A DNA stretch of 64,000 nucleotides from Alphaproteobacteria bacterium (GTDB lineage: Bacteria > Pseudomonadota > Alphaproteobacteria > Rhizobiales > Xanthobacteraceae): positions 5,282,001 to 5,346,000 of the forward strand of contig JBBCGH010000001.1 in assembly GCA_037200445.1 (NCBI GenBank), read 5' to 3'. Of the stretch, positions 1 to 64,000 are shown one piece after another. The notes beneath the pieces are model-generated. The model saw only the letters and a list, made by a program, of their open reading frames with translations, was not told the origin of the DNA and did no database searches. Numbering within the stretch: the first letter of the stretch is position 1; each line of letters opens with the position of its first letter. Both the position numbers and the translations under genes were made by a program.

Positions 1-1235
1 TAACCGACCCGAAGCAGCGGCTGTTCCGCTACGGCGTGCAGGTGAACTCGCTCGGACTGACCGAGCAGCAGGCGGAAAACAACGTCTACCGCATCCTGAT
101 CGAGATGCTCGCCGTCACACTCTCGAAGAACGCGCGCGCGCGCGCCGTGCAGTTGCCGGCCTGGAACGAGGCGCTCGGCCTGCCGCGCCCGTTCGACCAG
201 CAATGGTCGCTGCGCATGCAGCAGATCCTCGCTTACGAGACTGACCTGTTGGAGTACGGCGACATCTTCGACGGCTCCAAGGAGATCGCCGCCAAGGTCG
301 AGGAATTGAAGCGCGAGGCGCGCGAAACGCTCTCGGACATCGAGAAGCTCGGCGGCGCGATCGCGGCGGTCGAGATGGGCTACCTGAAGGCGCAGCTCGT
401 CGACAGCAATTCCAAGCGCGTCGAAGCGATCGAGCGCGGCGAGCAGATCGTGATCGGCGTCAACAAATACATCGAAGCCGAGCCCTCGCCGCTCTCGACC
501 GGTGAAGGGTCGATCCTCACCGTGCCGCCGGAGGTCGAGGCGGAGCAGATCGAGCGGCTCAACGCCTGGCGCGCGGCGCGCGACGGCAGGGCTGTGAGAA
601 CGGCACTGCAGGAGTTGCGCGATGCCGCAGCGTCGGGGCGCAACATCATGCCGGCCTCGATTGCGGCCGCGAAGGCGGGCGTCACCACGGGCGAATGGGC
701 GCTCGTTTTGCGCGATGCGTTCGGTGAGTACCGTGCACCCACGGGCGTGGGACGTGCCGCGCGCAACGAGAGCCCCGCGCCCGATGACATTCGCGCTGAC
801 ATCGATCGCGTGTCGAAGAAGCTCGGCAAGCGGCTCAAGTTTCTTGTCGGCAAGCCCGGGCTCGACGGCCACTCCAACGGCGCCGAGCAGATCGCGGTCC
901 GCGCGCGCGATGCCGGCATGGACGTCGTCTATCAGGGCATCCGCCTCACCCCGGCCGAAATTGTCTCGACCGCGCGCGAGGAAGGCGTGCACGTGGTCGG
1001 GCTCTCGATCCTCTCGGGCTCGCACGTGCCGCTGGTCAAGGATGTGGTCGCGCGCATGAAGGAGGCGGGCATCGATGTGCCGGTGATCGTCGGCGGCATC
1101 ATCCCGCCGGACGATGCCGCCACGCTGAAGGCGGCTGGCGTTGCGGCCGTCTACACGCCGAAGGATTTCGAGCTGAACCGCATCATGGCCGACATCGTGC
1201 GTATCGTGGACGGATGCGCGAGCAAGGCGGCGTAG
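1..1235 (+). CDS. meaA: Ethylmalonyl-CoA mutase-type B12-dependent acyl-CoA mutase (C-terminal part)
   Basis: The gene runs in from the left edge; the open frame is readable from base 3 (TDPKQRLFRYGVQVNSLGLT), so only about 410 C-terminal residues are visible. The first part matches the end of the catalytic barrel and linker of MeaA/Ecm mutases. The C-terminal domain carries the cobalamin signature DxHxxG (DGHSNG at about 864-881), whose histidine is the lower axial cobalt ligand, followed by SILSGSH and VGGIIPPDD. In this family the enzyme converts ethylmalonyl-CoA to methylsuccinyl-CoA in the ethylmalonyl-CoA pathway of acetyl-CoA assimilation. Plain methylmalonyl-CoA mutase is the alternative; the residues around LTEQQAENNVYRI favour MeaA. 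No other pathway gene is in the window. Confidence 0.88.
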   Translation, partial: TDPKQRLFRYGVQVNSLGLTEQQAENNVYRILIEMLAVTLSKNARARAVQLPAWNEALGLPRPFDQQWSLRMQQILAYETDLLEYGDIFDGSKEIAAKVEELKREARETLSDIEKLGGAIAAVEMGYLKAQLVDSNSKRVEAIERGEQIVIGVNKYIEAEPSPLSTGEGSILTVPPEVEAEQIERLNAWRAARDGRAVRTALQELRDAAASGRNIMPASIAAAKAGVTTGEWALVLRDAFGEYRAPTGVGRAARNESPAPDDIRADIDRVSKKLGKRLKFLVGKPGLDGHSNGAEQIAVRARDAGMDVVYQGIRLTPAEIVSTAREEGVHVVGLSILSGSHVPLVKDVVARMKEAGIDVPVIVGGIIPPDDAATLKAAGVAAVYTPKDFELNRIMADIVRIVDGCASKAA

Positions 1236-1237
1236 GT

Positions 1238-2302
1238 TCAGTTCAAACGCAGCTCCAGGATATGGCGCTTGTCGGGCGCTAGCTCACCTTTCTCAACCCG
1301 CTTGACGATGTCGGTCAGCGCGGCGTTCGCCGGCGTGGACACGCCGATCTCCTTGCCCTTGTCGACGATCAATCCGTTGAGGAACTCGATCTCCGTGCGG
1401 CGGCCCTTGACCATATCCTGACCCATCGACGGCCTGTGCGCGCCACCGCCGGGCTTCTGCGCCTCGGCGAGGCGGTGTGCGTCGTACTTGGCCCTCGCTT
1501 GCGGATCGCCTTCGCCGGCGCGTGCCACGATCTCGGGGTCGATGTGGAGAACCTCTTCGAGCTGGTAGCCGAGCGCCTGGCCGACACGGATCGCCTCGCT
1601 CCCGAGCCGGGCCGTGAAATGGCGCAGCCCGTCATCGAGCAGGATGTCGCGGCTGATGAGGCCGGTGCAGGCCGAGACGCCGTTCCCCATGGCGTTGACG
1701 ACAAGCTTCGACCAGCGCTCGCCCCAAAGATTCCCCGTCACCATTGCGGAGTCCGCGAGAGCAACCAGGCGGCAGACCTCCTTGGCTCGGTCCGTGACAA
1801 GACCGTGCACCTCGCCGACGCGGAACACGGTGTGGGCCGCGCCATGCTTGCCCCCCGCCCGGCGGACGTGGCCCGGCTCGCAAAGTTCGACCGTGATCGA
1901 ACTCGCGATCGAGCCCAGCGTCTTTCCCCAGCCGACGACGCCGGCGATCGTCTCCTCGTTCATGCAGTTCTGCAGCGAGACGACAAAGCCACCCGGCGCG
2001 AGGTACTGCCTGATCATCATCGTCGCCCAGGCCGTGTCGTAGGACTTCGTGCAGATGAAGGCGATATCGATCGGCCTTTCCTTCGAAAAGCGCTGCAACT
2101 CGGTCACATGCAGCGCGCGCGCCGCCGTCGTGAACTCCGGCACGTCGCGCAGATGGCTGATCCGCAAGCCCTTCGCCCGTATCGTCTCGACATTCTCCGG
2201 CCAGAAGTCGACGAAGGTCACATCCTCTCCGGCTTGCGCCATGTGGGCGCCGGCATAGCCGCCCACCGCACCCGTGCCGACAATCGCAATCCTCGCGCCC
2301 AT
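1238..2302 (-). CDS. Ketopantoate reductase (ApbA/PanE) family oxidoreductase
   Basis: A 354-residue NAD(P)-dependent reductase. The N-terminal Rossmann fold has GTGAVGG (residues 9-15). The C-terminal helical domain has the family signature WSKLVVNAMGNGVSACTG (about 197-214) with Lys199 at the catalytic lysine position. Family members reduce 2-ketopantoate to pantoate for coenzyme A synthesis, but this protein is longer than typical PanE (about 300 residues), so a paralogue acting on another 2-keto acid is possible. I chose the ATG at 2302 because GGAG lies just upstream and the Rossmann strand starts at once; an upstream in-frame start would add 28 residues without such support. It ends 3 bases from meaA and is divergent from the dioxygenase gene. 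Confidence 0.8.
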   Translation of the reverse strand: MGARIAIVGTGAVGGYAGAHMAQAGEDVTFVDFWPENVETIRAKGLRISHLRDVPEFTTAARALHVTELQRFSKERPIDIAFICTKSYDTAWATMMIRQYLAPGGFVVSLQNCMNEETIAGVVGWGKTLGSIASSITVELCEPGHVRRAGGKHGAAHTVFRVGEVHGLVTDRAKEVCRLVALADSAMVTGNLWGERWSKLVVNAMGNGVSACTGLISRDILLDDGLRHFTARLGSEAIRVGQALGYQLEEVLHIDPEIVARAGEGDPQARAKYDAHRLAEAQKPGGGAHRPSMGQDMVKGRRTEIEFLNGLIVDKGKEIGVSTPANAALTDIVKRVEKGELAPDKRHILELRLN

Positions 2303-2401
2303 TCTTCGTTCTCCAGCCTTCGTTGCCGCGCGCACGAGTCGTGTGCGAAGATGCGCCGGTCGACATCCTTCCTGCAGAATTCGCAATGAAAGGAGCAGAC
2401 C

Positions 2402-3281
2402 GTGGCATCCTATCGGCGGATCGAAGTCAAGCCTATCGCGGGAGCGCTCGGCGCTGAAATTTCAACCGTCGACCTGAGTAGCCTGGACGATGAAACATTC
2501 GGGGAAATAAAGGCCGCCTGGCTCGAGCATCTTGTCATCTTCTTCCGCGACCAGACCCTCACGCCCGAGCAGCAGATCGCCTTTGCCAAGCGTTTCGGGG
2601 AAATCCACCACCACCCGTTCATGAAAAGCATGGACGACTACCCCGAGATCCTCGAAATCATCAAGGAAGAGGGCGACACGAAGGTCTTCGGCGAGGTCTG
2701 GCACACCGACCAGATGTTCAACCCCAAGCCCGCGACGGCGACCATCCTCTACGCCAAGGAAACGCCCGATGCCGGCGGCGACACGCTGTTCGCCAATATG
2801 TATCTGGCCTACGAAACCCTATCCGACTCCATGAAGGCCATGCTGAAGGACGTGAAGACCTTCAACGTCGGCGACCGCAAGAAACTGATGCAGGCCGACA
2901 AGATCGGCGTCGGGCCCGGGCCCGATGGCCGCTACGTTGGCAACGAGAAGATGTCCGCCAAGGTGCGCGATCCCGGTAACCTGCAAACCGAGTCCTCGCA
3001 CCCGAATCGTGCGGACGCACCCGGAGACCGGGCGCAAGACCATCTACATCAGCAACCACACCCAGACGCTGAAGGGTTTCAAGCCGGCCGAGGCGCGTCC
3101 GATCATCGACTTCCTGCGCATGCACGCGGTCGAGCCCGAGCACACCTGCCGGTTCCGCTGGGAGGTCGGTTCGCTGGCGATCTGGGATAATCGCTGCACC
3201 CAGCACCGCGCGCTCAACGATTACCCGGGTAAACGCCGACGCATGCATCGGATCACCATCGCGGGCGATGCGCCGTTCTGA
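2402..3281 (+). pseudogene. TauD/TfdA-type Fe(II)/2-oxoglutarate dioxygenase, broken by one extra base
   Basis: Reading starts at GTG 2402 (MASYRRIEVKPIAGALGAEI). Residues 1-200 are a good TauD-family N-terminus with the iron-binding HxD (His101, Asp103 in VWHTDQMF). Around 3005 the frame breaks: the first frame runs on to 3190 as unrelated sequence, while the expected RTHPETGRKT and the distal-histidine region WDNRCTQHRALNDY continue in another frame to the stop at 3281. Removing one A of the AA at 3005-3006 restores HPIVRTHPETGRK. The repaired protein is about 292 residues, normal for taurine- or 2,4-D-type dioxygenases. Substrate unknown. The frame change may be a real mutation or a sequence error; the rest of the gene is well preserved. 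Confidence 0.8.
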
Positions 3282-3430
3282 GGTAGGCAGCCTGCCAGCG
3301 TTTCACTCCGCATTGGCACAGTTGACGGCTTGGAATCCGTGAAGGGCAACAGCGTCGCCTGCCGGCCCTTAATTGACGTGCATACCGTCACTCGAAATGT
3401 CCGCTTCCTGTGGGAGAGCAAACGTCGTGG

Positions 3431-4618
3431 TCAGCCGGTGAACTTCGCCAACACCCGCGCCAGCGCGGCCGGGCTCACCGGCTTCGCCAGAAACGCGTTC
3501 ATGCCCGCCGCCATTGCGGCTTCCTCGTCGCGCGCATCCGTGCGGCCGGAGATGCCGATAATTGGGATTTGCCCAGCCTCGCCGCTGAGCGCCCGGATTG
3601 CGCGTGTCGCCGCAAGCCCGTCCATCCCGGGCAGCGTCACGTCCATCAGCACGAGGTCGTAGCCGCCGCGGTTCACCGCAGCGACTGCGCCCTCGCCGGT
3701 CCCGGCGAAATCCACGCGATGCCCAAGCTCGGTCAGGATCGTATTGAGCACGACACGCGCATATGGATTGTCCTCGGCGCACAGCACGTGGAGGCTGCGC
3801 GCCGCGGCGCCGCGCTTCCCATCCACCCACGCGCCGATGGCGGCCAAACCCGCAGGCGCCGCAGCGAGCGCAACGGTGAGCGTGAATGTGCTCCCCCGCC
3901 CCGCCCTCCCCTCTACCGTGAGATCGCCGCCCATCGCCTTCGCGAGCCGCCGCGCGAAGGCGAGCCCGAGCCCCGCGCCGCCGAACCGGCGCGCGATATC
4001 GTCATTCGCCTGGGCAAACGGCCGGAACAGCCGCGCGATATCCGTCTTCGAAAGACCGATCCCGCTATCGGTCACCACAAAGCTCAGCCGATGCCGGCCG
4101 CGTGGCCCGCGCGCTGAACTCACCGACAACGCGACGCGTCCGCGCTCCGTGAACTTCACCGCATTGTCGATGAGATTTTCCAATGCCGCGCGCAGCCGCA
4201 CGCGATCGCCGACGAGGAGCTCCGGCAAATCATCCCCGATCGTCACATCAGCGGTGAGCCCCTTCGCTTCGGCGCGCGCCTCGAGCGTTGCGCCGAGCTC
4301 CTGTGCCAGCACGCGCGGCCGGAACGGCTCTTCGCGCAGCGCGAGCCCGCGCTTCTCCGCACGCACGCCATCGACCACCAGGGTCGCCAGCGCGGCGAGA
4401 TGCTCGGCGGCGCCCTTCACGTGGCCGGCCCATTGGCGTTCGCGCTCGGGAAGGTCGGCGGCAGCAATCAGCTCACTCATCGCCAGAATGCCGTTCAGCG
4501 GCGTGCGGATCTCATGGGCCAGCATGGCGAGCGCGGTCTCGGTCGCGTTCGACCGCGCGGGGCGCGCGCGTTTCTCGCGCCGCCCTCTGGCGGATTTCGC
4601 ACTTCTGGCCTTACGCAT
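3431..4618 (-). CDS. Soluble hybrid sensor histidine kinase with C-terminal receiver domain
   Basis: A 395-residue signalling protein. A basic N-terminus is followed by a HisKA domain with the phospho-accepting His35 in LAHEIRTPLNGI, an ATPase domain with N-box ENLIDNAVKFT (147-157), DSGIGL (184-189) and GGAGLGLA (213-220), then a receiver domain with phospho-acceptor Asp326 (LMDVTLPGMDG) and Lys379. There is no transmembrane segment or recognisable sensor domain, so it probably acts in the cytoplasm downstream of another sensor. No partner regulator lies next to it. ATG 4618 is chosen because it sits just before the basic N-terminus and behind a G-rich stretch; a longer form would add 17 residues. 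Confidence 0.85.
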   Translation of the reverse strand: MRKARSAKSARGRREKRARPARSNATETALAMLAHEIRTPLNGILAMSELIAAADLPERERQWAGHVKGAAEHLAALATLVVDGVRAEKRGLALREEPFRPRVLAQELGATLEARAEAKGLTADVTIGDDLPELLVGDRVRLRAALENLIDNAVKFTERGRVALSVSSARGPRGRHRLSFVVTDSGIGLSKTDIARLFRPFAQANDDIARRFGGAGLGLAFARRLAKAMGGDLTVEGRAGRGSTFTLTVALAAAPAGLAAIGAWVDGKRGAAARSLHVLCAEDNPYARVVLNTILTELGHRVDFAGTGEGAVAAVNRGGYDLVLMDVTLPGMDGLAATRAIRALSGEAGQIPIIGISGRTDARDEEAAMAAGMNAFLAKPVSPAALARVLAKFTG

Positions 4619-4710
4619 AACCCATCCCAGCCCGCCCGCAGGATGCCACGCGCGGGCCGCCAAGGCCAATCAGCGCAAGCCGAAATGTCGGCTTGTGGGC
4701 CTAACGGCCG

Positions 4711-5577
4711 CTATTCGAGTCCGACGATGCGGCGGATGTCGGCCGGCGTCTTGCCCTGCCGGCGCAATTCGCGCAGCGCCGTCGCGCCGGTCGATTTGGA
4801 GAGCTTCTTGCCCTCCGCGTCGAAGATCAGCCGGTGGTGGTGATAGAGCGGAACCGGCAGGCCGAGCAGCGCCTGCAGCACGCGATGCACGCTGGTCGCC
4901 TGGTAGAGGTCCTGTCCCCGCACCACATGCGTGACCCCCTGCAGGGCATCGTCCACCACGACGGAAAGATGATAGCTGGTGGGCGTGTCCTTGCGGGCGA
5001 GCACCACGTCGCCCCATTTGTCGGGCTCCGCCATTCGCGTCTCGTGATCCTGCTTCGGATCGGCGCCGGTCTCGACCCATGTGAGCGCGCCGGCTCGTGC
5101 GAGCGCGGCGTTCATGTCGAGACGCAGCGCGTAGGGCTCGCTCGCCTTGCGGCGCGTGCGTTCTTCGTGGCTGAGCTTGCGGGAAAGGCCCGGATAGAGC
5201 GGCGCGCCGTCCGGATCGTGCGGCCAGTGCGGGTGGGAGTGCTCCGCCACATAGCGTGCGATGTCGCCGCGGCTCTCGAAGCTCGGATAGAGCAGCCCGT
5301 CGGCCTCCAGCTTCGCGAGCGCACGGGCGTAGGCGTCGAGATTTTCCGATTGGCGCCGCACCGGCTCCTCCCAGGCGATGTCAAGCCAGGCGAGGTCCTC
5401 GTAGATCGCCTGCTCGAACTCCGGCCGGCAGCGGGTTGGGTCGATGTCCTCGATGCGCAGCAGGAAACGGCCGCCGAGCGCGCGCGCCATTTCGAAATCG
5501 ATCAGCGCCGAGAGCGCATGACCGAGATGCAGATGGCCGTTCGGCGATGGCGCGAAGCGGAAAACGGGTTGCTTCAT
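4711..5577 (-). CDS. gluQ: Glutamyl-Q tRNA(Asp) synthetase
   Basis: A 288-residue class I synthetase fragment, a truncated relative of GltX that lacks the anticodon-binding domain. It glutamylates queuosine at position 34 of tRNA(Asp). The HIGH-type motif appears as HLHLGH (15-20), with FAPSPNG just before it, and the KMSKS-type motif as KKLSKS near residue 255. The length is normal for GluQRS. I use the ATG at 5577 (MKQPVFRFAPSPNG) because upstream in-frame ATGs at 5592 and 5595 fall inside a repeated hairpin element. It is divergent from the AlkA-type gene, and the whole spacer between them is that repeat. Confidence 0.92.
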   Translation of the reverse strand: MKQPVFRFAPSPNGHLHLGHALSALIDFEMARALGGRFLLRIEDIDPTRCRPEFEQAIYEDLAWLDIAWEEPVRRQSENLDAYARALAKLEADGLLYPSFESRGDIARYVAEHSHPHWPHDPDGAPLYPGLSRKLSHEERTRRKASEPYALRLDMNAALARAGALTWVETGADPKQDHETRMAEPDKWGDVVLARKDTPTSYHLSVVVDDALQGVTHVVRGQDLYQATSVHRVLQALLGLPVPLYHHHRLIFDAEGKKLSKSTGATALRELRRQGKTPADIRRIVGLE

Positions 5578-5589
5578 GGCATCAGGCGT

Positions 5590-5690
5590 CATCATCCGCG
5601 AAGGCGGATGATCCAGTATCCTCTGTGCGTCCGAGTAAGCTATCAGCTTCGGAGTTTACTGGATGCCCGCCTTCGCGGGCATGACGGGCG
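5590..5690. repeat. Paired-hairpin intergenic repeat, family R1 copy a
   Basis: Two palindromes face each other. The first is ATCATCCGC-GAAG-GCGGATGAT (5591-5612), followed by CCAGTA. The second, preceded by TACTGG, is ATGCCCGC-CTTC-GCGGGCAT (5663-5682). The same design recurs at 26122-26235. It fills the whole 118-base spacer between the divergent gluQ and AlkA-type genes, so their promoters must lie within or overlap it. Such elements are common in Hyphomicrobiales genomes. Confidence 0.85.
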
Positions 5691-5695
5691 CAGGC

Positions 5696-6400
5696 ATGAC
5701 CACCCACATCCACACCGAATCCGACCTCAAGCGCGGCATCGCGGCGCTGATCAAACTCGATCCGCGCTTCGCGCCGGTCTTCGCGCGCACCGGGCTGCCG
5801 CCGCTGCGGCGCCGCGAAGGCGGGTTCGCCGGGCTCGCGCAGATCGTCATGGGCCAGCAGCTCTCGACCGCGAGCGCCGCGGCGATCTTCGGCCGCCTTG
5901 AGGCGATCGCCGATCCGTTCGATCACGTGAGTGTCCTGCGCGCCCGCAAGGAGCGGCTCTTACGCGTTGGCCTCTCGAACGCCAAGGTGAAGGCGCTGAA
6001 GGAGATCGCGAAGGCGATTCGTGCAGAACAAATCGACCTGAATGCACTCTCCGACATCCCGGCCGATGACGCGCACAACGCGCTCACCGCGCTGCACGGG
6101 ATCGGGCCATGGACCGCCGACCTCTATCTGCTCGCCTGCCTCGGCCATGCCGACGCCTGGCCGGCGGGCGACCTCGCACTGCAGGAGGCCGCGCGCGCGG
6201 CGTTCGACCTGCCCGCACGCCCGACCACCAAAGAGATGGGCCCGCTCGCGGAGAAATGGCGGCCCTATCGCGCAGTCGCGGCGCGGCTGCTCTGGAGCTA
6301 CTATCGCGTCATGAAACGGCGCGAAGGCGTCCTGACCGAGCCTGCGGCAAAGCCTGCAACGCGAAAGCCAGCGAAGAGGCGAGCGACCCATGGCCGGTGA
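5696..6400 (+). CDS. DNA-3-methyladenine glycosylase II (AlkA-type HhH-GPD)
   Basis: A 234-residue base-excision repair glycosylase that removes alkylated purines. It has the helix-hairpin-helix LHGIGPWTADLYLL and the catalytic aspartate in AWPAGDLALQEAA, the standard HhH-GPD arrangement. The C-terminus ends in a Lys/Arg/Ala-rich tail (KPATRKPAKRRATHGR). The ATG at 5696 is chosen: an in-frame ATG at 5663 would add 11 residues encoded by the intergenic repeat. The 3' end overlaps the following esterase gene by 11 bases, suggesting co-transcription. Confidence 0.9.
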   Translation: MTTHIHTESDLKRGIAALIKLDPRFAPVFARTGLPPLRRREGGFAGLAQIVMGQQLSTASAAAIFGRLEAIADPFDHVSVLRARKERLLRVGLSNAKVKALKEIAKAIRAEQIDLNALSDIPADDAHNALTALHGIGPWTADLYLLACLGHADAWPAGDLALQEAARAAFDLPARPTTKEMGPLAEKWRPYRAVAARLLWSYYRVMKRREGVLTEPAAKPATRKPAKRRATHGR

Positions 6401-7076
6401 GATCGACGGCCCCCGTCTTGCGCCGAAAGAGGGCCCGGCGCGCCAGCTGGTCGTGTTCGTGCACGGCTATGGAGCGGACGGCAACGACCTGATCGAGATC
6501 GGCCGTGCGTGGCAGGTGTTCCTGCCCAACGCTGCATTCGTCTCGCCGCATGGGCCGCGCCCGTGCGGACAGGCGCCGATGGGCCGCGAGTGGTTTCCCT
6601 TGACGTTCCGCAGTCCGACCGAGCGCTGGGATGGGTGCAACCTGGCGGCGCCTTCACTCGATGCGTTCCTCGACGCCGAGCTCGCGCGTCACAATTTGCC
6701 GCCCTCCGCCCTCGCGCTGGTCGGTTTCAGTCAAGGCACGATGATGTCGCTGCATGTCGGGCTGCGCCGCGCGGTGCCGCCGGCCGCGATCGTCGGCTAC
6801 TCGGGCATGCTGATTCTCGAAGGCGACACGGACGTCGTGGGCTACACGCCGCAGGTCCGCTCCCGTCCCCCGATCCTGCTTATCCACGGAGATCGCGATG
6901 AGCTGATCCCGATCGATGCGCTCTTCCACTCCACGAATGCGCTCGCCGCGATGGAAATTCCCGTGGAGTGGCACATTTCAGCCGGTTTCAGCCATGAGAT
7001 CGACCCCGAGGGACTGCGCCAGGGCGGCGACTTCCTCGCCCGCCGGTTCCGCGCCATGCGCAGCGTCAGGCCGTAA
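6390..7076 (+). CDS. Phospholipase/carboxylesterase-family alpha/beta hydrolase
   Basis: A 228-residue serine hydrolase of the Abhydrolase_2 (carboxylesterase, YpfH-like) family. It shows the oxyanion region VFVHGYGADGNDL (22-34), the nucleophile elbow GFSQG with Ser114, an aspartate in HGDRDELIP and a histidine in AGFSHEID. The complete triad suggests an active cytoplasmic esterase; the natural substrate is not predictable. It overlaps the glycosylase gene by 11 bases and probably shares its transcript. Confidence 0.88.
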   Translation: MAGEIDGPRLAPKEGPARQLVVFVHGYGADGNDLIEIGRAWQVFLPNAAFVSPHGPRPCGQAPMGREWFPLTFRSPTERWDGCNLAAPSLDAFLDAELARHNLPPSALALVGFSQGTMMSLHVGLRRAVPPAAIVGYSGMLILEGDTDVVGYTPQVRSRPPILLIHGDRDELIPIDALFHSTNALAAMEIPVEWHISAGFSHEIDPEGLRQGGDFLARRFRAMRSVRP

Positions 7077-7163
7077 GATGCTCGCCCGGCTTCACAATCC
7101 CGTCACGGTCCTTGTAAAGTATCGGTGTCGCCGCACCGCGGCATCACGGAGGATGGGACAGCC

Positions 7164-7721
7164 TTGAACGCCCACGTGCCGAACAGCGGGTGGCCCGCGC
7201 TGGTGCTCAACGCGGACTTCCGGCCGCTCAGCTACTATCCCCTGTCGCTGTGGTCGTGGCAGGACGCCATCAAGGCCGTCTTCCTCGAGCGCGTGAACAT
7301 CGTCGCGCAATACGACAAGCTGGTGCACTCGCCGAGCCTGGAGATGAAGCTGCCGAGCGTGGTGTCGCTCAAGACCTACGTGAAGCCTTCGACCCACCCG
7401 GCCTTCACGCGCTTCAACGTGTTCCTGCGCGACAAGTTCTCCTGCCAGTTCTGCGGCACGCGCGACGAGCTGACCTTCGACCACCTGCTGCCGCGCTCGC
7501 GCGGCGGGCATACCGTGTGGGACAACGTGGTCGCGGCCTGCTCGCCCTGCAATCTGCGCAAGGGCAACATGACGCCGGACGAAGCCGGCATGCATCCCTC
7601 GCAGATGCCGTTCCAGCCGAGCGTGCAGCACCTGCACCGCAACGGCCGGCTGTTCCCGCCCAACTATCTGCACGACAGCTGGCTCGACTATCTCTATTGG
7701 GACACCGAGCTGGAGCCGTAA
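7164..7721 (+). CDS. HNH endonuclease-domain protein
   Basis: A 185-residue protein of the type found in almost all Bradyrhizobium relatives. The N-terminal half (ALVLNADFRPLSYYPLSLWS) is the conserved leader; the C-terminal half is a zinc-binding HNH nuclease with CQFC, FDHLLPRSRGG and CSPCNLRKGN. The biological role of this family is unsettled; a nuclease activity in repair or defence is inferred from the fold. I use TTG 7164 because GGAGG lies 11 bases upstream (7148-7152) and the protein then begins NAHVPNSGWPALVLNADF; a GTG at 7125 would extend it by 13 residues. Its end overlaps the convergent dsbB by 28 bases. Confidence 0.85.
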   Translation: MNAHVPNSGWPALVLNADFRPLSYYPLSLWSWQDAIKAVFLERVNIVAQYDKLVHSPSLEMKLPSVVSLKTYVKPSTHPAFTRFNVFLRDKFSCQFCGTRDELTFDHLLPRSRGGHTVWDNVVAACSPCNLRKGNMTPDEAGMHPSQMPFQPSVQHLHRNGRLFPPNYLHDSWLDYLYWDTELEP

Positions 7722-8248
7722 CTCTTCCAGGCTCCGAGCAGCGCCACGACGGCGAGCGCCGCGGCGATCAACGCATTGTAGCCGGCGAGCGAAATACCGA
7801 GGAAGCGCCACGCGGCTTCGTCGCAGCGCACGACGATGATGTCCTGCAGCCGGTTCAGCAGGCCGCCCGCGGGTCCCAGCGTCGCCGCGCCGGAGCACTC
7901 CGTAGGCCCGGCCCAGAGCTTCCACTCCACACCGGCGTGGAACACCGCGATGTACAGGTCCCAGAGCATAAGCGCGGCGAGCGCGATCAGCCCCCCGACG
8001 ACCAGCGCGCGCGGCGCGCCACGCCAGGCCGCGATCGCGACCCCCAGCGCCAGCGGAATGCCGATGTAGTAGGGCACGCGCTGCTCGAGGCAGAGCGGGC
8101 ACGGCTGGTAGTGCAGGACGAACTCGAAGAACCAGGCGCCGCCGATGGCAGCCGCGCCGACGATCGCGACGACGAGCGCGGCCGCCACAGCCGGATTGGC
8201 GCGCCAGAACGGCGCACCGACGGCATGGTCGCGGGAGGGTGCCAGCAT
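7694..8248 (-). CDS. dsbB: Disulfide bond formation protein B
   Basis: A 184-residue inner-membrane protein with four predicted membrane segments that reoxidises DsbA and passes electrons to quinone. The first redox pair is CPLC (Cys50, Cys53) after the first helix; the second pair is Cys118 (GPTECSG) and Cys142 (VVRCDE) in the second periplasmic loop. Family proteins average about 170-180 residues. No dsbA is adjacent. The gene is convergent with the HNH gene and divergent from tRNA-Leu. Confidence 0.9.
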   Translation of the reverse strand: MLAPSRDHAVGAPFWRANPAVAAALVVAIVGAAAIGGAWFFEFVLHYQPCPLCLEQRVPYYIGIPLALGVAIAAWRGAPRALVVGGLIALAALMLWDLYIAVFHAGVEWKLWAGPTECSGAATLGPAGGLLNRLQDIIVVRCDEAAWRFLGISLAGYNALIAAALAVVALLGAWKSYGSSSVSQ

Positions 8249-8315
8249 GGCCGCTGAAATAGCGCCCGCCGCGCTCCGTGTCGATGATCTGGCGCAAAAG
8301 CGGCTTCAACAATCG

Positions 8316-8343
8316 TTGACCCACGGCCTTCCGCCGCTATAGT
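8316..8343 (+). promoter_or_regulatory. Sigma-70-type promoter of tRNA-Leu
   Basis: TTGACC (8316-8321) and TATAGT (8338-8343) are separated by 16 bases, and the mature tRNA begins 11 bases after the -10 box. Both boxes match the housekeeping consensus at five of six positions. Confidence 0.75.
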
Positions 8344-8354
8344 CCGGCAGCCTT

Positions 8355-8439
8355 GCCGGTGTGGCGGAATGGCAGACGCAATCGACTCAAAATCGATCGC
8401 CCAAAAGGCATGTGGGTTCGACTCCCTCCACCGGCACCA
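8355..8439 (+). tRNA. tRNA-Leu (anticodon CAA)
   Basis: An 85-base class II tRNA. The acceptor stem GCCGGTG (8355-8361) pairs perfectly with CACCGGC (8429-8435), followed by discriminator A and an encoded CCA. The anticodon stem ATCGA/TCGAT (8381-8385, 8393-8397) encloses loop CTCAAAA with anticodon CAA at 8388-8390. The T loop GTTCGACTC and a long variable arm fit leucine. It reads UUG codons. No duplicated tRNA 3' end suggesting an integrated element was seen downstream. Confidence 0.97.
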
Positions 8440-8460
8440 AAATCCTAAGTCTGGGGACTC

Positions 8461-9369
8461 GTGAGCGCCCCACGCCGGAATTCCTACAAGCGATCGCCCA
8501 AGTCACCATCCCGCGCGCGCGGGCGTGGCACGGTCCTGCGCACGTTCACATTCGACACCGTCACGCTCGACGGCGAAGGGCGCGTCATCGCGCGCCGTCG
8601 CGCCGACGCACAGCAGCTCATCCAGCGTCTCGGCAAGGACGTGACGTTGCATATGGTGCAAATCCCGGGCGGCACGTTCGTGATGGGCGCGCCTGACGGT
8701 GAGCCCGGAGCCAAGAGCTCGGAGCGTCCGCAACACCAGGTCACCGTGGCGCCGTTCTATCTCGGCAAGGTCCCGGTGACGCTCGATCAATGGCGCGCCG
8801 TCATGGGCGCGCGGCCCCCCGCGATGAAGATCGCCGAGGGCTCATTCAGGAAGAGCGGCCGGCAGCCGGCCGTGCGCGTGTCCTTCGACGAGGTGGAGGA
8901 GTTTTGCGCGCGGCTGTCGCGCAAAGCCCGCCGCATCTTCCGCCTGCCGACCGAGGCCGAGTGGGAATATGGCTGTCGCGCCGGCACGAGCAGCGCCTTT
9001 GCGTTCGGCCCGGCGATCACGCGCGATCTCGTGATCCACGGCGGCGAGGCGATCCGGCAAGGGTACGCGAACGGCACGCATGCAACCACGCGGCCCGTCG
9101 GCAGCCTGCGCGTCGCCAACGCGTTCGGCCTCTTCGACATGCACGGGCAGGTTTGGGAATGGTGCCAGGACTGGTGGCACGGCCACTATGAGAACGCGCC
9201 GGCGGATGCCCGCGCCTGGACCGGCGGCGGCGCCCTCCACACGCGCGTGCTGCGCGGCGGCTCATGGTATGCGGCGGCAGACTTGTGCCGCTCGGCCTCG
9301 CGCATGATGGGCGGCGAAACCGGCATCCGCAGCCGTCAGATCGGGCTGAGGGTAGCGATGGGGGTGTAG
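8461..9369 (+). CDS. Formylglycine-generating-enzyme-fold (SUMF1) protein lacking the first active-site cysteine
   Basis: A 302-residue protein with the FGE-sulfatase fold from about residue 65: IPGGTFVMG, FRLPTEAEWEYGCRAGT, NAFGLFDMHGQVWEWCQDWW and RVLRGGSWYAAADLCRSASR. True formylglycine-generating enzymes have two copper-binding cysteines in that last block; here only the second is present and the first is alanine, so it is probably not a canonical sulfatase activator. SUMF1-fold proteins also serve as ergothioneine- or pyoverdine-pathway enzymes and as non-catalytic domains. GTG 8461 is used, with a G-rich stretch (GGGGA) just before it. It begins about 20 bases after tRNA-Leu. No sulfatase gene is near. 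Confidence 0.82.
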   Translation: MSAPRRNSYKRSPKSPSRARGRGTVLRTFTFDTVTLDGEGRVIARRRADAQQLIQRLGKDVTLHMVQIPGGTFVMGAPDGEPGAKSSERPQHQVTVAPFYLGKVPVTLDQWRAVMGARPPAMKIAEGSFRKSGRQPAVRVSFDEVEEFCARLSRKARRIFRLPTEAEWEYGCRAGTSSAFAFGPAITRDLVIHGGEAIRQGYANGTHATTRPVGSLRVANAFGLFDMHGQVWEWCQDWWHGHYENAPADARAWTGGGALHTRVLRGGSWYAAADLCRSASRMMGGETGIRSRQIGLRVAMGV

Positions 9370-9378
9370 GGTGGCGCG

Positions 9379-10824
9379 CTACACCCCCCTGCTCCACACC
9401 GTCCACAGCAGGATCCGCAGGTCGAGCCACAGCGACCAGTTGTCGATGTAATAGAGGTCGTGGTCGACGCGCGCGCGCATCTTCTCGTCGGTGTCGGTCT
9501 CGCCGCGCAGCCCGTTCACCTGCGCCCAGCCGGTGATGCCGGGCAGCACGTTGTGGCGGCGCGCATAGAGCGCGATCTTCTGCTCGTATTCGCGGTTGTG
9601 CGAGAGCGCGTGCGGGCGCGGGCCGACCAGCGACATGTCGCCCTTGATCACGTTGATGAGCTGCGGCAGCTCGTCAACGTTCCACTTGCGGAGGAACGCC
9701 CCGAGCCGCGTGACGCGCGGGTCGTTGCGCCGCGCCTGGCGCACCACCTCGCCGTCGTCGAGCGTCGTCATGGTGCGGAACTTGATGATGCGGAATTCCT
9801 GCTGGTTGAAGCCGTAGCGCCGCTGGCGGAAGAACAGCGGGCGCCCGCTCTCGGCAAGGATCGCGAGCGCGGTCAGCACGAGCAGCGGCGAAAGCGCGAT
9901 CAGCACGCCGGCCGCCGCCGTCACGTCGAACAGGCGCTTCACCGTGCGTTCCGGCCAGTTGAGCGGCGCGCGCGTGAGCTGCAGGCTCGCCATGCGGCCG
10001 TGCTTGGCGATGCGCACATTGTCGAAGCGGTCGAGAATGCGCTCCGGCCCGAGATGGATCTCGACCGGCATCTTGAGGAATTCCTCCACGCACGAGTCGA
10101 TCGTGCCGGTCTCGGACCACGGCGTGACGATGTAGACCGCCTCGGGGTTGAGCGTGCGCGCGCTCTCGATCGCCTGGCGCAGGTCGTTTTCCAGCGCCGA
10201 GCGCCGTTCCTCGCGGGTGGAAAACGAGTCGAGCCGCGTCAGCGGCGCGGCGCCGACCATGTGCAGCCCGAAATTCCACGGCTGGTAGCGGCGCACGAAG
10301 CCGGAGATGTCCTCGCCGCTGCCGATCAGGAAGACGCGCTGCGCGGTGACGAGTCCGACCCGGGAGCCGAGGATCACCGAATGCACGACGGCGTAGCGCA
10401 TCACCAGGAGCGCCGGCAGGCCCGCGATATAGAACAGCACCATCGAGGCGCGCGAATAGTCCTCGATCAGGCGGGTCAGGAAGGCGAGCGCGAGCAGCGC
10501 CACGAAGGTGATGTTCCAGTAATTGAAGACGCGGCGCAGGTGCGGGCGAAACGCCAGATAGTGGGCGAGCTCGTATTCGCCCCGGAACAGGCCTGGCAGC
10601 ACGAACAGGCCGGCGGCGGTCGCGCCGACGCCGAGGAAATTGCGGATCGGCCCGACATCGCCGTAGATCGTCAGGTGATAGAGCGATCCCATCAGGATCG
10701 AGACGCCGAGGATCGCCAGCGCGTCGGCGAGCACGCTCACCACGCTCACGGTGTGACGCGCAAACGTCACCCAGCGGCGCGAAGGATGCGCCCCCACCAG
10801 TAACGAATGCGGCATGAATGTCAT
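9379..10824 (-). CDS. Undecaprenyl-phosphate sugar phosphotransferase (exopolysaccharide initiation)
   Basis: A 481-residue polytopic enzyme that moves a sugar-1-phosphate from a UDP-sugar to undecaprenyl phosphate, the first step of an exopolysaccharide repeat unit. The N-terminal half has four to five membrane helices and a Rossmann-like cytoplasmic region ([10 protein letters not shown]). The C-terminal catalytic domain begins with a membrane helix ([20 protein letters not shown]) and has [20 protein letters not shown] and the signature [20 protein letters not shown] followed by GPRP. The size fits the WcaJ/PssY-type family. No glycosyltransferases are adjacent; flippase and CelD-type genes lie far away in the window. 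A second in-frame ATG at 10815 is possible. Confidence 0.9.
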
Positions 10825-11070
10825 GAACGCGCCTGTGCCGCCACGGCACAGCCTTTGGTGAACCCGGGGCTGAAGCGGCGAAATGCGTGCCAGCGCGGAT
10901 GCTGGAATTTTATGCTCCGCACAGGGTTAATGACGGTGGGTCATTGACCATTTCGGGGGCGGAGGCGAAGAGCCCTGCACGAGGGCGCCGGTTCGTTAAC
11001 GCGCGCCCGTTTAGGCACTCACTGCATGATCGTTTTCGGGACACATGAGCAGCGTAAGGAGACACGCGGA

Positions 11071-11424
11071 ATGACGGCGCGGCGTCTGTTTCGGGTCATC
11101 GCCTGGATCTCTGTCGGCGCGATCGTCGTGCTCTCGCTGGTCAGCCCATCGCTGCGTCCGGTTACGATCCTCCCGCACAACCTCGAGCATCTCGCGATCT
11201 TCGCCATCACAGGGCTGGCGCTCGGGCTCGGCTATCCGGGCCACTTGTGGCGTCACGCGGCGCTGCTGGTGGTGTTCGCGGGTGCGATCGAACTCGCGCA
11301 GTTCGTCACGCCGGGCCGCCATCCGCGGCTCATCGATTTCGTGGTGGATGCGGCGAGCGCCTGCGCGGGCGCCGTTCTGGCTGCGCTCATCGCGCGGACG
11401 CGCTTTGGCCTAGCCCGCGACTGA
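11071..11424 (+). CDS. VanZ-like small membrane protein
   Basis: A 117-residue protein with about four predicted membrane helices and VanZ-like features (NLEHLAIFAITGLALGL, IELAQ, DFVVDAASACAGAVLAAL). VanZ-type proteins have been linked to envelope and glycopeptide phenotypes, but the molecular role is not established. ATG 11071 has GGAG nine bases upstream and is preferred over an upstream in-frame ATG at 11026. The 3' end overlaps the convergent prepilin peptidase gene by 15 bases. The 246-base spacer upstream holds no gene. Confidence 0.75.
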   Translation: MTARRLFRVIAWISVGAIVVLSLVSPSLRPVTILPHNLEHLAIFAITGLALGLGYPGHLWRHAALLVVFAGAIELAQFVTPGRHPRLIDFVVDAASACAGAVLAALIARTRFGLARD

Positions 11425-12012
11425 CAGGAGCGTGACGTCGACGAGCCAGCCGAGCCAGATGCTCGGCGCCAGAAACAGCCCGAACGGAAATTTCAGCGCG
11501 GCGTTGAGCGGTTGCTTGCCCGCGTAGTGCCGCACGGCGAACACCGCGATGGCGGCGAGCGCCGCGATCTCGACCGCGATCGGCATCGCGAGCCAGGAGA
11601 GCCAGGCGCCGGCAACGCCGGCGAGCTTCACGTCGCCAAGCCCGATGCCATCGCGCCCGCGCAGGCGCCGGTAGCTTTCGCGCAGCGCAAGAAAAAGCAG
11701 CGCGAGCACGGCACCGCGCGTCAGCGCAAAGAACACTGCCTGCAGCGGTTGCGGGTCGGTCGTCGCCGCGTAGGCCAGCCCCAGCGCGAAGCCGGCAGCG
11801 GAGAGCTCGTTCGGAATGACGAAGTAGCGCGCATCGATCATCGCGATCGCGATCGCGATCAGCGCCAGCGCGGCGCCGAGAAAGCCCGGCAGTCCCGGCG
11901 CGGCAATCACGCTGGCGATGCAGGCCGCGACGGCCGCTGCCACGACCGCGCACGCCACAAGCGGCCGCTCCCGCCACCCCGCGAGACGGTCGACCACCGA
12001 GATCGGGGACAT
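11410..12012 (-). CDS. Prepilin peptidase (A24 family), short form, for the type II secretion system
   Basis: A 200-residue membrane aspartic peptidase that cleaves the leader of type IV pilin-like proteins. The two catalytic aspartates are Asp60 (MIDARYFVIPNE) and Asp127 (GLGDVKLAG). It has about six membrane helices. It lacks the N-terminal methyltransferase/zinc domain of classical PilD/GspO (usually 280-290 residues). The ATG at 12012 lies five bases past the gspD stop, so the two form a leftward operon. The expected substrates are the GFTL-type pseudopilins encoded at 17.7-20.6 kb. Confidence 0.88.
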   Translation of the reverse strand: MSPISVVDRLAGWRERPLVACAVVAAAVAACIASVIAAPGLPGFLGAALALIAIAIAMIDARYFVIPNELSAAGFALGLAYAATTDPQPLQAVFFALTRGAVLALLFLALRESYRRLRGRDGIGLGDVKLAGVAGAWLSWLAMPIAVEIAALAAIAVFAVRHYAGKQPLNAALKFPFGLFLAPSIWLGWLVDVTLLSVAG

Positions 12013-12016
12013 CGGG

Positions 12017-14374
12017 CTATTTCTGCATGAAGCGCGGATCGGAGGTGCCGATCCGCCCTTGCAGCTTGGTGCGCATCTCCTCGGCGATGCGCATCGCATC
12101 GACACCGTCGCGGATGATCTGCGGCCGGATGAAGATGATCAGCTCGGTGCGCTGCTTGGACTTGTTGGTGTTGCCGAGCAGATTGCCGATGGGGAGCTGA
12201 TCGATGAGCGGAAGGCCGGTGCGCTCCTTGTCGGAGCGCTCGCTGATCAGCCCGGCGAGCAGTACGGTCTGGCCGCTGGCGACCGCGATCGAGCTTTTCA
12301 CCCGCCGCTGCGAAACGGTGGGCGTCAGGCTGCCGGCGCTGCCCGCCGCGACGTTGGAAATTTCCTGTTCGATGTCGAGCAACACGTTGCCGTTGGCGTT
12401 GATGCGCGGCACGACGCGCAGGATCACGCCGGTGTTGCGGTAGTCGATCGTGTTTACGACCGGCGCGCCGGTGCCGGTCAGCACGGTGGCGCTGGCGGTC
12501 GCGACCGGCACCTGATCGCCGACCTGGAGCGTCGCGACCTGGTTGTCGAGCACGACGACCGATGGCGTCGACAGCACCTTCACGTCGGACACGGTGCGCA
12601 GCGCATTCAGGATCAGGTTCGGCTGCAGTTCCGGGCCGAGCAGGAAATTGAAGCCCGGCAACGAGCGCGCGAGAACTGCGGTGCCGGCGGTGACCAGCGC
12701 GGAGCCCTTGTCCGGATGCGCGCCGACGTCCTGGCTCGAGAGGTAGGCCTGCACGCCGTAGTTCAGGTTCTCGTTGAGCGTGATCTCGGCGATGGTCGCG
12801 TCGATGCCGACCTGGAGCTGCGGCCGGTCGAGCTGGCGCAGCGTCTGTTCGATGATCCGGTAGCTTTCCTGATTGGCGTAGATCAGCAGCGTGTTGTTGA
12901 CCGCGTCGGCGGTGATGCGCACGCCCGGCAGGATCGCGCCCGACTGGTCGCGGCCCCCGCCAAAGCCACCACCCGCCCCAAAGGCGCCGGTGCCGGGAGC
13001 CTGGCGTCCGAACGGTCCGCTGCGGCTCGCCACGACGTCGTTCGGGCTTGAGTTTCCAAAAGTGCCACTGCCGGCGCCGCCGGCACCGCCGCCCTGTCCG
13101 CCGATGCCGACGATCGGGCTGGTCGTCCCGCTCAGCGTCGAATTGGAGGCCCCACCCGGGGCATTGCGCGCGCCCGGGATCTGCAAGCCGCTCTGCTGGC
13201 CCATTTGGGTCGTGCTGGTGGCGACGCCCGAGCCCGGCGCGATCTGATTGGTAGCGCTGTCGACGAGGCCGCGCCCACCACCGCCGCCGCCGAAGATATC
13301 GTTGAGCAACACCGCCATTTGGCGCGCGTCGCCATAGCGCACCTGGTAGACCTTCACGCCGGTCGCCGCGGAATCGGACTTGTCGAGCCGCGCGATCCAG
13401 GTGGCCGCGGTCTTGAGCAGCGCCGGCTTGCTCGAAATGACCATCACGGCATTGAGCCGCGCGATCGGCTGCAGCTTGACGAGGCTCTGGCTCAAGCCGC
13501 CCTCGCCCGAGTCCATGATGCGCTCGAGCTCTCCGATGATCGGCTCCGGCGTGGAGTTGCGCACCGGATAGATGCCGACCGACTGTCCGCGCATCCAGTC
13601 GGCGTCGAAGCTCATCACCGTTTCGACCGCATTGCGACGGTCCGCGCCGCTGCCCTGCACCACGACGATATTGCGTTGCGGATCGACCCGCACGCTGCCG
13701 GGCTTGACGGCGAAGCTGTCGAGCAGTTTCCCAAGCGTGGCGGCCGAAACGTACTGCAGCGGAACGACCGTGATGCCGAAGCCGGGCTCTCCGCGCGCCG
13801 CCGTATCGACGGTGCCGGCACCGACCGCATCGTTCGCCGGCATGATGACGTAGCCGCGCTTGTCCTTCACCAGCGCGGCGCCGCTCATGCGCAGTGCGCT
13901 TTCGAGCACGTACAACAGATCGCCCTTCGGCACCGGGCGCCCGGAGGCGAGCGTGATCGTGCCCTGGACGCGCGGATCGATCAGGTAGCCGAGCTGCAGG
14001 ATGTCACCGAGCACGACCTTGGCGACGCCGGTGACCGGCGTGTTCTCGAAGTTGAGCTCATAGCCCTCGCCGCCGGGCGCCTGCTGCGCGCCGACGATGT
14101 TCGAGACGTCGCGCGGCTGCGCGCCCTCGCCGAGGTAGGTCTGCGCTCCAGCCGCCTGCCCGCGTCCCGTCGTGGTGGTCCCGGTCGGCGCCGGAAAACG
14201 CGGCAGCAGATCGACCGAGCGAATCTTGTCGAAGACGTCGGGTTCGCGGCGCTGATCTTCGTTGGAGAGGACGTTGCAGGCTGCGGTTGCGGCGGCGATG
14301 AGGCAGACCGAAAGCACCACCCGCCCGCGCGACACGGATTGCCAACGCCGCCGCGACGACCGGATACTACGCAC
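12017..14374 (-). CDS. gspD: Type II secretion system secretin
   Basis: A 785-residue outer-membrane secretin. The N-terminus is a basic, hydrophobic signal with a lipobox-like TAAC (Cys33), suggesting a lipoprotein, though the -3 residue is threonine. N-domains follow (YELNFENTPVTGVAKVVLGD, then several ring-building repeats). A long Gly/Ser/Asn-rich insertion lies at about 370-490 (GGGGGGRGL to GFGGGRDQSG). The C-terminal secretin domain includes VLSTPSVVVLDNQVATLQVG, YRNTGVILRVVPRI and GQTVLLAGLI. The start is GTG 14374 behind a GGGTGGG ribosome site. It is divergent from gspE across a 183-base promoter region and followed by the prepilin peptidase gene. Confidence 0.95.
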   Translation of the reverse strand: MRSIRSSRRRWQSVSRGRVVLSVCLIAAATAACNVLSNEDQRREPDVFDKIRSVDLLPRFPAPTGTTTTGRGQAAGAQTYLGEGAQPRDVSNIVGAQQAPGGEGYELNFENTPVTGVAKVVLGDILQLGYLIDPRVQGTITLASGRPVPKGDLLYVLESALRMSGAALVKDKRGYVIMPANDAVGAGTVDTAARGEPGFGITVVPLQYVSAATLGKLLDSFAVKPGSVRVDPQRNIVVVQGSGADRRNAVETVMSFDADWMRGQSVGIYPVRNSTPEPIIGELERIMDSGEGGLSQSLVKLQPIARLNAVMVISSKPALLKTAATWIARLDKSDSAATGVKVYQVRYGDARQMAVLLNDIFGGGGGGRGLVDSATNQIAPGSGVATSTTQMGQQSGLQIPGARNAPGGASNSTLSGTTSPIVGIGGQGGGAGGAGSGTFGNSSPNDVVASRSGPFGRQAPGTGAFGAGGGFGGGRDQSGAILPGVRITADAVNNTLLIYANQESYRIIEQTLRQLDRPQLQVGIDATIAEITLNENLNYGVQAYLSSQDVGAHPDKGSALVTAGTAVLARSLPGFNFLLGPELQPNLILNALRTVSDVKVLSTPSVVVLDNQVATLQVGDQVPVATASATVLTGTGAPVVNTIDYRNTGVILRVVPRINANGNVLLDIEQEISNVAAGSAGSLTPTVSQRRVKSSIAVASGQTVLLAGLISERSDKERTGLPLIDQLPIGNLLGNTNKSKQRTELIIFIRPQIIRDGVDAMRIAEEMRTKLQGRIGTSDPRFMQK

Positions 14375-14450
14375 TAGCCCACCCGACAGAAATCAGCGCG
14401 GCAATGTCCGGGTAACTCGTTGTTTTATAACGCAGAGTTGCCGCGAGAAT

Positions 14451-14478
14451 TTGACACCGTTTCTCATTGTATGATAAA
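14451..14478 (+). promoter_or_regulatory. Promoter for the gspE operon
   Basis: A perfect TTGACA (14451-14456), 16 bases, then GATAAA(T) at 14473-14478, in an unusually A/T-rich stretch between the divergent gspD and gspE genes. On the opposite strand a TATAAA (14429-14424) could be the -10 box for gspD, without a clear -35 partner. Confidence 0.6.
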
Positions 14479-14557
14479 TATTGGGGGGTCTGTCAAGCTG
14501 CGAAATCTATTGGAAGTACAGTGAAAACATGGACTATTTCGGTGCCGGGTGCCGTCC

Positions 14558-16246
14558 ATGACTACAAATGTCCTAGATGAATTTGCGCAATACTTAACGG
14601 GGCGGCACATCAATGCTGCGGCCTTACTGGCGAAACTCAATTCCGGTAGCCGGCGGGCGGACGACAAGACCCTGCGAGACCTTTACGAGGCGAGCGACCT
14701 GTCGGCGAATGACTTCGCCGAGGAGGTGGCGGCCTTCTACCGCCTGCCCCGGATCGCGTTGCCGCAGCTCGTCGCTGCACAACCTTTGACGGCAAAGTTC
14801 TCCCGCCGTTTCCTGCGCGAGACGCTGGTCTTTCCCTATCAGGGCGCGGCGGGGAGCTGCCGCCTGGTGCTGGCCGACCCCTCCGACGAGGCGGCCGTGC
14901 GTGCCGCCGAGATCGTGCTCGGGCGGTCCGTTGAGATCGAAATTGGCTCCTACGAGGACATCGCGACCGTCCTCACCAAGCGCCTCGGCGAAGACGACGA
15001 GGCGTCCGCCGACGGCGAGGAATCGGCTACCGCGCGTGACGACGACGACGTCGAAAGCTTGCGCGACCTGGCGAGCGGCGCGCCGGTCGTGCGCGCCGTC
15101 AACGATCTGCTCGAGCGCGCCATGGAGCTGCGCGCAACCGACATCCACATCGAGCCGTTCCGCACCGGGCTCGTGGTGCGCATGCGCGTCGACGGCCTGC
15201 TGCGCGCTGTGCCGACGCCCTCGGGCGTGCTGCCGGCCGCGCTGATCTCGCGCATCAAGATTCTCGCCGGCCTCAACATCGCGGAGCGGCGCCTGCCGCA
15301 AGATGGCGCGGCGCGGGTGCGCGTCGCGCGCGCCGAATTCGACGTACGCGTCGCCACCATGCCGACGCAATACGGCGAGTCGGCGGTGATCCGCCTGTTG
15401 CCCCGCGACCGCGGCCTCCTGGAAATCGGCAAGCTCGGCCTGCTGGCGGAAGACGAAGCGCTGCTGCGGCGCGCGCTGATGCTGCCGCACGGCATGATCG
15501 TGATCACCGGCCCGACCGGCTCGGGCAAGACCACGACGCTCGCCACCATGCTGTCGATCCTCAACGAATCGACGCGCAAGATCCTCACCATCGAGGACCC
15601 GGTCGAATACGAGATCCATGGCGTCAACCAGAGCCAGGTGAAACCCTCGATCGGGCTCACCTTCTCGAACGCATTGCGCGCCTTCGTGCGCCAAGACCCC
15701 GACGTGATCATGGTCGGCGAGATCCGCGATAGCGAGACCGCCAACATCGCGATCCACGCCGCGCTCACCGGCCATCTGGTGCTCACCACGCTGCACACCG
15801 AGACGGCGGCGGCCGCCGTGCCGCGCCTGCTCGACCTCGGCGTGGAAGGGTTCCTGCTCAAATCCACCTTGCGCGCCGTGATCGCGCAGCGCCTCGTGCG
15901 CATCCTGTGCGACCGCTGCCGCGTGCAGAAGCGGCTCACGCCGGGCGATCTCGCCGCCGATCCGCGCTACGGGATGCTCGGTTTCGTGGTGGGCGACTCC
16001 GTGTGCGAACCCGCCGGCTGCGAGCGCTGTGGCGGCACCGGCTATCGCGGCCGCTCCGGCGTGTTCGAATGCCTGGAGATGACCGAGCCGGTGCGCAAGC
16101 TGATCACGGCGAATACCGACACGGGCGTGGTCGAGGAGGCGGCGGTGCAAGCCGGCATGACCACGATGATCGACGATGCGGTCGCCAAATGCCGCGCGGG
16201 TGTCACCTCGGCGGCCGAAGTGCTGCGCGTGACGACGGTGAGGTAG
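14558..16246 (+). CDS. gspE: Type II secretion system ATPase
   Basis: A 562-residue cytoplasmic ATPase that powers pseudopilus assembly. It has an N1E-type domain (about 1-140), an acidic linker (GEDDEASADGEE), an N2E domain (RATDIHIEPF), Walker A GPTGSGKTTT (about 318-327), an Asp box (ILTIEDPVEYE), Walker B (DPDVIMVGEIRD) and His boxes (LTTLHT). A zinc-binding CM domain has CDRC and CERCGGTGYRGRSGV. I use ATG 14558; a GTG at 14549 would add three residues. It leads the rightward T2SS operon, but a 224-base repeat-filled gap separates it from gspF. Confidence 0.95.
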   Translation: MTTNVLDEFAQYLTGRHINAAALLAKLNSGSRRADDKTLRDLYEASDLSANDFAEEVAAFYRLPRIALPQLVAAQPLTAKFSRRFLRETLVFPYQGAAGSCRLVLADPSDEAAVRAAEIVLGRSVEIEIGSYEDIATVLTKRLGEDDEASADGEESATARDDDDVESLRDLASGAPVVRAVNDLLERAMELRATDIHIEPFRTGLVVRMRVDGLLRAVPTPSGVLPAALISRIKILAGLNIAERRLPQDGAARVRVARAEFDVRVATMPTQYGESAVIRLLPRDRGLLEIGKLGLLAEDEALLRRALMLPHGMIVITGPTGSGKTTTLATMLSILNESTRKILTIEDPVEYEIHGVNQSQVKPSIGLTFSNALRAFVRQDPDVIMVGEIRDSETANIAIHAALTGHLVLTTLHTETAAAAVPRLLDLGVEGFLLKSTLRAVIAQRLVRILCDRCRVQKRLTPGDLAADPRYGMLGFVVGDSVCEPAGCERCGGTGYRGRSGVFECLEMTEPVRKLITANTDTGVVEEAAVQAGMTTMIDDAVAKCRAGVTSAAEVLRVTTVR

Positions 16247-16284
16247 CGCAGTCGTGCCAAAGGAACTCGGCGTTCGCCACTTTT

Positions 16285-16419
16285 GCCCTCTCCCCTTGTG
16301 GGAGAGGGCATCGCTGGCGGTTCAGCGAGCCCGGATGGGTGAGGGGTCAAAGGCGAGACCCCTCACCCGTCGGTCCGTGTTGAATCTCGGAGTTGCCCTC
16401 TCCCACAAGGGGAGAGGGC
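16285..16419. repeat. Nested perfect inverted repeat between gspE and gspF (family R2)
   Basis: The outer arms, 16285-16309 and 16395-16419, are a perfect 25-base inverted repeat (CCCTCTCCCCTTGTGGGAGA core); each arm is itself nearly palindromic. Inside lies a perfect 12-base stem, GGGTGAGGGGTC (16337-16348) with GACCCCTCACCC (16357-16368). This class of CCCTCTCCC repeat is common in Hyphomicrobiales intergenic DNA. It interrupts an otherwise tightly packed operon. Confidence 0.9.
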
Positions 16420-16470
16420 GCAGTAACATCGGCCGCGAGGGCGGCACGATCGTGTTCGCGGACATCTGAC

Positions 16471-17682
16471 GTGCCCAACTATCGCTACAAGGCGATTACC
16501 CAGGCCGGCGAGATCGTCACCGGCTCGATCGCGGCGCCGACGGCCTCGGAGGTGGCGCGCCGCATCGAGTATCTCGGCCTCGTGCCGGTCGACACCGTCA
16601 CCGAGGAGCGCGCCGAGAGCGCGGAGAGCTTCTTCACGCTGACGCAGCGTGCGAAGCGCGAGGACGTGACCGTCTTCTCGCTCGATCTCGCGCTGCTCCT
16701 GAAGGCCGGCGCGCGGCTCGACGATGCCCTGGAACTGCTCTCGGGCGATTCCGACGTCGGTGGCCTGCGCCGCACGGTCGCGAAGATCCGCGCCGCGATT
16801 CTGTCGGGCGAGAGCTTCGGCGAGGCGCTGACGCGCCACCCGTCCCTGTTCCCGCCGATGTATGTCGCGCTGGTGCGGGTCGGCGAAGCGTCCGGCTCGC
16901 TCGGCGAAATCCTCGAAGTGCTCGCCGCCGAGCGCGCGCGCTCCGAAGGCCTTCGCCGCAAGCTCGGCGACGCGCTGCGCTACCCGGCCTTCGTGCTGAT
17001 GGCGGCCGTGTGCGTGTTGTTGTTCTTCTTGCTGTTCGTGCTGCCGCAGTTCGCCTCGGTGCTGCGCGACTTCAACGCCAAGCTCGATCCGATCGTGATG
17101 ATATTCATCTCGATGTCGGAGTTCCTGCGCGCGAACGGCACCGTGCTCGCCGTCTCGCTTGCGCTCTTCGTTGCGGCCTTCTGGCTGATGCTGCGCCGTC
17201 CGGCGACGCGCGCCGCGATCGTGACGCAGCTCTCGCGCCTGCCCTTGATCAAGCCGATTCTCACCTATCACCGCACCACTTTGTTTTGCCGCAATCTCGG
17301 CGTCCTGCTTGCGAGCGCCGTGCCGCTGACGACGACGCTGCGCATCCTGGTGGACATGATGGCGACGACGAGCGACCGCACGGTCTGGACGCGCATGGTC
17401 GAGCGCGTCCGCCATGGCGGCAAATTGTCGGATGCGCTCACCGACACGGCGGCGCTCCCGACGATGGCGGTACGCATGCTGCGGCTCGGCGAGGAGACCG
17501 GCCAGTTGCCGATGCTCGCGGGGCGCGTCGCGGAATTCTACGAGGCGAAGCTGCAGCGCAGCCTCGACCGCATCGTCGGCATCGCGGGCCCGGTCGCGAT
17601 CATCGCCATTTCGATCATCGTCGGCGGGCTCATCGTGTCGGTGATGACCTCGCTCCTCTCCGTCAGCCAGATCATCGGATGA
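16471..17682 (+). CDS. gspF: Type II secretion system inner-membrane platform protein
   Basis: A 403-residue polytopic platform protein that couples the GspE ATPase to pseudopilus growth. It starts VPNYRYKAITQAGEIVTG, has two T2SF domains (about 70-190 and 270-395; PPMYVALVRVGEASGSLGEI and its weaker repeat MLRLGEETGQLPMLAGRV) and three hydrophobic segments. The start is GTG 16471, just past the repeat block; an upstream extension would be encoded by the repeat. The ribosome site is weak. Its TGA overlaps the ATG of gspG. Confidence 0.95.
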   Translation: MPNYRYKAITQAGEIVTGSIAAPTASEVARRIEYLGLVPVDTVTEERAESAESFFTLTQRAKREDVTVFSLDLALLLKAGARLDDALELLSGDSDVGGLRRTVAKIRAAILSGESFGEALTRHPSLFPPMYVALVRVGEASGSLGEILEVLAAERARSEGLRRKLGDALRYPAFVLMAAVCVLLFFLLFVLPQFASVLRDFNAKLDPIVMIFISMSEFLRANGTVLAVSLALFVAAFWLMLRRPATRAAIVTQLSRLPLIKPILTYHRTTLFCRNLGVLLASAVPLTTTLRILVDMMATTSDRTVWTRMVERVRHGGKLSDALTDTAALPTMAVRMLRLGEETGQLPMLAGRVAEFYEAKLQRSLDRIVGIAGPVAIIAISIIVGGLIVSVMTSLLSVSQIIG

Positions 17683-18125
17683 GTATGCGCAGCCAAGCAA
17701 ACCGTCGGCGGCGAGGCGAACGCGGCTTCACATTGGTGGAGCTGCTGGTCGTCATCACCATCATCACGCTGATCATGGGCATCGTCGGCCCGCGCGTGCT
17801 CAACTATCTGACCGAATCGAAGGCGAAGGCGGCAAAGATCCAGATCGAGAGCTTTTCAAGCGCGCTCGACCTGTTCTTCCTCGACACCGGCCGTTATCCG
17901 AACGGCTCCGAGGGTCTCGCCGCGCTGGTGCAGCGCCCCGGCAGCATCAATGCCTGGAACGGGCCATACCTGAAGGGCGGCGTCGTGCCGGCCGATCCGT
18001 GGGGCAACGCCTATATCTACCGCTCGCCGGGGCAGCATGGGACTTACGACATTCTCTCATACGGCTCTGACGGGACAGAAGGAGGAACGGGCGCTGGGCA
18101 GGACATCACGAGTTGGCAGCGCTGA
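17679..18125 (+). CDS. gspG: Type II secretion major pseudopilin
   Basis: A 148-residue major pseudopilin. The short basic leader MSMRSQANRRRRGERG is cut by the prepilin peptidase before FTLVELLVVITIITLI, with the invariant Glu at +5. The mature part has the GspG pattern of SALDLFFLDTGRYPNGSEGL, WNGPYLKGG and DPWGNAYIYRSPG, and ends near DGTEGGTGAGQDI, the calcium-site region of the family. The ATG at 17679 overlaps the gspF stop (ATGA). Confidence 0.95.
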   Translation: MSMRSQANRRRRGERGFTLVELLVVITIITLIMGIVGPRVLNYLTESKAKAAKIQIESFSSALDLFFLDTGRYPNGSEGLAALVQRPGSINAWNGPYLKGGVVPADPWGNAYIYRSPGQHGTYDILSYGSDGTEGGTGAGQDITSWQR

Positions 18126-18567
18126 GGCGGGCTTCACGCTGCTCGAAATGGTTTGTGTGCTCGCGATCGTCGCGATTCTCGCCGCGATCGTGATCCCGGG
18201 GATTCCGCGCGGCACCTCGCGGGCACGGCTGGAATCGTTTGCCGTCGAGACCGCCGCCATGCTCAAGGCCGACCGATACGCCGCAATCCGCAACCGCACG
18301 CAAGTCGTTACCGAGGTCGACGCGCCGCTGCGCGTCATTCGCTCCGGCGCGACCGGCCGCGTCATTCGCGTGCCCGACGATGTCGCCTTCGACGCGCTGC
18401 TCGCGGCGCGCTGCAATCAGCGGCCGGCCGGCCCGACGATCCAGTTCTTCGCGTCCGGCATGTCCTGCGGCGGCACGATCGCGCTCACCCGGCTCGGCGT
18501 CGGCTATGAAATCCGCGTCAACTGGCTCACGGGAGGAATAGAGGTTGTTCCGTCGGAACGGCTCTAG
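18037..18567 (+). CDS. gspH: Type II secretion minor pseudopilin GspH
   Basis: A minor pseudopilin with the leader cut site in AEAG/FTLLEMVCVLAIVAIL. It has the low-similarity body typical of GspH. The start is uncertain. The only in-frame ATG (18037) lies well inside gspG and gives a 176-residue protein with a 32-residue leader; a CTG at 18094 has GGAGG (18081-18085) exactly eight bases upstream and gives a 13-residue leader, closer to normal. I list the ATG form but the CTG start may be the real one. The downstream gene begins before this one ends. Confidence 0.85.
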   Translation: MGLTTFSHTALTGQKEERALGRTSRVGSAEAGFTLLEMVCVLAIVAILAAIVIPGIPRGTSRARLESFAVETAAMLKADRYAAIRNRTQVVTEVDAPLRVIRSGATGRVIRVPDDVAFDALLAARCNQRPAGPTIQFFASGMSCGGTIALTRLGVGYEIRVNWLTGGIEVVPSERL

Positions 18568-18949
18568 GCGCGCGACCGCCGGCTTCACCCTGATCGAGGT
18601 GCTGGTCGCGCTGTCCGTGGTTGCGATCTCGCTCGCCGCGATCGGCTCGCTGATCGCTGTGACGACGCGCGGAGCGCGTGCCGTCGGTCTGCACCTCACA
18701 CTGGTCGAGACCGCGCGTTCGATCATCACCGGCCTGCCGGATCGCGATCAGCTCGAGGTCGGCAACCTCTCGGGCGAATCCGCGGGCCATCGCTGGCGCG
18801 TCGACGTGCTGCCGTTCTACGCGGATTTCGTCGACCCGCGCGATCCGACCGTCTGGATGCCGCAAACCGTCGTGGTGCGCGTGCAGTCGCCCGCCGGAAA
18901 GGTGCTGCAGCTCAACACCGTGCGGCTGCGGCGAAAGACCACCCCATGA
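18545..18949 (+). CDS. gspI: Type II secretion minor pseudopilin GspI
   Basis: A 134-residue minor pseudopilin: leader MFRRNGSRRATAG, then FTLIEVLVALSVVAISLAAI. GspI forms the pseudopilus tip with GspJ and GspK. The start is TTG 18545, with GGAGG (18532-18536) eight bases upstream, inside the end of gspH (23-base overlap). The tail RLRRKTTP ends at an ATGA overlap with gspJ. Confidence 0.92.
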   Translation: MFRRNGSRRATAGFTLIEVLVALSVVAISLAAIGSLIAVTTRGARAVGLHLTLVETARSIITGLPDRDQLEVGNLSGESAGHRWRVDVLPFYADFVDPRDPTVWMPQTVVVRVQSPAGKVLQLNTVRLRRKTTP

Positions 18950-19638
18950 AGCCGCGCCAGACCATCGCGGGCTTCACGCTGGTCGAAGCCCTGCTGGCAA
19001 CCGCCCTGATGGGCGCAATCCTTGCCGCAATCGCGACCGTGACGGCGCAATGGCTGCCCAACTGGAACCGCGGTTTCGTCCGCGTGCAGGGGACCGAGAC
19101 ACTGGCGGCGGGCCTGGAGCGGATCGTTGCCGACGTCGCAGCGGCCCAATTCGTGACGGCCGGCGCGAACATTCGCCAGCCGGTATTCGACGGCACCGAG
19201 CTGTCGGTGACATTCCTGCGCACTGCGATCGGACCGAACACGCGGCCCGGCCTCGAGGTCGTGCGGATTGGCGAAACCCCGGGCGAGAACGGCCTGATGA
19301 CGGTGCGGATGCACGCACGCTTCCTGCCGATGGGACAGGACGGCGCCGAGGTGCAGGCCGCGCCCGCCAATCCGGTCGTGCTGATCCGCGCGCCCTACCG
19401 CGTGACGTTCGCGTATGCGGGACCCGATCGCATCTGGCGCCCGGCCTGGCGCGGCGAGGGAGAATTGCCCGCGGCGATCCGCGTGCAGTTGCGCGATGCC
19501 GCGACCGACCGCACGCTCTCGGTTTCGACCGCGACGCTGGTCCACGCCAACATGCCGGCCGAGTGCGTGCTCTCCGAGGTGATTGCCGATTGCCTGAGCC
19601 GTCCCGTCGTTCCCGGCCAACCGCGGAGCCCGGGCTGA
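18946..19638 (+). CDS. gspJ: Type II secretion minor pseudopilin GspJ
   Basis: A 230-residue minor pseudopilin. Leader MKPRQTIAG then FTLVEALLATALMGAILAAI. The body has the GspJ features ETLAAGLERIVADVAAAQFV and PGLEVVRIGE. It is part of the GspI-J-K tip complex. The ATG overlaps the gspI stop, and its own TGA overlaps the gspK ATG. Confidence 0.93.
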   Translation: MKPRQTIAGFTLVEALLATALMGAILAAIATVTAQWLPNWNRGFVRVQGTETLAAGLERIVADVAAAQFVTAGANIRQPVFDGTELSVTFLRTAIGPNTRPGLEVVRIGETPGENGLMTVRMHARFLPMGQDGAEVQAAPANPVVLIRAPYRVTFAYAGPDRIWRPAWRGEGELPAAIRVQLRDAATDRTLSVSTATLVHANMPAECVLSEVIADCLSRPVVPGQPRSPG

Positions 19639-20579
19639 TGCGAGCGCGCCTTGCCCATTTGCTGCGCATGCGGTCCGGCCGCGATGGTTTCATCGTGGTG
19701 GCGGTGCTCTGGATCCTCGCCGCGCTCGCCACGCTGGTGACGATCTTCTCGATGTACGTGATCAACACCGCAACAGCCTTCACGGTGCATGACGAGCGGC
19801 TTCAGGCCGAAGGCCTGGCGCGCGCGGCGGTCGAGCTCAGCGCCTATCGGGTGAGCGCCGCTCCCCAGGGCCAGGCGCCGACGCGCGGGACATTCCTGTT
19901 CCGGCTCGGCAATGCGCTGGTGAATGCGGAGTTCGTGTCGGAGGCGGCCCGCATCGATCTCAATGCGGCGCCGAAGGAATTGCTCTCCGGTTTGTTCGCC
20001 GGGTTGGGCGCATCGCGCGGACAGGCCGACAGCTACGCCGACCGCATCATCGGCTGGCGCAGCCCGCCGCCAGAGGGCAACGCCGGTCCGAACGAAGCCG
20101 CCAACTACCGCGCCGCCGGGATGCTTTACGGCCCGCGCGGCGGACCCTTCCCGCATACCGGCGAACTCGGGCTGGTGCTGGGCATCCCGGACGTCATGGT
20201 CACGCGCGCGTTGCCGTATCTGACCGTGTACAGCGGGCAGCCGCAGGTCGATATCTTCAATGCCTCCCCGCAGGTACTCGCCGCGCTGCCCGGGATGGAC
20301 CCGCAACGGCTCCAGGCCATCCTTGTGCAACGCGCCGCCGCGCCGCAAAATGAACAGACGGCGCAGGCATTGCTGGCGATGCTCGGCGCCGCCCAGACCT
20401 CCGCGAGCGCGCAGGGAAACAAATCGCTGCGGGTGACGGCGCGCATTGCATTCGACAGCGGCCAGCGCATGACGACCGAAGCGGTGATCTTCCTGCTCGA
20501 CAGCGGCACCGATCCGTATCGCATTCTGACGTGGAACGACGACGTGGATGACACGCCTGCCAACCGGGGCGTCCGATGA
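19638..20579 (+). CDS. gspK: Type II secretion tip pseudopilin GspK
   Basis: A 313-residue protein with a pilin-like N-terminal helix (GRDGFIVVAVLWILAALATL), lacking the +5 Glu as is usual for GspK. The large insert typical of GspK follows (ARIDLNAAPKELLSGLFAGL, HTGELGLVLGIPD, DIFNASPQVLAALPGM). The ATG at 19638 overlaps the gspJ stop (TGATG), and its TGA overlaps the gspL ATG. Confidence 0.93.
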   Translation: MRARLAHLLRMRSGRDGFIVVAVLWILAALATLVTIFSMYVINTATAFTVHDERLQAEGLARAAVELSAYRVSAAPQGQAPTRGTFLFRLGNALVNAEFVSEAARIDLNAAPKELLSGLFAGLGASRGQADSYADRIIGWRSPPPEGNAGPNEAANYRAAGMLYGPRGGPFPHTGELGLVLGIPDVMVTRALPYLTVYSGQPQVDIFNASPQVLAALPGMDPQRLQAILVQRAAAPQNEQTAQALLAMLGAAQTSASAQGNKSLRVTARIAFDSGQRMTTEAVIFLLDSGTDPYRILTWNDDVDDTPANRGVR

Positions 20580-21643
20580 CTGGCTACGCGGACATCGTCG
20601 CGTACTTCTCGCGGTGGATCGACACGACGGCCCAGGCGATCGTGTCGTTCATGTCCTCGCTGGGGGCGCGCAAGACCGTTCAGGTGATCGAGGAGGAGGG
20701 CGGCTCCTTCGTGATCCAGTCGGACCGCGCCGCGCCGTCAGGCCTGCCCTTCGAGCGCGTGCAGATCGCCGATGGAAAAATCGCCGGCGCGCATCCGGAC
20801 AGCATCGTGGCGATGCTCGACGGCAGCCGCGCCGAGCTCAAGCTGCGGCCCGGACGCGTCCTGTTCCGCCCGCTCGAACTGCCGCAACGCGCAACCGAGT
20901 TCCTGGCCGGCGTGGTGCGCGCGCAAATCGATCGCCTCACACCCTGGACGCCGAACGACGCCGCCTTCGGCTGGAGCACACCCGCCGTGGCGGGTGCCGA
21001 CCGCATCGTCGTCACCGTGGCGGCAACCGCGCGCGCCATGGTGCAGCCGGTGGTCGATGCGCTGATCGCGGCCGGCGCCGAGGCGGTCGCCGTCACCGCG
21101 GCGCCGCCCGACGCCGCGGCGATCACCGTGCTCGAACGGCACGCGTCCGGTTCGCTCGATGTCGCGCGGGTGCGGCGCGCTCTGGTTGCGGTGCTGATCG
21201 TTACGGGCCTCGCCGCGGGTGTATCGCTCACCGTCGCGGGGCTGGCCGGCATGAAACTCGCCAGCGAACAGGAGGACCTCACACGCCGCATCGCGGAGCG
21301 TCGCGTGGCGATCCGCCTTGGCCGCGAGGGCGGCGCGGCCGCGACGCCGCTGCGCGCGCTGGAGCGCCGCAAGTATCAGAACCCCTCGAGCGTGATCGTG
21401 CTCGAGGCGCTCTCGCAGATCCTGCCCGACCACACCTATGTGACCGAGCTTCGCATCGAGGGCGACAAGCTGCGCCTGATCGGCGTGACGCGCGACGCGC
21501 CGGGCCTGATCCGCCTGATCGAGCAGTCGGCAAACTTCACGCGCGCCACGTTCTTCGCGCCGACCACGCGAGGGCCGTCCGACCCCGGCGAGCGCTTCCA
21601 TATCGAGGCGCAGATCGAACCTGTGTTCGCGGTGCGCTCATGA
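20576..21643 (+). CDS. gspL: Type II secretion GspL/PilN-like inner-membrane assembly protein
   Basis: A 355-residue bitopic protein. The cytoplasmic N-terminal part (about 1-200) is a reduced actin-like region with VLFRPLELPQRATEFLAGVV and ADRIVVTVAATARAMVQPVV. One membrane helix lies near 206-225 (VLIVTGLAAGVSLTVAGLAG), then a coiled stretch and a ferredoxin-like PilN-type periplasmic domain (ILPDHTYVTELRIEGDKLRL). GspL recruits the GspE ATPase to the inner membrane. The ATG overlaps the gspK stop. Confidence 0.88.
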   Translation: MTGYADIVAYFSRWIDTTAQAIVSFMSSLGARKTVQVIEEEGGSFVIQSDRAAPSGLPFERVQIADGKIAGAHPDSIVAMLDGSRAELKLRPGRVLFRPLELPQRATEFLAGVVRAQIDRLTPWTPNDAAFGWSTPAVAGADRIVVTVAATARAMVQPVVDALIAAGAEAVAVTAAPPDAAAITVLERHASGSLDVARVRRALVAVLIVTGLAAGVSLTVAGLAGMKLASEQEDLTRRIAERRVAIRLGREGGAAATPLRALERRKYQNPSSVIVLEALSQILPDHTYVTELRIEGDKLRLIGVTRDAPGLIRLIEQSANFTRATFFAPTTRGPSDPGERFHIEAQIEPVFAVRS

Positions 21644-22185
21644 TCAGGCTCACCCGCGCGTCGCTCAATCCGCTGCTCGCCGTCCTGGGCTACGGCGCGA
21701 TCGTGCTCGTGCTCGTTGCGATGGCGTGGTCCGGCGTCGCGGAGATTCTCGATCGCCGCCAGGCGATCGCGGCCTCCTCCGATCTGCTCGCGCAACTCGA
21801 AGGGCGCAAGCCATCTGCACGCACCGGCGGCGCCGAGTCGCAGGTCCCGACCGGCTCGCCCTTTCTCGAGGGACAGACGCTGACCGTGGCCGGTGCAGCG
21901 CTGCTGCAACGTGTCGCCGATGCCGTCGCCAAGGTCGGCGGCAACGTGCTCTCCTCGCAGGTCGACGTGCAGGGCGTGCAGGCGAAGGATGGCTATGTCA
22001 GCGTACTGGCAAGCTGCGAACTCGATTACGCGGCGCTGCAGAAGCTGCTTTACGATCTCGAAGCCGGCATGCCGTTCCTGTTCATCGAACAGGTGGTGGC
22101 GCAGACGCCGCAGACTGGGCCGGTGGAAGGCGGCCGCATGCGGCTCCTCCTCTCGGTCGCCGGGCGCTGGGGGGGCGACAAATGA
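21640..22185 (+). CDS. gspM: Type II secretion GspM-like protein
   Basis: A 181-residue bitopic protein with a short cytoplasmic tail, one membrane helix (LLAVLGYGAIVLVLVAMAWS) and a GspM_II-type periplasmic domain (ELDYAALQKLLYDLEAGMPF, LLLSVAGRWGG). GspM partners with GspL at the base of the system. Both ends overlap the neighbouring genes by four bases. Confidence 0.88.
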   Translation: MIRLTRASLNPLLAVLGYGAIVLVLVAMAWSGVAEILDRRQAIAASSDLLAQLEGRKPSARTGGAESQVPTGSPFLEGQTLTVAGAALLQRVADAVAKVGGNVLSSQVDVQGVQAKDGYVSVLASCELDYAALQKLLYDLEAGMPFLFIEQVVAQTPQTGPVEGGRMRLLLSVAGRWGGDK

Positions 22186-22934
22186 GGGCTCTCCCGCTCG
22201 CTTTAGGGCTCGCGGCCGCGCTGCTTGCGGCCGGCCAAGTGCGCGGCGCCAATCCGCCCGGCGCGCTCGATCTGCCGCCGAGCAACGTCATTCCGGCGCC
22301 CGTCGATGTCACGCCCTCGGCTCCGCGCGCAGAGCGGCCGGCGGATCCGGCCGGAAATCCGCTCTGGGCCGTTCCCCTCTCGTCCCTCACGGCGACACGC
22401 GAGCGTCCGATCTTCCTGCCCTCGCGCCGCGCACCAGCGCCCGTCGTTGCCGGCACACCGGTGGTCGTTGCGCCACCGCCGCCACCACCCGCCGAGCCCG
22501 ACCAGCCGCCGCTGACCCTCGTCGGCGTGATCGCGGGCGACAAGGAAGGTTTCGCGGTGTTTCTCGAACAGGCGACCAACAGCGCGGTACGTCTCAAGAC
22601 CGGCCAGGACCACCAGGGCTGGGTGCTGCGCTCGGTGAAGGGGCGCGAGGCGACGCTGGAAAAGAACCAGCGCACGACCACGCTCGCTCTCCCGGTTCCG
22701 ACTGCGTTCTCGTCGGGCGATCAAGCGAGCGTGCCTGCGGCTCCGCCGCCCGCCGCCCCGCCGCCTGCTGCCCCGTCCACGCTGCCGCGCCCGCCCGCCG
22801 GAATGCTGCCACGGCCGGGGGTGCCCGCTGCCGCGCCGCCTCCAGCCGCCGCGGGCGCTCCAAACCCTCACGCGATCGGGGCTCCGACGCGCGCGATTCC
22901 GGGAGACCCGCGGCCGATCGAGGATCAGCTCTGA
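22182..22934 (+). CDS. Type II secretion GspC-like (HR-domain) periplasmic protein
   Basis: The last gene of the operon encodes 250 residues. An N-terminal signal (LALGLAAALLAAGQVRGA) is followed by a Pro-rich stretch, RERPIFLPSRRA, and a small domain like the homology region of GspC (LTLVGVIAGDKEGFAVFLEQ, VRLKTGQDHQGW, ATLEKNQRTTTLAL). A Pro/Ala-rich tail follows. GspC links the secretin to the inner-membrane platform. It lacks the C-terminal PDZ domain of enterobacterial GspC, so GspN or an unnamed equivalent is possible. The ATG overlaps the gspM stop. Confidence 0.72.
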   Translation: MRALPLALGLAAALLAAGQVRGANPPGALDLPPSNVIPAPVDVTPSAPRAERPADPAGNPLWAVPLSSLTATRERPIFLPSRRAPAPVVAGTPVVVAPPPPPPAEPDQPPLTLVGVIAGDKEGFAVFLEQATNSAVRLKTGQDHQGWVLRSVKGREATLEKNQRTTTLALPVPTAFSSGDQASVPAAPPPAAPPPAAPSTLPRPPAGMLPRPGVPAAAPPPAAAGAPNPHAIGAPTRAIPGDPRPIEDQL

Positions 22935-22938
22935 AGTT

Positions 22939-23439
22939 TTAAGGACGCCGCCCCGCCACGATGACCTCGGGCTTGGGCGCCCAGCTCTGCGCCAGAGCCT
23001 GTGCGTCGTAGAGCTGGCCGAAGCTCATCTTCGCCGCGACCGCATCGCGCAGGCGCACGTTGTCTTCGTGGTCGGGGCCCTTGGTTCGCGAGGCTGCAAG
23101 GCTCAGCCACACATGCGCCGCCACATGGTTGGTCGGCACACCGAGCCCCTTGTCGAACATCAGGCCGAGCAGATGTTGCGCGGTGGGATTGCCCTGCTCG
23201 GCGCTGCGCCGGTACCAGTAGGCGGCGAGCGCATAGTTCTGCGCGACGCCGCGCCCGTATTGATACATGAACCCGAGGAAGGCCTGCGCGCGCGGATCGC
23301 CGCGCTCGGCCGCAGGCCCGATGCGCTTGCCAGCGCGCGGAAAGTCGCCGGCACGATAGGCGCCGTCGAGCGGCGCGCCCTGCGCCGGAATGGAGGCCAC
23401 AAGGGCAAGCGATACGCCGAGCACCGACAACCACTTCAT
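22939..23439 (-). CDS. Exported Sel1-repeat (TPR-like) protein
   Basis: A 166-residue secreted protein. The signal peptide MKWLSVLGVSLALVASIPAQ ends before GAPLDG. Two to three Sel1 repeats follow (DPRAQAFLGFMYQYGRGVAQ, NPTAQHLLGLMFDKGLGVPT, HVAAHVWLSLAAS). Sel1 proteins act as protein-interaction scaffolds; the partner is unknown. ATG 23439 is chosen for the signal peptide and a GGGG ribosome site. It converges on the end of the secretion operon, four bases apart. Confidence 0.82.
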   Translation of the reverse strand: MKWLSVLGVSLALVASIPAQGAPLDGAYRAGDFPRAGKRIGPAAERGDPRAQAFLGFMYQYGRGVAQNYALAAYWYRRSAEQGNPTAQHLLGLMFDKGLGVPTNHVAAHVWLSLAASRTKGPDHEDNVRLRDAVAAKMSFGQLYDAQALAQSWAPKPEVIVAGRRP

Positions 23440-23523
23440 CGCAATCCCCGCCTGGCTCATCCCGACTCGTAAGCTGCCTTGGGGCAGTCCAGCAAGATTT
23501 TTCACTGTCGCAGTCTGCACTGG

Positions 23524-23535
23524 GGAGAATTCTCC
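23524..23535. promoter_or_regulatory. 12-base perfect palindrome upstream of the CelD-type gene
   Basis: GGAGAATTCTCC lies in the 204-base spacer between divergent genes, close to an A/T-rich stretch (CATATATTTAG). It could be an operator, but nothing ties it to a known regulator. Confidence 0.25.
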
Positions 23536-23643
23536 TGCACAGTCATATATTTAGGGAGAACCCGGGTTACGTGCCGGCCACAACGCTTTATTGAGAGATA
23601 TCGGGGAAACTTGAAGCCAGCTCATCCAATCATGTGACGGATC

Positions 23644-24894
23644 GTGGGACAGGCGGCAGAAACCATCGTTCACGCGCGCGAGCCTGCCGGCATCATGCCG
23701 CGCACGGAGATCCCGCGTCCCGATCCCGCGGCGATCAGCCTTTCGGTCCATGACAGCTTTGCGGCTGTGGAACAGGACTGGCGGCGCTTCGAACAGACCG
23801 CCGACTGCACGCCGTTCCAGACTTTCGACTGGCTCTCAGCCTGGCAGCGTCACGTCGGCGCCGCGAAGGGCGTCACGCCCGCCATCGTGATCGCACGGCG
23901 GGGCGATGAGATTTTGTTTCTCCTGCCACTCGGCATCGAACGCCGCAGCTTCGCGCGCCGCCTCACGTTCCTCGGCGACGTTCTCTGCGACTACAACGCA
24001 CCGCTGCTGGCGCCCGACTTCTCCGGCCTCCCGCCCGAGGGCTTCCTGGCGCTTTGGCGCGACATCGCCGCGCTGCTGCAGAAAACGCCCGCAATGCGTC
24101 ACGACGCCGTCGTCTTCGACAAGATGCCCGGGAACGTCGGCGGGCAGAAAAATCCGATGCTGGCACTGAACGTCACGCTCAATCCAAGCGGTGCCTACGA
24201 GACGCCGCTTCCCGCCGACTGGGAGCAGTTCTACGCCGCGAAGCGCTCGTCCTCCACGCGCCGCCGCGACCGCACCAAGCTCAAGCGCCTCGGCGAGCTC
24301 GGGCCCGTGAAATTCGTCAACCCCGACACCAGCGCGGAGCTGGCGCTGACCTTCGACTTGCTGGTGCAGCAGAAGAGCAAGGCTTTCGCCCGCATGGGCG
24401 TGCCGAACCTGTTCGCGCCGGCCGGCCACGCGGCGTTCTATCGCGAACTCGCCACGTCGCCGCGCTATCGCTCGCTCATCCACCTGAGCCGGCTCGACGT
24501 CGGCAACAGCTGGGCGGCGCTCAATCTCGGCATCACGTTCCGCGATTGCTATTTCCATATCCTGGCAAGTTACGACGATGGCGAGACCTCGCGTTTCGGC
24601 CCGGGCGCCGCGCACCTGCGCGAACTGCTGCGCTATGCGATCGCGCGCGGACTCGCGCGCTTCGATTTCACCATCGGCGACGAGCCCTACAAGCGCGACT
24701 GGTGCGACACCGAGCAACAGCTGTTCGATTATTCGGCCGCCACGAGCCTGCGCGGCCTGCCCGCAGCCGCGGTCGCTTCGGGCTGGAGCCGCGCCAAGCG
24801 CGCAATCAAAAAATCGGCGCCGGTGTGGAACGCGGTTCAGCGCCTGCGCGCGGCAGCGGGATCGCTGCGCAAGCAGACCAGGCCCGAAGACTGA
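23644..24894 (+). CDS. CelD/BcsL-type GNAT acyltransferase (Acetyltransf_6)
   Basis: A 416-residue cytoplasmic protein of the double-GNAT family seen in exopolysaccharide and cellulose loci. Family features are FQTFDWLSAWQRHVG, AKRSSSTRRRDRTKLKRLGE and RFDFTIGDEPYKRDWCDTEQ. Such proteins are thought to add acyl groups to sugars or amino acids during envelope polysaccharide synthesis; the substrate here is unknown. GTG 23644 is listed; ATG 23695 would remove 17 residues. The AGE-family gene follows after 53 bases. A distant paralogue lies at 58821-60071. Confidence 0.8.
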   Translation: MGQAAETIVHAREPAGIMPRTEIPRPDPAAISLSVHDSFAAVEQDWRRFEQTADCTPFQTFDWLSAWQRHVGAAKGVTPAIVIARRGDEILFLLPLGIERRSFARRLTFLGDVLCDYNAPLLAPDFSGLPPEGFLALWRDIAALLQKTPAMRHDAVVFDKMPGNVGGQKNPMLALNVTLNPSGAYETPLPADWEQFYAAKRSSSTRRRDRTKLKRLGELGPVKFVNPDTSAELALTFDLLVQQKSKAFARMGVPNLFAPAGHAAFYRELATSPRYRSLIHLSRLDVGNSWAALNLGITFRDCYFHILASYDDGETSRFGPGAAHLRELLRYAIARGLARFDFTIGDEPYKRDWCDTEQQLFDYSAATSLRGLPAAAVASGWSRAKRAIKKSAPVWNAVQRLRAAAGSLRKQTRPED

Positions 24895-24947
24895 TCGGCC
24901 GCAATCCCGCGCTGGCGCGTGCAGTCTGCGCGTGACAAGGTCCGTGC

Positions 24948-26144
24948 ATGCCGATGTTCGATTCCGCCGATCCGGCGACACTGCGGCCGTGGCTGATCGA
25001 TCATGTCTGCCGCTATTGGCTCGCGCGCATCCACGATCCGGCCGGCGGCTTTTTCGAGAATCTGGATGCGCTCGGCGCGCCGGTCGCGAGCGGCCGGCGC
25101 ACCACGCTGGTGCAGGCGCGCCTCACTTATGTGTTCAGCCACGCCTATCTGCTCAGCCACGATCCGGTTTTCCGCGAAGCGGCGCGGCACGGGCTTGCCT
25201 TCCTGATGCGCGCGGCGCGCGCACCGGACGGCGGCTGGTTTCGCGTGGTCTCGGTCGAGGGCGCGACGCTCGACAACACGCGCGATGCCTACGACCATGC
25301 CTTCGTGCTGTTCGCGCTCGCCTGGTATTGCCGCGCGACCGGCGACCGCGACGTGATCCAGCTTGCCGACGCGACCTTCGAGTTCATGCAGCACCGGCTT
25401 GCCGATCCGCAGCATGGCGGCTTCTTCGAGGAGTTCGCGCCAGGACGCCCCGGTATGGCGCTGCCGCGCCGGCAAAATCCGCACATGCATCTGCTCGAAG
25501 CCGTGCTCGCGCTGCACGCCGCGACGGCCGAGAAGAACTGGCTGCGTCGCGCAATCGCGCTGGTCGATCTGTTCAAGCGGCGCTTCCTCGATCCGCAGAG
25601 CGGTGCGCTCATTGAATTTTTCGGCGAAGACTGGTCGGTTGCGGCAGGCGACGACGGCCGGCTGCGCGAACCCGGCCATCAGTTCGAGTGGGTGTGGCTG
25701 CTGTTAGAATATTCGCGCGCCGCGCGCGATCCCGGCATCGTCCAATACGCCGAGGGGCTGTTTGCATTCGGCTCACAGTACGGGATCGAGCGCGGCGAAG
25801 GGCTGAGGGGCGCGGTGTTCGACGGTGTCGATGCGCAAGGCGCGCTGGTCGCCGGCACGAAACTGCTCTGGCCACAGACCGAATACATCAAGGCGTGCGT
25901 CGCACGTGCCGAGTGGCGGGACGACGCGGCGGCGCGCGCCGCGATCCCGGCGCATTTGGCGCTGATCGCGCAGCACTTCCTGCGGCCCGACGGCGCGAAC
26001 TGGCACAATCAGCTCGCGCGCGACGGCGCGCCGATGGCGCCGGTGACCCCGGCGCGGGTGCTCTACCATCTGTTTCTCGCGGTGGCCGAGGTGGATCGGG
26101 TACTCGTCTCACGCCCGGCGGTCATCACCCGCGCAGGCGGGTGA
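24948..26144 (+). CDS. N-acylglucosamine 2-epimerase (AGE) family sugar isomerase/epimerase
   Basis: A 398-residue alpha/alpha-barrel enzyme. Family motifs include GGFFENLD, TYVFSHAYLLS, TRDAYDHAFVLFALAW, RRQNPHMHLLEAVLAL, EPGHQFEWVWLLLEY and LWPQTEYIKA, which carry the catalytic histidines. Members interconvert mannose and fructose, or N-acylglucosamine and N-acylmannosamine; many rhizobial ones are mannose-type isomerases. The last residues and the stop codon (26142-26144) lie inside repeat copy R1b, so the C-terminus has been altered by the repeat. It follows the CelD-type gene and may share its transcript. Confidence 0.88.
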   Translation: MPMFDSADPATLRPWLIDHVCRYWLARIHDPAGGFFENLDALGAPVASGRRTTLVQARLTYVFSHAYLLSHDPVFREAARHGLAFLMRAARAPDGGWFRVVSVEGATLDNTRDAYDHAFVLFALAWYCRATGDRDVIQLADATFEFMQHRLADPQHGGFFEEFAPGRPGMALPRRQNPHMHLLEAVLALHAATAEKNWLRRAIALVDLFKRRFLDPQSGALIEFFGEDWSVAAGDDGRLREPGHQFEWVWLLLEYSRAARDPGIVQYAEGLFAFGSQYGIERGEGLRGAVFDGVDAQGALVAGTKLLWPQTEYIKACVARAEWRDDAAARAAIPAHLALIAQHFLRPDGANWHNQLARDGAPMAPVTPARVLYHLFLAVAEVDRVLVSRPAVITRAGG

Positions 26145-26235
26145 TCCAGTAATCGCCGTCGTGGATCCGTCGCGGCGAACTCTAACTCTCACGTCCCGTG
26201 CCTACTGGGTCCCCGCCTTCGCGGGGACGACGACC
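26122..26235. repeat. Paired-hairpin intergenic repeat, family R1 copy b
   Basis: ATCACCCGC-GCAG-GCGGGTGAT (26124-26145) followed by CCAGTA, then after about 60 bases TACTGG before GTCCCCGC-CTTC-GCGGGGAC (26209-26228). The layout equals copy a at 5590-5690, with compensating changes inside the stems. It supplies the stop codon of the AGE-family gene and fills the space between it and the convergent binding-protein gene. Confidence 0.85.
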
Positions 26236-26239
26236 CGAG

Positions 26240-27205
26240 TCACATCCCCACCTTCGCCTTTTCGTAGTAACTCAGATCGAGGTACTTGCCCGGATCGGCC
26301 GGCGTGCCCCCCTCGAACTGCGCGCGGAGCTTGAGCACGTTGCGCATGCCCGCCATGTCGAGCGCGCCGTCCACCTGAAAGCCCTTCAGCGTCGCGTCGA
26401 AAGCCTGTCCCGCAACGTCGGCCGGCAACTTCAGCCGTTCGGCCAGCAGCGCGACCGCCTCGGCCTTGTTGGCGGGGTTGAGCATCCAGCGCATGCCTTC
26501 GATATAGGCTTGCGTGTATTTGACGAGCGCGTCGGCGTTCGCCGCGCCCCATGAACGCAGCACGAAGGCCGCGCTCCCCTGATAGGCGCCGATCGCGTCC
26601 GCGACCGTGCCGAGCGCCTTCAGGCCCGCCTTTTCGGCGCGGATCGAGAACGGGGGATTCATGATCGCGGCCGCGTAGGTCCTGTCCTTGGTCAGCGCTT
26701 CGAGCCGCTGGCCCGTGCCGCCGACAGACTTCACCTCGTAGTCGCCCTTGTTGATGCCTTTCTGCCGCAGCATCTCGTAGAGCTGGAACGCGTAAGCGGT
26801 GTTCAGCGCATCGACCGCGACCGTCTTGCCCTTGAGGTCGGCGAGCGAGTTGATCTCCGGCTGCACGATCAGCCGGTTGAAGCTGTCGTCGCCGCCGAAC
26901 ACCACGGCGATGTCGACGTTCGCCTTGTCCTTGAGTGCAAACGCATTGTCGACCGCCGAATGAGCGATCTGGTAGCGCCCTTCGGCAAGCCCATTGCGCA
27001 GCTCGTCCGAGTTCGGCGTGAACTTCAGGTCCACCGCGAGATTACGTTTGGCGAAAAAGCCCTTTTGTTGCGCGGCGAACATCGGCAGGTTCTGCACACC
27101 CGGAAACACGATGACGGTGAGCTTGGTGTCCTGCGCGTGAGCCGCGCCCATCCATGTGGCCGCAAGCAGCACCATTCCGGCCGCGGCCGAGCGTCTCGAA
27201 ATCAT
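26240..27205 (-). CDS. NMT1/SsuA-type ABC transporter substrate-binding protein
   Basis: A 321-residue periplasmic binding protein. The signal peptide ends near MGAAHA/QDTKL. The body follows the NMT1/THI5-like pattern (FPGVQNLPMFAAQQKGFFAK, NSDELRNGLAEGRYQIAHSA, INSLADLKGKTVAVDALN, ALTKDRTYAAAIMNPPFS). Ligands of this group range from sulfonates to pyrimidine precursors; none can be assigned. No permease or ATPase gene is next to it. The upstream neighbour on the same strand is a SAF-domain oxidoreductase, separated by a repeat. Confidence 0.85.
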   Translation of the reverse strand: MISRRSAAAGMVLLAATWMGAAHAQDTKLTVIVFPGVQNLPMFAAQQKGFFAKRNLAVDLKFTPNSDELRNGLAEGRYQIAHSAVDNAFALKDKANVDIAVVFGGDDSFNRLIVQPEINSLADLKGKTVAVDALNTAYAFQLYEMLRQKGINKGDYEVKSVGGTGQRLEALTKDRTYAAAIMNPPFSIRAEKAGLKALGTVADAIGAYQGSAAFVLRSWGAANADALVKYTQAYIEGMRWMLNPANKAEAVALLAERLKLPADVAGQAFDATLKGFQVDGALDMAGMRNVLKLRAQFEGGTPADPGKYLDLSYYEKAKVGM

Positions 27206-27227
27206 GCGTCCCTCCCTCTTTCTTGTT

Positions 27228-27344
27228 CCCCGGACGCGGCGCAGCGCGAAGCGGTGCGACGCAGATCCGGGGTCGTTCTAGGTTCAGTGTGTGGAACGGT
27301 CCCGGTTCAGCAGCGCATCATTTCATGCTGCGCTGCGCCCGGGA
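27228..27344. repeat. Pair of CCCCGG-type hairpin repeats (family R3)
   Basis: Two imperfect hairpins lie in tandem: CCCCGGA (27228-27234) with TCCGGGG (27266-27272), and TCCCGG (27300-27305) with CCGGGA (27339-27344), the second with further pairing GCAGCGCA/TGCGCTGC inside. Elements of this type (CGGACGCGGCGCAGCG) are frequent in Bradyrhizobiaceae genomes. They fill the 141-base gap between two leftward genes. Confidence 0.75.
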
Positions 27345-27346
27345 CA

Positions 27347-28696
27347 CTACACATTCCGCCGCCCGAAAGCCGCCTCCATCTCGCGCCGCACCTTCACGGC
27401 GGTATCATTCGGGTCGTACTCGACATCGGCCCACTTCACGGCGGCGCCCTCGGCGATATCGCGCTTGAGCGTCACGTTGTGTGCGAGGCCGAGCGGCAAG
27501 AGGCCCTCGTCGAGCGAACGGTCGGCCGGCGTCTGCTTGCCCCAGACGCAGAAGCCGCCCTCGCCGTCGAGTATTTCGCCTGTCTTCAGATTTTTCTTTG
27601 CGGTTGCGACCACGTCGGAGCGGAAGCCGTTCGGCGCGCCGGTCGGCTCCTTGCGCAATGCCGCGGACGCGACCGAGATGCCCAGCTCCAGCCCGATCAT
27701 GTGGATCGGCCGGTAGAGCGCCGCATAGCGTCCGCCCTTGTCCTGCAGCATCGCGTATTCGGAAAAGCAGCGCCGCGCGTACTCGGTCTCGCCCTCGAAC
27801 ACCACGTAAGTGCCGAGCGCGAGATCGTGCGGCACGTTGCGCCCGTCGCGATAGACCGAGGAGACGACTTCGGTGACGCCCTCCCCCTCCAGCGTGCCGC
27901 CAGCGCTCTTCGGCTTGCAGATCTCGGCGAGCTCGAAGCGCGTCGCCGGCGGAAACGCAAGGCCGCCGCTCTGCGGCACCAGGCCCGTCGCGTTGCACAC
28001 CGCCGTCATCTCGATGCCGGACTTGGTGCCGTCCACGAACGAGTTGAACATCTTCGGATTGATCGAATTGCGGTCGGTGATTTTCAGATACTTGTCGAGG
28101 ATGTCCCACACGTTGTCGGGGTTGGACTGGTGGTAGTGCGGCTCGTAGCGCGTGCCCTTGCCGGCCGCGATCACCTTGAAGCCGGCGGCGCGCGCCCAGT
28201 CGACATGCTCGCAGATCAGCGCCGGCTGATCGCCCCAGGCGAGCGAGTAGACCACGCCCGCCTCCCTGGCACGGCGCGCGAGCAGCGGACCCGCAAGCGC
28301 GTCCGCCTCCACGTTGACCATCACGATGTGCTTGCCGTGCTGGATCGCTTTGAGGCAGTGCGCGATCCCGGCGCCCGGGATGCCGGTCGCCTCCACGATC
28401 ACCTCGATCTCGGGTGACGTGAGCAAGCCTTCCGCGTTGTCGACGACGACTGTCCCGCCGCTCTTGCGCGCATCGCCGATAGTCGCCGCTGCGTATTGAG
28501 CCGCCGGCCACCCCGCCGTCTCGAGTTGAGCGCGCGCACGCGCGACGTTCAGGTCGGCGACGCCGACCACATGCAGGCCCTGCGTGAGGCGCGCCTGCGC
28601 GAGAAACATGGTGCCGAACTTGCCGGCGCCGATCAGCCCGACCGTGACGGGGTTTCCGGCGGCTTTTCGCTCAAGCAACAGGGTATGCAGGTTCAC
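27347..28696 (-). CDS. Homoserine-dehydrogenase-like NAD(P) oxidoreductase with C-terminal SAF domain
   Basis: A protein of about 449 residues. The N-terminal Rossmann domain (VTVGLIGAGKFG) and a dehydrogenase-like middle (IVEATGIPGAGIAHCLKAIQ, VNVEADALAGPLLARRA) are followed by a SAF domain (LKTGEILDGEGGFCVWGKQT, LAHNVTLKRDIAEGAAVKW). Relatives are often mislabelled FlgA because of the SAF domain, and some act in sugar-acid breakdown; the substrate here is unknown. GGAGG abuts an ATG at 28702 with no spacing, so the GTG two codons later (28696) is the better start. Confidence 0.78.
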   Translation of the reverse strand: MNLHTLLLERKAAGNPVTVGLIGAGKFGTMFLAQARLTQGLHVVGVADLNVARARAQLETAGWPAAQYAAATIGDARKSGGTVVVDNAEGLLTSPEIEVIVEATGIPGAGIAHCLKAIQHGKHIVMVNVEADALAGPLLARRAREAGVVYSLAWGDQPALICEHVDWARAAGFKVIAAGKGTRYEPHYHQSNPDNVWDILDKYLKITDRNSINPKMFNSFVDGTKSGIEMTAVCNATGLVPQSGGLAFPPATRFELAEICKPKSAGGTLEGEGVTEVVSSVYRDGRNVPHDLALGTYVVFEGETEYARRCFSEYAMLQDKGGRYAALYRPIHMIGLELGISVASAALRKEPTGAPNGFRSDVVATAKKNLKTGEILDGEGGFCVWGKQTPADRSLDEGLLPLGLAHNVTLKRDIAEGAAVKWADVEYDPNDTAVKVRREMEAAFGRRNV

Positions 28697-28750
28697 GCGC
28701 ATCCTCCCAAATTTTCCAGCGGATGGCAGATCGCAACGCGGGCAGAAAGT

Positions 28751-29338
28751 CTACTGGCAAACCGCCTTCGAGACGAAGGACTCGTCGCGGCACTCGTGCG
28801 GATTGGGCGCGCGTCCTTCCCGCCACATCTGCGCCGGGCACTTGTACGACGAGGTGATATCGACACTGTTGCCGCGCGAGAATCCCTTCGCTTTGCACAT
28901 CGCAAGCGAGGCGACCTCGCAATCCGGCGCGCCGTTCGGCGCCGCCGCGCAGACCTGATATCCGGTCACGATATTGGTGACCGGCAGCCGCGCGACCGTG
29001 CCCGCCGCGTCGGTGACGCCCTTGGCGAGATCGCCGGCCGCGCTGGTCGTCGCGCCAATCGTTTCGCCCGCACCCTTCACGCCGGCGCCGACATTCGAGA
29101 TCGACTGATCGATGAACTTGCCAATCGCGCCGAACGTTTCCTGCGGGGTCGGCAAGAGCCGCGTGCCGCCCTGCGGCGGATCGGACGGCGCGGCCTCAGC
29201 CGGAGCGGTGATCACCGCCGGTGGATCGGACGGCGGCGGATTCGCAGCCTCGGCCAACGCGAGCCCAGGCGCGGCAGCGAGCAACGCGCCGATCGATGCG
29301 GCCGCGAAGGTGGAACGGAATGGCAGCGCTATGATCAT
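28751..29338 (-). CDS. Exported hypothetical protein with C-terminal cysteines
   Basis: A 195-residue protein with a signal peptide (ATG 29338; IGALLAAAPGLALA/EAANPP), a Pro/Ser-rich stretch, a glycine- and alanine-rich helical middle (FIDQSISNVGAGVKGAGETI) and a cysteine-bearing C-terminus (YQVCAAAP, PDCEVASLAMCKAKG, YKCPAQMW, ECRDESFVSKAVCQ). Six cysteines suggest disulfides in the periplasm. This is a conserved rhizobial protein type of unknown role. Confidence 0.72.
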   Translation of the reverse strand: MIIALPFRSTFAAASIGALLAAAPGLALAEAANPPPSDPPAVITAPAEAAPSDPPQGGTRLLPTPQETFGAIGKFIDQSISNVGAGVKGAGETIGATTSAAGDLAKGVTDAAGTVARLPVTNIVTGYQVCAAAPNGAPDCEVASLAMCKAKGFSRGNSVDITSSYKCPAQMWREGRAPNPHECRDESFVSKAVCQ

Positions 29339-29387
29339 GACTGAACGGATACGACCTGCGCCCAAGCCGTGGCAGAAATGAGGACGC

Positions 29388-29978
29388 TCATGCCCGCAGA
29401 TACCGCACCGCGAAGTAGAGCACGATGACGAGTGTTGCCGCTATTCCCGCGAGCAGCCCGAGCCGCTTCTCGATGAACTCGCGGATCGACTCGCCATAAC
29501 GCCGCAGCAGCCAGGCGAAGATCGCAAAACGGATGCCGCGCGCCACAATGCACGAGACGACGAACAGCCAGATGTTGACGCCGATCGCGCCCGAGACGAT
29601 CGACACGACCTTCATCGGCGGCAAATGTGCGAGGCCCGAGGTGATCAGCATCAGCAGCACTGCGTCGCGGCTGTCCGAGTTACGCAGCTTTTCGAATTGT
29701 GCGAGGCTGCCGTAGAACTCGAGCATCGGGCGCGCGATGTACTCGTAGGCGTAGTGCCCGAGGATCCAGCCGAACGCACCGCCGAGCACGGACGCGACGG
29801 TCGCGATCAGCGCGTAGCGCCATACGCGCTGCGGCTTCGCGATACCCATCGGGACGAACAGGACCTCGGCCGGGATCACGAACACCGAGCTTTCGACGAA
29901 CGCGATGAAGGCGAGCCACAACTCGGCGCGCGGGCGCGCCGCCAGCGACAGCGTCCAGTCATAGAGTCGTCTCAGCAT
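29388..29978 (-). CDS. YqaA/DedA-like (VTT-domain) inner-membrane protein
   Basis: A 196-residue membrane protein with about five hydrophobic segments. The VTT/SNARE-associated pattern is visible: FVESSVFVIPAEVLFVPMGI, GGAFGWILGHYAYEYIARPM, LMLITSGLAHLPPMKVVSIV. DedA-superfamily proteins affect lipid-carrier flipping and membrane homeostasis; YqaA-branch members are not characterised. ATG 29978 is preferred over an in-frame start eight codons upstream. Confidence 0.8.
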   Translation of the reverse strand: MLRRLYDWTLSLAARPRAELWLAFIAFVESSVFVIPAEVLFVPMGIAKPQRVWRYALIATVASVLGGAFGWILGHYAYEYIARPMLEFYGSLAQFEKLRNSDSRDAVLLMLITSGLAHLPPMKVVSIVSGAIGVNIWLFVVSCIVARGIRFAIFAWLLRRYGESIREFIEKRLGLLAGIAATLVIVLYFAVRYLRA

Positions 29979-30006
29979 CGGGTCCCCGGCGCCTTGAAAC
30001 ACAAAG

Positions 30007-30025
30007 CCCCGGATCAGGTCCGGGG
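30007..30025. repeat. Short CCCCGGA/TCCGGGG hairpin
   Basis: CCCCGGA-TCAGG-TCCGGGG, a perfect 7-base stem in the gap between hisE and the YqaA-like gene. It resembles one half of the R3-type repeats. It has no following T-run, so it is unlikely to be a simple terminator. Confidence 0.6.
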
Positions 30026-30077
30026 CGCGGCGGGTCTAGCGGTGCAGGAGGGGAAAGTCCATGCGCGGGCCGCTGCC

Positions 30078-30455
30078 TCAGCGTCGCTTGCGCAGCCGGC
30101 GCGCGTCGAGAGCAACGACCTTGCGGCGCGGATCGTCGAGCGCGTCTTTGGTGAGCTTCTCGGCGATGCCGAACAGCCGCTCGCGCCGCTCCATTTCCTT
30201 CCACACCTCGCGCGGCTGGACGCCGGACGAAACCCACAGCACGACGAGATTGTAGATGAGGTCGGCGCTCTCCTTCACGACCGCCTCGCGGCTGCCGTTC
30301 ATCGCGTCGATGACCACTTCGACGGCTTCCTCGGCGAGCTTCTTCGCCATCTTGGCGCGGCCCGAGCGCAACAGGCGCGCGGTGCGCGATTTTGTCGGAT
30401 CGCCCTGCCGTGCCCGGATGACCCCTTCGTAGAGGCGCTCGACCGAATCAGTCAT
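30078..30455 (-). CDS. hisE: Phosphoribosyl-ATP pyrophosphatase
   Basis: A 125-residue all-alpha NTP pyrophosphatase for the second step of histidine synthesis, PRATP to PRAMP. It has the MazG-fold metal site LAEEAVEVVIDAMNGSREAV with KESADLIYNLVVL. The C-terminus is basic. ATG 30455 (MTDSVERLYEGVI) is used in place of an upstream in-frame start six codons earlier. Other his genes are not in the window, although hisE is often at the end of the his cluster in this order. Confidence 0.9.
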   Translation of the reverse strand: MTDSVERLYEGVIRARQGDPTKSRTARLLRSGRAKMAKKLAEEAVEVVIDAMNGSREAVVKESADLIYNLVVLWVSSGVQPREVWKEMERRERLFGIAEKLTKDALDDPRRKVVALDARRLRKRR

Positions 30456-30576
30456 GCGCCGACCATAGCGCAACTGAGTCTATTAGTTGTTAACAAGTGA
30501 ATTTGTGACGCTACATGTGCCTACCAAGGCATGAACGGCGGCCGGTGGGCCGCCGCTTCTGCGGGATCAAGTCTCG

Positions 30577-31092
30577 TCAGTTGCTGCCACCGGCGTTCTG
30601 GCTGTTGGAGGGGGACAGCGGCGGCGCCTGGCCGTTCTGGCCGGCGGCGTTTCCGTAATTCGTCGCTCCCGGCACGTTCACGTTGGGACCGTGATAGCCC
30701 GGCTGGCCGCCTGAGCCGCCCCAGCGGCTGTAGTAGTCGCGCTGCGGATAACCGCGATGCTGATAGACCGGCGCGGACTGATATTGGTACGCGGGCGCAT
30801 CGTAGTAGCCGTAGGCCGGACCGCCGTAGTAGGGGCGCTCGTAGTACTCGCGGCGGCTGTTCGCCGCTGCAATCGCGCCGATGGTTCCCACGATCGCGCC
30901 GAACGCCGCGAGGGGTGCGCCCGGATTGCCGCGATAGCGCCGCTTGCGCGCCGCGCTGAAGTCGGTCGCATCGCTCTGCTGCTGCGCGATCATGGGGCCG
31001 CCTTGAGGCGCCGCCGCGGCCGGACGCAGGTCGAAGCTCGTCAGCGCGATCGCAATCGCCGTCGCACCGATCAATGCAGATTTGAGGGTCAT
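30577..31092 (-). CDS. Exported Tyr/Pro/Gly-rich small protein
   Basis: A 171-residue protein. ATG 31092 has AAGGAG eight bases upstream and opens a signal peptide (SALIGATAIAIALTSFDLRP) ending near AAAA. A short basic segment (RKRRYRGN), a glycine zipper-like helix (PLAAFGAIVGTIGAIAAANS) and a Tyr/Pro/Gln-rich low-complexity tail follow. Proteins of this style are common in the rhizobial envelope; the function is unknown. Confidence 0.68.
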   Translation of the reverse strand: MTLKSALIGATAIAIALTSFDLRPAAAAPQGGPMIAQQQSDATDFSAARKRRYRGNPGAPLAAFGAIVGTIGAIAAANSRREYYERPYYGGPAYGYYDAPAYQYQSAPVYQHRGYPQRDYYSRWGGSGGQPGYHGPNVNVPGATNYGNAAGQNGQAPPLSPSNSQNAGGSN

Positions 31093-31295
31093 GCTCGCTC
31101 TCCTTGGAGAACGCTCCGGCGCAATCAGGCTGAGCGCCGCCGGAAGCGAAGAAGTCGCTCGTTTCATCAACGTGCCGCATGATCGCTGAGTTCCGCTGAA
31201 TGCGATTTGAATGCGCATGCGTGCGAGATGAATGACGGAAACGTAATGTTGGCGGGGCTTTCTGGTACACCAGCGCGAACGCGCGCGAAATCGCG

Positions 31296-34200
31296 CTATT
31301 CGCCCTCCGAGAGAAGACTCGCGTTGCCGCCGGCCGCCGCAGTGTTGACCGTCACCGTCTGCTCAGTGGCAAAGCGTCGCAGGTAGTCGGGCCGCCGGCC
31401 TTCGGCCCAGTGCCGGAGAGACCGCTGCCACCGAACGGCTGCGTGCCGACCACCGCGCCGATCATGTTGCGATTCACATAGACGTTGCCGTTGGCGAGCC
31501 GCTCGACGATGTGCGCGGCGGTCTGATCGATGCGCGAATGGATGCCCAGGGTCAGGCCGTAGCCATTGTGGGCGATGTCGTCGATGAGTTGATCGAGCGC
31601 ACCCGCGCGCCAACGCACCACATGCAGCACCGGACCGAACACCTCTTCGGTGAGGTTCCCGCGCCCGGTCGAGCGCAATGATGGCCGGCGCCACATAAAG
31701 GCCCGAGGCCGGCGCGCCGTCATGGCGGAAGCGCACGCGGCTCGCATGCGCCGCCACCCATTTGTCGAGTTTTTCCTTCGCGTCCGCGTCGATCACCGGG
31801 CCGACATGCGTCGCGATCTCGCGCGGGTCCCCGACCACGAGCGCGCGCGCGGCGCCCTCGATCATCTCCAGCATGCGGTCGGCGACATCCTCCTGCACGC
31901 ACAGGAGCCGCAGCGCCGAGCAGCGTTGCCCGGCGGAGCGGAACGCCGAGGTGATGACATCGTCGGTGACCTGCTCGGGTAACGCAGTCGCGTCCACGAT
32001 CATCGCATTGATGCCGCCGGTCTCGGCGATCAACGGCGACGATCGGCCCGTCCTTGCCGGCGAGCGAGCGGTTGATGAGGCGCGCGACCTCGGTCGAGCC
32101 GGTGAATGCGACGCCCGCGACGCGCGGGTCGGCGACGAGCGCGGCGCCCGCCCGCCCGTCGCCGAGAACAAGATGCAGTGCGTCTGCCGGGATGCCCGCC
32201 TCGTGCATCAGCGCGACGGCCGCCGCGCCCATCTGCGGCGTCTGCTCGGCGGGCTTGGCGATCACCGCATTGCCCACAACCAGCGCAGCGACAACCTGCC
32301 CTGTGAAGATCGCGAGCGGGAAGTTCCATGGGCTGATGCAGATGAACACGCCACGCCCGCGATGATGCAGTTCGTTGGTCTCGCCGGTCGGACCGGGCAT
32401 GCGCTTGGGCGTAAGCGTGCGGCGCGCCTCGCTGGCGTAGTAGCGGCAGAAATCGACCGCCTCGCGCACTTCGGCAAGCGCATCGTCGAGCGTCTTGCCG
32501 CCTTCCGACTGCAGCACGGCGATCAATGCGTCGCGATTGCGCTCATAGAGATCCGCGACGCGTTCGAGCGCGTCCGCGCGTTCGCCGACCGGCGTCGCAT
32601 TCCAGGCGGGGAAGCCCTGTGCGGCGCCGGCCAGCGCATCGGTGACCCTCTCGCCTTTTGCCTGCTTGAGCGGCGCCGCGTTTTTCACACCCGCGAGCAG
32701 CGTCTCGCGGCTTGCGCGGTCGCCGAACTCCACGCCGGCGGAATTCTTGCGCGTGCCATAAAGATCGCGCGGCAGCGGAATGCGCGGGTGCCGCGCATGG
32801 CTCGCATCGGCGATCCAGGCCTGCGGCCTTTTGAGGATTTCGGACACCGGCACCGCGGGGTCGGCCGCAACCGACACGAAGGACGAGTTTGCGCCGTTCT
32901 CCAGCAGGCGCCGCACCAGATAGGCGAGCAGGTCGCGGTGTCCGCCGACCGGCGCATAGACGCGACACGCGACACCTGTTTCGGCGATCAGCGTCCTCGT
33001 AGAGCGCCTCCCCCATGCCATGCAGGCGCTGGAATTCGTAGCCTTCGACACCGCCTGCTTCCTCGATCACGCTCGCGACGGTGAGGGCGTTGTGGGTGGC
33101 AAATTGCGGATAGAGATGCGGCCGCGCGGCGAGCAGCTTGGTGACGCACGCCATGTAGTTGAGGTCGGTCATCGCCTTGCGGGTGAACACCGGATAGTCG
33201 GGCAACCCCCGCTCCTGCGCGCGCTTCACCTCCGTGTCCCAGTAGGCGCCCTTCACCAGACGGACCATGAGCCGCCGGTCGAGTGCGCGCGCCGCATCGC
33301 GCGCCCAGTCGATCACCGCGCCCGCACGCTTCTGGTAGGCCTGGATCGCAAGCCCGAAGCCGTCCCAGCCGGCGAGTGATGAATCCGCAAGCACCTTGCC
33401 GATCACCTCGAGCGACAGTTCAAGACGGTCCGCCTCTTCGGCATCGACCGTGAAATTGAGATCGAGCGCCTTGGCGTGCCGGGCGAGTTCGAGCACGCGC
33501 GGCGTCAGTTCCTCGAGTACGCGTTCGCGCGAGATCGCCTCGTAACGTGGATGCAGCGCGGACAATTTCACCGAGATGCCGGGCCGGTCCGGCAGCCGCG
33601 CGTTGCCGGCGGTGAGCCCGATCGCCTGAATGGCGCGCGCGTAAGAGAGGAAATAGCGCTCTGCGTCGGGAGCGGTGCGCGCACCCTCGCCCAGCATGTC
33701 GTACGAATAGCGGAATTCGCCGTGATGGGCGGCGCGAGCCAGCGCCTCCTCGATGCTCTGGCCGAGCACGAAATGGGAGCCGAGGAGCCGCATCGCCTGG
33801 CGCGTGGCCGTGCGCACGGCGGGCAGGCCGAGCCTTTTGCCGAGGCTTTCGAGAATGTTTTCAGGCGTCTCGCCCGGCTGGATGATGCGCGCCGAAATAC
33901 CGAGCGCCCAGGCCGAGGCCGAGACGAGCAACGCGTGCGACTTCACCTCGTGGCGGGTCCAGTCGCCGGTCGCGAGCTTGTCCTCGATCAGCCGGTCGGC
34001 GGTCGCGGCATCCGGCACGCGCAGCAATGCTTCGGCGAGCACCATGAGGGCGAGGCCCTCACGGGTCGAGAGCGAATATTCGCGCAGGAAGTCTTCGATC
34101 CCGCCCAGTCCGCCCGACTCGGCACGGATCGCCGCGACGAGCCGGCTCGCCCGCGCATCGATGCGCGCTTCCGCGTCGCGACCGCGCGGCGCCTCGCGCA

Positions 34201-34300
34201 GCAGCGCGGCCGCAAGCGCCTCGTCGGGCGGCGCGTAGGGCGCCGCGAAGGCGGGCAGAAGGCCGGATTGCTCGGTTCTCCGCGCGGCCACCGGGCTCAT
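31296..34300 (-). pseudogene. putA: putA, bifunctional proline dehydrogenase/P5C dehydrogenase, with four frame breaks
   Basis: The gene encodes proline to glutamate conversion. From ATG 34300 (GGGAGGG six bases upstream) the proline dehydrogenase half is intact: FTVDAEEADRLELSLEVI, RLMVRLVKGAYWDTEVKRAQ, LHGMGEALYE. The aldehyde dehydrogenase half is preserved only in pieces in different frames: RVYAPVGGHRDLLAYLVRRL to VAFTGSTEVARLINRSLAGK; ETGGINAMIVDA with catalytic Cys in FRSAGQRCSALR; GNLTEEVFGPVLHV to GGSGLSGTGPKAGGP; then PDYLRRFATEQTVTV to the stop. Joins need one base removed near 32994, 32037 and 31661 and one added near 31391. The repaired length, about 1,001 residues, is normal for a short PutA without the DNA-binding domain. 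Real decay or local sequence error are both possible. Confidence 0.85.
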
Positions 34301-34457
34301 GGGCGCCCTCCCTGCGACTCAGTCATCCCATTCTATGTAAGCATTGCGCGCTCCGCTGCGGCTCCCGGCCGGGCACCCGCCCGCGGATGCGGCAGGCTGC
34401 CGCCCCATTAGGCACGTTGCGCCGATGCGGCAGCGCGGCGCTTGCACTTTGGGACGG

Positions 34458-34490
34458 CATGTTCTTTGCTGAACATGACGGCTAACGTCA
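34458..34490. promoter_or_regulatory. Two overlapping inverted repeats between putA and the ABC importer operon
   Basis: CATGTTC-TTTGCT-GAACATG (34458-34477) overlaps TGACG-GCTAA-CGTCA (34476-34490) in the 268-base spacer between divergent transcripts. Both have the size of transcription-factor operators. The regulator is unknown, and no regulator gene is adjacent. Confidence 0.4.
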
Positions 34491-34568
34491 CAACAACCTC
34501 GCATCGGAACGCCATAACTCGGTCCTGGGGCGGACAGGTCCCGCTGGCGTCGCAAGAAAGGGACTTGG

Positions 34569-35603
34569 ATGATCGCCCTCGGATTGGGCCAGCTCGGCCG
34601 GATTGGAATTCTTGTCTCGTCTGTGCTCGCCGCCTCCGCAGCCTTCGCGCAGCAACAGACCCCGATCAAATTCTCGCTCGATTTCAAGTTCGAGGGCCCG
34701 GCCGCGCCGTTCGTGGTCGCGATCGACAAAGGCTACTTCAAGGCCGAAGGGCTCGACGTGACCATCGATACCGCCGGCGGCTCGCTCGAGCCGATCACGC
34801 GGGTCGCGTCCGGCACCTACGACATGGGTTTCGGCGACATCAATTCGCTGATCAAGTTCCGCGACGCCAATCCGGGCACGCCGATCAAGGCGGTGTTCAT
34901 GGTTTACAACAAGCCGCCCTTCGCGGTCGTCGGACGCAAGAGCCGCGGCGTGTCGACGCCGAAGGATCTGGAAGGCAAGAAGCTCGGCGCTCCGCCCGCG
35001 GATGGAGCTTTCGCGCAATGGCCGATCTTTGTGCAGGCGAACAACATCGACGCCTCCAAGGTGCAGATCGTGTCCGTCGGCTTCCCGGTGCGCGAACCGA
35101 TGCTCGCCAGTGGCGAGGTCGACGCGATCACGGGCTTCTCGTTCTCCTCCTATATCAACCTGAAGGACCGTGGCGTCCCGGCAAACGATATCTCGGTGCT
35201 GCTGATGGCCGATCACGGCGTCAATCTTTACGGCAACACGATCCTGGTGAACCCGAAGTTCGCCGCCGAGAAGCCGGAGGCCGTCAAGGGATTCCTGCGC
35301 GCCTTCCTGAAGGGTCTGCGCGACACGATCGCCAACCCTGCGTCGGCGGTCGAGTCGGTGCTCAAGCGTAACGACGTCGCCAAGAAGGAGGTCGAGCTCG
35401 AGCGCCTGCAGCTCGCGCTGAAGGACAACATCCTGACCGACGAGGTGAAGAAGAACGGCTTCGGCGGCGTGCTGGAGGACCGGCTCGACAAGTCGATCGA
35501 ACAGATCTCGCTGACCTACCAGTTCAAGAACGCCAAGCCGAAGGGCTCGGATGTGTTCGATGCGTCGTTCCTGCCCGACGCGGCGCTGCGCAAGGCGGAG
35601 TGA
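34569..35603 (+). CDS. NitT/TauT-type ABC transporter substrate-binding protein
   Basis: A 344-residue periplasmic binding protein. The signal peptide ends near ASAAFA/QQQTPI. The body follows the SsuA/NMT1 pattern (APFVVAIDKGYFKAEGLDVT, GGSLEPITRVASGTYDMGFG, LEGKKLGAPPADGAFAQWPI, LASGEVDAITGFSFSSYINL). GAAAGGGA lies upstream of ATG 34569. It is the first gene of a complete importer with the ATPase and permease that follow. The ligand is not predictable from sequence; aromatic or sulfonated compounds are typical. Confidence 0.9.
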   Translation: MIALGLGQLGRIGILVSSVLAASAAFAQQQTPIKFSLDFKFEGPAAPFVVAIDKGYFKAEGLDVTIDTAGGSLEPITRVASGTYDMGFGDINSLIKFRDANPGTPIKAVFMVYNKPPFAVVGRKSRGVSTPKDLEGKKLGAPPADGAFAQWPIFVQANNIDASKVQIVSVGFPVREPMLASGEVDAITGFSFSSYINLKDRGVPANDISVLLMADHGVNLYGNTILVNPKFAAEKPEAVKGFLRAFLKGLRDTIANPASAVESVLKRNDVAKKEVELERLQLALKDNILTDEVKKNGFGGVLEDRLDKSIEQISLTYQFKNAKPKGSDVFDASFLPDAALRKAE

Positions 35604-35624
35604 CTTGGAGCACGAGTCGCTTCC

Positions 35625-36407
35625 GTGACGGGCTTCGTCGCGCTCGATGAGGTGAGCCACGTTTACGGCGGCGCGGGCGGCACGCTCGCGGTCGACGGCC
35701 TCTCGATCCATGTGAACCGCGGCGAGTTCGCCGCCGTCGTCGGCCCCTCCGGCTGCGGCAAGTCCACGCTGATGAAGCTCGCGACCGGCCTGCAGTTTCC
35801 CTTCAAGGGGAGTGTGCAGGTCGCGGGCGCGGTGGTGTCGCAGCCGGTCAAGATCGCCGGCATGGCGTTCCAGGCGCCGACACTGCTGCCATGGCGCACG
35901 ACGCTCGACAACCTGCTGCTGCCGCTCGAAATCGTCGAGCCGCACCGCAGCCGCATGCGCCGCCACAAGGCCGAGTATGTGGCGCGCGCCGAAGCGCTGC
36001 TCGCCTCGGTCGGCCTCGCCGGACAGGGCGAGAAGTTTCCCTGGCAACTCTCCGGCGGCATGCAGCAGCGCACGTCGTTGTGCCGCGCGCTGATCCACGA
36101 GCCGGACCTGTTGATGCTCGACGAGCCGTTCGGCGCGCTCGACGCGTTCACGCGCGAGGAACTGTGGTGCGTGATCCGCGACCTGCATGCGGCGCGCAAG
36201 ATCACCGTGGTGCTCGTGACGCACGATCTGCGCGAGGCGGTGTTCCTCGCCGACCGCATTTTCGTGATGTCCGCCCGCCCCGGCCGCGTGCTCGCCGAGC
36301 GCGTCGTCGACATCCCCCGTCCGCGCGATCTCGAAGTCACCTTCGCTCCGGAGTTCGGCGCGATCGTGCATGAGCTGCGCGAGCACATCGTGAGGGCGCG
36401 GCAATGA
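35625..36407 (+). CDS. NitT/TauT-type ABC transporter ATP-binding protein
   Basis: A 260-residue ATPase of the nitrate/taurine importer class. Walker A is GPSGCGKST (about 44-52), the Q-loop region FQAPTLLPWRT, signature LSGGMQQRTSL, Walker B LLMLDEPFGALDA and the H-loop VLVTHDLREAV. The start is GTG 35625. It lies 21 bases after the binding-protein gene and overlaps the permease gene by four bases. Confidence 0.92.
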   Translation: MTGFVALDEVSHVYGGAGGTLAVDGLSIHVNRGEFAAVVGPSGCGKSTLMKLATGLQFPFKGSVQVAGAVVSQPVKIAGMAFQAPTLLPWRTTLDNLLLPLEIVEPHRSRMRRHKAEYVARAEALLASVGLAGQGEKFPWQLSGGMQQRTSLCRALIHEPDLLMLDEPFGALDAFTREELWCVIRDLHAARKITVVLVTHDLREAVFLADRIFVMSARPGRVLAERVVDIPRPRDLEVTFAPEFGAIVHELREHIVRARQ

Positions 36408-37174
36408 GCACGTCGCTCTCCGTGCGCCTCGCGCCCTGGATCGCGACCCTCTTGCTGTTCGTATTCTGGGAAGCGGTCTGCCGCATCCTCAACATTCCGC
36501 CGTTCTTCCTGCCCCCGCCCACGCTGGTCGCGAAGGCGTTCGTCGAGTTCTGGCCCGCGATCTACAAGAACTCGCTGTTCACGCTCTCCACCACCCTGAT
36601 CGGCTTCGGCATGGCGGTCGGCTTCGGGCTCACGCTCGGCCTCGCGGTCGGCTGGTCGCGCGCGATCTATGCCGGCGTCTATCCGCTGATGATAGGCTTT
36701 AACGCCGTCCCCAAGGTCGCCGTGGTGCCGATTTTGGTGCTCTGGTTCGGCATCGGCTTCATTCCGGCGGTGCTCACCGCGTTCCTGATCTCCTTCTTCC
36801 CGATCGTCGTGAACGTCGCGACCGGCCTCGCGACCATCGAGCCCGAGCTGGAAGACGTGCTCAAGGCGCTCGGCGCCTCCAAGCTCGACATCATGCGGAA
36901 AGTGGGAATCCCACGCTCGCTCCCTTATTTCTTCGGGTCGCTGAAGATCGCGATTACGCTCGCCTTCGTCGGCTCGGTGATCTCCGAAAGCGTCGCCTCC
37001 AACACCGGCATCGGCAACCTGATGCTGCAGGCGCAGGCGCAATTCCAGGTGCCGCTGATCTTTGCCGGCCTGATCGCGCTCGCCGTCGAAGGCATCGTGA
37101 TGTACGCCCTGATGGCGCTTCTCGAATCCCGCATGACCGGCTGGGCGCAGCGTTCCGGCTTCGCGCAGGCCTGA
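36404..37174 (+). CDS. NitT/TauT-type ABC transporter permease
   Basis: A 256-residue permease with about six membrane helices. The EAA-type coupling loop is seen as EDVLKALGASKLDIMRKVGI followed by PRSLPYFFGSLKIA. The ATG overlaps the stop of the ATPase gene (ATGA). It completes a binding protein-ATPase-permease importer; the permease presumably works as a homodimer. Confidence 0.92.
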   Translation: MSTSLSVRLAPWIATLLLFVFWEAVCRILNIPPFFLPPPTLVAKAFVEFWPAIYKNSLFTLSTTLIGFGMAVGFGLTLGLAVGWSRAIYAGVYPLMIGFNAVPKVAVVPILVLWFGIGFIPAVLTAFLISFFPIVVNVATGLATIEPELEDVLKALGASKLDIMRKVGIPRSLPYFFGSLKIAITLAFVGSVISESVASNTGIGNLMLQAQAQFQVPLIFAGLIALAVEGIVMYALMALLESRMTGWAQRSGFAQA

Positions 37175-37318
37175 TAGCCTGGGGATAGCGAAAGCGCTGC
37201 CTTCGGAATGCCTTGGCGGACGCGCAAGCGCAGTGGCCAAGCCGCCTGAAGTGTGGAACTTTCGGGAACCGTCGGCCGTTGCCACAGGTTAAGATCGAAC
37301 TGACTGCCCCGGGGCGAG

Positions 37319-39121
37319 ATGAATTTCCTCAAGCTCTATACGCGCGTGCTGAGGCTGCTCGGGCCGGAAGCCCGGCTCGGCTGGATCCTCGCGATTGCCA
37401 ACGTCGCGCTCGCGGCGGCGCAGTTCGCCGAGCCCGTGCTGTTCGGCCGCATCATCGACGCGCTGGTGAAGACTCAAGGCACCAACGCGCCGCCCGACAC
37501 CGCCGCGCTGACCCCGCTGCTCGGCGCCTGGGTTGGGTTCGGCCTGTTCACCATCGTGTGCAGCGTGCTGGTCGCGCTCCACGCCGACCGGCTCTCGCAC
37601 CGCCGCCGCCAAGCCGTGCTCACCGACTATTTCGAGCACATCCTGCAGCTTCCCCTCTCCTTCCACGGCGGCACCCATTCGGGCCGCCTGATGAAGGTGA
37701 TGCTCACCGGCGTCGATGCACTGTGGGGTTTGTGGCTCTCGTTCTTCCGCGAGCATTTCGCGGCATTCATCGCGCTGTTCGTGCTGCTGCCGCTGTCGCT
37801 ATTCATCAACTGGCGGCTCGCCTCGCTGCTGGTGATCCTTTGCGTGGTGTTCACGGCGCTCACCGCGCTCGTCATCAACCGCACCGAGAAGCTGCAGAGC
37901 AAGGTCGAGGGACACTTCAGCAACCTGACCGAGCGCGCCTCCGACGCGGTGAGCAATGTCGCGCTGGTGCAGGGCTTCGCGCGCGTCGAGGCCGAGGTGA
38001 TGAGCCTGCGCGGCGAGGTCGGCCGCCTGCTCGCAGCGCAAATGCCGGTGCTCAACTGGTGGGCCGTAATCGCGGTGCTCACCCGCTCCGCCACCACGCT
38101 GACGATGCTCTCCATCTTCCTCGTCGGCATCTGGCTCAACGCGCAAAATCTCGCGACCATCGGCGAGATCGTCACCTTCATGAACTTCGCCGCCCTGCTG
38201 ATCATCCGCCTCGAGCAGGTGGTCGGCTTCTCCAACCGCGTGCTGATGGATGCGCCGCGGCTGCGCGAATTTTTCACCGTGCTCGACACCGAGCCCGCCG
38301 TGCGCGACCGCCCCAATGCGATCGACCCGGGCCGCATGAGTGGCCTGATCGAATTCAACGACGTGTCGTTCTCCTACGACGGCAAGCGCCCGGCGGTGGC
38401 GGACCTTTCCTTCACGGCCCTGCCGGGCGAGACCATCGCGCTGGTCGGCTCGACCGGCGCCGGCAAGTCGACCGCGCTCGCGCTGCTGCACCGCGCCTTC
38501 GATCCGCAGTCCGGTGCGATCAAGATCGACGGCATGGACATCCGCGCCATCAAGCTCTCCGCGCTGCGCCACAACATCGGCGTGGTCTATCAGGAGGCGC
38601 TGCTGTTCAACCGCTCGATCGCCGAGAACCTGCGCGTCGGCAATCCGAACGCAACCGATGCGCAATTGCTCGAGGCCGCCGAGCGCGCGCAGGCGACCGA
38701 GCTGATCCAGCGCCATCCCCAGGGGGTCGACGGGCTGGTGGGCGAGCGCGGCCGCTCGCTCTCGGGCGGCGAGCGGCAGCGCCTCTCGATTGCGCGCGCG
38801 CTGTTGAAGGACCCGCCGATCCTGATCCTCGACGAGGCGACGAGCTCGCTCGACGCCACCACCGAGCGCAAGGTGCAGGCCGCGCTCGACGAGGTGATGA
38901 GGGGCCGCACCACCTTCGTGATTGCGCACCGCCTCGCGACCATACGCAACGCGACGCGCATCCTGGTGTTCGATCAGGGCCGCGTCATCGAGTCCGGCAG
39001 CTTCGATGAATTGATCGCGCGCTCCGGGCGTTTCGCGGACCTCGCGCGCGCCCAATTCCTCACCGCCGAGCCTGCGCCCACCCTGCGCGAGACAGAGGCA
39101 ACGCCTGCGGCGGCCGAATGA
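37319..39121 (+). CDS. ndvA: Cyclic beta-1,2-glucan exporter, ABC transporter NdvA/ChvA
   Basis: A 600-residue fused ABC exporter: six membrane helices in the first 320 residues ([51 protein letters not shown]), then an ATPase with Walker [10 protein letters not shown], signature [16 protein letters not shown] and Walker [13 protein letters not shown]. The sequence follows rhizobial NdvA closely; in Sinorhizobium and Agrobacterium it exports cyclic beta-glucan to the periplasm. The glucan synthase ndvB is not in the window. The next gene, 39 bases on, is an acyl carrier protein. A general lipid-type exporter is the alternative. Confidence 0.88.
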
Positions 39122-39160
39122 TTTGACAATCGGGGTAGCGCCCCTATTGTCCCGGCCGCC

Positions 39161-39421
39161 ATGACAAAAGAAGAAATTTCCACCTTCTGCGTCGATCAGC
39201 TCGCCGAAATCCTGCGGATTCCGAAAGGTCAGATCGATGTCAACGCCAAGTTCGCCCGGCTCGGGCTGGACTCGGCGATGACCGTGTATCTCCTGATGGA
39301 GCTCGAGGACAAACTCAATCTCGAGCTCTCGCCGGAGACTTTCTACGACCATCCGACCGTCGATGCGCTGTCGGCACATCTCGCCGAGAAGCTGGCGGCG
39401 CAACCGGCTGCCGCTCGCTAA
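39161..39421 (+). CDS. Acyl carrier protein dedicated to the adjacent acyl-AMP ligase
   Basis: An 86-residue stand-alone carrier protein. The phosphopantetheine site is in ARLGLDSAMTVYLLMELED, with Ser in the DSA motif, in place of the DSL of housekeeping AcpP. The fold helices are clear and the tail is Ala-rich. DSA-type carriers are typical of specialised acyl or polyketide pathways. It lies 14 bases before the FAAL gene, so the ligase very likely charges this carrier. Confidence 0.88.
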   Translation: MTKEEISTFCVDQLAEILRIPKGQIDVNAKFARLGLDSAMTVYLLMELEDKLNLELSPETFYDHPTVDALSAHLAEKLAAQPAAAR

Positions 39422-39435
39422 AATCGATCTTCGCT

Positions 39436-41141
<1,706 letters not shown>

Positions 41142-41145
<4 letters not shown>

Positions 41146-42167
41146 AACTCGATCTTCGCGCCGCTGCCCACCCGGATGCTCTCCGCGATCCCGTGCTCTA
41201 TGCGGCGCGCGATCGGCGCGCGGTAGTGACCGAAGTCCATGAAGCTGGCGCGGTCGCGAGTGAGCGCATTGTCGACGCGATAGTCGATGAAATTGCTGTG
41301 CGGCCGGCCCGCAACGAGCTTGCGCAGCGCGGCGTCGCAGGCCTGCTCCTCGGCGGCCGCGAGGCTGCCGGGTCGCGGCAACATCGTGTAGTACGCGGGC
41401 GGCGCGAGCAGCACGATCGGCAGGTCGGCCGGGAGCTTCCTGATTGCCGCATCGAGCAGCGCAACGCCGGGAAAATCTTCGCTCACGTGCGCGGGCGCCG
41501 AGCCGCCGTCATCGCGCGGCACGATCACCGGCTGGAATTCGCGCGGACCGAGCGCCTCGTAGTCCCAGAAGCCGTCGGGCTCGCTGCGCTGGCGCACGCC
41601 TACTCCGACCAGAATACGCCGCCATGTCAGGGTGAGCGCCCGGGAGGAGAACAGCTTTCCGAGGAAATCGAGATCGCTCTCGCCATAGAGCCAGTACGGA
41701 AACGGATGCTGCTGCGGCAGCGCCGGATCGCGCGAGCACCAGCTCGCGTCGGTGACGATCACCAGCGCGCCGATTTTTGCGTGCTTGCGGACGAAATAGT
41801 CCAGAATGGCGAGTTGCTCGCGCGGGCCAGTGCCCGGCGTGGTGAGCTGCACGAAGCGCAGACCGGTCAGCCGCGAAAGCTCGCTCGGCTTGATCAGCTG
41901 TCCGGTCGAGTTGCCGATGATGGCGGAATCGAATTGCAGATCGCGCGCGCGGCTTGCATTCGCGGTGCGCGGGCTTGCGTCGTTCACGCCCTTGATGCCG
42001 GCGAGGCCGACGCGCCCGCTGTCATAAGGATCGACGATCAGCACCAGCGCCAGGATGGCCGCGGCGCCGAGCGCCAGCGCGGCAAGGAACACCGCAAGCC
42101 AGCGCCCCCACCCGGAGGCTTCGTTCGGCGCGACGACCGCCTCAGAACTGGAAATAGACGAACTCAT
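41142..42167 (-). CDS. Membrane-anchored SGNH/AlgX-like protein partnered with the MBOAT gene
   Basis: A 341-residue protein with an N-terminal cytoplasmic stretch, one membrane helix (WLAVFLAALALGAAAILALV) and a large periplasmic domain. SGNH-like landmarks are FDSAIIGNSTGQLIKP (near the nucleophile), LVIVTDASWCSRDP and near the C-terminus FMDFGHYRAPIARRIEHGI, a DxxH-like pair. This layout resembles AlgJ/AlgX/DltD-type partners of MBOAT acyltransferases in polysaccharide or teichoic acid acylation. ATG 42167 overlaps the end of the MBOAT gene by 26 bases, so the two are translationally coupled. Confidence 0.7.
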
Positions 42168-43518
42168 AGGCGTCTCTGTCGCCCAGTTCGACCAGCAGCG
42201 CAACCGCGACCAGCCCGAGCGCCGCGGCGAACACCGTGCGCGGGCGCTGATTGATCCACATCACGATGTCCTGGCTCGCCGGCAGCGCAACGGCAACAAA
42301 GCCCGACACGATGATCGGTGTTGCGACCTTGAGCAGATCGAGGTTCGGCAGAATCGCAAGCCCCTGATAGACGTGCCATGCGGCCTCGAGCGAGCCGGCG
42401 CGGAAGACAACGCCGAGCAGCAGCGAAAACACCATCGTGATCGCCCAGCCCGCGAGGGAGGGCATGCGCCAGCCGTAGCGGCGCCACAACGACACGGTCA
42501 CCACCGCGACGCCTTGCGCAGTACCCCACAGCACGAAGGTCCAGCTCGGCCCGTGCCACAGTCCGCACAGCGCCATCGTGAGGATCAGGGCGGCGAAATA
42601 TTGCAGCAGCCGGTGGCCGCGCCCGAAGCGCGCGTTGGCAAGCGGATGGAACAGATAATCGCGCAGGAACGTCATCAGCGTCATGTGCCAGCGCTGCCAG
42701 AGATCCTGCATGTTGGTCGAGCGGAACGGCGCATTGAAATTGTAGGGGAGCTGCACGCCGAACAGCAGCGCAAGCCCGATCGCGATGTCCGAGTAGCCGG
42801 CGAAATCGAACAGAATCTGGAAGATGAACCCGAGCGCGAGCCATGAGTCGCCGTGCGCCACCGGGCCGAGCTTCGCCTGCACATAGATCGGGTCGATGAC
42901 GTGTGCGATCGGATCGGCAAGCAGAGTCTTCTCGATCAGACCGATCACGATGAAGGTGACGCCGAGCGCGAACGAGCGCTGCCAGCCCGACGCGTAGACC
43001 TTAGCGCCGAACTGATGCATCACCTGCGACCAACGCGCCAGCGGGCCGGCGATCGCCTGCGGAAAGAAGCAGATGTAGAGCGCGTAGCGCAGGAGTTCGA
43101 ATTCGCCGGTCTTCCCGCGCTTGAGGTCAACCAGATACATGATGTGATGGAAGGTGAAGAACGAGATGCCGAGCGGCAGTACGATCGAAAACGGCCCGAC
43201 CGGGAGGCCGAAAGCCGTGACCGTCTCGGCGAAGAAGTTCATGTACTTGAAGAAGCCAAGCGCGGCGAGGTTTGCGACGATCGCCGCCGTGACGATGCCG
43301 CCCTGCTTCGTGGCAACGTAGTATTTCGCCGCGAACCAGTTGATCAGGATCGACAGCACCAGCAGCGGCACGAAGCGCACATCCCAGTAACCGTAGAAGA
43401 CGAGCGACAGGGCGATCAGCACCGGCATGCGCGCACGCGGGAACGGATCGGCAAGCGCATAGGTGATGAGCGCCGCGGGCAGAAAGACGAGCAGGAACGC
43501 GTAGCTGTTGAAGAGCAT
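42142..43518 (-). CDS. MBOAT-family membrane-bound O-acyltransferase
   Basis: A 458-residue polytopic enzyme of the AlgI/DltB type. It starts MLFNSYAFLLVFLPAALITY. Family landmarks are LPLGISFFTFHHIMYLVDLK, CFFPQAIAGPLARW, FDFAGYSDIAIGLALLFGV, FRSTNMQDLWQRWHMTLMTF and the catalytic histidine in LCGLWHGPSWTFVLWG. Such enzymes carry acyl groups across the membrane to sugars or proteins. I use ATG 43518; a longer form would add 21 non-conserved residues. Here the donor may be the acyl-ACP made by the neighbouring FAAL system, as DltB uses a charged carrier. Confidence 0.9.
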   Translation of the reverse strand: MLFNSYAFLLVFLPAALITYALADPFPRARMPVLIALSLVFYGYWDVRFVPLLVLSILINWFAAKYYVATKQGGIVTAAIVANLAALGFFKYMNFFAETVTAFGLPVGPFSIVLPLGISFFTFHHIMYLVDLKRGKTGEFELLRYALYICFFPQAIAGPLARWSQVMHQFGAKVYASGWQRSFALGVTFIVIGLIEKTLLADPIAHVIDPIYVQAKLGPVAHGDSWLALGFIFQILFDFAGYSDIAIGLALLFGVQLPYNFNAPFRSTNMQDLWQRWHMTLMTFLRDYLFHPLANARFGRGHRLLQYFAALILTMALCGLWHGPSWTFVLWGTAQGVAVVTVSLWRRYGWRMPSLAGWAITMVFSLLLGVVFRAGSLEAAWHVYQGLAILPNLDLLKVATPIIVSGFVAVALPASQDIVMWINQRPRTVFAAALGLVAVALLVELGDRDAYEFVYFQF

Positions 43519-43564
43519 CAGGCGGCTTGCGAAAGGGGAAACCCGGACTACCCGGGTATCGGCA

Positions 43565-45148
43565 TCAGGCCGGGACGGCAACCCTTTCGAGCGGCCGCTG
43601 CGGCAGCACGGGGGCGGAGGCGGCGCCCAGCATCGGGTCCCAGAACTGGCCGCACTCGTACATAAAGCGGGCCTGCGCGTACTGGTACAGGTTCCCCATG
43701 ATGTAGGGCGTCGCGGCCGGATTCTGCGGGAACATTCTCACGATATTGCCGAGCATCGCCTTCTCGGCCGGCCCAAGCCGCGCGATGCTTCGGATCAGCG
43801 TCGCAGAATCCGCATAGACGGTTCGCATGTCCTGCCCGCTGCCTTCGGGCGGTTTCTGCTCGCGCCTGCTGCCGAACGTGGCGATCACCCTGGCGATACG
43901 CTCCTCGAACGCTTCGGGCCGGTAGAGCGAGTTGCACAGCCACTTCACGCCCTGCACCACCTCTTCCCGCGTCATCTGCTTGGGAACGATGTTCGAATGC
44001 CACGGCGCAGCGGTCGTGACAGACGAATTGTCGAACAGCCGTCCCTCCGCCGCGAGGCGCGCATGGAGCGGCGTCGCGTCGGGCGCAACCAGTGTCGCGA
44101 GACTGAAGATTGGAACCGGCGACGCCATCGCGAACGTGTACTGACGCTGGAAGATACTTGAATCGTCGCCGTCGAATCCGACGATCATGCCGCAGTCGAC
44201 CGAAATGCCGAAATCGACAAAGCGCTGGATTTCATCGACAAGGTTCTTCTTCAGATTCTGCCGTTTCTTGACCTCGCGCAGGCTCACCTCGTTCGGCGTC
44301 TCGATGCCGATGAACACGTGCGTCAACCCGGCATCGGCGCACATCCGCAGCAGTTCCTCGTCACCCGCCGCATCGATCGAGACCTGCGTGTTGAAGCGAA
44401 AGCGTCCGCCCGCGCGCTCGATGTTCCAGTCGCGCATAGCGGCGAGCAGGTTCTTGGCGTGTGCGCGATAAACCGTGAAATTGTCGTCTGCGATAAACGC
44501 AGAACGGTAGCCGAGGCGGTAGAGCTGATCGAGCTCGGCGATCACCTGATCGACCGGTTTGTGGCGCTGCTTGCGCCCGAGATACTGGATCACGTCGCAG
44601 AATTCGCATTCGAACGGACACCCGCGCGAGGTCTGCACCGCGCCCATGATGGCGCGATCGTTACGATAGAGGTCCCAGCGCGGCATCGGCGAGGTGCGCA
44701 GATCCGGCCGCGTGCCGACATATTCGTCGTCCCAGCCCCCGCTGCGCAGATCGGAGAAAATCTTCGGCGCAATCTCCTCCATCTCGCCGCGGATGAGAAT
44801 GTCGCAATGCGGACGCACGACCTCGGGACTGAGCGATGCGTACGGTCCGCCGATCACGACCGTCTTGCCGCGCCGGCGGAATTCACCGGCGATGCTTTTC
44901 ATCCGATGCCACTGGCTCACCTTGCCGGTGATGCCGATGAAATCGGCATCAGAATCGAAATTTACCGCTGAGACGTTCTCGTCGCAGAGTTCGAGGCCGA
45001 AATCTTCAGGGGCCAATCCCGCAACGGTCGCAATCGCCAGGTCCGCGATCGCGATCGCGGCCGGCAGGCCACGCGCCGCGAACACTTCCGAGCTGAAATA
45101 GCTCGGCATGTCGGCAACCGGATTGATCAGGTAGATCGATTTCCCCAC
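43565..45148 (-). CDS. B12-binding-domain radical SAM protein
   Basis: A 527-residue enzyme. The N-terminal cobalamin-binding-type fold (IYLINPVADMP, ADFIGITGKVSQWHRM, VVIGGPYASLSPEVVRPHCD) precedes the radical SAM barrel with the cluster motif Cys177-x3-Cys181-x2-Cys184 (RGCPFECEFCDV). The C-terminal part resembles the DUF4070 region of this family. Class B enzymes methylate or rearrange unreactive carbons, including lipids such as hopanoids. The start is GTG 45148. It lies about 47 bases upstream of the MBOAT gene on the same strand, so it probably belongs to that operon. Substrate unknown. Confidence 0.85.
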   Translation of the reverse strand: MGKSIYLINPVADMPSYFSSEVFAARGLPAAIAIADLAIATVAGLAPEDFGLELCDENVSAVNFDSDADFIGITGKVSQWHRMKSIAGEFRRRGKTVVIGGPYASLSPEVVRPHCDILIRGEMEEIAPKIFSDLRSGGWDDEYVGTRPDLRTSPMPRWDLYRNDRAIMGAVQTSRGCPFECEFCDVIQYLGRKQRHKPVDQVIAELDQLYRLGYRSAFIADDNFTVYRAHAKNLLAAMRDWNIERAGGRFRFNTQVSIDAAGDEELLRMCADAGLTHVFIGIETPNEVSLREVKKRQNLKKNLVDEIQRFVDFGISVDCGMIVGFDGDDSSIFQRQYTFAMASPVPIFSLATLVAPDATPLHARLAAEGRLFDNSSVTTAAPWHSNIVPKQMTREEVVQGVKWLCNSLYRPEAFEERIARVIATFGSRREQKPPEGSGQDMRTVYADSATLIRSIARLGPAEKAMLGNIVRMFPQNPAATPYIMGNLYQYAQARFMYECGQFWDPMLGAASAPVLPQRPLERVAVPA

Positions 45149-45218
45149 GCCCGCGGTTCCCCCTCAGCGGACGATCTTATAGTGACGTAAGGCGACCGAG
45201 TCGAGAAACCCACGTGCG

Positions 45219-45244
45219 GGTAGTGTCCTAATCAGGACACTACC
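45219..45244. repeat. Perfect TAGTGTCC palindrome
   Basis: GGTAGTGTCCT (45219-45229), loop AATC, AGGACACTACC (45234-45244): a perfect 11-base stem between the radical SAM and thiolase genes. The CTAGTGTCC-like end also starts the long hairpin at 49242, which suggests a related repeat family. No T-run follows on either side. Confidence 0.7.
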
Positions 45245-45303
45245 AACCTACGCAAAAGGATGACAAATCCGCGCGGGAACTCAAGAAATCAGCCTGGAAG
45301 GTC

Positions 45304-46472
45304 CCTATTTGATGCGTTCGAGCACGCTCACGTAGTTGGCAACCGCGGCGCCGCCCATGTTGAAGATGCCGCCGAGTTCCGCGTTCGGGACCTGGATGTC
45401 GCCTGCCACACCGCAAAGCTGCATCGCCGAGAGCGCGTGCATCGATACGCCGGTGGCGCCGAATCGGATGGCCCTTGGACTTGAGCCCGCCCGACGGATT
45501 GACCGGCAGCTTGCCGCCCTTCTGCGTCGTGCCCTCCGCGATGGCGCGTGCGCCCTGCCCTTCCGGCACGAGGCCCATCGCCTCGTATTCGATCAGCTCG
45601 GCGATGGTGAAGCAGTCGTGCGTCTCGACGAACGAGAGATCGGTGAGCGCGATGCCGGCCTGCGCGAGTGCGCGAGCCCAAGCCTGCGTGCAGCCCTCGA
45701 ATTTCAGAATGTCGCGCTTGGCCATCGGCAGGAAATCCGAGACATGCTGCGCGGCGCGGAACGCGACCGCCTTGTTCATCTTCAGCGCGGTCTCGACGTC
45801 GGCGAGCACCACGGCGGCCGCGCCATCTGACACAAGCGAGCAGTCGGTGCGCTTCAAGGGGCCCGCGACGAACGGGTTCTTCTCGCTCTCGCGGCGGCAG
45901 AACTCAAACCCCAAGTCCTTGCGCAGCTGCGCATAAGGATTGCCGACGCCGTTCTTGTGGTTCTTCGCCGCGATCATCGCAAGCGCATCGGACTGATCGC
46001 CGTACTTCTGGAAGTAGGCGTTCGCGATCTTGCCGAAGATGCCGGCGAAGCCGCCCTCGATGTTCGCCTCGTCCTTCACGTAGGACGCCTTGAGCAGATT
46101 GCGGCCGATCTCGGGTCCCGGCGTCGTGGTCATCTGCTCGACGCCGACGACGAGGACGATGCGCGCGGCTTTGGCTTCGAGCGCGCGCAGACCCTGGTGG
46201 ATCGCGGCCGACCCGGTCGCGCACGCGTTCTCGACGCGCGTGGCGCGCTTGAAGCGCAGATCGGGCGAGGCCTGCAGCACCAGCGAAGCGGTAAAATCTT
46301 GCTGCGAGAACCCGGCGTTGAAGTGCCCGAGCACGATCTCATCCACATCGGAGGGCGCAATCCGGGCATCCGCAATCGCATCCGTGGCAACACGTACGAT
46401 CAGGCTCTCGACCGACTCGGTATCGAGCCGTCCGAACGGCGTGTGCGCCCAGCCCACGATGCAGCCGGTCAT
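45304..46472 (-). pseudogene. Thiolase/SCP2-type acetyl-CoA acyltransferase with one frame break near the C-terminus
   Basis: From ATG 46472 (AAGGAGG six bases upstream) the frame encodes a thiolase: nucleophile Cys84 in RVENACATGSAAIHQG, TDCSLVSDGAAAVVLAD and the catalytic histidine in VETHDCFTIAE. At KGHPI the frame is lost, and the direct reading ends at 45240 in unrelated residues. Removing one base near 45461 restores KGHPIGATGVSMHALSAM, then QVPNAELGGIFNMGGAAVAN, with a stop at 45304. The repaired protein has about 389 residues, normal for this family. It would cleave or form a beta-ketoacyl-CoA. A sequencing error is as likely as a true mutation. Confidence 0.82.
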
Positions 46473-46660
46473 GGCGGCCTCCTTGCCGAAATTTCGTCGC
46501 CTTCATTAACAAAAGTGCGGCTTGCGGGCCACAGATAAGGCTTAGGCCCTATGCGGACAATGTGCTTTGCCTTCGCGGCCCGATCGGTTTAGATAGCGAC
46601 ACATCAACCGCCAGGAACCGCCGCTTCTTTAAGGCCCGTCGAAAACCAATCCGGACCGTG

Positions 46661-48118
46661 ATGCGACATTTGCCGATCCCGATCATCAGCCTGGCCCTCG
46701 GGGTCATCCTTCTGGCAAGCAGTTTCGCCCAACCGGCGTCAGCCGAGGCGACACTCGTCGTCGAGGCCGACAGTGGCCGCGTGTTGCACGCCGAGCATGC
46801 CACCTATCCGTGGTATCCGGCCTCCACCACCAAGCTGATGACGATGTACCTCACGCTCAAGGCCGTGAAGGCCGGGCGTCTCACGATGGACTCGCTCGTC
46901 ACCGTGTCGCCGAACGCGGTGGCGCAGGCACCGTCGAAAATGGGTTTCAAGGCCGGCACGCAGCTCACCGTCGACAACGCGCTCAAGATGCTGATGGTGA
47001 AATCGGCGAACGACATGGCGGTCGTGCTGGCCGAAGGCGTGTCGGGCTCGATCGAGAAATTCGCCGACGACATGAATGCGGCCTCGCGCCGCCTCGGCAT
47101 GACGCAGTCGAGCTGGGTCAACCCGAACGGGCTGCCGGCCGACGAACAGATCACCTCGGCGCGCGACATGGCGATCCTCGCGCGCGCGATCCTGCGCGAA
47201 TTGCCCGAGTACGAGATGTACTGGCACATCCCGTCGATCCGTTTCGGCCGGCGCATCATGCGCAACACCAACGGGCTGATCGGCCGTTATCCGGAAGCCG
47301 ACGGCATGAAGACCGGCTTCATCTGCGCGTCTGGCTTCAACGTGGTGGCGACGGCGACGCGCGGCGGCCGCAAGCTGATCGTGGTGGTGTTCGGCTCGCG
47401 CTCCGGCATGGTGCGCTCCGAGAAGGCCGCGCAGCTGTTCGAGAAGGGCTTCAGCGCTGGCGGCCTTGGCTGGCTGATGCCCTCGTTCGGCACCGTCGAG
47501 AACCTTCAGCCGATCGCGGCCGCGCCGCCCAACCTGCGCGACGAGATGTGCGGCAAGCATCGCAGGCGGCCGGCGAGCGAGGAGGAAGACGGCGAAGCCG
47601 TGCAGGCGATGAGCAGCGACGTCGATCCGAGTTCGGCCTACGCGGGAACGCTGCAGAGCCTGCGTGGACGCGCCACCGCGGGCCCGCTACTGGGGCCCTT
47701 GCAGGCCTCGGTGCCGATCCCCGTGTGGGTCGGATTGCGCCCGACCTCAGCACAGCCAACCGAAATGGCCGAAGGACGCGCCAGGAAGAAGCGCGGCACC
47801 GCGATCGCGCGCACGCCTGAGGCCAAAGACACGCCGAAGGCAACGGCAGCAGCGCCGGCCGCGGAGCCGAAAGCCGCCGCGAAGCCCGCGACCGCCAACG
47901 CATCGGCGGGCGGTTTCAGCCTGACGCCGTCGATCAGGTCGCCGAAGGTCGGCACCTTCGCGCCCGCCTCCGCCGAGGAAAAACCGACGGCCGCGCCCGC
48001 GTCGGGCGACAAGAGCGCCGCAAAGCCCAAGACCGCCGCAAAGCCCGATCAAGCGGCGAAGCCCAAGCCCAAGGCGGCGACCGCGGCGAAGCCGGACGCG
48101 GCATCCACCAAGCAATGA
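46661..48118 (+). CDS. D-alanyl-D-alanine carboxypeptidase (S11, PBP5-like) with Ala/Pro/Lys-rich tail
   Basis: A 485-residue periplasmic peptidoglycan enzyme that trims pentapeptides. The signal peptide ends near [10 protein letters not shown]. Catalytic motifs are SxxK (Ser55-Lys58 in [10 protein letters not shown]), SxN ([10 protein letters not shown]) and KTG ([12 protein letters not shown]). After the catalytic domain (to about 290) there is a long low-complexity tail with repeated AAKPK-type motifs, as in rhizobial DacC-like proteins. ATG 46661 is chosen for the signal peptide; the longer frame adds a non-conserved leader. The stop overlaps the GTPase gene by four bases. Confidence 0.9.
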
Positions 48119-49245
48119 ACGAGACGGCCGCAGCGCGGCCGCGCACCCCGCCCGCGCCGATCCCGCTCACGGTGCTCACCGGCTTCCTCGGCGCCGGCAA
48201 GACCACGCTGCTCAATCGCCTGCTGAAGGATCCAGCGCTGAGCCGCGCGGCCGTCATCATCAACGAGTTCGGCGAGATCGGTCTCGATCACCTGCTGGTC
48301 GAGCATATCGAGGACGGCGTGATGCTGCTCTCGACGGGGTGCCTGTGCTGCACGGTGCGCGGCGATCTCGTGAACACGCTGGAGAAGCTCCTGCGCGGCC
48401 TCGACAACGGCCGCATGAACTTCGATCGCGTCATCATCGAGACGACGGGTCTCGCCGATCCGGCGCCGGTACTGCACACCGCGATGGTGCATCCCTACTT
48501 CGTGATGCGCTTTCGCCTCGATGGCGTGGTGACGGCGGTCGATGCCGTCAATGGCGCCGCGACGCTGGATACGCATGTCGAAGCCGTGAAGCAGGTCGCG
48601 GTCGCGGATCGCATCGTGCTGACCAAGACCGACCTTGTCGATTCAGCCGAGCGCCGCGAGGCTGCGGCACGATTGCGCGAGCGCCTTGCCGCGCTCAATC
48701 CGGCGGCACCCGTGATCGAGGCAGCAAGCGCGAGCGTGCCGCAGCTCATCGACTGCGGCCTTTACGATGCGGAGCGCAAGATTCCGGACGTGAAGCGCTG
48801 GCTGGCCGAAGAGGCCTACGCACACGACGACCATCACCATCATCACGACGTGAACCGCCACGACGACAGGGTCCGCGCCTTCACGCTGGCGAGCGAGCGC
48901 GCGATTCCATTTTCAGCCTTCGAGATGTTCCTCGATTTGCTGCGCTCGATGCACGGGCCGAACCTGTTGCGCGTGAAGGGCATCGTGAAACTGGCCGAAA
49001 CACCGAAGCAGCCGGTGGTGATCCATGGCGTGCAGCACATCTTCCACCCGCCGGCAACGCTTCCCGCCTGGCCCGACGCGGACCACCGCACGCGGCTCGT
49101 CTTCATCGTGAACGATATTCCGCAGCGCGCGGTGGAGGATTTGTTCAACGCGTTCCTGGGGCTGGCCAAGGCCGATACGCCGGACCAGGCTGCGCTCACC
49201 GACAACCCGCTCGTGCCGTTCGGCGGCGCGGATCATTTGCGCTAG
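48115..49245 (+). CDS. CobW/COG0523-family metal-chaperone GTPase
   Basis: A 376-residue P-loop GTPase. Walker [10 protein letters not shown] (23-31), the metal-binding CxCC ([12 protein letters not shown]), [10 protein letters not shown], the guanine motif LTKTD and a CobW C-terminal domain ([20 protein letters not shown]) are present. A histidine-rich insert [14 protein letters not shown] (about 239-252) favours zinc handling. Members deliver Zn or Co to client enzymes. The ATG overlaps the carboxypeptidase stop; the link to peptidoglycan enzymes may be zinc supply. The TAG stop lies inside repeat R6a. Confidence 0.9.
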
Positions 49246-49316
49246 TGTCCCGATTCCGAAGTTCGCCCTACCTTGCAGCACGCTCTGAAGCGAACTTCGG
49301 AATCGAAGGACACTAG
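49242..49316. repeat. Long hairpin repeat R6a
   Basis: The left arm at 49242-49265 (CTAGTGTCC then CGATTCCGAAGTTCG) pairs with the right arm at 49291-49316 along its whole length except a two-base bulge, with a 25-base loop. It includes the stop codon of the CobW-type gene. It is the first of three adjacent hairpins in the 315-base gap 49246-49560, which holds no gene. Confidence 0.88.
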
Positions 49317-49329
49317 AAACCTTATGAAT

Positions 49330-49406
49330 CTAGTGCCCTTTTGAACCTGAAGTTCGCAATCGTGTTTGCGGTTTGGTGAGTGCGAACTTCAGGTTCAGGG
49401 CACTAG
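49330..49406. repeat. Long hairpin repeat R6b, related to R6a
   Basis: The left arm at 49330-49358 (starting CTAGTGCCC, ending GAAGTTCGCA) pairs with the right arm at 49381-49406 apart from a three-base bulge. Ends and the GAAGTTCGC core are shared with R6a, while the middle differs, as expected of tandem copies that keep base pairing. Confidence 0.88.
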
Positions 49407-49454
49407 CGCGTGGCCCCGAAAAGCGGGAACCGGTTTTCGGAAACGACCACGCGC
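49406..49454. repeat. Rhizobial CGAAAA/TTTTCGG palindromic element
   Basis: Outer arms GCGCGTGG (49406-49413) and CCACGCGC (49447-49454) enclose CCGAAAAGCGGGAACCGG and TTTTCGG, which pair as a second stem. The core GGGAACCGGTTTTCGG is a frequent intergenic element in Rhizobiales. It abuts R6b directly. Confidence 0.8.
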
Positions 49455-49560
49455 AAAGAAAGTAGGCGCCGTTCAAACGCGAACGTGATTGGCGCATTGC
49501 GCTGGCATGGGTAAACGAAACCACGCAAAGCGCTACCATCGTGGAACTTCAGGATTACTC

Positions 49561-49956
49561 ATGACGGCACTTCTCGACGCGTGGTCACCGCGCATTCTTT
49601 CGCTGCTGCGTATCGTGTCTGCGCTCATCTTCATGGAGAACGGGACACAGAAGTGGCTCAACTTCCCGCCGCTCGGGCGTGCGGCACCCGAACTGTGGTC
49701 GATGTCCGGCTTCGGGGGCGTCCTCGAGTTGATCGGCGGCGCATTGCTGGTGCTCGGCCTGTTCACGCGTCCGGTCGCGCTCCTGCTGTCGGGCGAAATG
49801 GCGATCGCCTACTGGTGGAGCCACGCGCCGCGCGGGGTTTTTCCGGTGCTCAACGGCGGCGATGCCGCAATCCTCTACTGCTTCATCTTTCTCTATCTGG
49901 CTTTCGCGCGCGGCGGCGCGTGGAGCCTGGATCGGGTGTTGCGGAAGGAGATCTGA
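49561..49956 (+). CDS. DoxX-family membrane protein
   Basis: A 131-residue protein with four hydrophobic segments and DoxX features: LSLLRIVSALIFMENGTQKW, FGGVLELIGGALLVLGLFTR, WSHAPRGVFPVLNGGDAAIL. DoxX-type proteins are redox-linked membrane proteins with poorly defined activity. ATG 49561 is used; a longer frame from 49489 would add residues encoded partly by spacer DNA. Confidence 0.85.
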   Translation: MTALLDAWSPRILSLLRIVSALIFMENGTQKWLNFPPLGRAAPELWSMSGFGGVLELIGGALLVLGLFTRPVALLLSGEMAIAYWWSHAPRGVFPVLNGGDAAILYCFIFLYLAFARGGAWSLDRVLRKEI

Positions 49957-49997
49957 CCGTCTCTTCCGCTCTGCGTCACCAAGGACAGACTTCAGCC

Positions 49998-50324
49998 TTA
50001 GCGATCCTCCGGTGATTGACGGATTGCATCATCGACCGGCGGGCGCGAACGCCAGCGCCGATCGGCCTGACGCGTCTCGAACCAGCCTGTGGTAAAGCCA
50101 GCGCTCAGGACGAGCGCGAAAATGCCGTAGAGGACAACGAAGAAGATGAAGGCTTGAGGTTCCGTCTGATATGAGACCCATCGGCCCGCGCCGCGGGGAA
50201 AAGCCTCCTGCACTACATTATCTGTCAGTGCCCAATAGAGCTGGTGGAGACAAAGACCAAGAAGCGCAGCGAAGACAATTGCCGCCACACTCCCCTGATA
50301 CTTGAGCCAAATCGACTTGATCAT
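49998..50324 (-). CDS. Small two-helix membrane protein of unknown function
   Basis: A 108-residue frame from ATG 50324. It encodes two hydrophobic segments (GSVAAIVFAALLGLCLHQLY and AFIFFVVLYGIFALVLSAGF) separated by a polar loop with a VSYQTEPQ stretch, and a basic tail. The composition is that of a real protein, not the Arg/Ala-rich type of an antisense shadow, and no other gene occupies the region. I do not recognise a family. Confidence 0.55.
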   Translation of the reverse strand: MIKSIWLKYQGSVAAIVFAALLGLCLHQLYWALTDNVVQEAFPRGAGRWVSYQTEPQAFIFFVVLYGIFALVLSAGFTTGWFETRQADRRWRSRPPVDDAIRQSPEDR

Positions 50325-50398
50325 TGTTCACGGCACGTCCACGTAGCGTGTGACATTTCGCGACCCTTGTCACGTCCCACGTTCTGATCGAAGCTGCG

Positions 50399-50959
50399 AT
50401 GATGGCCGAAAATCTCACAACGATCGCGACTCCCGAAACCATCCTCGCCTTCTGGCGCGAGGCTGGCTACGACAAGTGGTTCGGCAAGGACGACGCGTTC
50501 GACGCGGCGATCCGCGACAACTTTCTGCCGACCTACGAGGCGGCCGCCGCCGGCAAGCTGTCCTCCTGGGAGGCGACCGCCGACGGCGCGCTCGCGCTCT
50601 GCATCGTGCTCGACCAGTTCCCGCGCAACATATTCCGCGGCGACGCGCGCACCTATGCGGCCGACCCGCTTGCGCGCGGCGTGGCAAACCGCGCGCTCAA
50701 GCGCGGCTACGATCAGGACGTGCCCGATGAGCTGCGCGACTTTTTCTTCCTGCCGTTCATGCACTCCGAGGAGCTGGTCGACCAGGAGCGCTGCGTGCAG
50801 CTCTATCGCGAGGCGGAGAGCAAAGACCTGAAATACGCCGAGGAGCATCGCGACATTGTCCGCCGCTTCGGCCGCTTCCCGCATCGCAACGCCATGCTCG
50901 GGCGCGCCACCACGCCGGAAGAGCAGAAGTACCTCGACGACGGCGGCTTCAAAGGCTGA
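50399..50959 (+). CDS. DUF924 family protein
   Basis: A 186-residue, probably soluble, all-helical protein. Conserved DUF924 blocks are ETILAFWREAGYDKWFGKDD, CIVLDQFPRNIFRGDARTYA, DELRDFFFLPFMHSEELVDQ and FGRFPHRNAMLGRATTPEEQ followed by KYL. The family is widespread in proteobacteria; its biochemical role is not established. Two adjacent ATGs (50399, 50402) can serve as start. Confidence 0.9.
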   Translation: MMAENLTTIATPETILAFWREAGYDKWFGKDDAFDAAIRDNFLPTYEAAAAGKLSSWEATADGALALCIVLDQFPRNIFRGDARTYAADPLARGVANRALKRGYDQDVPDELRDFFFLPFMHSEELVDQERCVQLYREAESKDLKYAEEHRDIVRRFGRFPHRNAMLGRATTPEEQKYLDDGGFKG

Positions 50960-50968
50960 AGCGCATCC

Positions 50969-51976
50969 TTACGAAGACGTGCGCGGCGCCTCGGCGACCG
51001 GCACATCCTCACCACGCATCGACTGAAGCACATGCGCGGCGGCGCGCTGCACCGGCGCGACCGCAAGCTCGCCGAAGGAGTGCATGTCGGCCTCGCCGGC
51101 CTTGACGCCGAAGACGAGCGCCTCCGGCTCCTTCGCCGGCACGTGGAGCGTGCCGAACAGCCAATCGAAGATCGCGAGGCAGCTTCCGAGATTCTTGTCG
51201 AAGTGAGCGGGATTGTTCGAGTGGTGGATCTGGTGATGCGCCGGGGAGAGGAAGATGCGCCCCGCAAGCCCGGTGAACGCGATCCACAGATGGGTGTGCT
51301 GGAGATGCACATAGATATGCACGAACAGCACCAGGATGAGGTTGGTGTCGCCGATGGAGAAGAAGGTGATGGGTTTGCCGAACAGATAGTTCGCGACACC
51401 GTTGGTGAGGCCAAGCGATACCGCGAGAATGTTGGAGAAGATCAACCCGTCGAGCGGATGGATGCGGAACACGGTGAGCGGGGTCAGCACGTTGGCCGAA
51501 TGGTGCACCTTGTGCAGTTCCCACAGCGCCGGCACGCGGTGCTTGAGATAATGGTCGAGCCAGTAGCCGAACTCGTAGGCGAGAAAGAGCGCGAGCGTGA
51601 TCGCGGCGCGCGCGAAGAGATCCGGCCATGACGTCGGGGCGATCGCGCCGAACGCGGAGGTGAGACCATCGGCGACTAGGCCGGAGATGAATTTGTACGA
51701 AAGCACCGCCCAGCCGAAGATGATGCCGTAGACGAAGACGTTGAACGCGAAGTAGCCGATGTCGGCGTGCATCGAGGCGTGGCGCGTGAGCCATGCGGGA
51801 AACAGTCCGCGCAACAGCGTGCCCGCACGCAACGGTCGATCGCGTCGAACTCTCCGCCAGGCGATCACCGCCGCGGCAACTGCGAGCGCGGCGGCGAGCG
51901 AGGTGAGCGAAAAGCCCGAGCCGAACGACAGGAACACGCGCGCCAGCTTCTGCGGAAAATAGAGGATGCCGTCCAT
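50969..51976 (-). CDS. Fatty acid hydroxylase/sterol desaturase-family di-iron membrane enzyme
   Basis: A 335-residue membrane enzyme. Three to four helices in the first half are followed by the histidine boxes that bind two irons: DHYLKHRVP, HKVHHSANVLTPLTVFRIHP and later HQIHHSNNPAHFDKNLG, plus HIYVHLQHTHLW. Members hydroxylate or desaturate sterols, carotenoids or fatty acids; the substrate is unknown. The C-terminal 40 residues are variable. It converges on the DUF924 gene, nine bases apart. Confidence 0.88.
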   Translation of the reverse strand: MDGILYFPQKLARVFLSFGSGFSLTSLAAALAVAAAVIAWRRVRRDRPLRAGTLLRGLFPAWLTRHASMHADIGYFAFNVFVYGIIFGWAVLSYKFISGLVADGLTSAFGAIAPTSWPDLFARAAITLALFLAYEFGYWLDHYLKHRVPALWELHKVHHSANVLTPLTVFRIHPLDGLIFSNILAVSLGLTNGVANYLFGKPITFFSIGDTNLILVLFVHIYVHLQHTHLWIAFTGLAGRIFLSPAHHQIHHSNNPAHFDKNLGSCLAIFDWLFGTLHVPAKEPEALVFGVKAGEADMHSFGELAVAPVQRAAAHVLQSMRGEDVPVAEAPRTSS

Positions 51977-52078
51977 GGCGCGGGCCCGATCTGAAACCCC
52001 TGTGGTAGCGCCAAAGCGGTAAACGCCGCCTTAGGGCGCGGCATCAATTTCGCCCATGGGAGCAACCGGAGCGGGCCC

Positions 52079-52121
52079 CGAAAAACAGGAAGACGGGCAT
52101 GGCGTTGGTGCGCCATGCCCG
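52079..52121 (-). terminator. Rho-independent terminator of the glycine-rich protein gene
   Basis: Read leftward, an 11-base perfect stem CGGGCATGGCG/CGCCATGCCCG (52094-52104, 52111-52121) with a six-base loop is followed by TCTTCCTGTTTTT. It lies 16 bases after the stop of the leftward gene at 52137. Confidence 0.75.
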
Positions 52122-52136
52122 CCAAAACGCCAAGGC

Positions 52137-52688
52137 TTACTGCTTGTGGTCGCCGCCGCCACCACCGTGGCCGCCGCCCGGGCCACCGCCGCGACCCTGG
52201 CCGCCCGCGGCCGGGCCGCCGCCGGTCGGGGCCGACTTCATCTGGCCGCCGCCTCCCGGACCGCGGCCACCGCCGCCAGCCATGGCAGGGCCACCTTGGC
52301 CACCGCCGCCGGTGCGGACCTGGGCGCCGGCCGGACCGCGCGGGGTGACACTGCCTGCCTGCCCGCCACGCACCGTCGCGCCGCCGCGGACGGTGACGCC
52401 GGCACGCTCTCGGGTGCGCACATCGAAGCCGCCGCGCGTTCCATAGCCATGACCGTAGCCGTAGCGATGGCGCGGACCTGAGTCGTAATAGATCGTGGCG
52501 CCGCGGCAGCCGCGGCCCCATCCCCACGGATGCCAGTGCCGGTACGGCCGGCAGTGCACGCTTTCACCGACGCCGACTTGTTCGGCGGCGGCCGCAATCG
52601 CGCTTGCGCTGATCGGCGCGGCGATCGCGCCGGACGAGCCGGCAAGCGCTGCCGCTGCTCCGGCGAGCAACAGAGTCCAGGTTCTCAT
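52137..52688 (-). CDS. Exported glycine-rich protein
   Basis: A 183-residue protein. ATG 52688 has GAGGAG upstream and opens a signal peptide (LLAGAAAALAGSSGAIA/APIS). A short His/Trp/Tyr-rich part with two cysteines (VHCRPYRHWHPWGWGRGCRG) follows, then RYGYGHGYG repeats and a long Gly-rich tail (GGGGRGPGGGGQ, GGGHGGGGGDHKQ). It is of the kind of rhizobial surface or matrix protein with no assigned role. A good terminator follows. Confidence 0.75.
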   Translation of the reverse strand: MRTWTLLLAGAAAALAGSSGAIAAPISASAIAAAAEQVGVGESVHCRPYRHWHPWGWGRGCRGATIYYDSGPRHRYGYGHGYGTRGGFDVRTRERAGVTVRGGATVRGGQAGSVTPRGPAGAQVRTGGGGQGGPAMAGGGGRGPGGGGQMKSAPTGGGPAAGGQGRGGGPGGGHGGGGGDHKQ

Positions 52689-53034
52689 GAGCGTTCTCCT
52701 CTGCGCCCCGGCATATCCGGGGGCGATGACGCTCAACCGGACTCTGTCGATTGTGGTTCCGCTCGCGCGCCGCGATTTGTGTTCCGGATGGGCGGCAAGA
52801 ACGCGCGCCGCAAGGCGGGCACGCGCACTCGCAAGACGCGCGCGGCGTAACGGCAACTTGCCGTAAATTGGAGCCCGCGTCGGTACGTCCGTAGTTCCCC
52901 GCGTGCCCGCGCCACATTCTCGTCAGCATTGATCCGCATCTGACGCGGCGCGGCGCGACGATCGCCCCGCTCAATAAAAATACGAAATGGTGCGCGCGAC
53001 AATAAGGATCGCGCGCCGGGGACACAGGGAAAGA
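52689..53034. other. 346-base intergenic region between divergent genes
   Basis: No gene is supported here. It must hold the promoters of the glycine-rich protein gene and of the transglycosylase gene. One palindrome stands out, ACGGCAA-C-TTGCCGT at 52850-52864. Clear -35/-10 pairs were not found. Confidence 0.5.
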
Positions 53035-53997
53035 ATGCGGGTCAAGCTTGCTTGCGCGTGCCTGTTCGGCACGTTTCTCCTTTTCGTCACCTCGGGTTCG
53101 GCCAACATGCACCAGCGCGCTGGCGCAGTGCCGCTGCGGCCGTCGCTGATCGAGAGGGCCGCCGACAGGATCGCCGCGCTGCCGGGCGCGGCGGAATCGT
53201 TCTTTCACGAACTCGGCGCGCCCGCGCTTCGCAACGATCCCGATACGCCCGACACGATCGACGCGCCGAAGGATGCAACGCCGACGCCGCTCGCGCGCGC
53301 ACGCGCCGCACTTGCCGACTCGAACGCGCCCGCGCTCCCGCGCGACGAGCTATGCTCCAATCTCGTCGACGTCGCGCAGGCGAACGCGCTGCCGCTCGGC
53401 TTCTTCACCAACCTGATCTGGCGGGAGAGCCGCTTCGACCACGAAGCGATCAGCCCGGTCGGCGCGATGGGCATCGCGCAGTTCATGCCCGACGTCGCCG
53501 ACAAGTTCGACATCAACGCCTTCGACGGGCGCGAGGCCCTGCCCGCCTCCGGGAAGCTGTTGCGCACGCTCGCCGACCGCTTCGGCAATCTCGGCCTTGC
53601 GGCAGCCGCCTACAACGCGGGGCCGAAGCGCGTCGCCGACTGGCTGGCGCAGCGCGCGGGGCTGCCCAAGGAGACGCGCGACTATGTGAGCCTGATCACC
53701 GGCAAACCGGTCGAGGAATGGCGCGGCGTGAAGGAGAAGGCGGTGGTGTTCAGCGTGCCGCGCGCGGTGCCGTGTCACCGTGCCACGCACTTCGCGGCGA
53801 TCGAGCAGTCGGAGCGCATCGCGCAGCAGGAACGCGTCGCCGAAGAGCGCCGCGCGATCGAGAGGGCACGCGAGGCAGCGCGCCGCGCCGCCGAAGCGCT
53901 CAAGCGCGCGAGCGCGAAGCACAAGACGAAGGATAAGAAGGAGCCGCGCGTCATCACGGCGACCGGCAAGCGGTCACAGCACGTCGCGAAGCTCTGA
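53035..53997 (+). CDS. Lytic transglycosylase (SLT domain)
   Basis: A 320-residue exported peptidoglycan lyase. The signal peptide is MRVKLACACLFGTFLLFVTS. The SLT domain starts near residue 120, with the catalytic glutamate in NLIWRESRFDHEAISPVGAM, then GIAQFMPDVADKFDINAFD and AAAAYNAGPKRVADWL. The C-terminal 60 residues form a charged, Arg/Glu/Ala-rich coiled helix (RERVAEERRAIERAREAARR-type) and a Lys-rich tail. ATG 53035 has AGGGAAAG just upstream. Confidence 0.88.
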   Translation: MRVKLACACLFGTFLLFVTSGSANMHQRAGAVPLRPSLIERAADRIAALPGAAESFFHELGAPALRNDPDTPDTIDAPKDATPTPLARARAALADSNAPALPRDELCSNLVDVAQANALPLGFFTNLIWRESRFDHEAISPVGAMGIAQFMPDVADKFDINAFDGREALPASGKLLRTLADRFGNLGLAAAAYNAGPKRVADWLAQRAGLPKETRDYVSLITGKPVEEWRGVKEKAVVFSVPRAVPCHRATHFAAIEQSERIAQQERVAEERRAIERAREAARRAAEALKRASAKHKTKDKKEPRVITATGKRSQHVAKL

Positions 53998-54013
53998 CTC
54001 TCCTTCGTGGTGA

Positions 54014-54475
54014 TTACCGCGGCCGCAGCGAAAAACTCATCCGCGTCACCGGGCGATCCCATGCGCGCTTGTCCGCGCGCGGATAGCGCACGTCGAAGCA
54101 ATGGATGCTGCTGCCGGCGAAATTGCAGCGCCGGTAGAGGATCAGGTCGCCTTCGGCCGCCGAGAACACCAGAAAGCGGTCGGTCACGCGCCGGTAGGAG
54201 AGCCGCTCGCGCTGATCGGTGATGGCGCGGGCGATGAACGCGGCGGGACTGACGCGCCGCGCGTTGTCGAGCGTGAACACATGCAGCCGCGCGCGGCCGT
54301 CCGCGGATTGCAGCACCGGACCGGGCGGCTCGCCGGTGCCGGCCGCCACCGGGAAAACCTCCCGCGGGTATTGCACGCTGGTGCCGCGCGCATCCGAGAA
54401 ACGCGCCCATTCGGCCTGCGCGGCGGAACCCAGCGAGAGGCTGACGGCGATCGCGGCGGCGATTGCTCTGACCAT
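54014..54475 (-). CDS. Exported hypothetical protein, about 150 residues
   Basis: A small periplasmic protein: signal peptide MVRAIAAAIAVSLSLGSAAQ/A, then EWARFSDARGTSVQYPREVF, SPAAFIARAITDQRERLSYR and a two-cysteine stretch YRRCNFAGSSIHCFDVRYP. This pattern is seen in many Bradyrhizobiaceae proteins without known function. ATG 54475 is used. It converges on the transglycosylase gene and is divergent from the NTF2-like gene, the gap being mostly repeat R4. Confidence 0.75.
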   Translation of the reverse strand: MVRAIAAAIAVSLSLGSAAQAEWARFSDARGTSVQYPREVFPVAAGTGEPPGPVLQSADGRARLHVFTLDNARRVSPAAFIARAITDQRERLSYRRVTDRFLVFSAAEGDLILYRRCNFAGSSIHCFDVRYPRADKRAWDRPVTRMSFSLRPR

Positions 54476-54503
54476 GCCCGTCAATGCGCGCGCGCGTGGT
54501 GTG

Positions 54504-54594
54504 TTCCGTAGCCCGGATGAAGCGCAGCGAAATCCGGGGTCAGCCTATCGTTTCGGTCGGATTCCCGGATTGCGCGTCGCTCCATCCGGGCTAC
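54504..54594. repeat. GTAGCCCGGATG hairpin repeat (family R4)
   Basis: Arms CCGTAGCCCGGATG (54504-54517) and CATCCGGGCTACGG (54581-54594) pair perfectly over 14 bases, with further matches inside (AGCGCAGCGAAATCCGGG against CCCGGATTGCGCGTCGCT). This is a well-known proteobacterial intergenic repeat type. It lies in the 148-base gap between divergent genes. Confidence 0.88.
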
Positions 54595-54623
54595 GGTTCG
54601 CAGAATACAAAAGGGAGGCGCGC

Positions 54624-54989
54624 GTGACCAAGGACGGAATCCTCGAACTCGAGCAGCGCCGCTTCAAGGCGATGTGCGACGGCGATGCGGCAGCCCTCGG
54701 CGCGCTCCTGCATGCCGACCTCACCTACACACATTCGAGCGGCGCGGTCGACACCAGGGAAAGTTACACACGCGGCGTTCGTGAAAAACTCTGGGACTAC
54801 CAGAGCATCAAACAAAGCAACGCGACGGTGTCGATGGCCGGCAACGCCGCGCTGGTGCATTGCCGCCTGCGCATCGACGTGACAGTCGGCGGCGTGCCGA
54901 AGATCGTCTCTTCGGTCGCGCTCGCCGTGTGGGTCGATGACGGCGGCTGGCGATGCATCGCGGTGCATTCGACGCCGGCACCGAAGTGA
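54624..54989 (+). CDS. NTF2-like (SnoaL/DUF4440) protein
   Basis: A 121-residue cone-fold protein starting at GTG 54624, five bases after GGGAGG. Blocks are LELEQRRFKAMCDGDAAALG, LLHADLTYTHSSGAVDTRES and VWVDDGGWRCIAVHSTPAPK. The family includes isomerases, dehydratases and binding proteins; no active-site prediction is safe. The last third of this gene (from about 54839) is duplicated at 55795-55944. Confidence 0.82.
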   Translation: MTKDGILELEQRRFKAMCDGDAAALGALLHADLTYTHSSGAVDTRESYTRGVREKLWDYQSIKQSNATVSMAGNAALVHCRLRIDVTVGGVPKIVSSVALAVWVDDGGWRCIAVHSTPAPK

Positions 54990-55040
54990 GGGGGATGGAG
55001 CCACGGATTTAGGCGGGCGAACAACCGCACAGCTCTGCCT

Positions 55041-55068
55041 TCGTCATGCGCGGGCTCGACCCGCGCAA
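55041..55068. repeat. GCGCGGG/CCCGCGC hairpin (family R5 copy a)
   Basis: TCGTCAT then GCGCGGG-CTCGA-CCCGCGC (55048-55066). The same half-element follows the truncated NTF2-like copy at 55971. Confidence 0.75.
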
Positions 55069-55250
55069 CCGCGACGAATCGCAACGAAGCTGGGATTCGC
55101 GTTGCGTTGCGTGACGACCCTGGATTGCGTCAAGCTCTTTCGAACTACGCCTGCTTGTTGACCCAACGTAAACCTGTTAAAGTTGAAAAAAACACGGTCA
55201 ACAATTCTGGAGTAAGCGGAGGGCTACCTCCGTCAAATCGTATCGGGGGC

Positions 55251-55733
55251 ATGATCATGCAAGTCACACGGCGGTTCTTCAACATCGGGACGATTGCCAT
55301 CGTTGTGCCGACGTTCGCGAGCTGCGCAAGAAAATATGATTCCGCAACGGGGGTGCTGTGGGACAGCAGCGAGCTTCAAACACAGTCGGGCAGCGAGAAA
55401 CTCGTCATGAGATACTGGGCTGACTATAGGGCGCTGAACGGCGGTTTGTACGAATGGTCGGTCAGGTACCGAATCAGGGCAGAAAATCATAGCGCCGTCT
55501 TGGGATGGCATACTGTCCCGAAGCTTTTTTCGGTCAGCATGCACGGCGTAGCCCATGTTCCAAGCCAGGGAACGGTGACGATCAACCGGTCCCCAAACAT
55601 CGACGGGCTAAAAGAAAGCGGAGATCAATACGTTGGCCCTTCCCTCACCACCGTCCTGCCGACTTTCACCGGGCTGACCATCACTGGCGTCAGATATGGA
55701 GGCCCTTCCGGGATATCGCGCACCTGGCCGTGA
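55251..55733 (+). CDS. Putative lipoprotein of unknown function, lower GC
   Basis: A 160-residue protein from ATG 55251 (or 55257, with GGGGG seven bases upstream). The N-terminus is a signal with a lipobox-like end, VVPTFASC, then ARKYDSATGVLWDSSELQ. The body is rich in beta-type residues (YADYRALNGG-like, RYRIRAENHSAVLGWHTVPK, TVITINRSP-like). Base composition and codon use are less GC-rich than in surrounding genes, which suggests recent acquisition. It sits between an NTF2-like gene and a truncated copy of that gene's end. No family recognised. Confidence 0.6.
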   Translation: MIMQVTRRFFNIGTIAIVVPTFASCARKYDSATGVLWDSSELQTQSGSEKLVMRYWADYRALNGGLYEWSVRYRIRAENHSAVLGWHTVPKLFSVSMHGVAHVPSQGTVTINRSPNIDGLKESGDQYVGPSLTTVLPTFTGLTITGVRYGGPSGISRTWP

Positions 55734-55794
55734 CGATACCCGCCGCGAAGGAGCATCCGCAGGATAAATCACAGGACTGGAACGACGGCTGCAC

Positions 55795-55944
55795 GGCGAC
55801 GCCGCGCTGCCGCATTGCCGCCTGCGCATCGACGTGATCGCGGGCGGCGTCCCGAAGATCGCCGAGTCGGTCGCGCTCGCCGTGTGGGTCGATGACGGCG
55901 GCTGGCAATGCATCGCGGTGCATTCGACGCCGGCGGCGAAGTGA
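55795..55944 (+). pseudogene. Truncated second copy of the NTF2-like gene (3' end only)
   Basis: The 49 codons read GDAALPHCRLRIDVIAGGVP, KIAESVALAVWVDDGGWQCI and AVHSTPAAK before a stop, nearly identical to the last 50 residues of the gene at 54624-54989. The 5' two thirds are missing and no start codon or ribosome site lies upstream. Like the intact copy it is followed shortly by an R5 repeat. It falls in the 444-base stretch 55734-56177, which otherwise holds only the R5b repeat and no gene. Confidence 0.85.
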
Positions 55945-55970
55945 GGGGCGACTAGCGCACACCTCTCCCC

Positions 55971-56060
55971 TCGTCATGCGCGGGCTTGACCCGCGCATCC
56001 CGCTTATGGACGCACTGCGCCCTCCTTGTCGGGATGGCCGGGTCAAACCCGGCCATGACC
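55971..56060. repeat. Paired hairpin repeat (family R5 copy b)
   Basis: Module 1: TCGTCAT then GCGCGGG-CTTGA-CCCGCGC (55978-55996). Module 2: ATGGCCGGGT-CAA-ACCCGGCCAT (56034-56056) then GACC. It is the typical paired palindrome of Bradyrhizobiaceae; copy a at 55041 has module 1 clearly. Confidence 0.85.
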
Positions 56061-56177
56061 GGTGCTAGGATTTGTAACCGGCCCACCAGCCGTGAATGGT
56101 GTCTCGGATCGCGCCCCGCACCGTCCAAGCTACGCTTGCGAGGTTTAGCCGGTTGAAATTCGGGCTATATTGGTCGG

Positions 56178-57176
56178 ATGCCCGCTAGAACGAATCACTT
56201 TCAAAGGCTTGTCTATGAGATTGAGCGACAGCTCGCGCCTCTTGGCGCGGTTGTACGAGAGTCTGCAATGTTGCCCGAGCGCGTGAGCGGCGAACTCCGA
56301 GAGGTCGATATTCTGGTCTCTCTCGATGAAGGACACCACCGCGTGCAAATCGGCATCGAGTGTCAAGACAAATCCCGTCCAGCAAGTAAGCAGTGGGTGG
56401 AAGCGATCGCCAAGAAGCACGAGGAACTTGGCATCAACAAAACTGTCCTAATCTCATCGTCGGGCTTCTATGCAGCCGCGAAGCGACTGGCAGAGTCGCT
56501 ATTCATGAGTGTCATCGACATTGAGAACATCAATCAAGCCGACTGGCCCACAGAAATTCTGCACCATCTGAAGGTGCCGGTTCGTGATCGCAATTCAGAG
56601 GTCATCAAGGTCGGATGGAACTTTATCGAACTCGGACCAGGACAAACGCCCCAAACGCTATCCAACTTGATCGGTGTCAAAGCAAAATTGCCGGATGATT
56701 CAACGGTAGATTTGCTTGAGATCATACAGCATTACGGCAATGCTATTTTGACGCAAATGACGGCTCATGAGAAAGGCCCGCCGTTTGCGATGGGGCGTCT
56801 ACATGACGATCTCCGATTATTCCGCCGACGCCAATATATTGGTACAGTCCGGCATATTCTCATTTGGTGGAAGCATTCCACGGAATACTTTGTCATCCGC
56901 CTCAAGCCAATTCGTTACGGCGGCCGCCTACTCGCGATAGGTCAAAAAAAGCGGCGAGGGATCGAGTGGACAGCGACCGCAGTCGTAGAGAGTTCAGGCG
57001 CGGTGCGCATTAGGTGTGAAGCCCCAAAGACGCTCGCGACTATTCTTCAGTTTGGGAAGCTGCCTAAGGACGCAGAGCATCTTGTCGATGGCGACGGCCC
57101 AAAAGCATCAAGGAGCAAGAAGACGACTCTAACGACCTTGAAGAAGTCGAAGCGGGCGTCTTGGAAGGTTGCGTAA
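56178..57176 (+). CDS. Mrr-like PD-(D/E)XK restriction endonuclease-type protein
   Basis: A 332-residue protein. The N-terminal 130 residues look like an Mrr-type nuclease: the acidic residue in ELREVDILVSL, then QIGIECQDKSRPASKQWVEA, matching D-x(n)-E-x-(K/Q), and a later TVLISSSGFYAAAKRLAESL. The remaining 200 residues are not recognised and end in a Lys/Ser/Thr-rich tail. GC content is clearly below that of its neighbours, which supports horizontal acquisition. No methyltransferase or specificity gene is adjacent, so a stand-alone type IV-like enzyme that attacks modified DNA is one possibility. Confidence 0.72.
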   Translation: MPARTNHFQRLVYEIERQLAPLGAVVRESAMLPERVSGELREVDILVSLDEGHHRVQIGIECQDKSRPASKQWVEAIAKKHEELGINKTVLISSSGFYAAAKRLAESLFMSVIDIENINQADWPTEILHHLKVPVRDRNSEVIKVGWNFIELGPGQTPQTLSNLIGVKAKLPDDSTVDLLEIIQHYGNAILTQMTAHEKGPPFAMGRLHDDLRLFRRRQYIGTVRHILIWWKHSTEYFVIRLKPIRYGGRLLAIGQKKRRGIEWTATAVVESSGAVRIRCEAPKTLATILQFGKLPKDAEHLVDGDGPKASRSKKTTLTTLKKSKRASWKVA

Positions 57177-57435
57177 AAGGGCGACCGGACTATTGACACC
57201 CCCGCGTTTTTCGGCGCTCCCCTCCCCTCGGTTTTTCGAGGGGAGAACGACGATGGCGCAACTCCACTCGGGTTCCCTGGCGCGGAGGCGGACGGCTATT
57301 GCGGGCCCTCTTTCAACCCCTTGAAATCACGTCCCTTCTCGCCGCCCCGCCGCCCGTCACATTCCCCTCCCGCACCAACCGAAAGTTAATTCTCTGTTGC
57401 TATGCCTTCCGGCTCAAAGAAAGCCCGAGGGACGC

Positions 57436-58824
57436 GTGGCCTTTACCTCAACCGAGCACTCCGAACGCGGCTCGCATCTGGCGCGCGCGACCGAGGCCGT
57501 GCGCGCCTGGATGAGCGACGGCTCGGACCGCTCGCGCGCGCAGCGCGGCGCCGCCGCCGCGTTCCTGATCCGCGTCGCGAGCGCGGCGCTGCTCTACGTC
57601 AGCCAAGTGCTGTTCGCGCGCTGGATGGGCTCGTTCGAGTTCGGCGTCTACGTCTATGTGTGGACCTGGGTGCTCCTGCTCGGCGGGCTGATCGATCTCG
57701 GAATCGCCACAGGCAGCCAGCGCTTCATCCCGGAATACACCGGCACCGGCCGGCTCGAGATGCTGCGCGGATTTTTGTCCGGCAGCCGCTGGCTGGTGCT
57801 CGCGATGGCGACCGCCTGGGCCGCGCTTGCGGCGCTCGGCGTGTGGCTCTTTTCCGCGCACCTGAAGTCCTACGAAATCCTGCCGCTCTATATCGCCTGC
57901 GTCGGGCTGCCGCTGTTCACGCTCGGCCGCCTGCAGGACGGGATCGCGCGCTCCTACGACTGGATCAATCTCGCGCTGATGCCGCCTTACGTGATCCGCT
58001 CGCTGCTGCTGATCGTCGCGATGGGCGCGGCCTATTGGCTGAAGCTGCCGACCGACGCCTCGACCGCGATGCTCGCGGCGGTCGCCACCACCTGGGTCAC
58101 CGTCGTCGGCCAGACGCTGGTGATGAACGCGCGGCTCAAACGCAACGTCGCGCCAGGGCCGCGCGCCTACGCGGGGCGCGCCTGGCTCGCGGCCTCGCTG
58201 CCGATCTTCATGGTGGAAGGCTTCTACCTGCTGCTCACCCACGCCGACGTGCTGCTGCTGCGCTTCTTCCGCGGACCGGACGAGGTCGCGGTCTACTATG
58301 CGGCGGCGAAGACTCTGGCGCTGGTCGCCTTCGTGTCGTTCTCGGTGTCGGCCGCGACCGCGCACAAGTTTTCCGAATATCACGTCGCCGGCAACAAGGC
58401 GGAGCTCTCCGCGTTCCTGTCCGATTCGATCAAGTGGACGTTCTGGCCTTCGCTTGCCGCAACGGTCGTGATCCTCGCGCTCGGCAAGCCGATCCTCTCG
58501 CTGTTCGGGCCGAGCTTCGTCGACGGCTATGTGCTGATGTTCATCCTCGCCATCGGCCCGCTCGCACGCGCAACGGTCGGTCCGGTCGAGCGGCTCCTCA
58601 ACATGGTGGGCGAGCAGCGCGCCTGCGCGGTGGTCTATGCGTCGGCCTTCGCCGCCAATATTGCGCTGTGCGTGGTGCTGATCCCGCTGTTCGGCGTCGC
58701 GGGCGCGGCGTTCGCGATCTCCGGCGCGATGATCCTCGAAGCGGCGCTCCTCTATGGCGTCGCCAAGCAGCGCCTCGGCCTGCACGTGTTCGTGTGGCGG
58801 CCGAAATCTGCGGAAGCAAAATGA
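57436..58824 (+). CDS. Polysaccharide flippase-type membrane protein (MATE/MOP superfamily)
   Basis: A 462-residue protein with 12-14 membrane helices of the Wzx/oligosaccharide flippase type. Landmarks are LLYVSQVLFARWMGSFEFGV, GIATGSQRFIPEYTGTGRLE, VEGFYLLLTHADVLLLRFFR and VGPVERLLNMVGEQRACAVV. It would move lipid-linked sugars across the inner membrane. The GTG at 57436 is used because CCGAGGG lies close upstream; an ATG at 57397 or 57511 is possible. Its stop overlaps the start of the CelD-type gene (ATGATG). Confidence 0.83.
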   Translation: MAFTSTEHSERGSHLARATEAVRAWMSDGSDRSRAQRGAAAAFLIRVASAALLYVSQVLFARWMGSFEFGVYVYVWTWVLLLGGLIDLGIATGSQRFIPEYTGTGRLEMLRGFLSGSRWLVLAMATAWAALAALGVWLFSAHLKSYEILPLYIACVGLPLFTLGRLQDGIARSYDWINLALMPPYVIRSLLLIVAMGAAYWLKLPTDASTAMLAAVATTWVTVVGQTLVMNARLKRNVAPGPRAYAGRAWLAASLPIFMVEGFYLLLTHADVLLLRFFRGPDEVAVYYAAAKTLALVAFVSFSVSAATAHKFSEYHVAGNKAELSAFLSDSIKWTFWPSLAATVVILALGKPILSLFGPSFVDGYVLMFILAIGPLARATVGPVERLLNMVGEQRACAVVYASAFAANIALCVVLIPLFGVAGAAFAISGAMILEAALLYGVAKQRLGLHVFVWRPKSAEAK

Positions 58825-60071
58825 TGCGCGCAGGCGCCATTCCGGTCGGGCTCGCGCGTGAGCGCACCGGGGATGCGCAGCGCAGCGCTGCGGGTGCGCG
58901 CGCGGAGTGGAGTCCGCTTGCGGCTTTGGCTGACGTACGCACAGAGTGGCGCGATCTGGTGGCGCGCGCGCTCGAACCGAACGTGTTCTATGATCCGGCT
59001 TTTGCACTTCCGGCCGCGCGCGCCTTCGGCGCCGATGTTGGCGCCGTGCTGGTGTGGTCGAAGACCTCGCCACGCCTGATCGGGCTTTTCCCCGCGCGCA
59101 TCGAACGCCGCTACGGCGTGATCGCGACGCTCAACGGCTGGACGCATCCGTACGCACCGCTCGGCGTCCCGCTCATCGATCGCGACGAGGCGGATGCGGC
59201 GATTGCTGCATTCCTCGATCATGTCGAGGTCGGGGCAGGATTGCCGAAGCTCGTGATGCTGCCGCTGATCGCGCGCGATGGCGCTTTTGCGGCGGCGCTC
59301 GCGCGGGTGCTGGCGCGGCGTGCTGGAGCTTCTGCATCATTCGGTGAACATGCGCGCGCGTTGCTCGCGCCGCGCAACCGCGAAAATTATCTCGAACATA
59401 TCGCCGGCAAGAAGCTGAAGGAGCTGCGCCGCCAGCGCCGCCGGCTCGAAGAGTCGGGCGCGGTGGTGCACATGGCGGCGAGCGGCCCCGCCGCCGCCGT
59501 CGCACTCACCGACTTCATGGCGCTCGAGGCCTCCGGGTGGAAAGGCCGCGCCGGAGGTGCCGCCCGTGCGCACGCCGCGATTGAAACGTTCGTGCGCCAA
59601 GCCGTCACTGCGCTCGCCGCGAAGGGCGACGCGCGCGTCGACCGGCTGATCCACGACGGCCATCCGGTCGCGGCGTCGATCACGCTGCGCAGCGGCAACG
59701 CGGCGTGGTTCTGGAAGATCGCCTACGATGAGGCGTTCGCGCGCGCATCGCCCGGCGTGCAGCTCACGCTCGACCTCACGCGCGATCTCCTCGCCGATGG
59801 ATCGCTCGCGCGGACGGACTCCTGCGCAACCGCCGGCCATCCGATGATCGATCATCTGTGGAAGGAGCGCCTGACGCTCTGCGATATGCTGATCGCGCCG
59901 GGTGCATCGTCGATGGCGCAATTGCGCCTCGCGCGGCCGCTGGAAACACTGCGCCGCGCGGTCATTTCGAGTGTAAAAAAAGCCCGCGCGTCATTGCGAG
60001 CGGGTCCTAGGCCCGCTCGCGCAGTACCCGCCGGATCACCTTGCCGGTCGTCGTCATCGGCATTTCCTTGA
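58821..60071 (+). CDS. CelD/BcsL-type GNAT acyltransferase (second copy)
   Basis: A 416-residue protein of the same family as the one at 23644-24894, with the layout kept and the sequence diverged: NVFYDPAFALPAARAFGADV, AGKKLKELRRQRRRLEESGA, DFMALEASGWKGR and SGNAAWFWKIAYDEAFARAS followed by PG. The start overlaps the flippase stop by four bases, indicating an operon for export and decoration of a glycan. The last 65 bases overlap the convergent acyl-CoA synthetase gene, so the tail may be partly non-conserved. Confidence 0.78.
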   Translation: MMRAGAIPVGLARERTGDAQRSAAGARAEWSPLAALADVRTEWRDLVARALEPNVFYDPAFALPAARAFGADVGAVLVWSKTSPRLIGLFPARIERRYGVIATLNGWTHPYAPLGVPLIDRDEADAAIAAFLDHVEVGAGLPKLVMLPLIARDGAFAAALARVLARRAGASASFGEHARALLAPRNRENYLEHIAGKKLKELRRQRRRLEESGAVVHMAASGPAAAVALTDFMALEASGWKGRAGGAARAHAAIETFVRQAVTALAAKGDARVDRLIHDGHPVAASITLRSGNAAWFWKIAYDEAFARASPGVQLTLDLTRDLLADGSLARTDSCATAGHPMIDHLWKERLTLCDMLIAPGASSMAQLRLARPLETLRRAVISSVKKARASLRAGPRPARAVPAGSPCRSSSSAFP

Positions 60072-61620
60072 TGAAGGAAACCTCGCGCGGATACTCGTGC
60101 GCCGAAAGCCGCGTCTTCACGAAATCGCGCACTTCGCCGGCAAGCGCATCGGTGCCCTCGAAGCCCGACTTGAGCACGATGAACGCCTTCACGATCTCGG
60201 TGCGCACCGCATCCGGCTTGCCCACCACCGCAGCGAGCGCGACGGCCGGATGCTTGATTAGGCAGTCCTCGATCTCGCCCGGCCCGATGCGGTAGCCGCT
60301 CGACGTGATGACGTCGTCGTCGCGCCCCACGAAGGTGATGTAGCCCTCGTCATCGACCGTGCCCTGGTCGCCGGTCGTCATCCAGTCGCCGATGAACTTT
60401 TCGCGCGTCGCCTCGGGCCGGCCCCAGTACTCGAGAAACATCACCGGGTCCGGCCGCTTCACGGCGATCTGCCCGAGCTCTCCCGCGTCCGCGCGCGTGC
60501 CATCGTGGCGGATCACCGCGACGTCGTGCCCCGGCACCGGCTTGCCGATCGCGCCCGGCTTCGAGACGCCGATCACCGCGCAGGAGGAAAGCACGAGGTT
60601 GCACTCGGTCTGGCCGTAGAACTCGTTGATGGTGAGCCCGAACGCCTCGCGTCCCCACTCGTAGGTCTCCGCGCCGAGCGACTCGCCGCCCGAGCCGAGC
60701 GTGCGCAGCCGGATGTGGTGGCGGCCTTTCGGCGATGGTGCCGACCGGAGCATGCGCAGCCCGGTCGGTGGAATGAAAGCATTGCGCACCCCGGTTTTCG
60801 CCAACAGCGCGAACGCTTCCTCGGGGTCGAATTTTTCGAACCGGCGCGCCACCACCGGCACGCCATGATGCAGGCTCGGCAACAGGCAGTCGAGCAGGCC
60901 CCCGGCCCAGGCCCAGTCGGCCGGAGTCCAGAACCGGTCGCCCGGTTGCGGGAAGAAATCGTGCGGCATCTCGACGCCCGGCAAATGCCCGAGCAGCACG
61001 CGATGCCCGTGCAGTGCGCCTTTCGCCTGGCCGGTGGTGCCGGAGGTGTAGATCATCAGCGCCGGATCGTCCGGCGTGGTCGGCGCCGCATTGAACTCGC
61101 TGCGGCCGCGCGCGACCGTTTCGCGGAAACCGAGCGCGCCTTCACCCTCTCCATCGATCGAGAGCACGAACAGTTCGCCGAGCTCAGTGCGAATGGCGTT
61201 GAGCTTCGCCAGACCTTGCGCGTTGGTGATGACGGCCTTCACGCCCGCGTTTTGCAGCCGGTAGCTCAGCGCGTCGGTGCCGAACAGGATCGCGAGCGGG
61301 ACCGCGATGGCGCCCATTTTGTAGACCGCGATGTGGCCGACGGCCGCCTCGGGCGTCTGCGGCAGCAGGATCGCGACGCGATCACCGCGCGCGATGCCGA
61401 AGGCGGTCAGGCTGTTGGCGAGCCGGTTCGACGTCTCGCGCAGCCACCCGAAGCTGATCTCCTCAGGTCTGCCGTCGGCGCGGATGTTCTGGATCGCGAC
61501 ACGATCGGGATCAGCCGCGGCCCATTTGTCACAAACGTCGACCCCGATGTTAAAGCGCGCGAGCTGCGGCCAGCGGAATTCGCGGATGAGCTGATCGTAA
61601 TCACGGATGTTCGGAAGCAT
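60007..61620 (-). CDS. Acetyl/acyl-CoA synthetase (AMP-forming)
   Basis: A 537-residue acyl-CoA ligase. ATP-binding motif YTSGTTGQAKGALHGH, substrate-site segment FYGQTECNLVLSSC, hinge GDWMTTGDQGTVDDEGYITF followed by VGRDDDVITSSGYRIGPGEI, and the C-terminal catalytic lysine in MTTTGKVIRRVLRE. The pattern is that of AcsA-like short- or medium-chain synthetases, different from the FAAL at 39.4 kb. It is divergent from the TRAP-type gene. Confidence 0.9.
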   Translation of the reverse strand: MLPNIRDYDQLIREFRWPQLARFNIGVDVCDKWAAADPDRVAIQNIRADGRPEEISFGWLRETSNRLANSLTAFGIARGDRVAILLPQTPEAAVGHIAVYKMGAIAVPLAILFGTDALSYRLQNAGVKAVITNAQGLAKLNAIRTELGELFVLSIDGEGEGALGFRETVARGRSEFNAAPTTPDDPALMIYTSGTTGQAKGALHGHRVLLGHLPGVEMPHDFFPQPGDRFWTPADWAWAGGLLDCLLPSLHHGVPVVARRFEKFDPEEAFALLAKTGVRNAFIPPTGLRMLRSAPSPKGRHHIRLRTLGSGGESLGAETYEWGREAFGLTINEFYGQTECNLVLSSCAVIGVSKPGAIGKPVPGHDVAVIRHDGTRADAGELGQIAVKRPDPVMFLEYWGRPEATREKFIGDWMTTGDQGTVDDEGYITFVGRDDDVITSSGYRIGPGEIEDCLIKHPAVALAAVVGKPDAVRTEIVKAFIVLKSGFEGTDALAGEVRDFVKTRLSAHEYPREVSFIKEMPMTTTGKVIRRVLRERA

Positions 61621-61658
61621 GCAAAGGTCCCGGGTGGCGCCGCGAAGCTAGTGAGGCT

Positions 61659-62615
61659 ATGAACATCGCGCAACACGGGGATACGGGCGAGATGGCGAAG
61701 GCGATCCAGATCCGGATGGGCGGCTACGGCCCGGCGGCGACGGGATTTTCCAAGGCGCTGGCATTCATCGGCGAGCGGCTGACGCAGCAGTTCGGCGACC
61801 GCGTGGACGTTAAGTACGTCTGGAACATCATGGATTTCGGCTATCGCGCCGAGGACATCCTGTGGCTCGTGGAAAGCGGCGTGCTGACGCTTGGTTATCA
61901 GTCATCGAGCTATCTGACCGACCGCGTTCCCGAGCTCGGCTTCGTCGATCTGCCGTTCCTGTTCGCGCGGCGCGATCAGGCACGCGGCGCGATGGACAGC
62001 AAGCTCGGGCAATTCCTGGCGCGGAAGATCGAGGAGCGCGTGAACTACCGCATCCTCGGCTGGTACGAGAACGGCTTCCGCCAGATCTCGAACAAAGTTC
62101 GAGCGATCCGCACACCCCTGGATATGAAGAGCATGCGGATTCGGGTATTACCCAGCGATGTACAGGCGCGCACCTTCGAATTGCTCGGCGCCGTGCCGCT
62201 GCGCTGGGACCTGACCGAGGCGATCGCCGCCATCAAGGCCGGCACCATCGACGCGCAGGAAAATCCGTTCGCCAACACGGTCACCTACGGCGTGCACAGG
62301 TTTCACCGCAATCATTCGGTGACAAACCACTTCTACATCTCGCGGCCGATCTTCCTGCATCGCGATACGTTCGACGCATGGCCGGAGGATTTGCAGGATG
62401 CGATGCGCGAGGCGGTCGCGGCCTCCGTCGCATATCAGCGCGGGCTTGCCGAGGAGGAAGATGTCGCTTCGCGCAAGGCGATCCTCGATGAAGGCTGCGA
62501 GATCGCGGACCTCACAGCGCAGGAACTCTCGGCATTCTCGAAAGCCGTGCAGCCGCTCTGGGCCGATGCGCAGAAGACTTACGGAAAAGAGATGTTCGCG
62601 ATGGTTCCGGCCTAG
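61659..62615 (+). CDS. TRAP-type (DctP) solute-binding protein without a signal peptide
   Basis: A 318-residue protein with the DctP fold: GGYGPAATGFSKALAFIGER, LGFVDLPFLFARRDQARGAM, LGWYENGFRQISNKVRAIRT with the ligand-binding arginine region RIRVLPSDVQARTFELLGAV, and AIKAGTIDAQENPFANTVTY. The N-terminus (MNIAQHGDTGEMAKAIQIRM) has no hydrophobic signal, and the fold begins within 20 residues. No membrane subunits (DctQ/DctM) are adjacent. It may act in the cytoplasm, or an N-terminus may have been lost. An inner ATG at 61692 is an alternative start. Confidence 0.8.
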   Translation: MNIAQHGDTGEMAKAIQIRMGGYGPAATGFSKALAFIGERLTQQFGDRVDVKYVWNIMDFGYRAEDILWLVESGVLTLGYQSSSYLTDRVPELGFVDLPFLFARRDQARGAMDSKLGQFLARKIEERVNYRILGWYENGFRQISNKVRAIRTPLDMKSMRIRVLPSDVQARTFELLGAVPLRWDLTEAIAAIKAGTIDAQENPFANTVTYGVHRFHRNHSVTNHFYISRPIFLHRDTFDAWPEDLQDAMREAVAASVAYQRGLAEEEDVASRKAILDEGCEIADLTAQELSAFSKAVQPLWADAQKTYGKEMFAMVPA

Positions 62616-63148
62616 CCCCGCCTGTCGTCCGGCGCCGCGAGAATCAGGGTCCAGAACACCTTGTATTTCGACTTGGGCGAATACACCGCCGCGATGCCCA
62701 TGCGGGTGACAGCCTGGTTGAGCATGTTGGCGCGGTGCGGCGGCGAATCGCGCCAGCCGGAGAAGGCTTCGGCGAGCGTGTGATAGCCAGCCGAAACGTT
62801 CTCGACCGCCGCCTTGGCGTCGAAGCGGCCGCCGCGGATGCGCTGATTGAAAGCCTTGCCGACGTCATGATCGAGCTTGTCGCGCGCCGCCATGCTGCGC
62901 GTGTGCTCCTCGGCAAGCTTCATCAGGTCGGGATCGATGATGACCGCCCCAAGCCCGTTGTTCGCGCGGTAGCCGGAGATCATCGACTGCGCGGCCGCCG
63001 GATCGAGCTGTCCGCCTTGGGAGAGGTTCGCGTAGAAGGTTGGCTGGCCCGTGGGCGCCGGCGCCTCACTCGCGCAACCGGCAAGCCCGAGCAGCGCCAG
63101 CGCGGTCGCGATGCGCAGCACACATTCGGCAATCAGTGCGCCGGTCAT
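62612..63148 (-). CDS. CAP-domain (SCP/PR1-like) lipoprotein
   Basis: A 178-residue lipoprotein. The signal ends in lipobox LAGC (Cys25). The CAP domain has LDPAAAQSMISGYRANNGLG, LAEEHTRSMAARDKLDHDVG, ENVSAGYHTLAEAFSGWRDS and PPHRANMLNQAVTRMGIAAV, with the conserved histidines and glutamates of the family. Bacterial CAP proteins are secreted or envelope proteins of unclear activity. Its stop overlaps that of the convergent TRAP-type gene by four bases. Confidence 0.88.
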   Translation of the reverse strand: MTGALIAECVLRIATALALLGLAGCASEAPAPTGQPTFYANLSQGGQLDPAAAQSMISGYRANNGLGAVIIDPDLMKLAEEHTRSMAARDKLDHDVGKAFNQRIRGGRFDAKAAVENVSAGYHTLAEAFSGWRDSPPHRANMLNQAVTRMGIAAVYSPKSKYKVFWTLILAAPDDRRG

Positions 63149-63235
63149 CGGCCATCCCCGTCCAGAATCCCCGGCGGCGATAACGCCCCGAATTGGTAAC
63201 TGAAAGATGAATAAGGCGAAGATGGGCCCGGAAAG

Positions 63236-64000
63236 TCAGGCCTTTGCCGCTGTGGCCTGCTCGGCTCCCCCGACCAGCCGCACGTCCTGCGGCGGCGCCA
63301 GCGCGATCCCGGCCTCGCGGGACTTGCGCAGAATCGCAAGGTGCAGATCGCTCTTGATCGCGCCGCGGTCGGCAAGATTCGGCACGATGCAAAAAACCTC
63401 GAAGGTCAGCGCACTGCCGAACTCGGTCAGCTGTACGGCCGGCGCCGGCTGCTTCAGCACACTCGGATGCCCGGCGACGCAATCCTTCAGAAGCGCGATC
63501 ACCTGCTCGGCATCCTGGTCATAGCCGGTCGTGACCTTGATGTTGATCCGGCCGAGCGTATTGGCGTGCGTCCAGTTCTTCACCACGCCGGTGATGAGTT
63601 CCGAGTTCGGAATGATGACGCTCGCCTTGTCGAAGGTCTCGATCTCGGTCGCGCGCACGCTGATGCGGCGCACGAAGCCCTCGTCGCCCTTGACCACGAT
63701 CTGATCGCCGACGCGGATCGGCCGCTCGGCAAGCAGAATGAGCCCGGAGACGAAATTCGACACGATCGACTGCAGGCCGAAACCGATGCCGACCGAGAGC
63801 GCCCCGGCGACGAGCGCGATCTTCTGCGGGTCAATGCCGATCTCGCCCAACGCGACGATCACCGCAATGATGAAGCCGACGTAGCCGATGATGGTCACGA
63901 TCGACATCCGCAGGCTCGGCTCGATCGCGGTGTGCGGCATCACCTCGGCCTCGAGCCAACGCTGCAGCAGCCGCGTCAGGCCGGCGATGATGCCGAACAG
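63236..64000 (-). CDS. MscS-family mechanosensitive channel (C-terminal part)
   Basis: The gene runs off the right edge; the frame is open from base 64000 (LFGIIAGLTRLLQRWLEAEV). The visible part holds the pore helix and beta domain: VAGALSVGIGFGLQSIVSNF, VSGLILLAERPIRVGDQIVV, VRRISVRATEIETFDKASVI and IPNSEL, then the alpha/beta C-terminal domain. Gly/Ala packing in the pore helix is normal. These channels open under membrane tension during osmotic downshock. N-terminal helices lie outside the window. Confidence 0.9.
   Translation of the reverse strand: MFGIIAGLTRLLQRWLEAEVMPHTAIEPSLRMSIVTIIGYVGFIIAVIVALGEIGIDPQKIALVAGALSVGIGFGLQSIVSNFVSGLILLAERPIRVGDQIVVKGDEGFVRRISVRATEIETFDKASVIIPNSELITGVVKNWTHANTLGRINIKVTTGYDQDAEQVIALLKDCVAGHPSVLKQPAPAVQLTEFGSALTFEVFCIVPNLADRGAIKSDLHLAILRKSREAGIALAPPQDVRLVGGAEQATAAKA

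What the first reader, a model, noticed from the sequence alone, without database searches (positions are those of the whole stretch)
37319..45148. Candidate acyl-decoration system: NdvA exporter, dedicated ACP, fatty acyl-AMP ligase, MBOAT, SGNH-like partner and B12 radical SAM protein
Seen: ndvA, an ACP (DSA site) and a FAAL on one strand; radical SAM, MBOAT and an SGNH-like membrane protein on the other, all within 8 kb, with ACP-FAAL 14 bases apart and MBOAT-SGNH overlapping by 26 bases. Known: FAALs load carrier proteins; DltB-type MBOATs use a charged carrier as donor; AlgX/DltD-like SGNH proteins finish acyl transfer outside the membrane; NdvA exports cyclic glucan. Inference: a fatty acid is activated, loaded on the ACP, perhaps modified by the radical SAM protein, then transferred by MBOAT/SGNH to an exported glycan or lipid. 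I know of no described system with this exact set.
Basis: partly seen in the sequence, partly recalled or inferred. Interest (0 to 1): 0.75.

Follow-up and report, generated by a model that had tools for sequence, protein, structure and literature searches.

The report
Fatty-acyl relative of the Dlt system
Four neighbouring genes in this bacterium, also found together in some Bradyrhizobium strains, look like a machine that loads a fatty acid onto a small carrier protein, passes it through the inner membrane and attaches it to something outside, a fatty version of a machine known for the amino acid D-alanine.

Summary
The conserved core is ACP-FAAL converging on MBOAT-SGNH: in the window, its sister genome G012, and 18 of 136 Bradyrhizobium-genus genomes, all 18 with all four genes in the same layout. 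NdvA is a bystander: it faces the thiolase gene directly in at least 38 of 149 family genomes, and the module lies between those two genes in the window's genus. The radical SAM gene was found beside the module only in the window's genus (2 genomes). In Bradyrhizobium a fatty-acid desaturase fills its place, directly upstream of MBOAT, in 18 of 18, which points to a fatty acyl cargo. FAAL-linked MBOATs form one clade and lack a P[LFM]GG motif (0 of 25, against 25 of 26 readable unlinked ones) in the segment where DltB docks its carrier. Best reading: a carrier-fed, Dlt-like fatty-acyl export and transfer system in Gram-negative bacteria. Acceptor unknown; SGNH fold likely but unproven; enzyme steps inferred. 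Seven literature searches aimed at the combination found no description.

The parts
39161..39421 (+). Dedicated acyl carrier protein (core)
   Evidence: PF00550 7.6e-17; Ser38 of the DSA site invariant in 11 of 11; present in 18 of 18 Bradyrhizobium-genus module loci.
39436..41145 (+). Fatty acyl-AMP ligase (core)
   Evidence: AMP-binding and DIP2-like AMP domain; FadD23/FadD32/FadD28 among best structure-database matches; 17 module FAALs form one clade, 100/99.
41142..42167 (-). SGNH-like membrane-anchored protein, presumed extracytoplasmic acyltransferase (core)
   Evidence: Ser87, Asp311, His314 invariant in 23 of 23 homologues; predicted N-terminal helix 18-45 in a pLDDT 62 model; no significant structure match, only weak SGNH/GDSL family hits.
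42142..43518 (-). DltB-like MBOAT ending in FVYFQF (core)
   Evidence: PF03062; the only solved relatives found are DltB entries; His322 and the FxYxxF end conserved in 8 of 8; in the FAAL-linked clade, 97/99.
43565..45148 (-). B12-type radical SAM protein, candidate acyl-chain editor (window's genus only)
   Evidence: PF04055, DUF4070; G012 has it at 75%, next best family match 39% in G002; sits where Bradyrhizobium has a desaturase. Role inferred.
37319..39121 (+). ndvA, flanking bystander, not part of the module
   Evidence: 0 of 18 Bradyrhizobium module loci hold an ndvA orthologue (two show ABC hits of 65-69 bits only); ndvA and thiolase are convergent neighbours without the module between them in at least 38 of 149 family genomes.
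45240..46472 (-). Thiolase-domain gene, the other border of the insertion site, not part of the module
   Evidence: NF005704 583 bits vs cut-off 412; neighbour of ndvA in relatives.

Best explanation
A carrier-fed surface acylation system built like Dlt, but for a fatty acyl group. FAAL makes acyl-AMP and loads it on the dedicated ACP (inferred from family). The chain may be edited: by a desaturase in Bradyrhizobium, perhaps by the B12 radical SAM protein in the window's genus (inferred). The MBOAT accepts acyl-ACP from the cytoplasm and moves the acyl group to the tyrosine of its C-terminal FVYFQF motif at the periplasmic face (inferred from PatA and DltB/DltX). The SGNH-like protein takes it onto its serine and transfers it to a hydroxyl of an extracytoplasmic glycan or lipid (inferred; acceptor unknown). 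Shown here: conserved four-gene linkage, conserved catalytic-type residues, a separate clade of FAAL-linked MBOATs, the desaturase/rSAM exchange, and NdvA as a bystander.
For: Four genes together in 18 of 18 Bradyrhizobium-genus loci, in the window and in G012. Desaturase (PF00487, 4.4e-22) directly upstream of MBOAT in 18 of 18. ACP-FAAL beside another MBOAT in G146 and G116. DltB is the only solved relative found for the MBOAT. FxYxxF ends 24 of 25 FAAL-linked MBOATs; passages of PMC12148441 describe it as the acyl shuttle. FAAL-linked MBOATs are one clade (97/99) and lack P[LFM]GG in the segment where DltB docks its carrier: 0 of 25 vs 25 of 26 readable unlinked. Ser, Asp, His invariant in 23 of 23 SGNH homologues.
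Against: No enzyme step was tested. The FxYxxF end is not specific: 28 of 28 complete unlinked MBOATs have it too. The loss of P[LFM]GG may be one inherited change, and DltB's own carrier-docking residues are not conserved here. The SGNH fold is unproven. The MBOAT of G116 lacks the shuttle motif as read. The close SGNH family's nearest relatives (G042, G004, G014) sit with MBOATs of the P[LFM]GG type and no FAAL, so the SGNH protein alone does not mark carrier use. No acceptor gene travels with the module.
Confidence: 0.65

Rival explanations
1. An ordinary MBOAT-SGNH pair that uses acyl-CoA (O-acetylation of a glycan), with an ACP-FAAL pair of separate function as its neighbour.
For: The C-terminal motif and SGNH partner are those of acyl-CoA-type pairs, and the nearest SGNH relatives have no FAAL beside them. 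The two gene pairs are convergent, not one operon.
Against: Linkage of the two pairs in 20 of 20 genomes with the close SGNH, a second FAAL-MBOAT pairing in G146 and G116, and a separate MBOAT clade that follows FAAL linkage.
Confidence: 0.12
2. A small-molecule pathway: FAAL, ACP and desaturase make an unsaturated or alkynyl acyl chain (JamABC-like), and MBOAT-SGNH releases or tailors a secreted lipid rather than decorating an envelope polymer.
For: FAAL, ACP and desaturase are the three members of the alkyne cassette as described in passages of PMC8406139; all three are in 18 of 18 Bradyrhizobium loci.
Against: No PKS or NRPS was recognised in the window locus. Of the Bradyrhizobium neighbours only a few were domain-searched, so such genes there are not excluded. 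Relatives of this FAAL pair with envelope-type acyltransferases.
Confidence: 0.12
3. The ligase loads a non-fatty acid (amino or short hydroxy acid), making this a Gram-negative Dlt in the narrow sense.
For: DltB-like MBOAT and a carrier protein.
Against: The ligase falls with FAALs, and a fatty-acid desaturase lies in the module in Bradyrhizobium.
Confidence: 0.07
4. One reading: NdvA exports a cyclic glucan that this module acylates.
For: ndvA is next to ACP on the same strand in the window and in G012.
Against: ndvA (62% identity or better) occurs in 137 of 149 family genomes, most without this FAAL, and borders the thiolase gene without the module between them in at least 38, including same-genus G056; no ndvA orthologue lies in any of the 18 Bradyrhizobium module loci.
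Confidence: 0.04

Closest known systems
Dlt system (DltA, DltB, DltC, DltD, DltX; D-alanylation of teichoic acids)
   Same: Ligase, carrier protein, MBOAT and a presumed SGNH-type partner; the MBOAT's only solved relatives found are DltB.
   Different: Ligase of the FAAL type; shuttle motif at the end of the MBOAT itself instead of on a DltX microprotein; MBOAT below the curated DltB cut-off; Gram-negative; a desaturase or radical SAM gene in the locus.
PatA-PatB and other Gram-negative MBOAT-SGNH acyltransferases
   Same: MBOAT with C-terminal FxYxxF and a partner gene downstream (mechanism from passages of PMC12148441).
   Different: PMC12148441 says the other MBOAT-SGNH pathways lack a carrier protein; here ACP and FAAL are linked, and the MBOAT clade lacks P[LFM]GG.
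JamABC alkyne cassette (FAAL, desaturase, ACP)
   Same: FAAL, ACP and a desaturase together in Bradyrhizobium; cassette described in passages of PMC8406139.
   Different: MBOAT and SGNH are added; the window's genus has no such desaturase gene. Similarity to JamB itself was not tested.
ACP-FAAL with a WcbI-type protein (G013, G057, G081, MAG JOPF009)
   Same: Related FAALs beside a protein of a polysaccharide-biosynthesis family, PF18588.
   Different: No MBOAT or SGNH hit beside it.

Membership tests
Dlt system | MBOAT over the curated DltB cut-off | tested here: not met
   TIGR04091 169.5 bits, cut-off 375.
Dlt system | D-alanine ligase DltA | tested here: not met
   The ligase matches FAAL models and structures best; no D-alanine ligase model is among the 25 NCBIfam matches shown of 105.
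Dlt system | Carrier protein linked to ligase and MBOAT | tested here: met
   ACP beside FAAL and near MBOAT in the window, G012 and 18 of 18 Bradyrhizobium loci.
Dlt system | Shuttle motif on a separate DltX microprotein | tested here: not met
   The motif is at the end of the MBOAT itself; no separate search for a microprotein was made.
MBOAT-SGNH acyltransferase pair | MBOAT with catalytic-type His and C-terminal FxYxxF | tested here: met
   His322 and the motif in 8 of 8; motif in 24 of 25 FAAL-linked MBOATs.
MBOAT-SGNH acyltransferase pair | Partner with SGNH fold and Ser/Asp/His triad | tested here: inconclusive
   Ser, Asp-x-x-His invariant in 23 of 23; fold not shown; weak family hits in 3 of 23 at most. 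Which residues are the Gly and Asn of SGNH was not settled.
Fatty acyl-AMP ligase (FAAL) | Closer to FAALs than to CoA ligases | tested here: met
   FadD23, FadD32, FadD28 at 313, 293, 236 bits; oxalate-CoA ligase 117; fatty acyl-AMP ligase models are among the top NCBIfam matches, each below its curated cut-off.
Fatty acyl-AMP ligase (FAAL) | Loads fatty acid on ACP without CoA | not testable with these tools
   Needs an enzyme assay.
JamABC alkyne cassette | FAAL, ACP and a JamB-type desaturase/acetylenase | not tested
   A desaturase is present in Bradyrhizobium (PF00487; DesA family model 95 bits, cut-off 400); no comparison with JamB was made. Absent from the window genome.
NdvA cyclic glucan pathway | ndvA travels with the acyl module | tested here: not met
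   0 of 18 Bradyrhizobium module loci; ndvA-thiolase neighbours without the module between them in at least 38 of 149.

The most novel reading that the evidence does not exclude
Gram-negative bacteria have a carrier-coupled lineage of MBOATs that exports custom-edited fatty acyl groups: an exchangeable editing enzyme (desaturase or acetylenase in Bradyrhizobium, B12 radical SAM enzyme in the window's genus) reworks the chain on the ACP, then MBOAT and SGNH put it on a surface polymer. In Bradyrhizobium the group could even be an alkyne, as in JamABC.
Probability: 0.22. Interest if true: 0.85.

Novelty: new variant of a known kind. Interest (0 to 1): 0.62.

Why it matters
Carrier-dependent surface acylation is best known from D-alanine in Gram-positive bacteria, and a recent account of MBOAT-SGNH pathways says that those other than Dlt lack a carrier protein (PMC12148441, passages read). 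A carrier-fed fatty-acyl branch in soil and root-nodule bacteria would add a new donor logic. It would give a natural experiment on how MBOATs choose between acyl-CoA and acyl-ACP, and point to an unknown hydrophobic decoration of the Bradyrhizobium envelope that can be tested by gene deletion and lipid or glycan analysis.

Tried and rejected
NdvA as a part: rejected on synteny. Radical SAM as a core part: rejected, as an orthologue beside the module was seen only in the window's genus. Its chemistry could not be assigned: each of the 25 NCBIfam models shown (of 26) is far below its cut-off, and the flank of its nearest relative in G002 (39%) was only listed as ORFs, without a domain search. 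AlgX-like SGNH: not supported by the motif order. Fold proof for SGNH: AlphaFold2 pLDDT 62; Foldseek best E 0.63, with PAF acetylhydrolase (1wab) third, not significant. MBOAT model: pLDDT 49, not used. PDB profile search for the SGNH family: nothing. DltB's docking residues: not conserved residue by residue; only the P[LFM]GG contrast stands, and it may be one inherited change. In one search, and for the desaturase, my query was out of frame; one search repeats the check in the right frame, and only that result is used.

Literature: ten searches were made; seven were aimed at the combination. FAAL with MBOAT: 0 papers. FAAL with membrane-bound O-acyltransferase: 0. DltB + SGNH + MBOAT + acyl carrier protein: 0. 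Bradyrhizobium + MBOAT + acyl carrier protein: one soybean-oil review, seen as a listing. Searches listed 4, 10 and 7 papers, none of which describes such a set by title and abstract start. The other three were for JamABC, DltX and a Gram-negative Dlt precedent. Only open-licence papers are held. Four papers were read as passages: PMC12148441, PMC8406139, PMC9487903, PMC11035591; the rest were seen as listings only.
Full report
What is there. rSAM, MBOAT and SGNH look like one operon (46-base gap, then a 26-base overlap); ACP and FAAL look like another (14-base gap); the two converge, with overlapping stop codons.

Which parts belong together. A search of 149 genomes of the same family gave SGNH matches in 12; five genomes (the window's own among them) had matches at 41% identity or more. 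The sister genome G012 keeps the whole arrangement, with one extra solute-binding-protein gene between SGNH and FAAL. G042, G004 and G014, with SGNH at 41-45%, show no FAAL orthologue in the stretches taken (G004 has only a 25% ligase hit). A FAAL scan of named genomes kept the best 80 of 576 confirmed places, and more existed. Six of the 80 are Bradyrhizobium orthologues (62-64% identity); 6 of 6 carry ACP, FAAL, SGNH and MBOAT in the same convergent layout, with no radical SAM match and only weak ABC hits (64 and 86 bits, in two loci) to ndvA. One further locus (L082) has ACP-FAAL beside a WcbI-type protein. The other 73 gave no MBOAT, SGNH, rSAM or WcbI match above 45 bits at E 1e-6.

Survey of one genus. 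Of 136 genomes of the genus g24, 64 have some match to the SGNH profile and 18 a strong one, 471 bits or more. g24 is Bradyrhizobium: three contigs have the same lengths as named Bradyrhizobium records. All 18 loci hold ACP, FAAL, SGNH and MBOAT; none holds the radical SAM gene or an ndvA orthologue (two show ABC hits of 65-69 bits). Some of the six named loci are among the 18, so the two counts are not independent. Across the class (385 genomes sampled) 22 genomes matched, but apart from the window's own protein (535 bits) no match passed 178 bits. In these searches the module is known only from this family.

The desaturase. In the Bradyrhizobium loci a gene with a PF00487 fatty-acid desaturase domain (4.4e-22) lies directly upstream of MBOAT on the same strand, where the window has the radical SAM gene. 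In the right reading frame it is found in 18 of 18 survey loci and 6 of 6 named loci; in L080 the contig end cuts it, and in L177 it reads in two frames. The genomes of the window and of G012 have no match to it at E 0.001; the third genus member, G056, which lacks the module, has one weak match (42 bits). A desaturase in the likely operon is the best evidence that the cargo is a fatty acyl chain. That the radical SAM protein edits the chain in its stead is inference.

NdvA is a bystander. A match to NdvA exists in 149 of 149 family genomes; by the per-genome table 137 have one at 62% identity or better, and 12 have only distant ABC relatives. In at least 38 of 149 it is the convergent neighbour (gap under 3 kb) of the thiolase gene that lies on the far side of the module in the window; in 32 of these the gap is under 600 bases. 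Such gaps leave no room for the module. In the window the gap is 6.3 kb and in G012 7.8 kb, filled by the module; in G056 it is 2.2 kb with two other ORFs, and the flanking genes match those of the window. The simplest reading is that the module entered an older ndvA-thiolase junction, so nearness to ndvA says nothing of function.

Recurrence with other partners. In G146, ACP, FAAL, another MBOAT (ending FIYFRF) and a protein with a GDSM-type motif by eye (no Pfam match) follow each other on one strand. In G116 the MBOAT lies divergently beside ACP-FAAL and is followed by a GDSL-type protein (PF13472, just over cut-off) and a glycosyltransferase-4 family gene. In G013, G057, G081 and L082 the FAAL stands beside a WcbI-type protein (PF18588 found in G081; homologues in the other three). 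In a tree of 49 FAALs (17 of the module, among them 9 of the 18 survey loci; 27 of the 73 other loci, chosen by me) the 17 form one clade (100/99), and the 22 that stand with an MBOAT or a WcbI-type protein form one clade (100/99). This lineage of FAALs thus keeps company with envelope-type acyltransferases.

MBOAT features. The motif FxYxxF ends 24 of 25 FAAL-linked MBOATs (not that of G116 as read), but also 28 of 28 complete unlinked ones, so it speaks for the mechanism class, not for the carrier. PMC12148441 (passages) describes it as the acyl shuttle whose tyrosine is acylated in PatA and DltX, and says that other MBOAT-SGNH pathways lack a carrier protein. In DltB the carrier docks on a horizontal helix after the first conserved histidine (PMC11035591, passages; alignment). 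In that segment most MBOATs have P[LFM]GG: 25 of 26 readable unlinked ones (four more were unreadable by my pattern; the F and M variants were counted by eye) and 0 of 25 linked ones. In a tree of 54 MBOATs the 25 linked ones form one clade, 97/99. This fits a change of donor from acyl-CoA to acyl-ACP, but it may be a single event, and the DltB docking residues themselves are not conserved.

SGNH features. Ser87, Asp311 and His314 are invariant in 23 of 23 homologues. The order Ser then Asp-x-x-His is the canonical one; PMC9487903 (passages) describes AlgX and AlgJ as permuted. Family scans gave only weak SGNH (2 of 23) and GDSL (1 of 23) hits, and the model (pLDDT 62) matched no structure significantly. 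SGNH is therefore likely, not shown.

Mechanism and status. Shown: linkage, layout, family assignment of FAAL, ACP and MBOAT, conservation of catalytic-type residues, the desaturase/rSAM exchange, the clades. Inferred: loading of this ACP by this FAAL, use of acyl-ACP by the MBOAT, the acyl-tyrosine step, transfer by the SGNH protein, and the fatty nature of the cargo. Unknown: the acceptor, the chain, the role of the radical SAM protein. It works like Dlt in outline but is not filed as a member: the curated DltB cut-off is not reached, and the ligase is of the FAAL type. I file it as a new variant of the MBOAT-SGNH kind.

Noticed in passing
window 37319-46472; L208 (G056), L209 (G080): The ndvA-thiolase junction looks like a place where genes come and go: two other ORFs in G056, five in G080 (8.8 kb gap), the acyl module in the window and G012.
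   Followed up: partly
window 31296-34300, - strand: A putA-like gene (proline dehydrogenase / P5C dehydrogenase, named from the reading of the ORF list only) seems broken over overlapping frames: 32543-34300, 31720-33051, 31296-32171. It could be a sequencing error.
   Followed up: no
window 45240-46472, - strand: The last part of the thiolase-domain ORF does not follow its family: the profile match ends at 338 of 389 and the match to G012 is in two pieces, as if frameshifted; cause unknown.
   Followed up: no
L065 8979-11422 (G000:C1 about 2.44 Mb): The window's genome has four MBOAT genes in all; one at 2.44 Mb has its own homologue of the SGNH protein next to it and the P[LFM]GG motif.
   Followed up: partly
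L062 8656-11423 (G004); L064 9328-12243 (G014): SGNH relatives without FAAL sit beside a carbamoyltransferase gene (PF02543, PF16861) with NUDIX and RNB-domain genes on the other side of the MBOAT.
   Followed up: no
L069 10126-13844; L070 6314-10016; L071 9110-12803; L082 887-5536: ACP-FAAL beside a WcbI-type polysaccharide-biosynthesis protein (PF18588) instead of an MBOAT: a second candidate carrier-fed acylation set.
   Followed up: partly
L068 7757-12568 (G146); L072 834-5770 (G116): ACP-FAAL with a different MBOAT and a GDSL-like protein; in G116 a glycosyltransferase-4 family gene follows, a hint at a polyprenyl-linked glycan as acceptor.
   Followed up: partly
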